Shown: in pieces, positions 1 to 35,508 of the stretch
Numbering within the stretch: position 1 is the first letter of the stretch
Layout of the letters: every line of letters starts with the position of its first letter
Source: Deltaproteobacteria bacterium
Lineage (GTDB): Bacteria > Myxococcota > UBA796 > SXON01
Direction of reading: 5' to 3'
Length of the DNA: 35,508 nucleotides
NCBI GenBank assembly: GCA_947483545.1
Contig: CANKNP010000008.1
Coordinates: 1-35,508 of the forward strand
Position numbers and translations under genes: made by a program
The notes under the pieces: generated by a model
Told to the model about the DNA's origin: nothing
Database searches by the model: none
Seen by the model: only the letters and a program-made list of their open reading frames with translations

Positions 1-8
1 CGGGGGGC

Positions 9-29
9 GTGGGGGGCGAAGCCCCCCAC
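9..29. terminator. GC-rich perfect hairpin upstream of mutS2
   Basis: A perfect 9-bp inverted repeat (arms 9-17 and 21-29, GTGGGGGGC and its complement) encloses a GAA loop. It could terminate a gene lying left of the window. No T-run follows on either strand, so an intrinsic terminator is only a possibility; it may equally be a dispersed G/C palindrome. Confidence 0.3.
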
Positions 30-87
30 AAAGCAGGGCGGGTTTGGTAGCCAGCCCCGACGGAGAACATTGCGGCCAGGATACTAG

Positions 88-2484
88 ATGACCCACGATC
101 GAAGCCTCCTCGTCCTCGGCTGGCCCGAGGTCCGCTCGGCCCTCGCCGCGAGCTGCCGAACCCTCGCGGGGGCCCGAGCGGCCGAAGAGACGATCCTCCT
201 GGTCGATCCCGCCGAGATCCGCCTGGCCTACCAGGGCGTGCGGGAGCTGTGGGAGCTGGAGTTGGGGGGCTTGCGTTGCCCCGTCGGCGGGGTGACCGAC
301 ATCGGCTTGGACGTCGAGAAGGCCGGGCGCGGGCTGACGCTGGAGTGTGCGGATCTTCGCGGCATTGGTGGCGGGCTCGAGGCGTTGAGCGTGCTGCGGC
401 GTTGGGCCGAGTCGGTCGCCGAAGAGGCGCCACAGGTGATGATGCTGGCGCACCCGATCGAGGTGGATGCCGAGCTCCTGGCACGACTGCACCGCAGCTT
501 TGACAGTCAGGGCGAGCTGTGCGGCAAGGAGTACCCGCTCCTCGAAGACCTGCGTCGTCGAAAGGAGGCGTTGCGGGCGCGTATTCGGGGCACCCTCGAC
601 GAGCTGCTGCGGGACGACGGGCTGGGCGCCATGCTGCAAGAGCGGTTTGTCACTGAGCGAAATGGGCGTTTTGTCTTGCCCGTGAAGTCGAGCTTCCGGA
701 AGGGGCTCGGCATCGTTCACGGCACGTCGCAGTCGGGGGAGACCGTGTACGTCGAGCCGGGTGCGGTCGTCGAGCTGCACAACGATCTGACCGAGGCCGA
801 GCACGCGCTGTACCGGGAGGAGCGGCGGATCCTGGGAGAGCTGTCCGATCGGGTCGGGCGCGGTCGGGGCCCGATCCTCCGCAGCTTGGAGGCGGCAACG
901 CGCCTCGATCTGGTCTGCGCCCGCGTGACGTTCGGGCGCCGGATCGCGGGCAGCTTGCCCGCCGTGCAGTCCGAAGGCATCCTCGTCGTGAAGGACGCCC
1001 GACACCCGCTGCTGGCGTTGACCCCCGGCGGCGACACGCCCCGGCCCGCGGTTGGGAACGACCTGACGCTCACCGCCCAACACACCGGTCTCATCCTGAC
1101 GGGCCCCAACGCCGGCGGCAAGACGGTCGCGCTCAAGACCCTCGGCCTGCTCGCTCTGCTTGTCCGCGCGGCGATCCCCGTGCCGACCGCGGAGGGCGCC
1201 CGCATCGACGTCTTCGACCCGATCCTCGCGGACATCGGCGATCAACAGTCGGTGGCCGAGGGGCTCTCTACGTTCTCCGCGCACGTCCGCGCCTTGAGCG
1301 AGGCGATCGCCGTCGCTCGCCCCGGTGCTCTCGTGCTCATCGACGAGATCACGGCGGGGACGGACCCCGGGCAGGGCGCGGCCATCGCTCGTGCGGTGGT
1401 CGAAGCCCTGGTGGATCGCGGCGCCCGCGTGGCGGTCACGACGCACTTTCCGGAGCTGAAGGCGTTGGGGGCCGAAGATCCACGGTTCGTGATCGCCGCC
1501 GCCCAGTTCGTGAACGGCCAACCGACCTTCCGGCTGGAGACCGGCGCGCCCGGGGCCTCCCACGCGATGGCCATCGCCCGACGCATGGGCATGCCTGAGG
1601 CCGTGCTTGACCGCGCCGCGATGGTCATGGACGAGTCCACACGCGCGCTGGCCCGGCGGCTCGAAGCCCTGGACGGGGAGCGCACCGCGGCGCGGGAGCA
1701 AGCTGACGCGCTCAAGGCCGAACGTGCGGGGTTGCAACAGCGGATCGACGGGGTGGCGGCGCGCGAGGCCGTGCTGAGCCGGCGGATCGAAGCGGCCATC
1801 GACGAGGAGCGGGTCCGGGCGCGGGCGAGGTTCCGCGAGAAGGAAGAGGAAGTGCGAGCGCTGGTGGCGGCGCTGCAGGCGAACCCGGAGATGCGGGCGG
1901 CGAACGAGGCGCTTCGGCGGGTGCGCGACGCGGCGGCAAACCTTGGGGACGAGGCGAAGGCGCCGGAGCCGGTGGCGATCCCCACGGTCGCGTTTGTGAC
2001 CGGTCAACGCGTGCGGCACGCGCGCCTGGGGGTCGTCGATGTCGTGGAGGCGAACGGCGAGAAGGTGAGGGTGTCGTTGAAGGGCATGTTGAGCTGGGTC
2101 GGGGCCGGAGATCTCGCCGCCCTGGGCGGGGTGGAGAACCGAAAGGAGGGGAGGAAGGCGACGGCGGTGGAGCGGTCGCCGAAGGGGGAACCCCCTCGTC
2201 CACGTGACGACGGCGACGGTACAAGCGGAGTACATGTGCCAGTGGGTCCGAACACCATCGACCTGCGCGGCTACCGCGTCGAGGATGCGTTCCCCGCCAT
2301 CGAGTCGTTCTTCGACGGACACGCGGCCCGCACGAGCGTGGTGTTCCTGTTGCATGGGCACGGCACCGGCGCGCTCAAGCAAGGCGTGCGCCAATGGCTG
2401 CCGAGCTCTCGCTACGTCCGGGATTTTCGACCGGCGAACGCGGAGGAGGGCGGGGATGCGTTTACGGTGGTGCGGTTGGTGTAG
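88..2484 (+). CDS. mutS2: Endonuclease MutS2 (MutS-family ATPase with C-terminal Smr nuclease domain)
   Basis: 798 aa, close to the usual MutS2 size. The N-terminal half is the MutS-like core and clamp. Walker A is GPNAGGKT at residues 339-346, and Walker B is LVLIDE ending at 419-420, followed by the ABC-type TAGTDPGQG segment. Residues about 520-620 are a charged, coiled-coil-like arm. A small beta segment near 655-690 precedes the Smr domain at about 720-798, which keeps DLRG and HGHGTGALK. MutS2 proteins bind branched DNA or collided ribosomes and suppress recombination or act in ribosome rescue; they are not mismatch-repair MutS. Start ATG at 88; only a weak AGG lies upstream. The stop is TAG. 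The gene stands alone, with REP-like palindromes after it. Confidence 0.96.
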   Translation: MTHDRSLLVLGWPEVRSALAASCRTLAGARAAEETILLVDPAEIRLAYQGVRELWELELGGLRCPVGGVTDIGLDVEKAGRGLTLECADLRGIGGGLEALSVLRRWAESVAEEAPQVMMLAHPIEVDAELLARLHRSFDSQGELCGKEYPLLEDLRRRKEALRARIRGTLDELLRDDGLGAMLQERFVTERNGRFVLPVKSSFRKGLGIVHGTSQSGETVYVEPGAVVELHNDLTEAEHALYREERRILGELSDRVGRGRGPILRSLEAATRLDLVCARVTFGRRIAGSLPAVQSEGILVVKDARHPLLALTPGGDTPRPAVGNDLTLTAQHTGLILTGPNAGGKTVALKTLGLLALLVRAAIPVPTAEGARIDVFDPILADIGDQQSVAEGLSTFSAHVRALSEAIAVARPGALVLIDEITAGTDPGQGAAIARAVVEALVDRGARVAVTTHFPELKALGAEDPRFVIAAAQFVNGQPTFRLETGAPGASHAMAIARRMGMPEAVLDRAAMVMDESTRALARRLEALDGERTAAREQADALKAERAGLQQRIDGVAAREAVLSRRIEAAIDEERVRARARFREKEEEVRALVAALQANPEMRAANEALRRVRDAAANLGDEAKAPEPVAIPTVAFVTGQRVRHARLGVVDVVEANGEKVRVSLKGMLSWVGAGDLAALGGVENRKEGRKATAVERSPKGEPPRPRDDGDGTSGVHVPVGPNTIDLRGYRVEDAFPAIESFFDGHAARTSVVFLLHGHGTGALKQGVRQWLPSSRYVRDFRPANAEEGGDAFTVVRLV

Positions 2485-2547
2485 GAGCCCGAGATACCAA
2501 CCGCACCCGCTTCAAGAAAATGCGGACCAACCAGTGGATGTTCCTAC

Positions 2548-2600
2548 CCTTCTCCCGCCCCGCGGGAGAAGGTGCCCGCGTCTTCGCGGGCGGATGAGGG
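2548..2600 (-). repeat. REP-like palindromic unit 1 (inverted)
   Basis: On the minus strand this reads CCCTCATCCGCC, then a small GC stem-loop, then CACC and a stem CTTCTCCC/GGGAGAAG. It is the same layout as the units at 2622-2670 and 4560-4608. Together with 2622-2670 it forms a head-to-head pair between mutS2 and the convergent CotH gene, like a BIME. It may also act as a bidirectional terminator. Confidence 0.7.
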
Positions 2601-2621
2601 CCGTTCAACATCCACGGGGAG

Positions 2622-2670
2622 CCCTCATCCGCCGCCGACTACGGCGGCACCTTCTCCCAGAGGGAGAAGG
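2622..2670 (+). repeat. REP-like palindromic unit 2
   Basis: Reads CCCTCATCCGCC, a GCCG/CGGC stem, CACC, then the palindrome CCTTCTCCC-AGA-GGGAGAAGG (2650-2670). It mirrors unit 1 across a 21-bp spacer (2601-2621). The pair lies in the 200-bp gap between the convergent mutS2 and CotH stops. Confidence 0.7.
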
Positions 2671-2684
2671 TGAATCCGCCACGG

Positions 2685-4361
2685 TCATTCGTCCAACACA
2701 CACACGCTCGGATGCGCCTCATCACAGTCCTCCAGGGTGCTGGAGAACCGGCTCTCGTCCCATGCGCCGCACAGGCCGACCCCCTCTTCGGTCCACCAGG
2801 GCTCCAGGATCGGCCAGGTGTAGAAAAAGTAGAAGTAGTACTCCCCGGTGGTCTCGGCCTCGCCCAGATTGCCGCCCCTGGCCTCGCAATTCGCCTGGGC
2901 CTCCTCGTTGGTGCGCGGATTGCGACAAAGCAGGAAATGTCGATCGTCGTAGTCGTGACGCACACAGTCATCACACACCGGATCGGTCGGCACGTCGTCG
3001 GGGTCGTCGATCCAGCCGTCGGCATCGTCGTCCACGCCGTTGCAGGCCTCGGGGGCGTCGGGGAACACGGTAGCGTCGGTGTCGTTGGGGTCCTCACACA
3101 CAGGGAAGCCGTCGCCATCGGCGTCCTCGGTCCCGCCGCGCTGGCACGACACCCAACTGTTCACAAAGGCGTGGCGCTGAGGGATCCAAAGGCGCATGCG
3201 CTCAAGCGAGGTCAGGTGTTCCTCCCAGCCGATGCTTCGAGTGGGATCCGTCTCGAGGGCATCCGAGATCTGGTCCGCCCAGGCGTCAAGATCGGCGAGC
3301 GTGGTCTCGGGATCCATCGCCTCGTTCAACGCCTCGACGGCATCCACGTACTTTGGACCCCAGACGGGATCGGTGGTCAGGGCCAGAAACAACGACTGAC
3401 GGAAGAGCCCCATGTTGTTGTCGTACCCATAGATGGGGTCGGCGTCGTAACCCATCACGTCAAAGTCGTCGTCGAAGTCCCAGGGCACGAACAGGATGCC
3501 GCGGGTGGGGTGCTCGTAGAGGTAATAGTTGTGGTTGCAACACCAGTATCCGTCGTCGTCGCCGAGCACCGCCTCTGCGGCGAACTCCAGGAGCCACTCG
3601 TCCAGGTCCCCGAGGGTCGAGAGCGTGTCGGGATCGGAGGTGCGGTTCATCGCGTCGATGGCGCTGCCGTCGGAGGCGTCGGCGTTGGAGACCGGGTCGT
3701 AGCCGTATTTCCAGAGGGTGCCGGTGGCGTCGGCCTTGCCGAAGCTGCGCTCCAGCCACTCATGGTCCAGGTATTCGATGTTGGTGTAGGCGCCGTAATA
3801 CTGCCCGTTGATCGTCAGCATTGCGCTGTTGGCACAGGCGTAGGGAAGGCCACCCTGCCGGCGCATCACCTGCCAGGCCACCCGATCCCGGACCAGCGTA
3901 GGTTCGTACCAGGAGGCGTCCAACGAGAGCTTTCGGAGGCCATGAAACCGGCCTTCGGTGTCCACCTCGTTGAACGCGATCACGAACTGCATCTTCTCGG
4001 CGTACCAGGAGAAGTCCGGGTTTCCCTTGAGCCGGATCATCGCGTTGTCCACGACCTCGTCGCCATAGCGAAACACGATGGGGTGGTACTCCTTCTCGCC
4101 CCGGTCGTAGTCGGCCTGCAGCGCGGCCCAATCGGCGTCGGTGATCTCAATCTGGACGTCGAGGATCACGTCGGGATCGTAGAGATCGGCGCAGTTGGGA
4201 TCGGCCTCGTCGGGCTCGGCGGTATCGTCGGGCTCCGAGGTGTCGATGACCGTCGGGAGCGAGTCGAGCGGCGTGTCGTCGGGGGTGTCGGTGTCCGAGG
4301 AATCGACGGGGTCGGGGGCGTGCGTGCAGGCGAGCAGGAGGGCGAACATCGGGGGGAGCAT
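2685..4361 (-). CDS. CotH-kinase-family lipoprotein with MopE-type metal-binding motif and C-type-lectin-like tail
   Basis: 558 aa from ATG 4361. The N-terminus is a short lipoprotein signal with lipobox LLAC (C12), followed by an Asp/Ser/Thr/Pro-rich tether (about 13-56). Residues about 62-405 match the CotH family, an atypical secreted kinase fold: DVQIEITDADW, RLKG, HNYYLYEHP (277-285) and PWDFDDDF (293-300) are visible. Residues 411-457 carry DADGDGFPVCEDPNDTDA and CNGVDDDADGW, the Ca-binding MopE-type motif of myxobacterial surface proteins. Residues about 474-556 resemble a C-type lectin fold (HFLLC, EAQANCEARGGNL, two Cys pairs at the end). The frame stays open upstream to 4550, but that extension has no signal peptide; GGAG at 4364-4367 sits just before 4361. 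The alternative start is ATG 4349. CotH proteins phosphorylate surface proteins or bind surfaces; the substrate here is unknown. Confidence 0.85.
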   Translation of the reverse strand: MLPPMFALLLACTHAPDPVDSSDTDTPDDTPLDSLPTVIDTSEPDDTAEPDEADPNCADLYDPDVILDVQIEITDADWAALQADYDRGEKEYHPIVFRYGDEVVDNAMIRLKGNPDFSWYAEKMQFVIAFNEVDTEGRFHGLRKLSLDASWYEPTLVRDRVAWQVMRRQGGLPYACANSAMLTINGQYYGAYTNIEYLDHEWLERSFGKADATGTLWKYGYDPVSNADASDGSAIDAMNRTSDPDTLSTLGDLDEWLLEFAAEAVLGDDDGYWCCNHNYYLYEHPTRGILFVPWDFDDDFDVMGYDADPIYGYDNNMGLFRQSLFLALTTDPVWGPKYVDAVEALNEAMDPETTLADLDAWADQISDALETDPTRSIGWEEHLTSLERMRLWIPQRHAFVNSWVSCQRGGTEDADGDGFPVCEDPNDTDATVFPDAPEACNGVDDDADGWIDDPDDVPTDPVCDDCVRHDYDDRHFLLCRNPRTNEEAQANCEARGGNLGEAETTGEYYFYFFYTWPILEPWWTEEGVGLCGAWDESRFSSTLEDCDEAHPSVCVLDE

Positions 4362-4559
4362 AGCTCCGAGATCGGCGGGTGCCCGCCGCCGCGGTCCGTC
4401 GATCGGGAGGGCCTCCCTTTCGATGGATTCGAACGACTGGGCGGCTCCGAACCATCCCGCGCCGCTCCCCCCGGCCGGGGGACGCCGCTGCCCATCGGCG
4501 CGGGCTACCTGGGCTCCCCGTAGCCAACGTGCGGTTTGGAATCGCGTCATTCTCCCGCC

Positions 4560-4608
4560 CCCTCATCCGGCAGGAGTACCCGCCACCTTCTCCCCAAAGG
4601 GGAGAAGG
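4560..4608 (+). repeat. REP-like palindromic unit 3
   Basis: Begins CCCTCATCCG, continues with GGCAGGAGTACCCGCC and CACC, and ends in the palindrome CCTTCTCCCC-AAA-GGGGAGAAGG (4586-4608). It has the same order of elements as 2622-2670 with a diverged middle stem. Confidence 0.7.
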
Positions 4609-4631
4609 GAAGACCACAGTTTCATCGACCG

Positions 4632-4652
4632 CGTAGCCCGTAGCCCGTAGCC
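4632..4652. repeat. Three tandem copies of CGTAGCC
   Basis: Three exact head-to-tail 7-bp copies at 4632-4638, 4639-4645 and 4646-4652, just after REP-like unit 3. No function is evident; it may be slippage-prone. Confidence 0.6.
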
Positions 4653-4786
4653 CCGCCCCCCATGCCCTGCGGCGTTCCACGGCCCGAGGCGAAACACACA
4701 GCGGCGGGACCAAGCCGCCCCAACCTCTCGACAGAAAATCGCCAGTCGTCACATACGCCGCGTTGCGAGTATGTTAGTGGCCGCCC

Positions 4787-7700
4787 GTGGACAAGCCGGA
4801 CTCCAGCCACAGCCCCCAAGCCTTCGGACCCTGGCGTGTGGTCCGCCCGATCGCGGCCGGCGGCATGGGCGTTGTCTACCTCGGGGAGCACGCAGAGACC
4901 GGGGAGCGCGTCGCCATCAAGACGATCTCGCGGCCGGATGGCGGTCACGCGGAGGCGATTCGGCGGGAGGTGCGGGCGCTCGGAAGGCTGCGCCACCCGG
5001 GGATCGTGCCGGTCGTGGCCCAGGGTGCGGAGGGCGGCGCGCCTTGGTACGCGATGCCCTTCTTGGAGGGTTCGACGCTCAGGGAGCTGCTCCGGGAGGG
5101 GAGCGCGCCGGACACCGTGCCTGTGGGCGCTTCGTACCACACGGCGAACACCTGGGATCTTGAGGGCATCGGCCCCGAACACGGGAGCCAGAAGCCCGTC
5201 GCGCCGCAGCCAGCGGCCCGGGCCCGGCTGTTCACGCTGCTGCGTCGGCTCTGCGGCGCGCTGGCGGCGTTGCATGGCGCCGATCTGGTGCACCGGGATT
5301 TGAAGCCCGAGAACATCTTCGTTCAGCCGGGCGACCGGCCGGTGCTCGTGGACTTCGGGCTCGCGCTGCGGATCTCCGGGAGCTCCGGCCGCGAGGTGAT
5401 CGACGCGCGGTTCTCGGACGGCGGGACCGTGGACTACGTCTCGCCCGAGCAATTGCGCGGCGAGTGGGTGGACGCGCGCGCGGATCTGTACGCGCTGGGC
5501 TGCATGATCTACGAGGTGCTGACAGGCCGAACACCGTTCAACGGCACGCCCGCCGAGGTGATCAAGGGCCACCTGTACCGGCCGGTCGTGCCGCCGATCG
5601 TCTACACGCACGACATCTCGCCGGAGCTGAACGCGATGGTGGTCGGGCTGCTCGCGAAGTGGCCGCGGCAGCGCATCGGGCACATGGACGAGGTGGTGCG
5701 CGTGTTGGAGGGGGCGGGGGCCGAACGAGAGGCCGAGGCCCCGCCGGTTCCGTCGTTGTACAGGCCTGACTTTGCGGGTCGGGAGCTGCCTTTGGCGCAG
5801 GTGCGCGCGCAGCTGGATCGCGGGCTCGCGGGAGAGGGCGGGCTGGTCAGCGTGCGCGGCGAGAGCGGGGTTGGCAAGACCCGGTTCGTGATGGAGGTGG
5901 CGCGGATGGCGCGCCGACTCGGGTTCGAGGTCATCGCGGGGGAGTGCCAGGCGCCGGACGTCGATGGCGTGCATCGCGGCTCAGGGTTCCACCCCATGCG
6001 ACCGCTGCTCCAGGCAGTGGCGGATGCGTGCTTTGCAGGCGGGGAGTTGGAGACCGCCCGGTTGCTCGGCGGGCGAGGCCGGGGGCTCGCGATCTACGAG
6101 CCGATCCTCGCGGCGGTCCCTGGATTCTCGGAGCTCACGGAGGCCCCTCCGATGGAGGGAGAGGCCGCCCAACATCGCGCGGTCAGTTGGATGACCGAGA
6201 CGCTCCTCGCGTTCGGGCAGGGTCGCCCGCTCCTCCTGCTGCTCGATGACCTGCAATGGGCAGACGGCCTGACGGGGGAGCTGCTGTCGGCCCTGCGCCG
6301 CGGGGATCTCGGCCGCACCGTGATCCTTGGGACCTGGCGGGCGGAGGAGGAGAATCAGGCGCTGGCGTCGATGGCTTCGTCGCGGGACGTGAACCCGGTG
6401 GACCTGCCGCGCCTGGACACCCGCGCAGTGCAGGACATCGCCTCCGACATGCTGGGTGTTCCCCGGGCGCCGGAGGACCTGGTCCGCCTGCTGCAAGCGC
6501 GCTGTGATGGGAACCCGTTCTTCGTCGGGGAATACCTCCGCGTGGCGTTGGCCGGCGGGCTGCTCCGCCGGACCGAGCGCGGGGGCTGGGAGCTCGTGGG
6601 GGACAGCAACGAGCTCGACACGCTGCCGCTGCCCTCAAGCCTCGACGAGCTGGTTGCGAGCCGCCTCGACCGGCTCGAATACTCCCGCGAGTTGGTCGGG
6701 TTCGCGGCGACGTTGGGCCGGGAGTTCCCGGCCGCGCTGTTCGAAGAGCAAGGCGATGACGAGATCGGCGACGCGGTGGCAGAGCTGATCGCCCGGCACG
6801 TGCTCGAGCCCACACAAAACGACCGCCTGCGGTTCACCCACGACATGCTGCGCGAGTCCGCATGGCAGCGCGTCCCCCGCGAGGCCCGCGCCGCGCTGCA
6901 CGATCTGGCCGCCAACCGGTTTGAGACGCGTGTCGCGCCCGGCCAGCCTGGGCGGCTCACCCGCATCGCCTGGCACCGTTTGGAAGCTGGCTCCCCGGCG
7001 CGGGCGTTTCCTGTCCTGCGTCAGGCCGCCGAAGAGGCCCGCCGGGGCGCCGACTGGGCGGAGGCCGAGCGCCTGCTGACGCGCGCCATCGAGCTCGACG
7101 ACGCGTACCTGTTCACCCCCAGGACGTCGCTCGATCGCGCACAGTTGCTGTCCGACCGCGGGGTCTCTGCGTTCCGCGCCGGCCACGTCGCCGTGACCTA
7201 CGAGAGCCTGGAGTCGAGCCTCTCCACGCTCGGCTTCCCCGTGCCGACCACCCGCGGCGCTCGCGTCCGCAGCACCTTCGGGGGCATCCTCACGCAGCTC
7301 GCCCACCTGACGCTCCCGTCGAAGTGGTTCCGCGCCGGGCCGGCCGAGCACGCCCGCCTGCAGGCGGTTGCGGTCGCAGCGCGGCACCTCGCCTACGCGG
7401 CGCTGCTCCGGAATGAGCCCCTCGTTGTGCTTCACGCGACGCTCTCGGCCACCAACGCCGCGGAGCAGATCGGCCCGCTCGCCGAGACGGCCACGGATGC
7501 AGCGTCCATCGGTGCCATCGCGGGGTTCGCGGGTCTGCCGCGCCTGGCCCGTCGTTACTTTCACCGCGCCTCTGAGCGCATGCGGACGCGCCCCGATCCG
7601 CGGGACGGCATGTCGGCGCTGGTCGCGCAAGCGACCTACCACCTTGGCCTGGGCCAGCTCGATGCCCTGGTCGAGACCGCGAGCAAAGCCGCGCACCTCG

Positions 7701-8455
7701 CGGAGACGTTGGGCGATGGCTACCAGCTTGGGGTTGCCGCGGAAATGGCTGCTCGTGGGGAGATGCTCCGCGGAGACATGTGCGCCGCGATGCGCATCTG
7801 TGAGGGGGTCATCGGCGCGAACCAGAGCCCTGTTGCGGTGGTGTGGTGCCGCCTGCTCCATGCCGACGCCATGGCGTTCCAGGGGCAGACCGCCGCGGCC
7901 ATGGTCGCCCTCGATGGCGTGCTCGTGGAGCTTCGCGAGGGGCCCCCGAGCTCCGCCCTGGCCACAGCGCTGGCTCAGTTGGCGGTCTGCCGCGTGGACG
8001 CCGGCGACATCACCGGCGCTCTGCGGACGATCAGCGAGGCCCAGAGCAGCACCCACGGCGGCTTCGAGCGGAACTTCGGCGCAGCGCGGTTTCACGCCTC
8101 CGCCGCCACGATTTACCTCGCCGCCCTCGAATCCGGCGAGGACGGTCCCGCGGACCTTCGTCGCCACGCAGAGTCGTTGATCGTGGATGCGCTCGCTTGG
8201 GGTCGTCGTTTCCCCCTGGGCATGCCCGTCGCGCTCGTGCATCGCGGTCGCCTGGAGCTTTTCCTAGGGAAAACCGCCCGGGGCGTTCGCACCCTCCGCC
8301 GCGGGCTCGCCCTCGCTGAACAGCTTGGCATGCGGCTCGACGCGCACCAGATCCACCGGATGCTCGCGCACACGTTGGCGGGAACCGTCGAGGGCGGGAA
8401 GCACGCGGGGGAGGCCATCGCGCTGGAGAGTCGATTCATGGCTTCGCGGGCGTGA
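4787..8455 (+). CDS. Ser/Thr protein kinase fused to AAA ATPase and TPR-like helical domain
   Basis: 1222 aa. The N-terminal PknB-type kinase (about 14-310) has the Gly-rich loop AAGGMGVVY, VAIK (K45), HRDLKPEN (H169-D171), DFG (189-191) and SPEQ, so it should be active. An unusual insert (about 104-143) sits between the hinge and the catalytic loop. A linker leads to an AAA_16/STAND-like ATPase: GRE entry motif near 331, Walker A GESGVGKT (358-365) and Walker B LLLLLDDLQWAD (D487, D488). Residues from about 770 to the end are Ala/Leu/Arg-rich helices typical of TPR arrays. Multi-domain kinases of this layout are frequent in myxobacteria and act as cytosolic signal integrators. Start is GTG 4787; I see no strong ribosome-binding site. 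Its TGA lies 71 bp before the DUF3604 lipoprotein gene, possibly the same transcript. Confidence 0.92.
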   Translation: MDKPDSSHSPQAFGPWRVVRPIAAGGMGVVYLGEHAETGERVAIKTISRPDGGHAEAIRREVRALGRLRHPGIVPVVAQGAEGGAPWYAMPFLEGSTLRELLREGSAPDTVPVGASYHTANTWDLEGIGPEHGSQKPVAPQPAARARLFTLLRRLCGALAALHGADLVHRDLKPENIFVQPGDRPVLVDFGLALRISGSSGREVIDARFSDGGTVDYVSPEQLRGEWVDARADLYALGCMIYEVLTGRTPFNGTPAEVIKGHLYRPVVPPIVYTHDISPELNAMVVGLLAKWPRQRIGHMDEVVRVLEGAGAEREAEAPPVPSLYRPDFAGRELPLAQVRAQLDRGLAGEGGLVSVRGESGVGKTRFVMEVARMARRLGFEVIAGECQAPDVDGVHRGSGFHPMRPLLQAVADACFAGGELETARLLGGRGRGLAIYEPILAAVPGFSELTEAPPMEGEAAQHRAVSWMTETLLAFGQGRPLLLLLDDLQWADGLTGELLSALRRGDLGRTVILGTWRAEEENQALASMASSRDVNPVDLPRLDTRAVQDIASDMLGVPRAPEDLVRLLQARCDGNPFFVGEYLRVALAGGLLRRTERGGWELVGDSNELDTLPLPSSLDELVASRLDRLEYSRELVGFAATLGREFPAALFEEQGDDEIGDAVAELIARHVLEPTQNDRLRFTHDMLRESAWQRVPREARAALHDLAANRFETRVAPGQPGRLTRIAWHRLEAGSPARAFPVLRQAAEEARRGADWAEAERLLTRAIELDDAYLFTPRTSLDRAQLLSDRGVSAFRAGHVAVTYESLESSLSTLGFPVPTTRGARVRSTFGGILTQLAHLTLPSKWFRAGPAEHARLQAVAVAARHLAYAALLRNEPLVVLHATLSATNAAEQIGPLAETATDAASIGAIAGFAGLPRLARRYFHRASERMRTRPDPRDGMSALVAQATYHLGLGQLDALVETASKAAHLAETLGDGYQLGVAAEMAARGEMLRGDMCAAMRICEGVIGANQSPVAVVWCRLLHADAMAFQGQTAAAMVALDGVLVELREGPPSSALATALAQLAVCRVDAGDITGALRTISEAQSSTHGGFERNFGAARFHASAATIYLAALESGEDGPADLRRHAESLIVDALAWGRRFPLGMPVALVHRGRLELFLGKTARGVRTLRRGLALAEQLGMRLDAHQIHRMLAHTLAGTVEGGKHAGEAIALESRFMASRA

Positions 8456-8526
8456 GGAGTGGGGACGTCTTTCAGCACCGTTTCTTCTCAGTTGGGCCGC
8501 ACACGGCGACCCCGTTCGTGGCTACG

Positions 8527-9906
8527 ATGGCGCGCATGAAGCCGCTCGCTTGCCTGCTCCTCCTCCCGCTCGTCGCCTGCACCCGAGGGAGGCCCGGGGA
8601 CTCGACCGGCGAGAGCTCCGCGCCCATCGACACCCACGAATCCGCGGACAGCGACGACTCAGGCGTGGAGCCCCCCGTCGCGAACTACACGCTCTCCTGG
8701 GGCGATCTTCACGCGCACACCAACCTCTCGCATGACGGCTGCGAGGATCCCGACAACCTGTGCCTACCCGAGAGCGACCTGCCCGGCGAGCTGCTTTACG
8801 TACATGCCGCGGCGAAGAGCTTCGCCTTCGTCGCGAACACGGACCACGCCGAGATCGACACCTGGAGCCGCCTTTCAGACGGCCTGAGCGTGCAGTCCTG
8901 GGACCGGTCCCACGAGATGCTCGCCGCAGCTGGGCCCACCGGGGTCCTGCCAATCCTCGGGTACGAGTACACCGCGATCGCCGGCCATCGAACGGTCATC
9001 TTCGACGGCGACGAGGTGTGCGCCACCTACCGCAAGAGCTCCCATGTCCCCTCGGAGCCGAAGGCGGAGGTAGGCTTGGAGTCCTACACGTTCGGCCCCA
9101 CGGACGACTACGGCTCCCCCGCCGACCTGGAGGCGGCTTTGGACGCCGCCGGCGAGGCCGATGGCTGTGACCCCGTGCCATGGATCAGCTTTGCGCACCA
9201 CCCCGCGTTCGCCACCCCCACCGCGACCTACTGGACCGACGACCGCAACCGCATCGACAGCGACCGGGTCGTGGAGATCGCATCCGAGCACGGCTCGTCC
9301 GAGTGCGAAGACATCACCCAAGAGGATTGCGACTACCGGGTGATCGAGCAGCGCTACGATGGCGACGGCTCCGTGCAGACCGCGCTCCGCCTCGGCTACC
9401 GCCTGGGTTTTGTGGGCGGCAGCGACAACCACGAGGGCACCGCCACCGTGCCGGGCGACGAGCCCGGGTACAACGGCACCTTCATCGACACCGACGGCGA
9501 CGGCATCGGCGACACCCCGGCGGAGCAGTCCTTCGCGGGCGCGATCACCGGCGTCTACCATGATGGCACGCTCACCCGCCCGATGCTCTTCGACGCGCTC
9601 AACGCCCGCCATTCCCTCGCCGCCACCTGGTCCTTCGACAGCGTCACCTTGCACGCCTACGACAGCGAGGGCGTGCTCTACCTCCCCGGCGACGATCTCC
9701 CCGCGGGCACCTACACCCTCGTCGTGGACGTCGCAGACGAGGATCTGTCCAGTTGGGTCGCCGAGATCGTCGATCCCACGGACGGGTCGGTGACCGAGGA
9801 GACAGAGTTTGAGGTCACGTCGGGTTCCGCGCTGTATGTTCGCGTGCGCGCGGATGTGAGCGGGGTGGAGCACCGGATTTGGGCGTCGCCGTTTTTTGGG
9901 GGGTGA
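8527..9906 (+). CDS. DUF3604 / PHP-type metal-dependent lipoprotein
   Basis: 459 aa from ATG 8527 (a second ATG lies at 8536). The signal peptide ends in lipobox LVAC (C18) and is followed by a Ser/Asp/Thr/Glu-rich tether to about residue 50. The body starts SWGDLHAHTNLSHDG (H62, H64) and shows TDHAEID (D106, H107), FAHHP (H224, H225) and GGSDNHEG (D300, H302). This His/Asp pattern is that of the DUF3604 family, related to PHP phosphoesterases that bind several metal ions. Many Cys residues fit an exported location. The frame also opens at GTG 8452, overlapping the kinase stop, but that puts 25 residues before the signal peptide. The reaction is unknown. The stop lies 9 bp from the convergent ankyrin gene stop. 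Confidence 0.85.
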   Translation: MARMKPLACLLLLPLVACTRGRPGDSTGESSAPIDTHESADSDDSGVEPPVANYTLSWGDLHAHTNLSHDGCEDPDNLCLPESDLPGELLYVHAAAKSFAFVANTDHAEIDTWSRLSDGLSVQSWDRSHEMLAAAGPTGVLPILGYEYTAIAGHRTVIFDGDEVCATYRKSSHVPSEPKAEVGLESYTFGPTDDYGSPADLEAALDAAGEADGCDPVPWISFAHHPAFATPTATYWTDDRNRIDSDRVVEIASEHGSSECEDITQEDCDYRVIEQRYDGDGSVQTALRLGYRLGFVGGSDNHEGTATVPGDEPGYNGTFIDTDGDGIGDTPAEQSFAGAITGVYHDGTLTRPMLFDALNARHSLAATWSFDSVTLHAYDSEGVLYLPGDDLPAGTYTLVVDVADEDLSSWVAEIVDPTDGSVTEETEFEVTSGSALYVRVRADVSGVEHRIWASPFFGG

Positions 9907-9915
9907 CGGCGGGCC

Positions 9916-11643
9916 TCACCCCCACCGCAACACCAAAACGCGCGACCCCTCCGCCCGCTCCTCCCCCTCCACGACCTCGTCCGGCCGCAGCTCCTCGGGG
10001 AACCAGAAGCGCACGGTGGAGATGGGCGCGCTCGTGGTCAGCTCGACGGTGTCGGCGCTGGGCCAGGGGCCGGCTTGATCGAGGATGCGGACGCGGACGT
10101 CGTGGACCGTGGGGAGCGCGCGGATGGCGAGGAGATAGCGGTAGCAAATCTGCGGGCGGACCGCGACGGGCGTGAGGTTGTAGCCAAAGCTGGCAGGCGC
10201 GTCGTTACCGAGGAAGAAGCGGTCGAGATCCACCCAGGTGCCCGGGGGTAGGTCGCGGACAGCGGCGAGGCGGGCGGGATCGACGGTGTGGAAGGGCTGC
10301 TCGGTGTCGAGGGCGGCCGGGGCGAGGGGGGGCGGGGGAGAGCCGGCGACGAGGAGGGGAAAGGTCCCGGCGAGCAAGGCGCGGACGGTGTCCCCGACGG
10401 TCGCGGGCAGGCCCTGCCGGCGCATGCGAAGGAGCGTTTCGTAGAGCGGCCACACGCCGTGTTCTGCGCCTCCGGTGCGCCCGCCGTGGCGGGCGCGAAT
10501 GCCTGGGAGGTGCCTCCCCTCCGCGGAGTAGACCGTGACAGGGTCGAACGGGCCTTCGCGGCACAAGGCGATCGACAAGAACGGCGCGACCTGACTCTCG
10601 GTGTTCGCGGTCAAGCGCCGAGCGGTGAACGCGGCGTCGATGGCGTCGGCGATGGCAGTCGCGGAGGCGTCGGGGGGGAGGCCGAGGACGGCGGGGGCGC
10701 GGGTGGCGAAGAGCGCCTGGGCCTGCCGGGCGGTGTACCGGAGGGGCGAGGCGAAGGGGGGGGCGACCGGCAGGGCACCGGCGGGGTGGAGGGCGAGCTG
10801 GAGGCTGGTCCGGAGGCCCGTGTCCTTCTCCAGGTGGATCGCTTGTAGTTCGTCGAGCAGCGTCCACGCCGCAAGCAGGTCCCCGCGCTCCAGGTACCGC
10901 CGGGCGAGGCGGGTCTCCACAACGCCGTCCCGCTCGGGAACCCGCCGCGCGAGGCGCACCGCGGACTCCAAGAGCCCATCCGACCTGAGCGGAGGCGCAA
11001 GGTCGGCGAGCTGGGCGAAGACGCGGGCACCCTCCGCGGGACGGTCGTTCTGGGCGTACCACTTGCCGACACCTGCGAGGATCACGAACGCGTCGTCGGT
11101 CTCGCCTCTGGCGATGAGCGTAGTGGCCAAGGTCCAACGGACGTCGGGCTGTAAGAGCGCCGCGAGCACGTCTGCCTCGTGGCGCAAACCGGCGTGCCCG
11201 ACCTTCGCCGCCCGGGCCCGGAGCGCGAGCGTCGCGGCGACGGGCCCCCTCGCGAGCCAACCGGGCCCTTGGAGGGGTTGCGCAGCGGCCAATCTAGCCG
11301 CCAGCTCCATGTGCCCGTTCTGAAGCGCCACTGCCGAAGCGTCGAACCCCGCGGCGTTCGTTGCTCCGGGGTCCGCACCCGCGCGCAGCAGCACCGTCAC
11401 GCACCCTGCGGCCCCTCGACCCGCCGCGAACATCAGCGCCGTCTGCCCCGTTCGGGTCTCCGCGTTCACATCGTCGCCACGCGCGAGGAAGCCCCGGAGC
11501 ATGGCGCCCCGGGCGAAGCGGGCGGCGAGCATCGCGCAGGTCTGACCGTCCGGCAAAGACGGCGCGGGGGCGTCGCCCAACAGCGCGGCGACGCGCTCGA
11601 CATCGCCGGCTTCAATGGCCGCGGGGAGCGCCCGGGTTGTCAA
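9916..11643 (-). CDS. Ankyrin-repeat protein coupled to lipoxygenase
   Basis: 575 aa from TTG 11643. The TTG shares bases with the lipoxygenase TGA (TTGA, 11643-11640), so translation is probably coupled; no clear ribosome-binding site is visible and another non-ATG start is possible. The frame is open further upstream, but that part is only the shadow of the lipoxygenase. Residues about 1-130 contain three or four ankyrin repeats (DGQTCAMLAARFARG, TGQTALMFAAGRGAAGCV, LLRAGADPGATNAAGFDAS). The middle is Ala/Leu-rich and helical. The last about 110 residues are a beta-rich domain I do not recognise. There is no signal peptide. It is likely a partner or regulator of the lipoxygenase, an inference from coupling alone. 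Confidence 0.75.
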   Translation of the reverse strand: MTTRALPAAIEAGDVERVAALLGDAPAPSLPDGQTCAMLAARFARGAMLRGFLARGDDVNAETRTGQTALMFAAGRGAAGCVTVLLRAGADPGATNAAGFDASAVALQNGHMELAARLAAAQPLQGPGWLARGPVAATLALRARAAKVGHAGLRHEADVLAALLQPDVRWTLATTLIARGETDDAFVILAGVGKWYAQNDRPAEGARVFAQLADLAPPLRSDGLLESAVRLARRVPERDGVVETRLARRYLERGDLLAAWTLLDELQAIHLEKDTGLRTSLQLALHPAGALPVAPPFASPLRYTARQAQALFATRAPAVLGLPPDASATAIADAIDAAFTARRLTANTESQVAPFLSIALCREGPFDPVTVYSAEGRHLPGIRARHGGRTGGAEHGVWPLYETLLRMRRQGLPATVGDTVRALLAGTFPLLVAGSPPPPLAPAALDTEQPFHTVDPARLAAVRDLPPGTWVDLDRFFLGNDAPASFGYNLTPVAVRPQICYRYLLAIRALPTVHDVRVRILDQAGPWPSADTVELTTSAPISTVRFWFPEELRPDEVVEGEERAEGSRVLVLRWG

Positions 11644-13859
11644 ATCGAGATGCTGTTGGGGATCCGCGAGGGCAGGAGCGGGAAGAACGGCGAGGGGCGA
11701 TCCGCGTTGCGGACCCGAATCGCATGCTCCACCACGTTCAAGTCGTCTTGGAAGTCCGCGTAGAACCCTTGAACCCGCTGATCGATGAGGTACGGCCTGC
11801 GGGGGTTGTTCTCGTAAGTGCCAAATCGGTCGTATTGAACACCCGAGAGCAGGTACCCAAAGGAGGCTTGGTACAGCGCGACGTCGAGGGGCGGGGCCAG
11901 GAGGTAATCCTCCGGCTTCACCGGGGCGGGATCGGACGCCTTCGGGGGCGGGGCGTAGGCGGTCCCGCTCACACTCGGCAAGTACGACATCATCGGCCAC
12001 TGTGGGTAGTTGACAGACGCATGTTGAGGGCCGGCCGTGTACATCACCAGCGACACAATGTCTACGAGGTGCTCGATCGAGTCCACCAGCATTTTGCCGG
12101 GGTGCGCGGGGTCCGGAACCAACCTATCGAAGCCCTTCAGCCCGCCATAGCGCTCGTCGATCAGCTCGTTCACCCAGCCCTGGACCTCGGTGTCCCCGAC
12201 CACGACGGCGTCATTGGCGTAGTACACCCCGAGGTAGCTCCTCACAAACCGGCGGATGACGTTCCAGACCGCCAGCGCGTCGTCCCGGAACGGGAATTCC
12301 GGAAGGCGGGACGCATCGACGCCGCGCAGCCCGAACAGATGGGTCGGCAGCTTCTGCTCAAAGCGCCACGAAGCTGCGTTCTCCAGCAACATCCGCTGGC
12401 TGCCCTCGATCGATGTCGAGAGCACCGACGCGACGACCCCGCCGGGGATCACCAAGCTGTGGAGCGCAGAGTCGTTGATCTGGATGGTGAACCGGAAGTG
12501 CGGGGTCAAGAGCACCAGGATCGGGTGCTGCGCCGATAATTGGCGGTGCGCGGCCAAAAGGAACGGCTCCAGCATCAAGTGGCACTCGCCGAGATGCGCG
12601 ACGGTCTCGTGTTGGAGCGCAAGCGAGTTATTCACGTACCACCGTGCGATCTGCCACTTGACGCCGTCCGCGGGCGTGTAGATCGGAAAGTCCTCGGGGT
12701 CGTGCTTCTGGCCGATCTGGATCGCGATCGGCTGCATCGAGGGCCGACCCGTGGGGTAGCCCTTGGGCGGCTTGTCGTTCCAATAGAACAGCGCGATGGG
12801 TGCCGTGACGTACCGCCGCTCGCCGTGAAGATGGCTCCCATCTTCGGGGTGCAGGTTCGTGAAGTCCAACCCGAACAGTCGGCCCTGGGCTACGGCCTGG
12901 GCGAGCGTGATCTCCGGGTTTCCGGTGGCGGTGCGGAGCATCTCGTCGGTGAACGGCGCCTTGGCGAGGATCGACGAGAGGTGCAGCCCGAGCGCCGGGG
13001 GATCACCGGCAAAGATGCCCTTGAGTTGGGTGGTGTTGAACCCGGCGATCTGCAGCCACCCGAAGTACCAATCGGTCTGCCCTGGCCGTTCCCCCGGCGC
13101 GAGCGCCATCCAATCCTCGGCCGTCAGCCGGTACACGGCGGGGGTCTCGATCTTCTTGAAGAGCGTGCCTGCGTAGTCATCGAACGAGGTGGCGCGCAGA
13201 TAGTCGCGGCCGTGCTCTTCGCTGAGCATGTCGTACAGCGTGTTCTTCAAGAACGCGGTGACCCCGTTCTCGGTGAAGTCCCTGAACACCTCCGCGAGGC
13301 CGGTGACCATCTGCTCCACGTCCTTCGGGACCTTGCCGACTTCGGAAGCGACGGCGCCCAGCGCCTTTGGGAGCGTGGCCACCGCGTCAATCACCTTCAC
13401 CATCGCGTTCACGTCGCCGACGACGTTGAACTTCGAGAGTCCGTCAATCTGCTCCTTGAGCTCGGCCAACGCCTGCTCGGTCGCCACGAGCTCGGGGATG
13501 GGATCCGGCGGGAGATGGGACTGGAGGTGCGCTCGCAACAGATCGCCCACGACCTGCACAAAGTTCGCGGCGAGGGGAATGAACACCTCCGCGACCTTGA
13601 CCTCGTAGTCGAGGGTGAACGTCTCCCCCGACGGCACCCCCGCCGAGAGCGGGAGCGGGTACAGGTACGACTTCATGTAGTTGTAGGACGTGCGGGCGAG
13701 CGCGAGCTGAAAAGCCCGGTCGTTCGTGCGCTGCAGGGTATTGCTCGGATCGTGGGGGATCGTCGGGATGCGATCCGCCGGGACCGGCGACACGAACTTG
13801 GGTTGGGCGGTCCCTGGGCGACCGGTGGCGAGGGTAGAACGGACGTTGGCTCTGGACAT
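11640..13859 (-). CDS. Lipoxygenase (iron-dependent PUFA dioxygenase)
   Basis: 739 aa. It catalyses oxygen insertion into cis,cis-1,4-pentadiene fatty acids. All five iron-ligand positions of the family are present: H417 and H422 in HETVAH, H613 and N617 in QHASVNYPQW, and the C-terminal isoleucine I739 in the ending NSISI. Family residues EPFLLAAHRQL (431-441) and RFTIQIN are also seen. Length fits a bacterial lipoxygenase with a long N-terminal helical region (about 50-215) in place of an obvious PLAT domain. There is no signal peptide, so it is probably cytosolic. Start ATG 13859 follows the asd stop by 29 bp, and the stop overlaps the ankyrin gene start. Bacterial lipoxygenases are patchily distributed and often thought to be horizontally acquired. 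Confidence 0.93.
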   Translation of the reverse strand: MSRANVRSTLATGRPGTAQPKFVSPVPADRIPTIPHDPSNTLQRTNDRAFQLALARTSYNYMKSYLYPLPLSAGVPSGETFTLDYEVKVAEVFIPLAANFVQVVGDLLRAHLQSHLPPDPIPELVATEQALAELKEQIDGLSKFNVVGDVNAMVKVIDAVATLPKALGAVASEVGKVPKDVEQMVTGLAEVFRDFTENGVTAFLKNTLYDMLSEEHGRDYLRATSFDDYAGTLFKKIETPAVYRLTAEDWMALAPGERPGQTDWYFGWLQIAGFNTTQLKGIFAGDPPALGLHLSSILAKAPFTDEMLRTATGNPEITLAQAVAQGRLFGLDFTNLHPEDGSHLHGERRYVTAPIALFYWNDKPPKGYPTGRPSMQPIAIQIGQKHDPEDFPIYTPADGVKWQIARWYVNNSLALQHETVAHLGECHLMLEPFLLAAHRQLSAQHPILVLLTPHFRFTIQINDSALHSLVIPGGVVASVLSTSIEGSQRMLLENAASWRFEQKLPTHLFGLRGVDASRLPEFPFRDDALAVWNVIRRFVRSYLGVYYANDAVVVGDTEVQGWVNELIDERYGGLKGFDRLVPDPAHPGKMLVDSIEHLVDIVSLVMYTAGPQHASVNYPQWPMMSYLPSVSGTAYAPPPKASDPAPVKPEDYLLAPPLDVALYQASFGYLLSGVQYDRFGTYENNPRRPYLIDQRVQGFYADFQDDLNVVEHAIRVRNADRPSPFFPLLPSRIPNSISI

Positions 13860-13888
13860 GGGGACTCAGGTGGCCCGGCCAAGTATCC

Positions 13889-14914
13889 CTACACCAACCC
13901 CCGCTCCACCACCAGCTCGGCATTCGCGATCGCCGCCCCCGCCGCCCCGCGGATCACGTTGTGCGCCAGCGCGAAGAACTTGACCGTCATCACCTCGCAT
14001 TCTTCGAGCCGCCCCACGGTCACCACCATCCCCGACGCCCGACCCTCCCCTCGGTCCGCGTCGGTACGGGGGGTCGGCCGCCCGCGCGCATCGGTGATCA
14101 CGATCGGCTGGACGGGCAGCGTCGGCAGGGCGATCGGGCCCCGAAAACCCTCCAACGACGCGCGTACATCCGAGAGCGTCGGCGCGCCCTTGAGACGCAC
14201 ATGTACGGCAACCAAGTGGCCGTCCACGACAGGGACCCGCACGCACCGCGGGGAGATCGGAAACGCGGCCGGTTCCCGCTCGCCGAGGATCTTGCGCGGC
14301 TCCGTCGCCACCTTCTCCTCTTCGTCGCCAGCGTGTGGATGAACGTTCCCAAGGATGTCCCACGCGCTCTCGCCGGGGTAGCCCGCTCCCGACACCGCCT
14401 GGTAGCTCGCGCAGGTGACCGCCTCTACGCCAAAATCCCGGTGCAAAGGGGCGAGCGCCATGGTCATCGGGATGCAGGTGCAGTTGGGGTTCGTGACGAT
14501 GAAGCCCGCACCCGAGGCCCGCGCGTCCCGCACCCATTCGAGGTGGTGGGGGTTCACCTCGGGGATGATCAGCGGCACGCCCTCGACCATCCGAAAGGCG
14601 CTGGCGTTCGAGATCACGGCCCGGCCCGCTGCGACAAAGGCGGGCTCGACCTCGGCGGCGATGGCCTTGTCCAACGCGCTGAACACCAGGGACGCGCGCA
14701 CCGACTCCGGAGAGGCGGCGACGACCCGTTGGTCCCCACGGGGGTTGTCGCCAGCGAGCCGCCAGGCAGCGGCCTCAGCATAGCGCTTGCCCGCCGACCG
14801 ATCCGAGGCTGCGAGCTCGGCGAGCTCGAACCAGGGGTGATCTTGCAGGAGCTGGACGAACCGCTGGCCCACCATGCCGGTGGCGCCAAGCACGGCGACG
14901 GGGATCCGGGACAT
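13889..14914 (-). CDS. asd: Aspartate-semialdehyde dehydrogenase
   Basis: 341 aa. It reduces aspartyl phosphate to aspartate semialdehyde for lysine, threonine, methionine and diaminopimelate synthesis. The N-terminal NADP fold is VAVLGATGMVGQRF (6-19). The catalytic cysteine is C145 in TNPNCTC, followed by SYQAVSGAGYPGE (170-182), EEEKVATEPRKILGE (198-212) and VDGH (H233). These segments match the archaeal/fungal-like branch of the enzyme rather than the E. coli type. Start ATG 14914 gives the canonical N-terminus; an upstream ATG at 14950 would overlap the divergent gene start. The stop is TAG. It is the first gene of a tight minus-strand unit with the lipoxygenase and ankyrin genes; no metabolic link is obvious. 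Confidence 0.93.
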   Translation of the reverse strand: MSRIPVAVLGATGMVGQRFVQLLQDHPWFELAELAASDRSAGKRYAEAAAWRLAGDNPRGDQRVVAASPESVRASLVFSALDKAIAAEVEPAFVAAGRAVISNASAFRMVEGVPLIIPEVNPHHLEWVRDARASGAGFIVTNPNCTCIPMTMALAPLHRDFGVEAVTCASYQAVSGAGYPGESAWDILGNVHPHAGDEEEKVATEPRKILGEREPAAFPISPRCVRVPVVDGHLVAVHVRLKGAPTLSDVRASLEGFRGPIALPTLPVQPIVITDARGRPTPRTDADRGEGRASGMVVTVGRLEECEVMTVKFFALAHNVIRGAAGAAIANAELVVERGLV

Positions 14915-14948
14915 CGCGAGCAGGTAGCCCGCGGGATAGGGCCCGACC

Positions 14949-15401
14949 ATGACGTATCCGCCGATCGAGAGCCTCATTCCGCACCGCGCGCCCCATCGCC
15001 ATGTCTCGCGCATCGTCGCCGTGAACGGAACCCGGGCCGTGGCCGAGGGCGATTTTGTGCCGGAAGACGTGTCGGGGCACTTCCCGGGGCGCCCGATCAT
15101 CCCCGGCGTGGTGATGGTGGAAGCGCTGGCCCAAACGCTCTGCGCGATGGCGACGCTCGCCGGAGAGCATGGCCAGGCCGTGCTCACCGGGGTCGAGAAG
15201 GCCCGGTTCCGGGGGATCGTGATGCCGCCGTGTACGCTCACGTACGAGGTGGATGTGACCGAGCGGCGCCTCGGGGTCACCTGGGCGAAGGGGCGCGTGC
15301 TGCGGGGCGGCGAGGTGGTGTGTACCGCGACCCTGCAAGCGGCCATCGTGCCCGAGGCGGTCCTCGCCGCGGCGGGCGCGCAGGGGCCGGCGGAGGCGTG
15401 A
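14949..15401 (+). CDS. FabZ-like 3-hydroxyacyl-ACP dehydratase (hot-dog fold)
   Basis: 150 aa. The active-site helix region GHFPGRPIIPGVVMVEALAQ contains H44 and E58; their 14-residue spacing equals that of H54/E68 in E. coli FabZ. It should dehydrate 3-hydroxyacyl chains on ACP. Its C-terminus is slightly extended and Ala-rich. Start ATG 14949 is 34 bp from the divergent asd start, leaving almost no room for promoters outside coding DNA. Its stop overlaps the GTG of the next gene (GTGA, 15398-15401). The setting suggests a dedicated dehydratase for a special acyl chain rather than the housekeeping fabZ. Confidence 0.87.
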   Translation: MTYPPIESLIPHRAPHRHVSRIVAVNGTRAVAEGDFVPEDVSGHFPGRPIIPGVVMVEALAQTLCAMATLAGEHGQAVLTGVEKARFRGIVMPPCTLTYEVDVTERRLGVTWAKGRVLRGGEVVCTATLQAAIVPEAVLAAAGAQGPAEA

Positions 15402-16900
15402 AACGCGCCGTTGTTGTCGGCTCGGGGGCGGGGGGCCTCGCCTCCGCCGTGATGCTGGCCCAGGCGGGTTGGGCCGTGACCGTGCTTGAGCAACACACAC
15501 GGGCGGGCGGGTTCCTGCACCGTTTTTTCCGCAAGGGGATCGGCTACGACACTGGGTTCCACTACATTGGATCGGCCGGGCCTCAGCAGCTGGTCTGGCG
15601 GATTTTCGGGCACCTCGGTATTCGAGAGAAGCTCCGACTGATGCCTTTGGACCCTGAAGGTTTCGATTGGATCCGGTTCCCCGGGCTGGATTTCCGGGTC
15701 CCCGTCGGCGTGGACAACTACGGCGAGCGCCTCCGCCAACAATTTCCGCACGAGGCGGCCGGCATCGCGAGGTACATCCAACTCCACAAGGAGACCTGCG
15801 CCGCTTACGGATGGTACAACCTTGATCTGTCCGTCCCCGTGGACCGGGTCTTGCGCGCGGAGGGGATCTCGCTGCGCGAGGTGCTCGATGATTGCTTCCG
15901 CGATGTCCGGCTCCGCGCGGTGGTCGCCGGGCAGGCGGTTTTGTACGGTGTCCCCCCGAAGGATGCGCCGCTGGGACTGCACGCCGTCGTCACCGACCAC
16001 TTTCTCCAGGGCGCGTACACAGTGCGCGGCGGGGGCGACCGGATCGCGATGGAGCTGGTGCGTCGGCTGCGGTCTTTGGGCGGTGTGCTGAAGCTCCGCG
16101 CGCGCGTCGAGCACATCGAGGTCCAGGGCGGAGCCGCGGTCGCAGTCCACGCGGGCGGCGTGCGGTACGACGCCGATCTCATCGTCGCCAACGCCCATCC
16201 GAAGCATGTGTTGGAGCTCCTGCCGGAGGGTGCGACGCGGCCGGCCTACCGGGATCGCGTAGTGGATGCGACCGCAGGGCGCGGGCACCTCGGCCTCTAC
16301 ATGCGCGTCAAGGGCGACCTTTCCCAACTCGCGCGGCGGAACCTCTACCGGTTCAGCTCCTTCGATGAGGCGGTGCTGGACCAGCCGGCGACGCCTTCGT
16401 CCATCCCGTTCTGGTTCCTGACCGCGCCGGGGGCTCGCGATCCGGGTCGCCCTGGGTCGGAGCAGGTCGTGCTGGGGCTGATCCAGACCGACTGGAAGGA
16501 CCTGCGGTCGAAGGTCCCGGAGATCGGCACGCCGGGGGAGCCTGCGGCGTACCAAAGCCCCGCCTATCTGGCTTGGAAGCGCGAGATGGTTGCGGCGTGT
16601 GTAAAGGCGACGACCGCCGATTTCCCGGGGTGGGAGGTGCTGGAGGCAGAGGGTTCCAGCCCGCTGACCACTTGGCGGTACACGGGTTCCCCAGAGGGCG
16701 CGACGTACGGGCATTACCATTCGGTCGCCCAAATGGGCAGGTATCGCCTGCCGATCAAGGTGCGGGTGAAGAACCTGCTCCAGGTTGGCCACGCCGTCGG
16801 GTTTCCGGGGATTTGCGGCGCGATGATGAGCGCGTACGCCGCGCTCGGCGATGTGTTGGGTGCAGAACAGCTCGTTTCCGAGCTCAAGGAGGTTCAGTGA
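15398..16900 (+). CDS. CrtI / CrtISO / retinol-saturase-like FAD oxidoreductase
   Basis: 500 aa from GTG 15398, with GGAGG at 15392-15396 and a 4-bp overlap with the dehydratase stop. The frame is open far upstream, but that is antisense to asd. The N-terminal FAD-binding motif is VVVGSGAGGLASAVMLAQAG, then LEQHTRAGGFLHRF and YDTGFHYIG, the last typical of carotenoid isomerases and retinol saturases. The C-terminus NLLQVGHAVGFPGICGAMMS fits the second FAD motif of the phytoene-desaturase family. Such enzymes add, remove or move double bonds in long polyenes. Between a dehydratase and a ketosynthase, an acyl or polyene substrate is more likely than a carotenoid, and no other carotenoid genes are nearby. 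Its TGA shares one base with the next ATG. Confidence 0.85.
   Translation: MKRAVVVGSGAGGLASAVMLAQAGWAVTVLEQHTRAGGFLHRFFRKGIGYDTGFHYIGSAGPQQLVWRIFGHLGIREKLRLMPLDPEGFDWIRFPGLDFRVPVGVDNYGERLRQQFPHEAAGIARYIQLHKETCAAYGWYNLDLSVPVDRVLRAEGISLREVLDDCFRDVRLRAVVAGQAVLYGVPPKDAPLGLHAVVTDHFLQGAYTVRGGGDRIAMELVRRLRSLGGVLKLRARVEHIEVQGGAAVAVHAGGVRYDADLIVANAHPKHVLELLPEGATRPAYRDRVVDATAGRGHLGLYMRVKGDLSQLARRNLYRFSSFDEAVLDQPATPSSIPFWFLTAPGARDPGRPGSEQVVLGLIQTDWKDLRSKVPEIGTPGEPAAYQSPAYLAWKREMVAACVKATTADFPGWEVLEAEGSSPLTTWRYTGSPEGATYGHYHSVAQMGRYRLPIKVRVKNLLQVGHAVGFPGICGAMMSAYAALGDVLGAEQLVSELKEVQ
16886..16892 (+). promoter_or_regulatory. Strong ribosome-binding site of the ketosynthase gene
   Basis: AAGGAGG lies 7 bp before ATG 16900, inside the end of the FAD oxidoreductase gene. 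It fixes the ketosynthase start and supports coupled translation. Confidence 0.8.
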
Positions 16901-18138
16901 TGCGTCGCGTTGTTGTGACAGGCTTCGGCCTGGTGTCCCCACTCGGGTGTGATGCGGAGGCCGCGTGGCGCGGTGTGCTCGCAGGGGCGAGCGGCGTGGT
17001 CGGGATGCCAGCGTTCGCAGAGGTCGCAGACCTCGGGACGCGGATCGCCGCCCCGGTCCAGGGGTTCGTGCCGGAGCGCATCCCTCGAAAAATACGGCGG
17101 AGCATGTCGCGCATGTCGCAGTACGCGACCGCAGCGGCCACGGATGCGCTCGCCCATGCGCGCTTTCCGATGGAGGAGCTACCGGGTGGGCGCGTCGCCA
17201 TCGTCGCCGGCTCCACCACCGGCTCCCCGGACGCGATGGAAGAGTTCTGGCGGGAGTTCATCGAGACGAAGTCGATTCGCGGGGTACAAAGCACGTCGTT
17301 CCTGAAAGTGATGTCCCACACCGTCTCCAGCCACCTCGCGCTGGCGTTTGGCGTGACGGGGCCCATCCACGCGCCCTGCTGCGCCTGTGCCGTGTCCAAC
17401 CAGGCTGTGGGCGTCGGCCTGGACCTCATCCGGCTCGGCCGAGCGGACGCGGTGATCGCCGGCGGTGCCGATGAGCTCTCGCTGCTCTCCGCCGCGACCT
17501 TTGACGTCGTGCGCGCCGGTTGTCGTGGCCACGAGGACGCCCCCACCCTTCGCCCCGCCCCGTTCGACCGTACCCGGGACGGTGTGGTGTGCGCGGAGGG
17601 CGCCGCCATCGTCATCCTGGAGGAGCGCGAGCGCGCGATCAAGCGAGGCGCGCCGATCCTCGGAGAGATCCTCGGCTACGGCGAGTCCTGCGACGCGAAC
17701 CACATGTCCACGCCCGAGCCGACCGGGATGCGCATGGCGATGGAGCGCGCCCTGGCCGACGCGAACCTGCCCGCCAGCGTGGTGGACTACGTCTGCGCGC
17801 ACGCGACAGGCACCCTCCTGGGGGATGCCGCGGAGGCGCTCGCGACCCATGAGGTGTTCGGCAGCAAGGTCCCGGTCGCGAGCCTCAAGGGCAACTACGG
17901 CCACATGCTCGCGGCGTGCGGTACGACCGAGCTCATCGCGTGTCTGCTCGGGATGCGCGATGGCATCATTCCTGGGACGCGGAACCTCCACAATCCCGAC
18001 GTGGCGCCGATCCTGCTCCCCCAAGCCCCGCTCCACCGGGAGCAGCGGGTGGTGGTGAGCAACAACTTCGCGTTCGGCGGAATCAACGCCTCGCTGGTGA
18101 TCGGGCGGGGGGCACCCGGGGATTCAGCGACCGGTTAG
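16900..18138 (+). CDS. FabF-like beta-ketoacyl-ACP synthase
   Basis: 412 aa, the normal KAS II length. It has the condensing triad C163, H301 (CAHATGTLLGDAAE) and H335 (KGNYGHMLAACG), plus NNFAFGGINAS near the C-terminus. It should extend acyl chains with malonyl-ACP. The nucleophile region is unusual: the usual TAC-T-SG is replaced by CCACAVSN, and the common NAHGTSTP by CAHATGTLL. These changes set it apart from housekeeping FabF and suggest a specialised clade. The start is set by AAGGAGG upstream, and the ATG overlaps the previous TGA by one base. Stop TAG; glgP follows after 25 bp. Third member of a dehydratase/oxidoreductase/ketosynthase operon. Confidence 0.9.
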   Translation: MRRVVVTGFGLVSPLGCDAEAAWRGVLAGASGVVGMPAFAEVADLGTRIAAPVQGFVPERIPRKIRRSMSRMSQYATAAATDALAHARFPMEELPGGRVAIVAGSTTGSPDAMEEFWREFIETKSIRGVQSTSFLKVMSHTVSSHLALAFGVTGPIHAPCCACAVSNQAVGVGLDLIRLGRADAVIAGGADELSLLSAATFDVVRAGCRGHEDAPTLRPAPFDRTRDGVVCAEGAAIVILEERERAIKRGAPILGEILGYGESCDANHMSTPEPTGMRMAMERALADANLPASVVDYVCAHATGTLLGDAAEALATHEVFGSKVPVASLKGNYGHMLAACGTTELIACLLGMRDGIIPGTRNLHNPDVAPILLPQAPLHREQRVVVSNNFAFGGINASLVIGRGAPGDSATG

Positions 18139-18163
18139 CCCCCCGGCTCACTCGGTGCCTTGA

Positions 18164-20149
18164 ATGCGTGGTCGTCTCCTCCGTCTCTGCGAGAACCTCT
18201 GGTGGTGCTGGGATGCCCAGGCCACTGAGCTTTTCGCGTCGCTGCACCCCGAGCGTTGGGAAGAGGTTCACCACAACCCGTTGATGCTGCTCGGGGAGCT
18301 CGACGACGACGCGGTCGCCAAGGGCTTGGCCCGCCACCCTGCCCTGCTGGAGGTCGTGGAGCGCCGGTTCGACGCCTACATGGCGGCGACCGACACCTGG
18401 GCGAGTCGGGAAATGGCGGAGTTCCAAGGGAAGGTCTGCTACTTCTCGATGGAGTTCGCGCTCCACGAGTCCCTCCCGATCTACTCGGGTGGGCTGGGCG
18501 TGCTCGCGGGGGATCACCTCAAGAGCGCCTCCGACCTCGGCGTGCCGCTCGTCGGCGTCGGCCTGCTGTACCGCGAGGGCTACTTCAAGCAGATCATCGC
18601 GAACAACCGGCAGGTGCCGGCTTGGCCCCCGACACCCCTGGAGCACACGCCGCTCAAGCGCCTGGACGTCCAGGTGGACGTACCGCACGGCCATCACACC
18701 TACAAAGCGCAGGTTTGGGAGCTGCAAGTGGGCCGGGTCCACCTGTACCTGCTCGACTCCGACGTCGAGGGCAACCGCCCCGAGCACCGCAGCCTGTCGA
18801 TGCAGCTCTACGGAGGCGACGCCGCCACGCGGATCCAGCAGGAGGTGCTGCTTGGCATCGGGGGCGTTCGCGCGCTCCGGGCGCTCGGCATCGTGCCCAC
18901 GGTCATCCACATGAACGAGGGGCACGCCGCCTTCGCGGTGATCGAGCGGTGGCGCGAGGAGATGCTCGCCGGCCACGGCAAGCTCGCGGCGTTCGAGCTG
19001 GTTCGCAAGGGCTGCGTGTTTACGACGCACACGCCCGTCGACGCGGGTCACGACCGCTTCAATTGGGACCTGAAGTCGGAGGCGCTGCAGGGTCTGCGCG
19101 AGGACATGAACCTGCCAGAAGGGACCTTCATGGACCTTGGACGGGTGCAGCGCGGCAACATGAACGAGCCGCTGTGCATGACCGTGCTGGCGCTGCGTGG
19201 AAGCCGCGCGGCGAACGGAGTCGCCCGGCTTCACGGCGAAGTCAGCCGAAAGATGTGGAAGAACCTGTACCCGAAGCTGGAGGAGGACGCCGTGCCCATC
19301 GGGTCGGTGACCAACGGGGTGCACGCGCCAAGCTGGATGAGCGCGAGGATGCAGCGGCTGTTGGACGATCATTGCCCCAAGTGGCGAGAGGGGGTGGTGC
19401 CCTCGCTGACGAACGTGACGGACGCGCAGCTCTGGAGCCTGCGGTGCGGGCTGCGGCTGAAGCTCGTCGCATGGGCAAATCGCCAGCTTGGTCGGGACTG
19501 GTTGGACCCCGACGCGCTCACCATCGGCTTCGCTCGGAGGTTCGCGCCGTACAAACGCGGCAACCTCATCTTTACCGATCCGGACCGCCTCTCCCGGATC
19601 TTGCAGGATCGCCCGGTGCAGATCCTGTTCGCCGGCAAGGCCCATCCGCGCGACGCCGCGGGCCAGGGCATTCTCCGCAACGTGCTGGAGTGGACCCGCG
19701 ACGAGCGGTTCCGCGGGCGCATCGTTTTCCTGCCCGACTACGACATGGCGCTTGGGCGCAGGCTCACCCAGGGCGTGGACGTCTGGCTGAACACCCCGCG
19801 GCGCCCGCGGGAGGCCAGCGGCACGAGCGGCATGAAAGTGCCGCTGAACCTCGGGATCAACTGCTCGATCCTGGATGGTTGGTGGCCCGAGGCCTACGAC
19901 GGTACCAACGGCTGGGCGATCGGCGACGGCATCGAGCGCGCCACGCCCGAAGAGCAAGACGCCGTGGATGCGGAGAGCCTTTACCAGCTCCTGGAGCAGA
20001 AGATCGTGCCGGAGTTCTTTGAGCGCGACGACATGGGCGTACCTCTGGAGTGGGTGACGCGGATGCGCCGCAGCCTGGAGACGTGCGGACGGCAATTTCA
20101 GACGCATCGAATGGTCGCGGAGTACGCGCGGAAATATTACCTCACCTAG
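18164..20149 (+). CDS. glgP: Alpha-glucan phosphorylase (GT35, short bacterial/archaeal form)
   Basis: 661 aa. It phosphorolyses alpha-1,4-glucans to glucose 1-phosphate with PLP. Seen: ENLWWCWDAQATELF at the N-terminus, YFSMEFALHESLPIYSGGLG, the active-site loop HMNEGHAAF, FTTHTPVDAGHDRF, NGVHAPSW, RRFAPYKRGNL, FAGKAHPRD, and EASGTSGMK with PLP-lysine K558. This set and the length match the short phosphorylase family, not the E. coli MalP/GlgP type. The last motif reads NLGINCSILDGWW, with L where G is common. Start ATG 18164 lacks a clear ribosome-binding site; the N-terminus could begin at another codon in the gap. Stop TAG; a tightly spaced ATP-grasp-like gene follows. Confidence 0.93.
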   Translation: MRGRLLRLCENLWWCWDAQATELFASLHPERWEEVHHNPLMLLGELDDDAVAKGLARHPALLEVVERRFDAYMAATDTWASREMAEFQGKVCYFSMEFALHESLPIYSGGLGVLAGDHLKSASDLGVPLVGVGLLYREGYFKQIIANNRQVPAWPPTPLEHTPLKRLDVQVDVPHGHHTYKAQVWELQVGRVHLYLLDSDVEGNRPEHRSLSMQLYGGDAATRIQQEVLLGIGGVRALRALGIVPTVIHMNEGHAAFAVIERWREEMLAGHGKLAAFELVRKGCVFTTHTPVDAGHDRFNWDLKSEALQGLREDMNLPEGTFMDLGRVQRGNMNEPLCMTVLALRGSRAANGVARLHGEVSRKMWKNLYPKLEEDAVPIGSVTNGVHAPSWMSARMQRLLDDHCPKWREGVVPSLTNVTDAQLWSLRCGLRLKLVAWANRQLGRDWLDPDALTIGFARRFAPYKRGNLIFTDPDRLSRILQDRPVQILFAGKAHPRDAAGQGILRNVLEWTRDERFRGRIVFLPDYDMALGRRLTQGVDVWLNTPRRPREASGTSGMKVPLNLGINCSILDGWWPEAYDGTNGWAIGDGIERATPEEQDAVDAESLYQLLEQKIVPEFFERDDMGVPLEWVTRMRRSLETCGRQFQTHRMVAEYARKYYLT

Positions 20150-20164
20150 CACCCGGAGCCCGCT

Positions 20165-21412
20165 ATGCCCATCACCAAGAACATCGGCCTCTCCCTCGGC
20201 GCGGACCTCTGCTGGCCCGCCTGCTACGAGGCGATCATCTCGAAGCTGAACTTGAGCCTTCCGACGCCCTCGGGCGACAGCATGCAGTTCAACATCGAGC
20301 GCGTTCGGCCCGAACCCTTCGACCTTCGCTACAAGCCCAAATACGACGTGGTGGTGGACCGAATCACCCATTGGTTCCCGACCACCCGGGAGTGGGTGAA
20401 GAAGATCATGCTGATGGACGACGTATACGTCCTGAACAACCCGTGGATGATCCAATCCGCGGAGAAGCACACGACCTACTGCGCGATGATGCGGCTCGGG
20501 TTCCCCATCCCGGAGACGTGGTTGGTCCCCCCGAAAGAGTATGCGGACGAGGGCGACGTGCTGACCACCGTGCGCCGGTACAACAAGCTGTTCGACCTGC
20601 AAGACGTCGGCCGGGCCGTCGGCTTTCCCCAGTTCATGAAGCCCTACGACGGCGGGGCCTGGCGTGGCGTGACCAAGATCGCGGACGGTGCAGCGCTGGC
20701 GAAGTCCTACGATGCGTCTGAAAAGCAGTTGATGCACGTCCAAAAGGGCGTCGATCCGTTCGATCTCTTCGTGCGGGGCATCGGCATCGGGCCGCAGGTC
20801 AATTGCATCAAATACGATCCGGGGGCGCCTTTGCACGCCCGCTACGTGGTGGACTTCAACTTCTTGAACGGCGACGAGTGGCTGACCCTCACCCGCTTCA
20901 GCCGCGTCATCAACGCGTTCTTCTGCTGGGACTACAACTCGTGTGAGTCGCTCCGCAAGGACGGCACGTTCTTCCCGATCGACTTTGCGAACGCCTGCCC
21001 GGATAGCCAGGTTACAAGCCTCCATTTCCACTTCCCGTGGATCGTGAAGTCGCTCGTGAAGTGGTCCCTGTTCTGCGCGTACAGCGAGCGAAAGCCGGTG
21101 TTGAACCCCAACTGGGCGCCCTATTTCAAGATCGCCGACAAGGACATTCCCTTTTCGGAGAAGCTCGAACAATACGACGTGCTCGCGCGCGAGCATTTTG
21201 ACGCCGACCGCTTCGAAGAATTCTGCCACACGCATTTGAGCCACCTCGACGAGGTCGCCGTGGAGTTCTTCGCCACCCCCGCGTGCAAGGAGATCTTCCG
21301 GGAGAAGGTGGCCGCGCTGTTCCCGAAGCACGAGGTGGACGAATTCACCGACCATTTCTACGGGTTGGTGCAGTTCTGGGTCCGCACGGAGCGGGACCGG
21401 CTCTCGCGGTAG
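20165..21412 (+). CDS. Uncharacterised ATP-grasp-like protein
   Basis: 415 aa, 15 bp after glgP with GGAG before ATG 20165, so very likely cotranscribed. The layout resembles ATP-grasp ligases: an N-terminal part with a YDVVVDRITHWFPTTREW segment, then NNPWMIQSAEKHTTYCAMMRLGFPIPETWLV spanning the pre-ATP region, then GFPQFMKPYDGGAWRGV like the ATP-binding lysine and Gly-rich loop. Later WLTLTRFSRVINAF and PIDFANACPDSQV may hold metal-binding acids (D in IDFANA). It lacks a signal peptide and membrane segments. RimK- or D-Ala-ligase-like chemistry is possible, but the substrate is unknown; the glycogen phosphorylase neighbour hints at a role with glucan or a sugar phosphate. The family call is inferred by eye. 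Confidence 0.75.
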   Translation: MPITKNIGLSLGADLCWPACYEAIISKLNLSLPTPSGDSMQFNIERVRPEPFDLRYKPKYDVVVDRITHWFPTTREWVKKIMLMDDVYVLNNPWMIQSAEKHTTYCAMMRLGFPIPETWLVPPKEYADEGDVLTTVRRYNKLFDLQDVGRAVGFPQFMKPYDGGAWRGVTKIADGAALAKSYDASEKQLMHVQKGVDPFDLFVRGIGIGPQVNCIKYDPGAPLHARYVVDFNFLNGDEWLTLTRFSRVINAFFCWDYNSCESLRKDGTFFPIDFANACPDSQVTSLHFHFPWIVKSLVKWSLFCAYSERKPVLNPNWAPYFKIADKDIPFSEKLEQYDVLAREHFDADRFEEFCHTHLSHLDEVAVEFFATPACKEIFREKVAALFPKHEVDEFTDHFYGLVQFWVRTERDRLSR

Positions 21413-21443
21413 GACGGCGGGCGCACCGGAGGCGTAAACCACA

Positions 21444-22775
21444 GTGCTGCTCGTCGCCCTCACCCTCGGATGCGCCCAACCAGAGGCTTCCAACCCCACG
21501 GAACGGTTGGGCGGCTGGACCGACCATCTGGGCCGCGCCGTTCACCACCGCGGCATGAACGTCGCCTCCACGGCCAAGACCAGCGCGGACCACCTTCCCG
21601 GGTTTGACGACGCCGCCTACGATCTGCTCCCGGCCTACGGCATCACCCTCGTGCGCTACCTGGTGTTCTGGGAGGCAATCGAGCCCACGGAAGGTTTGTA
21701 CGACGACGCCTATTTGGATGCTGTCGCGCTCGACATCCAACGCCTTCGGGACCGGGACGTCGAGGTCATGCTCGATTTTCACCAGGACGTTTACGGAGAG
21801 GGTTTCGGCTTCACAGGTTTCCCCCGCTGGACGTGTGACGAAGCGCAATATGAGACCTTCACGCCCAACACGACGTCTTGGGCGCTCAATTATCTGGCGC
21901 CCGAGGTTCAATATTGTTTTGACGCCTTTTGGGCGTCGTCCGAGCTGCAGGATTCCTACATCGCGATGGCGACCCACGCAGCGAGCCGCTTGGACGCCCT
22001 CGTGATCGGCTACGACACAATGAACGAGCCCTTCTGGGGCACGTCCGCCCAGGAGGCGTTGGAGACCGGCGCGTTTGGCGATTTTCAGGCCGCCGTCGTC
22101 GATGCGCTTCGGGCGGTCTCCCCCGACGCGTGGATCGCGTTGGAGCCTCTCGCGTATACGAACTTCACCGGGGACAGTTACCTCCCCTTCCCGGCCGACA
22201 TCTCGGAGCGCGGGGGTCTGCTCTACGCGCCGCATTTCTACCCGCCCTACGCCGAATCCGGCGAGGGTTGGGACGGCACGTTCGAGGACGAGGCCGATTG
22301 GCTCAACGGGCTCGCCGATCAGGCCGACGAGCGTGGCGCTGGCTTATGGCTCGGCGAGTTCGGGATCTTCGCAGAGAACGGCAACGAGGTCGAGTACATC
22401 CGGAGCGTGATCGACACCCTGGCGGCGCGCGGCGCCTCCACCGCCTATTGGGCGTTTGATCCTGGCCAGATCTTCGACGGCGAGACAAACGCCCCCGGCG
22501 AGGTGTTCACCGCCTGGCAGCGGCCCTTCGTCCACGCAATGCCTGGGCGGATGGTCTCGATCGCGCACGACGGTTCGGACAGCGAGGTGGTCTACGCCCC
22601 CGTGCTGCCCGACTTGCCGCTTACGATCGTGCTCCCGGAGGGGGCATGCGGCACGCTCACGATCTCCACGGTCCCGACGATGCTGGGGGTCGGGGTCGTG
22701 ACGACGCCGGGCCGGATCGAGCTGTACGGGGAGGCGACCGGGGAGCAGTGGGTGGGGTTGGCGTGCGCGCCTTAG
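21444..22775 (+). CDS. GH5 glycoside hydrolase lipoprotein, endoglycoceramidase-like
   Basis: 443 aa. An in-frame TAA 9 bp upstream fixes GTG 21444 as the earliest start. The resulting signal is very short (lipobox TLGC, C10) and lacks the usual positive charges, though a lipobox is clear. The GH5 body shows HRGMNVAS, VRYLVFWEAIEP, MLDFHQDVYGEGFGFTGFP, the acid/base E195 in YDTMNEP and the nucleophile E305 in LGEFG. The HQDVYGEGFG stretch and the C-terminal beta domain are typical of endoglycoceramidases, which release the oligosaccharide from glycosphingolipids; related GH5 enzymes cleave simpler glycosides. An outer-surface lipoprotein location is expected. Stop TAG overlaps the convergent neighbour's stop. 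Confidence 0.85.
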   Translation: MLLVALTLGCAQPEASNPTERLGGWTDHLGRAVHHRGMNVASTAKTSADHLPGFDDAAYDLLPAYGITLVRYLVFWEAIEPTEGLYDDAYLDAVALDIQRLRDRDVEVMLDFHQDVYGEGFGFTGFPRWTCDEAQYETFTPNTTSWALNYLAPEVQYCFDAFWASSELQDSYIAMATHAASRLDALVIGYDTMNEPFWGTSAQEALETGAFGDFQAAVVDALRAVSPDAWIALEPLAYTNFTGDSYLPFPADISERGGLLYAPHFYPPYAESGEGWDGTFEDEADWLNGLADQADERGAGLWLGEFGIFAENGNEVEYIRSVIDTLAARGASTAYWAFDPGQIFDGETNAPGEVFTAWQRPFVHAMPGRMVSIAHDGSDSEVVYAPVLPDLPLTIVLPEGACGTLTISTVPTMLGVGVVTTPGRIELYGEATGEQWVGLACAP

Positions 22776-23716
22776 TTCCAGGTCAACCCGACCCCCAGCC
22801 GCAGCTCCCACCCGGGGAGCACCTCCGGATCCGCGCCGCCCACGATGATCTCGACGCTCCGGGTGTCCACTTGGAAGCGCGCCATGGGCTCAACCGAGAG
22901 CTTCGAGACGAGCGGGATGCGGCCGATCACCTCGCCCCCAACGAACGGCACGGGGATGGTCTGCACGGCGGCGCCCTCGTCGTGAAAGGCGCGAAGGGCC
23001 AGACCGCCCACGATCCCGCCGCCGACCGGAAACTGGGGTGCGAACCACGCGCCGCCGCCGAACTCCAGGCTTGAAAAGCCGCGACCTTCGCCAGCGCTGG
23101 CGATGCCGCTCATGGTGTGCAGCGCCCCCAAGGCGCCCACGCGAACGGGTCCGACGTGGACGCCGAGCGCGAGCTCAGGGCTGAACGCCACGCTGCTCCT
23201 GCCGCGGATGTCCAACTGCCCCCCGACGCGTGCGAACAGGCCGAGCGTAGACGGCTCGGAATCGGAGGGACCGAGCGGTGCGGTGGAGGTCGTGGTGGTC
23301 GCGGTCGGAGCAGCGGCCGGGGCCGTCGGCGACGGCGCCGCTACGGTGGCGACCGGGTCGGCCACGGGGGGGAGCGGGGCGGGCGCGATGGGGAGCACGG
23401 CGGGTGGCGCGGCGCCAGCCAGCTTGGCCAGGTACCAGGCGAGGTCTTCCCTCTCCTGGGCATTCGTGGGGATCAGCACGGCGAGATCCTGAATCTTCCC
23501 GGCCTTGTTGACGATCCGCACGTTCCACGTGGATCCGTTGCCCGCGTCGCTCATGACCACGCCCCAACCGGCGGGTGTCCCGACCGTGAGCCCCGTGGCC
23601 GTCAGGATGTCCGACCAGCCCGCTTCTGCCTCCCCGACAGGGAGCTGCACGGGCACGGCGGAGGGATTGGCGGCGATGGCCACGCGGAGGAACACAGCGA
23701 GCAGGAAGGCGAGCAT
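22772..23716 (-). CDS. Exported protein with Pro/Ala/Thr linker and probable outer-membrane beta-domain
   Basis: 314 aa from ATG 23716, where a signal peptide starts (MLAFLLAVFLRVAIAA, cleavage near 15-16); the frame is open to 23764. Residues 17-100 form a small globular domain of unknown type (GWGVVMSDAG, WNVRIVNKAG). Residues about 101-155 are a Pro/Ala/Thr/Ser-rich linker. Residues 156-314 have alternating hydrophobic strands with many Gly (LALGVHVGPVRVGALGAL) and end WELRLGVGLTWN, which fits a small outer-membrane barrel or autotransporter-like fold. No specific family is recognised. It lies 82 bp after leuS on the same strand, and its TAA overlaps the GH5 TAG tail-to-tail by 4 bp. Confidence 0.75.
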   Translation of the reverse strand: MLAFLLAVFLRVAIAANPSAVPVQLPVGEAEAGWSDILTATGLTVGTPAGWGVVMSDAGNGSTWNVRIVNKAGKIQDLAVLIPTNAQEREDLAWYLAKLAGAAPPAVLPIAPAPLPPVADPVATVAAPSPTAPAAAPTATTTTSTAPLGPSDSEPSTLGLFARVGGQLDIRGRSSVAFSPELALGVHVGPVRVGALGALHTMSGIASAGEGRGFSSLEFGGGAWFAPQFPVGGGIVGGLALRAFHDEGAAVQTIPVPFVGGEVIGRIPLVSKLSVEPMARFQVDTRSVEIIVGGADPEVLPGWELRLGVGLTWN

Positions 23717-23798
23717 CGCTCCAGTGTAGCGCGGGGCGGGGCCAGCCCGCCGAGCCGCGAGCAAGGTTCGCCGAGCGCGCGGATCGGCGGCCGCCCGC

Positions 23799-26297
23799 TC
23801 AGGCCGGCTTCACCACAAGGTTGACCAGCTTGCCGGGCACGACGATCTCTTTGACGATGTCCATGCCGATCAGGAACTTCGCCACGTTGTCGATCTGCTT
23901 GGCCGACGCCAGGAGCTCCGCCGCCGGGGTGGACCGGGAGGCGCGGAAGGTCCCGCGCAGCTTGCCTGCGACTTGAACGGCGATCTCGACCTCGTCCACA
24001 ACGAGCGCCGCTGCGTCCCACGCGGGCCAGCGCGCCCCATAGATCGAGGTGGTATGCCCCAAGTGGGCCCACAGCTCCTCAGCGATGTGCGGCGCCCACG
24101 GATGCAGGATGGTGACCAACGCCTCGGCGGAGGCGCGGGTGAGCGGCTCGCCCTTCGCGGCGTTGACCACCTCCATCATGCGGGCGATGGGCGTGTTGAA
24201 GCGGAGCGCCTCAATGCCCTCCGTCGCCTCTTTGATGGCGATCTGGACCGCGCGGTGGACCTCGGGCGTCTCGGACCGGCCGAGCCGAAGGTCCCCGTCA
24301 TCGGTCACGAGCAGGCGCCAGACCCGCTCCAAGAAGCGATAAACGCCTTGAACCCCCGCAGTTTGCCAGGGCTTGACCTGCTCGAGCGGACCCATGAACA
24401 TCTCGTAGAGCCGCAGCGCGTCGGCGCCGAACTGGTCCACGACATCGTTCGGGTTCACCACGTTCATCAACGATTTGGACATCTTCTCGATCTGGGTCTT
24501 GACCGGACGCTGATCGCCCCTGGTCACCCAACTCCCGGGAGAGAGCTCTTCGACCTCGCTCGGGTGCCAGTATTTACCGCCGGCGTCCTCGTAACTGTAG
24601 GCCAGGATCATGCCCTGGTTGAACAGCTTCTGGAACGGCTCCTTGGTGTGTACCAAGCCGCAGTCGTACATCACCTTGTGCCAGAAGCGGGCGTACAACA
24701 GGTGCAGTACCGCGTGTTCGACCCCACCGATGTACAGATCCACGGGGCCCCAGAGCTTCTCCTTCTCAGGGGAGAAGGGCAGGTCGGGGTTGTGGGCGTC
24801 CATGTAGCGGAGCCAGTACCAGCAGGACCCAGCCCATTGGGGCATGGTGTTCAGCTCCCGCCGCGCGGGCTCGCCGTTCCAGCTGGTGTTCACCCAGTCC
24901 GTGGCACGACCCAGCGGGGGCTCGCCCGTCGCGGTGGGGCGGAAGTCGTCCAGCGGGGGGAGCGTGACGGGCAGCTCGGTCACGACGTGGATGCCGCCAT
25001 CGGCGGTGTGCACGATGGGGAAGGGCTCGCCCCAGTAGCGCTGGCGTGAAAAGAGCCAGTCGCGCAGCTTGTAGCGCACGACGCCCTTGCCCTTGCCCTC
25101 CGCCTCGAGCCACTCGATCATCCGGCGGGTGGCGGCGCGGGTGCCCAGGCCCTCGAGGATGCCGGAATTCACGGCGGTGCCCTCGCCGGGGAACGGGAGC
25201 GCTGGATCCGCGGGGGTGGTGACCACCCGGAGGATCGGCAGATCGTGCTTCTGCGCGAAGGCAAAGTCCCGCTCGTCGTGCCCGGGGACCGCCATGATCG
25301 CCCCGGTGCCGTAGGAGATCAGCACGTAGTCGGCGACGTAGATGGGCACCGCCGCGCCGGTGGCGGGGTTGGTGGCGTAGGAGCCTGTGAAAACCCCGGT
25401 CTTGGCCTTCTCGGCGATCTTCCGGTCGAGATCCGAGCGATTGCGAGCTGCGGCCGCGTAGGCGGCGACCTCCGCGGCACCTGCGCCGACGGTGAGCGCC
25501 GGCACCAGCGGGTGCTCGGGGGCGAGGACGCAGAAGGTGGCGCCGTACAGCGTGTCGGGACGAGTGGTGAACACCGTGATGGGCCCGGCCAGGGTCTCGA
25601 ACACGACCTCCGCGCCCTCCGAGCGGCCGATCCAGTTCCGCTGCATCTCCAAGATGCCCGCGGGCCAATCGAGCCCGTCGAGGTCCACCAGCAAGCGCTC
25701 GGCGTACTCGGTGATCCGCAGCATCCACTGCTTCATCATCCGGCGCTCGACGACATCCCCCGTGTCTACGTACTTGCCGTCTTGAACCTCCTCATTTGCC
25801 AGGACTGTGCCGAGGGCCGGGCACCAGTTGACGGGCACCTCCGCAAGGTAGGCCAGCCCGCGTTCATACAGCTTGAGGAAGATCCACTGCGTATGCTTGT
25901 AGTAGTCGGGCGCGGAGGTGTTCACCTCCCGGTCCCAGTCGTAGCTGAAGCCCAGCCGCTGGAGCTGGGTGCGGAACGTGTCGGTATTTTCCTTGGTGAT
26001 CGCCGCCGGATGCCGCCCGGTGCGCACGGCCGCGCGCTCCGCGGGGAGCCCGAACGCGTCCCAGCCCATGGGGTGGAGCACGCGAAAGCCGTTCGCCCGC
26101 TTGTACCGGGCGGTGATGTCCAGCGCGGTGTACGACTCCGGGTGCCCGACGTGAAGCCCGGCGCCTGAGGGGTACGGGAACATGCCGAGCGCGTAGAACT
26201 TGGGCTTGGCCGGATCTTCGTCGGTCTTGTAGGTCTCGTGATCGGCCCAGTAGCGCTGCCAGCGGGGCTCGATCTCTTTCGGGTTGTAGGGGCTCAT
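23799..26297 (-). CDS. leuS: Leucyl-tRNA synthetase
   Basis: 832 aa from ATG 26297. It charges tRNA-Leu with leucine. HIGH-type motif HVGH at 49-52 within PYPSGAGLHVGHPE; KMSKS at 605-609 (IEKMSKSLMNVVNPNDVV). The CP1 editing domain is present (TTRPDTLYGATF; YGTGAIMAVPGHDERD), as are NWCPALGTVLANEEV and HPWAPHIAEELW before the C-terminal anticodon-binding and Leu-specific domain. The frame is open upstream to 26723, but those residues show no synthetase similarity, and MSPYNPKEIEPRWQRYW is the standard N-terminus. A small membrane-protein gene precedes it by 64 bp. Confidence 0.97.
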   Translation of the reverse strand: MSPYNPKEIEPRWQRYWADHETYKTDEDPAKPKFYALGMFPYPSGAGLHVGHPESYTALDITARYKRANGFRVLHPMGWDAFGLPAERAAVRTGRHPAAITKENTDTFRTQLQRLGFSYDWDREVNTSAPDYYKHTQWIFLKLYERGLAYLAEVPVNWCPALGTVLANEEVQDGKYVDTGDVVERRMMKQWMLRITEYAERLLVDLDGLDWPAGILEMQRNWIGRSEGAEVVFETLAGPITVFTTRPDTLYGATFCVLAPEHPLVPALTVGAGAAEVAAYAAAARNRSDLDRKIAEKAKTGVFTGSYATNPATGAAVPIYVADYVLISYGTGAIMAVPGHDERDFAFAQKHDLPILRVVTTPADPALPFPGEGTAVNSGILEGLGTRAATRRMIEWLEAEGKGKGVVRYKLRDWLFSRQRYWGEPFPIVHTADGGIHVVTELPVTLPPLDDFRPTATGEPPLGRATDWVNTSWNGEPARRELNTMPQWAGSCWYWLRYMDAHNPDLPFSPEKEKLWGPVDLYIGGVEHAVLHLLYARFWHKVMYDCGLVHTKEPFQKLFNQGMILAYSYEDAGGKYWHPSEVEELSPGSWVTRGDQRPVKTQIEKMSKSLMNVVNPNDVVDQFGADALRLYEMFMGPLEQVKPWQTAGVQGVYRFLERVWRLLVTDDGDLRLGRSETPEVHRAVQIAIKEATEGIEALRFNTPIARMMEVVNAAKGEPLTRASAEALVTILHPWAPHIAEELWAHLGHTTSIYGARWPAWDAAALVVDEVEIAVQVAGKLRGTFRASRSTPAAELLASAKQIDNVAKFLIGMDIVKEIVVPGKLVNLVVKPA

Positions 26298-26361
26298 GGT
26301 GTTTCGTCCGGAGGGGGCCGGGCTATCAAGGAAGCGCGGGATGGTCACCGGCCCGGGCGGT

Positions 26362-26634
26362 TCAGCAGGGGCCGGGGGGACCGCGCCGGTGATCCGCGGC
26401 GTTCTGCGGCTCGATCCGAACGGCAGAGAGGACGAGCGAGCCGCCCCAAGGGTCGGAAGGGAACCAGCCGATGATCCACCGCCACGCCACCTGGGCGCCA
26501 TGCTCCAGCCCCCGCTCTGTCGAAGCTTGCTGGGCGAGCGACCATGGCAACGCTGCGAGGGCAACGGCGCCGAGCAGGAAGATGGCGACGGCGCCGGCGG
26601 AGGTGAACAAGAAAGGGGAGAGGGTGGGGTCCAT
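26362..26634 (-). CDS. Small putative membrane protein upstream of leuS
   Basis: 90 aa from ATG 26634, with AGGAG about 5 bp upstream on the minus strand, one of the better ribosome-binding sites here. One transmembrane segment at about residues 8-33 (LFTSAGAVAIFLLGAVALAALPWSLA) is followed by an amphipathic stretch (AQVAWRWIIGWFP) and a polar end. No family is recognised. It probably forms a transcription unit with leuS. The frame extends to 26778, but that part would overlap the divergent WYL gene start. It may be a chance ORF; the ribosome-binding site and hydrophobic profile favour a real gene. Confidence 0.5.
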   Translation of the reverse strand: MDPTLSPFLFTSAGAVAIFLLGAVALAALPWSLAQQASTERGLEHGAQVAWRWIIGWFPSDPWGGSLVLSAVRIEPQNAADHRRGPPGPC

Positions 26635-26646
26635 GCGTGCTCCTGT

Positions 26647-26719
26647 TGAACGTCTGAACAGCTTACCTGAACGTGTGAGCGGAAGCAACCGCTCGTACAC
26701 ATCTTCACCCCCGTGGGTG
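26647..26719. promoter_or_regulatory. Candidate operator/promoter region between small membrane gene and WYL regulator
   Basis: The divergent gap holds three TGAAC repeats (26647, 26655, 26668), an inverted repeat GAGCGG-N6-CCGCTC (26677-26694) and a second, CACCC-N4-GGGTG (26706-26719). It continues into an AT-rich run (AAAATATG, TTACTTTTCTTTG) before ATG 26756. Such dyads beside a regulator gene could be its own binding sites; this is inference. Confidence 0.4.
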
Positions 26720-26755
26720 CCAAAATATGTCCGGGTTGTTACTTTTCTTTGCACC

Positions 26756-27736
26756 ATGCTCGACGCCGACCTCAACAAGTCTCAGAAGTTCGTTCGCATC
26801 CTGGAGCTCGTCTCCCGTCGCGGGGGCGTCGCCGCCCATGTGCTCATGGAGCGTTTCGAGCTCGATGCCCGAACGCTACGCAGGTACCTCGCGGATCTTC
26901 ACGACCTCGGGCTCCCCATCGAGGACAACGGCAACGGCAACGAACGCATGATCGCCATCGCGCCGACCTACGCGAGATCCGGCGTGCAGCTCACGCTCGC
27001 GGAGGTGCTATCCCTGCACTTCGGGCGTACATTGTACACTTTTCTGGAGGGCACCTCCTTCGCCGCCGACATGGAGGGCGCCATCGAGCGTCTTCAACCC
27101 GCCATCGCTCGGTCGACGGCGGACCTCACGCACAACATCGACCGCAAGTTCATGGCCGTCGGCGAGCACGCGAAGGACTACTCGAGCAACCCAGATCTGC
27201 TCGACGAGGTGATCAGCGCGCTGCTCTACGGCAACCCGGCCGATGCCGAGTACCGAGGGGTACGCGGAATGGGCAAGATCTACCGGCTGGAACCGCTGAC
27301 GCTGGCCGTGTATCGCCAGGGGCTCTACCTGTACGCGCGCGACGTGAACGAGGGCAAGATCAAGTCGTTCGCCGTCGAGCGGTTCGAGCGCTTCTCCCGC
27401 TTGCGCAGGGAGTCTTTCCCGTACCCGCCGTCCTACGATCCGCGAGATCTCGTCGCCCACAGCTTTGGGATCACGGCCGGCGTGCCCGAGGACGTGGTCG
27501 CGCGGTTCACTCCAGAGGTCGCGTTCTACGTGCGCGAGCGGCTCTGGCACCCGACTCAGCGGCTTGAGCGCTTGCCGGACGGAGGGGTTCGCCTGAAAAT
27601 GCGCGTGGTTTGTGGCCCGGAGTTGAAGGAGTGGCTGCTTGGCTTCGGGGCGCAGGCCCGCGTCGATGCGCCCGCCTCCCTGGTCGAGTGGGTCAGAGAG
27701 GCGCATCGGGCCGCACTCGCGAACTACGGCGCTTGA
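26756..27736 (+). CDS. WYL-domain transcriptional regulator
   Basis: 326 aa from ATG 26756. The N-terminal winged helix-turn-helix (about 8-70) has SQKFVRILELVSRRGGV, the recognition region ELDARTLRRYLADLHDLGLP and a wing. The WYL domain (about 165-215) contains LEPLTLAVYRQGLYLYARD with W replaced by L, and a WCX-type C-terminal extension (about 245-322) follows. WYL proteins bind a ligand or nucleic acid and switch target operons, including in defence and DNA-damage settings. It heads a coupled plus-strand unit: the next gene starts 3 bp after its TGA. Autoregulation through the upstream dyads is plausible. Confidence 0.9.
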   Translation: MLDADLNKSQKFVRILELVSRRGGVAAHVLMERFELDARTLRRYLADLHDLGLPIEDNGNGNERMIAIAPTYARSGVQLTLAEVLSLHFGRTLYTFLEGTSFAADMEGAIERLQPAIARSTADLTHNIDRKFMAVGEHAKDYSSNPDLLDEVISALLYGNPADAEYRGVRGMGKIYRLEPLTLAVYRQGLYLYARDVNEGKIKSFAVERFERFSRLRRESFPYPPSYDPRDLVAHSFGITAGVPEDVVARFTPEVAFYVRERLWHPTQRLERLPDGGVRLKMRVVCGPELKEWLLGFGAQARVDAPASLVEWVREAHRAALANYGA

Positions 27737-27739
27737 TTG

Positions 27740-28627
27740 ATGAGATCCCCAGACCGCGAGGTGATCCCGACGATCCTGAATCCGGGCGACGTCTGCGCGC
27801 AGGACGAAGGGCTCTTCGACGAAGGAGATTTTGAGAACTACCGGAAGTTCGGGGCGACGACGCTGGATCTATCCGCGTGGAAGGCCGAGGATCGCCGTTT
27901 CCATCAGGCCTACCTGGCGGTGTTGGGCGGAGAGCGTGCGTGGGGCGACCCCGACCTGCTCGACGCCGCCCGGAGGCTCTGCGTGGACGCGCCACGCCAT
28001 CACGATGCACGTCCTGGGCGGATCGCGGGGGTGCAGGTCCACGACGAAGTGCTCTGCGACGTGGTGGAGGACGCCGTTCCCGAGTGGGGGATGCTGCTGG
28101 AGCGGATCACGGGCGTGCCAGGATCGAAGAGCCAAGTCGGCGCCGTGGCGGCGCTCGGGTTCCTCCAGTGCGGCATCGAAGGCACCCGCCCGATCGACAG
28201 TTGGATGGACGAGGAGCCCGACCGCGCGTTGGTACAGTCCGTGCGGGTGATCGCCGATGCGCCGGTGGGTGTTTGGGTGGGGGGACGGCAGTTGATGAAG
28301 ATCGTGCCGGCGCTTTGCCCGCCAGCGGAGGCGGTCGCTGGAAAATCCGACAGATCATCGCCCAGTAGATCGGTCGGATCCGGGATCGGGGCGTTCGTGG
28401 CCCGGGCCTACAGGACGCAGGCGGGGTGGGCCTTCTCGGGGGTGGTCCCGCTCGACCCGGGCACATCGGACGGCCTCGAAGCCGTCCTGGAACGTCGGAT
28501 GGTCCTGGAGCTCTGGCGCCTGCGCCGACGGGAGCGGCGGGCGACCTTCGAAGACGCGATCCGAGTCGCCCCCGCCGTCGTGTACCGCACGGCCGGCGAG
28601 TGGGGCGAGATACATCGGACACGGTGA
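27740..28627 (+). CDS. Uncharacterised protein in WYL operon
   Basis: 295 aa from ATG 27740 (a TTG at 27737 directly precedes it). I do not recognise a family. It is soluble, rich in acidic and Arg residues, and lacks a signal peptide. Visible features are DEGDFENYRKFGATTLDLSAW, an acidic VHDEVLCDVVEDAVPEWGMLLE helix region, GFLQCGIEGTRPIDSWMDEE, and a C-terminal Arg-rich helix LELWRLRRRERRATFEDAI. It begins 3 bp after the WYL stop and ends in a 4-bp GTGA overlap with the hydrolase gene, so the three are surely cotranscribed. Confidence 0.75.
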   Translation: MRSPDREVIPTILNPGDVCAQDEGLFDEGDFENYRKFGATTLDLSAWKAEDRRFHQAYLAVLGGERAWGDPDLLDAARRLCVDAPRHHDARPGRIAGVQVHDEVLCDVVEDAVPEWGMLLERITGVPGSKSQVGAVAALGFLQCGIEGTRPIDSWMDEEPDRALVQSVRVIADAPVGVWVGGRQLMKIVPALCPPAEAVAGKSDRSSPSRSVGSGIGAFVARAYRTQAGWAFSGVVPLDPGTSDGLEAVLERRMVLELWRLRRRERRATFEDAIRVAPAVVYRTAGEWGEIHRTR

Positions 28628-29427
28628 AGGTCCACCACCTCAACTGCGCGACGATGTGCCCGCTCGCCGGCGGGATATTGGGGTTTGAAGGCCAGAAGAG
28701 CATCGTGTGTCATGTGCTGCTGGTCGAGACCGCCCAGGGGCTGGTGCTCATCGACGCGGGGCTCGGGTTGCACGACATCGCCGCTCCGGTGGACCGGCTG
28801 GGGCGGATGTTCGTGGGGGTGTGCAAGCCCCGACTGCTCCCGGCAGAGGCCGCGATCTCGCACGTCCGGCGGCTGGGGTACAGCCCGGACGATGTGCGCC
28901 ACGTGGTGCTCACGCACCTGGATCTCGACCACGTCGGGGGCCTCTCTGACTTTCCGAAGGCTCGCGCCCACGTGATGGCCAAGGAACACGAGGCGGCGAC
29001 CGTCCGGGCGACGATGTTGGAGCGCCACCGGTATCGGCCGGCGCACGTCGCTTTTCCCACGTGGAGCCTCTACCCTACCGAGGGCGAAGCCTGGCACGGC
29101 TTTCAAGGCGTGCGCGGCATGGACGGACTGTCCGAGGAGATCCTGCTCATCCCGCTGATCGGGCACACCCACGGGCACTCCGGCGTGGCGGTCCAAGACG
29201 ATCAGGGCTGGCTCCTGCACGCTGGGGACAGCTATTTTCACCAGGACGAGGTGCGGGTCGGGCGGGCGCCCTTCGCCGTCGAGACCTTCCAGAAGGTGCT
29301 CCAGATGAACGGTCCGGCCAGGCTCCAGAATCGCGCTCGGCTCGCCGAACTGCACGCCTCTGGATCCGTCCGCATGTTCCCCGCCCACGATCCCGTCGCA
29401 TTCATGAACTGTGGAGGTGTTTTGTGA
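28624..29427 (+). CDS. Metallo-beta-lactamase-fold hydrolase
   Basis: 267 aa from GTG 28624; the GTG overlaps the previous TGA (GTGA). Zinc ligands are complete: H98, D100, D102 and H103 in THLDLDHVGG, H185 in GHTHGHSG, D202 in HAGDSYF, and H255 in FPAHDP. The pattern resembles the AiiA-like N-acyl homoserine lactonase branch and other small-molecule MBL hydrolases. No signal peptide, so cytosolic. The substrate is not known; quorum-signal or lactone cleavage is a family-level possibility only. An upstream in-frame extension (to 28426) is antisense or out of frame to the previous gene and is not used. Its stop overlaps the next gene's GTG. Confidence 0.88.
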   Translation: MKVHHLNCATMCPLAGGILGFEGQKSIVCHVLLVETAQGLVLIDAGLGLHDIAAPVDRLGRMFVGVCKPRLLPAEAAISHVRRLGYSPDDVRHVVLTHLDLDHVGGLSDFPKARAHVMAKEHEAATVRATMLERHRYRPAHVAFPTWSLYPTEGEAWHGFQGVRGMDGLSEEILLIPLIGHTHGHSGVAVQDDQGWLLHAGDSYFHQDEVRVGRAPFAVETFQKVLQMNGPARLQNRARLAELHASGSVRMFPAHDPVAFMNCGGVL

Positions 29428-29846
29428 TCTTTCTGGCGCTCGCCGCGTGCTCTGACCCCCAGATCGAGTTCTCGATCTCTCCAAACCCCGTGGCCTTCGG
29501 CGAGGTGGACTTCGACGTCGAGATGCCCGACGAGGGCTACGCGCCGATCACCACCGCGATGACCAACAACGGCACCGAAGACGTCACGCTGTCGCTCCTG
29601 GACTTCGATGACGACTACGTTTGCGTGCAGGGCTATTTCCACGACCTGTTGCCCGGGACGATGGGCACCGTCGCCCCGAGCTCGACGTATGTGCTGAACA
29701 TCGCGGTGTGCGGCTACCTGCCCGGGGAGCGGGAGACGCAGGTGAGCACTGAGGTCACGGTCGGCACGGACGGGGAGCCGGCGTCGTTCACGATCCCGGT
29801 CACGTTCACGCCGATGCAGTCGGGGGGCGGGGATACCTCGAGCTGA
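29424..29846 (+). CDS. Small lipoprotein with Ig-like beta-sandwich
   Basis: 140 aa from GTG 29424, with GGAGG at 29413-29417 and a GTGA overlap with the hydrolase stop. A short signal (MIFLALAAC) gives lipobox LAAC with C9. The rest is beta-rich: ISPNPVAFGEVDF resembles the start of ASPM/SPD-2/Hydin-like Ig domains, and IPVTFTP a closing strand. Two Cys (in VCVQG and AVCGY) may form a disulfide. It ends in GGGDTSS, like other lipoproteins here that are rich in Asp/Ser/Thr. Last gene of the WYL unit. Function unknown. Confidence 0.75.
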   Translation: MIFLALAACSDPQIEFSISPNPVAFGEVDFDVEMPDEGYAPITTAMTNNGTEDVTLSLLDFDDDYVCVQGYFHDLLPGTMGTVAPSSTYVLNIAVCGYLPGERETQVSTEVTVGTDGEPASFTIPVTFTPMQSGGGDTSS

Positions 29847-29881
29847 TCCAAGGGCTGGGCCGCGACGGGCCGACGGGGCCC

Positions 29882-30601
29882 TCACCTACTCGGCAGTACC
29901 CAACCCCCGGGCACCGTCACGCCGTTGATCGCGGCCTGTACGTACCAGGCCCGGCCGCGGTCGAGCCCCGGAAAAGGCACGGAAGCAACACCGTTCGCGC
30001 CAGTCACCACCGAAAGCGATCGCACCTGCGGCGAGTCCTGGGTCTCATCCAGGCTGGCGGTCAGCCATACATCGGCGCCCGGCGGGGAGCGGACGGAGAA
30101 GGTGACCGGCTCTACGTCCGCCACCCGGGCGACGAGCCGCGGGGGAGGAGTGTGCACCATCGACGCTTCGGTGATCGAGAAGCTCACCGACTCCTGGTAC
30201 GTTGCTGGCTCGCCGGTGATCGGCGAATCCGCGCTGTCCGTCACCAGGAGCGACACGGTGAAGGATCCGGAAGTCGTGGGGGCCCCGTACACCCGCCCCG
30301 TGCGGTCGAGGACGAGTCCGGCCGGAAGCGAGCCCAATGCCAGGCTCCAGGTGAGCGGTGCGGTTCCCCCCCACGCGACGAGCGGGTAGTCAAGATCGAC
30401 GCCCACAACGCCCTCGACCGTGCTGTTGACGACGATGCCGAGCGCCCGATGTTCGTCCGTCCAACGCGCGAAGTCCGCGAGTGGGGCGTCGGCCGGAGGG
30501 CTGGCGTGGAGGCTCTGGAGCTCGTATGGGTCGGCGTTCAAGTCGTACAGTTCGACCTCGCCCGTGCCCCACTCGATGTACTTCCATCGCTCGGTCACCA
30601 C
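29882..30601 (-). pseudogene. Distal part of interrupted sulfatase plus putative Ig domain
   Basis: 239 codons from GTG 30601, in the same reading frame as the upstream sulfatase and separated from it by one TAG (30625-30623) and seven further sense codons. It begins VTERWKYIEWGTGEVELYDLNADPYEL, the standard C-terminal sulfatase segment, and cannot be an independent enzyme. Residues about 70-135 look like a He_PIG-type Ig domain (PLTWSLALGSLPAGLVLD, GRVYGAPTTSGSFTVSL). The last 90 residues are another beta-rich domain ending VTVPGGWVLPSR. It may be expressed only by readthrough or re-initiation at GTG. Confidence 0.75.
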
Positions 30602-30622
30602 CCCAGCCCAGAGCCGCGCGGG

Positions 30623-31912
30623 CTAGTAGGTCTCCAGAAAGACATGGTCCCGGGCATCCGGCGTGGTGGAATCCGCGACTGCAGGCAGGAGGCTCTCGCC
30701 CCAGCCGGAGGGTGCGACGCCTGCGAGGTCCGCGATGGTCGCCGGAAGATCAAGGTTCATCGCGATGAGTCTGTCGTCCTCACGCGCTGGGACGCCCGGG
30801 GAGCGGATCAGAACGGGGACCCCGACCGCCTCCTCGTACGGAAGGCCCTTGCCGGCCAGCCGGTGCTCGCCGTGGAGGTAACCGTTGTCACCGGCGAAGA
30901 GGATCTGAGCGCGATCCATCAGGCCCCGCGCCTCCAGCCCATCGAGCAAATCGCCCAGCGCTCGGTCCAGCGACTGGGTGTTCTCCATCATCCGTTGGGT
31001 GTCGGCGTCCCACTGGGCGAACTCCTCCTCGCCGGGCGCCTGGTCCTGGATCCAGCCCGGCTTGTCGGAGACATCCTCCTCTGCGAAGGCGACCGGACGC
31101 GGGGAGAAGCCCGCCCACGTGCCGACATCCTCGGTCGCGGGGTTGCCGTCGACATGGGGCGACTGGGGTGTCAGAAACACGAACGTGGGCTCGTCGGGGT
31201 GCTCGTCGAGGAACGCGAGCGCCTCGCCGAACAACCAGCCGGTCAGATGTTCCCCGCTGGTACCGACGAGCACCCCTTCTCCTGGCGCGTCTGGCGTGCT
31301 GGAGCCCCGGAGCAGCTGGGTGTCGTAGCTGTCCCCGCTGGCCATGGGGACCAGGAAGAGGTCCCATCCGGGGGGCACGTAGGGCTGGCCCGCGAGCTCG
31401 TAGCCGTTCAGGTACTTGCCGATCAGCGCTGTGCGAAAGCCAGCGGCCTGCAGGCGGGTCGCCAGGGTGTCCGTGTCGAGGAACTGGCCGACACCGCCGT
31501 TCGGCTCGTTGTTGGACTGCACCCCCGTCTCAGCCGGGAAAGCGCCGCCCGCCAGGAAGCTCGCCCGAACCGGACAGCAAAGGGGAACCGTGGTGTAGGC
31601 GCGCGTGAAGCGCACGGCCTCCGGGGCGAGCCGATCCAAGACGGTGGGCATCGACCAAAGGTAGCTCTCGCCAATGTCGTCTCCGAGCACCATCAGGATG
31701 AGCGGCGGGCCCGGGGCCTCGCCTGTCTCCCGGGGGTCCGTCTCGGACGTCTCGCCCCGCGGGCGGGAGTCCACGCTGTCCGACGGAGAGGGGGCGGAGT
31801 CCCCGCGGTCGAGGCTGTCGAGCGGCAGGGGCTCGGCCGTCAGCGGCCCATCCCGGAGGCTGTCCGTGCAGGCGGCCAGGGCGAGCAGCAAGGGCACGAG
31901 CGGGCGGGCCAT
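30623..31912 (-). CDS. Sulfatase lipoprotein, C-terminally truncated by in-frame TAG
   Basis: 429 aa. The signal peptide ends in lipobox LAAC (C15); an Asp/Ser/Pro/Thr-rich tether follows to about residue 68. The type I sulfatase core has GDDIGES (D78, D79), the formylglycine site C112-C-P-V-R, LIGKYLNGY, TPQSPHVD, and GDNGYLHGEH (D342, N343) with K355 after it. It would remove sulfate from glycans or other esters after conversion of C112 to formylglycine. The frame stops at TAG right after HVFLETY, where the family continues with the RTERWKYIE..ELYDL segment; that segment follows in frame at 30601. So this is a nonsense-interrupted gene, a readthrough case or a base error. It lies 41 bp after the propeller-like gene. 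Confidence 0.85.
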   Translation of the reverse strand: MARPLVPLLLALAACTDSLRDGPLTAEPLPLDSLDRGDSAPSPSDSVDSRPRGETSETDPRETGEAPGPPLILMVLGDDIGESYLWSMPTVLDRLAPEAVRFTRAYTTVPLCCPVRASFLAGGAFPAETGVQSNNEPNGGVGQFLDTDTLATRLQAAGFRTALIGKYLNGYELAGQPYVPPGWDLFLVPMASGDSYDTQLLRGSSTPDAPGEGVLVGTSGEHLTGWLFGEALAFLDEHPDEPTFVFLTPQSPHVDGNPATEDVGTWAGFSPRPVAFAEEDVSDKPGWIQDQAPGEEEFAQWDADTQRMMENTQSLDRALGDLLDGLEARGLMDRAQILFAGDNGYLHGEHRLAGKGLPYEEAVGVPVLIRSPGVPAREDDRLIAMNLDLPATIADLAGVAPSGWGESLLPAVADSTTPDARDHVFLETY

Positions 31913-31953
31913 GCACCAGCGTAACGCCGTTTACAGGGTGCCCGCCGATTCCG

Positions 31954-32835
31954 CTAGGGCATCCGCCCCACCACCACCTGTCGGCCCTCCCGCCACATCA
32001 GGTAGACGCCGCCCATCGACGGCCAGCGCTGGTCCCCGGCTCGCTCCAGGTGGAGCCCGCTCGAGCAGCGGATGTCGATGTCGCCGCCGGTCGCGAGGCC
32101 TGCGCGGTCCTCCCAACACGCAACGGTCCCGTCGTCGTTCACGGCCAGCCCGGCCATGAAGCCGGTGTCCGCGGGGAACGTGGATCGGACCTGCAGGTCG
32201 ACGTCGTAGCGAACGACCTGGTCGGGCTCCACCCACCAGACGGACCGCGCTGCACCGGCGACGTGGTGCTGATCTTCGGGACCGCCGCCGATCACGGTGG
32301 GACGGCCCTTCTCAAGGCCGCCGACCTCCCCAGCCAACGCGACGATCCAGACATCCCGTGCCTCGCCAGCCTGCGTCCAGGCGGCCCAACCGTCCCCGAC
32401 GGCGACCGGCTCGGCAGGGAGCGGCGCGGCGGTGAAGCGCGGCCAGGTGGATGCTGTCAGGTCCACAGCCTCGACGTGATCGGCGTAGGCGACCACCGCT
32501 GTCCCCAGGGCCAGTGCTGGCGGGACCAGCGGTTGGAAGGGGACAGTCGGCGGCCAGACTCCGCCGATGGGCCCCCGAACGGCCTGTGGGAGCACCCAAG
32601 CGCCCGCGCTTCGACCTGGCGCCCAGAGCCATCCGTCTCCGAGCCCAGGCGACAAGACCGGCGCGGTGAGCGTGACCATCCGGCCATCTTGAAGCGACAC
32701 CGCGACGTTGACACGGTCATCGCCGACACAGCCAACCACCCAGTGGCCAGCGAGCGCAGGGTAGCGGTCGTCCCCGCACCGGGCAGCGGTCAGGACCCCG
32801 ACAGACCGCACGTCCTCAAGCGCGACGCCGGGCAC
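31954..32835 (-). CDS. Putative beta-propeller protein
   Basis: 293 aa from GTG 32835, 4 bp after the PKD gene stop. The start is uncertain: there is no ATG near the N-terminus and no signal peptide, although all neighbours on this strand are lipoproteins. The body has repeating Trp/Gly-rich beta units (VAVGDGWAAWTQAGEARDVWIVAL, AARSVWWVEPDQVVRYDV, GLAVNDDGTVACWEDRAG, GGVYLMWREGRQVVV) like TolB-type or WD-like propellers. No catalytic motif is recognised. Stop TAG. It is in the same direction as the PKD genes and the sulfatase and probably part of their transcript. Confidence 0.65.
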   Translation of the reverse strand: MPGVALEDVRSVGVLTAARCGDDRYPALAGHWVVGCVGDDRVNVAVSLQDGRMVTLTAPVLSPGLGDGWLWAPGRSAGAWVLPQAVRGPIGGVWPPTVPFQPLVPPALALGTAVVAYADHVEAVDLTASTWPRFTAAPLPAEPVAVGDGWAAWTQAGEARDVWIVALAGEVGGLEKGRPTVIGGGPEDQHHVAGAARSVWWVEPDQVVRYDVDLQVRSTFPADTGFMAGLAVNDDGTVACWEDRAGLATGGDIDIRCSSGLHLERAGDQRWPSMGGVYLMWREGRQVVVGRMP

Positions 32836-32839
32836 GCGC

Positions 32840-34228
32840 TCAGCGCGTGGAGGTGTCCGCCGTGCCGCAGCAGGTCGCGGTAAACCGCACGGTGTCGGTC
32901 GAGACCTCGCCGGTACAGTCGGTGACCGAGAGCTTGAGCGTGTAGGACACGTCCTCACATTCGTTGGGCTCGGTGGGCTCGATCTCTTCGAGGGTCACCT
33001 GCGTAGACAGCGAGGTGGTGTCGGCGATCGTGGCGTCGCCGCTCTCCACCGACCACTCCAGCACGATGGGGTCGCCATCTGGGTCCGTGACGCTCGCGTC
33101 TGAGCCCAGCGCGACGGTCTTGTCCGCGCACGCATCACAGTCGTACACGTAGCCGTCCTCCACGCAAACCCCGGACCCGGCGTCCGCAGCCTGATCGGTG
33201 CCCGCGTTCACCACGGGCCGGGTGTTGACGGTGCGCTCGGCCGCGACGACGCTCATGGTGTCCGGGGTTGACCAGCTCGTGCCGTCGTAGACGCTGCAGG
33301 AGAACACATAGGTCCCCGCCTGATCCGGGTAGATGGTCGGGTTGGCAAGCGAACGATCAGAGAACGACGCATCCGAGATGGCAGACGTGCTCGGCTTGCT
33401 CTGGACCGCCCAAGAGTAGGTGAGCGGGTCGCCGTCCGGGTCGGACGAGGCGGAGCAGTCCAGCGTGAGCGTGGTGCAATCTTCCGCGAGGAGCTGGTCC
33501 GCCCCGGCGTTCGCGGTCGGCTCGCTGTCATCCGCGGTGGCCGTGATCGTGACCTCATCCGCGTTCGACGAGGCCAGCCCATTGTTGACGACGAGACTCA
33601 ACACGTACGCGCCCTTCGCGTCGAGCGCGAGCGTAGGCGAGGCCGAGGTCGTGTCGCTCACCGCGCTGGTCGAATTGCTCGGCTTGCTGACGAGGCTCCA
33701 GATGTACGTGAGCGACCGACCGACGGGATCGTAGCTGCCGGCGCCGGTCAGGGAGACGCTTGTGCCCACAGCCGCGGACTGATCGGGGCCCGCGTTGGCC
33801 ACCGGGATGTTCTCCGGCACCTCCGCCGTGATGATGACGTAGTCTGCGGCGGAAGAGGCGCCCGAAGGGTCGGTCACGACCAACGCGACGACGTACGTGC
33901 CGACCATGTCCGGGAGGAACGTGGTGGTCACCGCCTCGGAGGAGTGGTTCGCGGAGAACGCGGACTCCCGCTCCATCATCCCCGAGCCCTCCGGCACATG
34001 GTCGAACGACCAAACGTAGCTGAGCAAATCACCGTCCGCGTCCACCGAGCCGGTGCCGGACAGCGTGATCGTGGCGTCCGCAGGCTGAGTCTGATCGGGC
34101 CCGGCGTTCGCCGTAGGCGCCCGGTTGGTCGCGGTCGTGCCGCGCGTGCCTTGCGAGTCCACCTCTTTCGGGGTGCACGACGCGAGGGACACCGCCAAGG
34201 CCAGGGTAAAGGAAAGGTAAGGTCGCAT
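32840..34228 (-). CDS. PKD-repeat lipoprotein 1
   Basis: 462 aa from ATG 34228 with GGAG about 7 bp upstream. The signal peptide ends in lipobox LASC (C18). Four PKD/Ig-like repeats follow at about 37-135, 142-231, 237-329 and 338-453; the first three start [P]xANAG[PA]DQ and contain D-x-DGDxLxYxW or close variants. The fourth is distinct, with C-x8-C-x2-C (C355, C364, C367) and later C424, C438 and C453-C454, suggesting disulfides. Such repeats mediate surface or polysaccharide contacts. It is a tandem paralogue of the next gene upstream (11-bp gap). Confidence 0.85.
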   Translation of the reverse strand: MRPYLSFTLALAVSLASCTPKEVDSQGTRGTTATNRAPTANAGPDQTQPADATITLSGTGSVDADGDLLSYVWSFDHVPEGSGMMERESAFSANHSSEAVTTTFLPDMVGTYVVALVVTDPSGASSAADYVIITAEVPENIPVANAGPDQSAAVGTSVSLTGAGSYDPVGRSLTYIWSLVSKPSNSTSAVSDTTSASPTLALDAKGAYVLSLVVNNGLASSNADEVTITATADDSEPTANAGADQLLAEDCTTLTLDCSASSDPDGDPLTYSWAVQSKPSTSAISDASFSDRSLANPTIYPDQAGTYVFSCSVYDGTSWSTPDTMSVVAAERTVNTRPVVNAGTDQAADAGSGVCVEDGYVYDCDACADKTVALGSDASVTDPDGDPIVLEWSVESGDATIADTTSLSTQVTLEEIEPTEPNECEDVSYTLKLSVTDCTGEVSTDTVRFTATCCGTADTSTR

Positions 34229-34239
34229 CGTCGCTCCGC

Positions 34240-35508
34240 TCAGTAGGTGCCGGTGCAGGTGTAGGTGATCGTCACCGAGTCGGAGGCGCTGTCGGCGCAG
34301 TCGCTGACCTCGAGGTCCACGGTCCAAGAACGGGTCTCGGTCACGTTCCGCTCGGAGGGGAACGAGGGCGTCACCACGCGCGTGGTCGCGCTGTTCGGGC
34401 TGTCGAGCGTGAGCTCTCCAGACGGATCCGACCAGCGGAACTGGAGCTCATCGCCGTCCACGGGATCATCGGACGCGGTGCCGTCGAGCGTCACATCGTC
34501 CGCCGGACAGTCCTCACACGTGAACACGTACGAGGCGGTCTCGCACTCAGGCTCGCGGCTGATCGTCTCGTCCTCGCCCGCGTTGGCGATGGGGAGCGCG
34601 TTGCCATCGACATCCTGGAAGGTGAGCACCACGACGTCCGGCGGGGAGTCCTGGGTGCCGTCGTTCACCTGCAGCTCAAAGGTGTACTCGCCGGCAATGT
34701 CCCATTCAAACGTCGGGGCTGGAAGGGTGCGGTCGTTGAAGCTGGCGTCGGTCGCGGTGGACCCGGACGGCCCCGACACCAGGGACCACTCGTAGGTGAG
34801 CGCGGCGCCCTCGGGATCGTAGCTGCCGTAGCCGTTGAGCTCAAAGTGGTGCTCGGTGCACGGCGAGAGCGCGGTGCTGCTGCCGGCATCCGCGATCGGC
34901 GCCTGATTGCCGGAGCCTACGGTGATCGCGCAGTAGGCCGGATCCGACCACACCTCGCCGTCGCTGACCGCGAGGGAGACGACGAACACCGCGGCGCAAT
35001 CGGGCACAAACGCTGCCAGCGAGGAGGTGCCGTTGTACACGTCGCCGTTGGAGAGCGTTGAGCAGTCGGGGATCGCCGAGAGGGTCCAACTGTAGGAGAG
35101 GGGCATCCCCTCGGGGTCTGTGGAGGCTGCACCGTCCAGATCCACGCGCTGGTCAACCTCTGCGGTGAGGTTGCCGCCGCAGTTCGCCGTGGGCTTGCTG
35201 CTGGACGAGGAGATGTTGACCACCACCAGATCTTGCTGGGACGTGGCCCCGGTCGCGTCGGCGACCGTCAGCGAGAACACGTAGGCGCCGACCGCATCCG
35301 GCGTGAACGTGGGCTTCGACGGGTCCGTGAGGTTGAGGCTCCCAGCATCGACCTGCGAGTCCGTAGGCACCGTTTCGAGGGTCCAGACATAGGAGGGCGT
35401 GCTGCCGTCGCAGACCACGCTCCCCGAGCCGTCCAAGGTGACCACGACCCCGGGGGCGCCGGTCTGGTCTACGCCAGCGCTCGCCGTGGGGGACGTGCAA
35501 GCGGCGGC
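34240..35508 (-). CDS. PKD-repeat lipoprotein 2 (5' end beyond window)
   Basis: 422 codons in the window; the frame is open to the last base. The visible N-terminus reads AAACTSPTASAGVDQ, so the lipobox (xAAC) is just inside the edge and only the signal peptide is missing. Four PKD/Ig-like repeats follow, starting PTASAGVDQ, PTANCGGN, PIADAGSS and PIANAGEDE. The fourth carries C-x8-C-x2-C with the same spacing as in PKD lipoprotein 1 and a conserved terminal WTVDLEVSDC segment. It ends in TGA 11 bp before the paralogue. A GTG at 35445 is an internal codon, not the start. Confidence 0.85.
   Translation of the reverse strand, partial: AAACTSPTASAGVDQTGAPGVVVTLDGSGSVVCDGSTPSYVWTLETVPTDSQVDAGSLNLTDPSKPTFTPDAVGAYVFSLTVADATGATSQQDLVVVNISSSSSKPTANCGGNLTAEVDQRVDLDGAASTDPEGMPLSYSWTLSAIPDCSTLSNGDVYNGTSSLAAFVPDCAAVFVVSLAVSDGEVWSDPAYCAITVGSGNQAPIADAGSSTALSPCTEHHFELNGYGSYDPEGAALTYEWSLVSGPSGSTATDASFNDRTLPAPTFEWDIAGEYTFELQVNDGTQDSPPDVVVLTFQDVDGNALPIANAGEDETISREPECETASYVFTCEDCPADDVTLDGTASDDPVDGDELQFRWSDPSGELTLDSPNSATTRVVTPSFPSERNVTETRSWTVDLEVSDCADSASDSVTITYTCTGTY

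Follow-up and report, generated by a model that had tools for sequence, protein, structure and literature searches.

The three overlapping genes studied here very likely form a single module of an aryl-polyene pathway of the flexirubin type that is split over several chromosomal loci in this lineage. They encode a FabZ-like dehydratase, a CrtI/RetSat-like FAD enzyme and an ApeR-type ketosynthase (KS), and lie within the window, the whole 35.5 kb stretch of DNA that was analysed. Gene identities, conservation, co-occurrence and tree positions were observed directly, whereas all catalytic roles in this model, and the presence of further pathway loci in the genome of the window's host, are predicted.

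Architecture and conservation of the three-gene unit

The coordinates, strands and overlaps of 4 bp and 1 bp given for this unit in the earlier note were confirmed (Table 1). The FabZ-like and FAD genes shared GTGA at 15398-15401, and the FAD and KS genes shared the A at 16900, which both ended TGA and started ATG. The dehydratase residues H44 and E58 were both present, and the KS triad described as intact was invariant, together with Lys330, in an alignment of 12 sequences. The KS motif flanking this triad was atypical as had been claimed, reading HATGT, which was also found in several cluster relatives, instead of the usual HGTST or HGTAT, which occur in E. coli ApeR and ApeO as well as in both of the closest solved structures.

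Table 1. Positions of the three genes and of their predicted catalytic codons in the window.
Product	Position	Strand	Details
FabZ-like 3-hydroxyacyl-ACP dehydratase	14949..15401	+	His44 codon 15078-15080; Glu58 codon 15120-15122
CrtI/RetSat-like FAD-dependent oxidoreductase	15398..16900	+	GTG start
ApeR-type ketosynthase	16900..18138	+	Cys163 codon 17386-17388; His301 codon 17800-17802; His335 codon 17902-17904

Compared with locus L001, dN/dS was about 0.07 for the FabZ-like gene, 0.15 for the FAD gene and 0.12 for the KS gene. Among 15 loci, all located via the FAD gene and with the window counted in, the KS gene followed the FAD gene in every case and a FabZ gene preceded it in 13. Because dN/dS was low and gene order was kept across these loci, the trio is more than a chance arrangement, and the unit was kept in relatives. 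No further pathway genes clustered around the three in the window, and in close relatives, too, the trio stood alone. Judged by the reference sequences used, the rest of the 35.5 kb contained no ACP or ketoreductase gene and no other gene of aryl-polyene synthesis, which bore out the remark that neither an ACP nor a ketoreductase was adjacent. No carotenoid gene was adjacent among the neighbours scanned with Pfam and NCBIfam. The simple gene caller merged or mis-stranded some frames (in the window, in L003, and LolA in L106), and key points were rechecked by tblastn.

Identity of the three enzymes

The FabZ-like protein carried a Pfam FabA-like domain (67.6 bits, E 1e-18). NCBIfam FabZ models matched it with scores under their cut-off, and BLAST gave no match to E. 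coli ApeI or ApeP at E 1e-3.

The closest E. coli ape protein to the KS was ApeR (40%, E 2e-90), compared with 33% and E 4e-39 for ApeO. Its score on the fabF model was 336 bits versus a cut-off of 494. In the KS tree, the window KS fell with ApeR in a group of 21 rows (support 100/99), apart from the three FabF rows that the tree held, a fourth (L017) having been missed by the filter.

The FAD enzyme matched Pfam Amino_oxidase and NAD_binding_8, and its top NCBIfam model was crtI_fam, at 103.5 bits versus a cut-off of 238.1. Its structure model (pLDDT 94) had a carotenoid desaturase as the closest solved fold. The enzyme nevertheless differed from CrtI/CrtD carotenoid desaturases, lying below the family cut-off and in a separate clade, set apart from nine carotenoid-type (CrtI/CrtD) rows in a first tree and from four in a second, enzymes of the same genomes among them. 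The first tree used 34 of 77 frames, leaving out duplicate and truncated copies as well as some of the carotenoid-type paralogues. In the second, the window enzyme and its Bacteroidota relatives formed one group (support 100/97); this tree had 35 rows from 15 of 20 Bacteroidota stretches (L183, L187, L189, L191 and L194 were absent, L194 having been missed by the motif filter), with long branches on three paralogue rows and deviant letter composition in many rows. Since the trio was conserved, and the FAD enzyme and KS were separate from carotenoid enzymes and FabF, none of the outcomes named in the earlier note as refuting its reading (loss of the trio in relatives, or clustering with those two families) occurred.

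Partner genes in relatives

ACPs, a chain-length factor, an extension KS, an exporter, LolA and GT2/acyltransferase genes were present in relatives, adjoining the trio or at other loci. By BLAST, the relatives' genes matched ApeC, D, E, F, J, L, M, O, Q and R, and some matched ApeI or ApeK. Among 11 relatives at a greater distance, 10 had the trio (or the FAD and KS genes) next to ACPs and other aryl-polyene genes; an ACP gene lay within the fetched stretch of 10 of the 11 loci, and many also had the chain-length factor, exporter, GT2/acyltransferase, LolA and a halogenase-like enzyme. In the close relatives G001-G004 the remaining parts were on two or more other contigs, the extension KS not being seen in G004. 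Loci in these draft genomes were distinguished as separate contigs. The location of parts on other contigs in four close relatives indicated that the pathway is split, and the same split is presumed for the genome of the window's host.

Across 282 genomes, the FAD gene was found in 15, the aryl-polyene exporter in 18 (including three matches, in G081, G139 and G265, that spanned the C45 part alone), and both in 14. Separate CrtI-family genes scoring above the family cut-off were present in 12 of the 15 genomes. Two single cases were also recorded: an exporter match without a FAD match in G100, and a FAD gene with only a weak exporter match in G082.

Genes for an aryl starter were also sought. 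E. coli ApeH had matches in none of the 15 genomes, in a search that had no positive control. All 16 genomes searched carried aromatic lyases, for the most part unlinked to pathway genes. A starter lyase and ligase beside pathway genes were seen in G201 only, where an aromatic lyase and a flexirubin-type ligase adjoined the chain-length factor; in the loci of close relatives that were examined, no starter genes lay next to those of the pathway.

Comparison with known polyene systems

Of 23 Bacteroidota genomes with the FAD enzyme, 20 were fetched (G283, G530 and G550 were left out), and 18 of the 20 stretches were flexirubin-like. An aromatic amino-acid lyase adjoined the FAD enzyme in five. 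The gene set around these relatives (AMP-ligase, aromatic lyase, KS, ketoreductase, dehydratase, LolA, GT2 and exporter) resembled the flx clusters of Chitinophaga pinensis and Flavobacterium johnsoniae (PMC3992019). The window's relatives shared with flx the C45 protein, exporter, GT2/acyltransferase and LolA, to which G201 added the lyase and ligase. Unlike flx, the close relatives split their genes over several loci, fused C45 to the exporter, and showed no adjoining lyase or ligase.

The relatives' matches to ape proteins constitute the likeness to the E. coli CFT073 cluster, which is a single 15.5 kb cluster (PMC8253772), unlike the scattered loci of the close relatives. Its 18 ape genes encode neither a CrtI-like enzyme nor a C45 domain, and none is halogenase-like; the E. 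coli polyene is made with no CrtI-like enzyme involved. In the gene table of the xanthomonadin/arcuflavin clusters of Azoarcus, within the available portion of PMC3949708, the halogenase, deacetylase, exporter, LolA, glycosyltransferase and acyltransferase resembled those of the relatives, as did the division of the genes for the polyene part of the pigment between two separate clusters. That portion names no FAD or phytoene-type enzyme, and there the starter, in contrast, is made by a chorismate-using enzyme.

Alternative explanations

The earlier note had regarded the trio as a specialised add-on to fatty-acid synthesis. A stand-alone unit of this kind, which would use housekeeping ACP and FabG to make a polyunsaturated acyl chain, agrees with the isolation of the three genes in the window and in close relatives, but is quite improbable: the FAD gene and exporter co-occurred, and the relatives, the close ones included, had genes for ACPs, a chain-length factor, an extension KS, an exporter and tailoring enzymes that matched aryl-polyene/flexirubin machinery. 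It is scarcely credible that a carotenoid gene stands beside housekeeping FabF and FabZ by chance. Superfamily membership and the nearest solved fold would allow it, but most of the genomes had their own CrtI-family genes and the trees placed the FAD enzyme and KS elsewhere.

That note had also suggested a polyene, conjugated or cyclic lipid. The polyene part fits an aryl-polyene module, and no result singled out ladderanes. A ladderane-like or other cyclic lipid, with the FAD enzyme desaturating a fatty chain that is cyclised later as proposed for anammox bacteria, is highly unlikely. Anammox candidate clusters do hold FabF paralogues, FabZ, ACPs, FabG, phytoene-desaturase-like genes, a phenylacetyl-CoA-ligase-like gene and a glycosyltransferase (available portions of PMC4790861 and PMC2649909), but this resemblance suits flexirubin-type clusters equally, and the relatives matched aryl-polyene genes one by one. 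Moreover, radical SAM enzymes are part of the ladderane proposal, and no such family match was found among 38 Pfam-scanned proteins from the window and relatives' loci. The finding, in the portion of PMC4790861 available, that the kuste3336 and kuste3607 products gave no lycopene is neutral here. We also considered it very unlikely that the FAD enzyme makes the aryl head by aromatising a cyclised polyene, in place of an aryl starter. Cyclisation and desaturation are the proposed route to cinnamoyl groups of peptides (PMC6510318, in the portion available), and the ApeH result and the lack of adjoining starter genes noted above would fit; however, no cyclising isomerase was identified, and the lyase beside the FAD enzyme in Bacteroidota, with the lyase and ligase of G201, indicated that the enzyme does not simply replace the starter.

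Proposed pathway and its meaning

In the aryl-polyene model, the pathway would be type II PKS/FAS-like with ACP-bound intermediates. The ApeR-type KS may prime the chain; an essential role in priming is doubtful, because an E. coli apeR deletion still gave full APE lipid (PMC8253772). Further points against the model are that the window has the trio alone, that the ApeH search, run with no positive control, gave no matches, that a linked starter lyase and ligase occurred in G201 only, that the window's FabZ-like protein matched neither ApeI nor ApeP by BLAST, that G100 and G082 depart from the pairing of exporter and FAD gene, and that E. coli needs no CrtI-like enzyme for its polyene. The extension KS and chain-length factor, encoded elsewhere, would elongate the chain on dedicated ACPs, and the FabZ-like enzyme would dehydrate 3-hydroxyacyl-ACP so that the conjugated polyene grows, with the CrtI-like flavoenzyme acting on it. 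Decoration of the product and its transport outward would fall to the halogenase-like enzyme, the GT2/acyltransferase, LolA and an RND exporter that carries a fused C45 acyltransferase domain.

The flavoenzyme is proposed to perform a chain-directed step, isomerisation or desaturation being favoured over saturation. Cis/trans isomerisation of the carrier-bound polyene is a tentative assignment and its desaturation a slightly more tentative one; saturation is unlikely, and a step other than these three ranks somewhat ahead of each, itself far from established.

An apparently orphan operon for an unusual lipid thereby becomes a recognisable part of a pigment pathway of known type, that of flexirubin-like yellow-orange membrane pigments, which gene-cluster searches would miss where it is scattered. 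One conserved enzyme is singled out, the CrtI-like flavoenzyme, to which the available portions of the aryl-polyene and flexirubin literature assign no step. Its role bears on the question of active control over polyene geometry or desaturation, and it offers a handle on similar genes in ladderane candidate clusters. With low confidence, we speculate that it may be an unrecognised core step, as isomerase or desaturase on carrier-bound polyene, of flexirubin-type synthesis in at least two phyla, to which the anammox phytoene-desaturase-like genes may be related; if so, ladderane and flexirubin clusters would be variants of one polyene-making machine.

The trio and its conservation

The three-gene operon was real and as the earlier note had described it in coordinates, overlaps and catalytic residues. 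His44 and Glu58 were present in the FabZ-like protein, as were Cys163, His301, His335 and Lys330 in the ketosynthase (KS), the latter four being invariant across 12 aligned sequences. Compared with the relative's locus L001, the FabZ-like, FAD enzyme and KS genes gave dN of 0.067, 0.197 and 0.114 and dS of 0.98, 1.28 and 0.96; the resulting dN/dS ratios (~0.07, ~0.15 and ~0.12) indicated purifying selection. A divergent aspartate-semialdehyde dehydrogenase gene (asd) lay upstream and an alpha-glucan phosphorylase gene downstream, and no further pathway genes were found with the references used in the 14 kb that precede the trio or the 17 kb that follow it.

Coordinates and contigs of the features discussed
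Feature	Location	Remark
FabZ-like gene	14949-15401	overlaps FAD gene by GTGA
FAD enzyme gene	15398-16900	overlaps KS gene by one base
KS gene	16900-18138	first base common to end of FAD gene
415 aa protein	20165-21412	no Pfam match; RimK-type ATP-grasp ligases weakly similar
GH5 protein	21444-22775	weakly similar to endoglycoceramidase
GH5 homologue, 62% identical	L058:6252-7691	within second KS locus of G003
RND-type exporter-C45 (AAT-like) fusion	L046:6992-10936	homologues in other loci
Main cluster	G001 C103, G002 C182, G003 C93, G004 C168	
KS/chain-length factor (CLF)	G001 C124, G002 C40, G003 C330, G004 C31	separate from main cluster
Second conserved KS-gene set with FabZ-like gene	G001 C6, G002 C77, G003 C234, G004 C159	L055-L059; unrelated to trio by position

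A scan of genome contigs recovered loci with 68-75% (L001-L004), 53% (L005) and, in four Bacteroidales loci (L006-L009), 27-28% FAD enzyme identity to the window. By title, L004 came from a Myxococcales bacterium, and L001-L003 and L005 from uncultured proteobacteria. The window's host is probably a member of the Myxococcota. The order asd, FabZ, FAD, KS was common to L001, L003 and L004; L002 starts at the FAD gene. Among 282 genomes from the phylum to which G004 (the source of L004) belongs, 15 had the FAD enzyme at E <= 1e-60, the preselected G001-G005 included. The earlier note had made its reading depend on conservation of the trio in relatives, and this was observed: the KS followed the FAD gene in 15/15 loci and FabZ preceded it in 13/15 (L050 and L054 were without FabZ).

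Phylogeny and similarity to the ape cluster

In the first FAD tree (34 rows), the window enzyme, 15 trio-type enzymes and three Bacteroidales enzymes formed a 19-row group (100/99), within which the L054 enzyme grouped with the Bacteroidales rows. Nine carotenoid-type rows from the same genomes were separate (100/100), and six other paralogues fell outside the group. CrtI-family genes were above cut-off in 12 of the 15 genomes. A second tree (35 rows), taking in 15 enzymes from Bacteroidota stretches, united these with the trio type (100/97) and again separated four carotenoid rows (100/99); the clustering with true carotenoid enzymes that would have argued against the earlier note was thus not seen. 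Nor did the KS join housekeeping FabF: in the KS tree (43 rows), the window's enzyme fell among the trio KSs in a clade of 11 rows (100/99), which was nested in a group of 21 rows that also took in E. coli ApeR and Bacteroidales KSs (100/99). The FabF sequences, three rows, formed their own clade (100/100), and ApeO and CLF types another group (95/89).

The ape cluster of E. coli CFT073 (L139), with gene functions taken from PMC8253772, served as reference. The window KS was closest to ApeR (40%, E 2e-90), followed by ApeO (33%, 4e-39), and the window FabZ had no match in that cluster at E 1e-3. Genes of relatives matched ApeC (27%, E 1e-5), ApeD, ApeE, ApeF, ApeJ, ApeL (E 1e-4), ApeM, ApeO and ApeQ, the last at 43% by a ketoreductase in L052, whose FabZ matched ApeI (E 8e-9); ApeK was matched in L205 and L213. 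PMC8253772 reports that its own apeR deletion in E. coli still produces the full lipid.

Pathway genes beside and apart from the trio

Of the 11 loci at greater distance (L005, L045-L054), 10 had one or more ACP genes within the fetched stretch; the exception was L054, a 5.9 kb contig. Neighbours found in some loci, though not in every one, were a KS/CLF of ~500 aa (PRK09185-like), polysaccharide deacetylase and DUF2062 genes, a fusion of GT2 with a lipid A acyltransferase, another of an RND-type exporter with a C45 acyltransferase domain, LolA and PlsC. Some also held a halogenase-like FAD enzyme (Pfam Trp_halogenase) containing WIWIIP, which fits the halogenase motif WxWxIP.

In the close relatives G001-G004 (draft assemblies), the other pathway parts lay on contigs different from that of the trio. 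The main cluster comprised exporter, LolA, PlsC, GT2/AT, ACP1, ACP2, halogenase-like enzyme and DUF2062. An ApeO/ApeC-like pair accompanied it in G001 and G002; G003 had this pair on C308, and in G004 none was seen. G149 and G187 were likewise split, and we infer the same for the window's host.

The exporter query matched 18 of the 282 genomes (E <= 1e-60), 14 of them among the 15 with the FAD enzyme (Fisher p 3e-19, kinship ignored). Minus the five preselected genomes, 9 were common to 10 FAD and 13 exporter genomes (p 3e-13, kinship ignored). In three of the four exporter-only genomes the C45 part alone was matched; the fourth, G100, held the main cluster (L214) and no FAD enzyme match at E <= 1e-60. 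The sole FAD-only genome, G082, had weak exporter matches.

Aromatic lyases were present in 16/16 genomes searched. G201 carries its trio in L052, and a different contig of that genome (L205) has genes for a deacetylase, a KS/CLF, an ApeK-like thioesterase, an aromatic lyase and a flexirubin-type ligase in close proximity; no pathway genes adjoined the other lyase loci inspected (G001, G004, G005, G108, G196). Tandem aromatic amino-acid (histidine/tyrosine-type) lyase pairs occurred in G108, G005 and G196 (L206, L207, L216) and, by match positions, in G019, G149, G173, G187 and G270; one lyase of each pair may be a histidine ammonia-lyase.

Comparison with flexirubin clusters

At E <= 1e-70 the FAD enzyme was found in 23 of 296 Bacteroidota genomes, counting the one that supplied the query. 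Stretches of 19.4 kb were fetched for 20 of them; the enzyme's neighbours there (Pfam for one cluster) were a C45 protein (19/20), AMP-ligase and GT2 (18/20 each), LolA and an ApeI-like dehydratase (17/20 each), an RND exporter (14/20), ApeR-type KS and KR (6/20 each, two KRs weak), and aromatic amino-acid lyase, lipid A-type acyltransferase and halogenase-like genes (5/20 each). C45 was the only neighbour found in L179, and L194 had none. In most stretches C45 was a separate gene adjoining the FAD gene, whereas it was fused in L046 and its homologues. The make-up of these Bacteroidota stretches is that of the flexirubin clusters described in PMC3992019, with tyrosine ammonia-lyase FlxA, ligase FlxY, several KS, KR, DH, deacetylase, acyltransferase, LolA, glycosyltransferase and exporter. 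The words FAD, phytoene, oxidoreductase and retinol have zero occurrences in its main text.

Aryl-polyene clusters have been reported in Myxococcota (PMC11821767) and flexirubin clusters are described as widespread in Bacteroidetes (PMC9248904); the available portions of the open-licence aryl-polyene and flexirubin papers found assign no step to a CrtI-like enzyme. The earlier interpretation, a specialised add-on to fatty-acid synthesis for an unusual acyl chain, is replaced. The trio, with a putative step for its FAD enzyme, is very probably a module that has become detached from the rest of a flexirubin-type aryl-polyene pathway.
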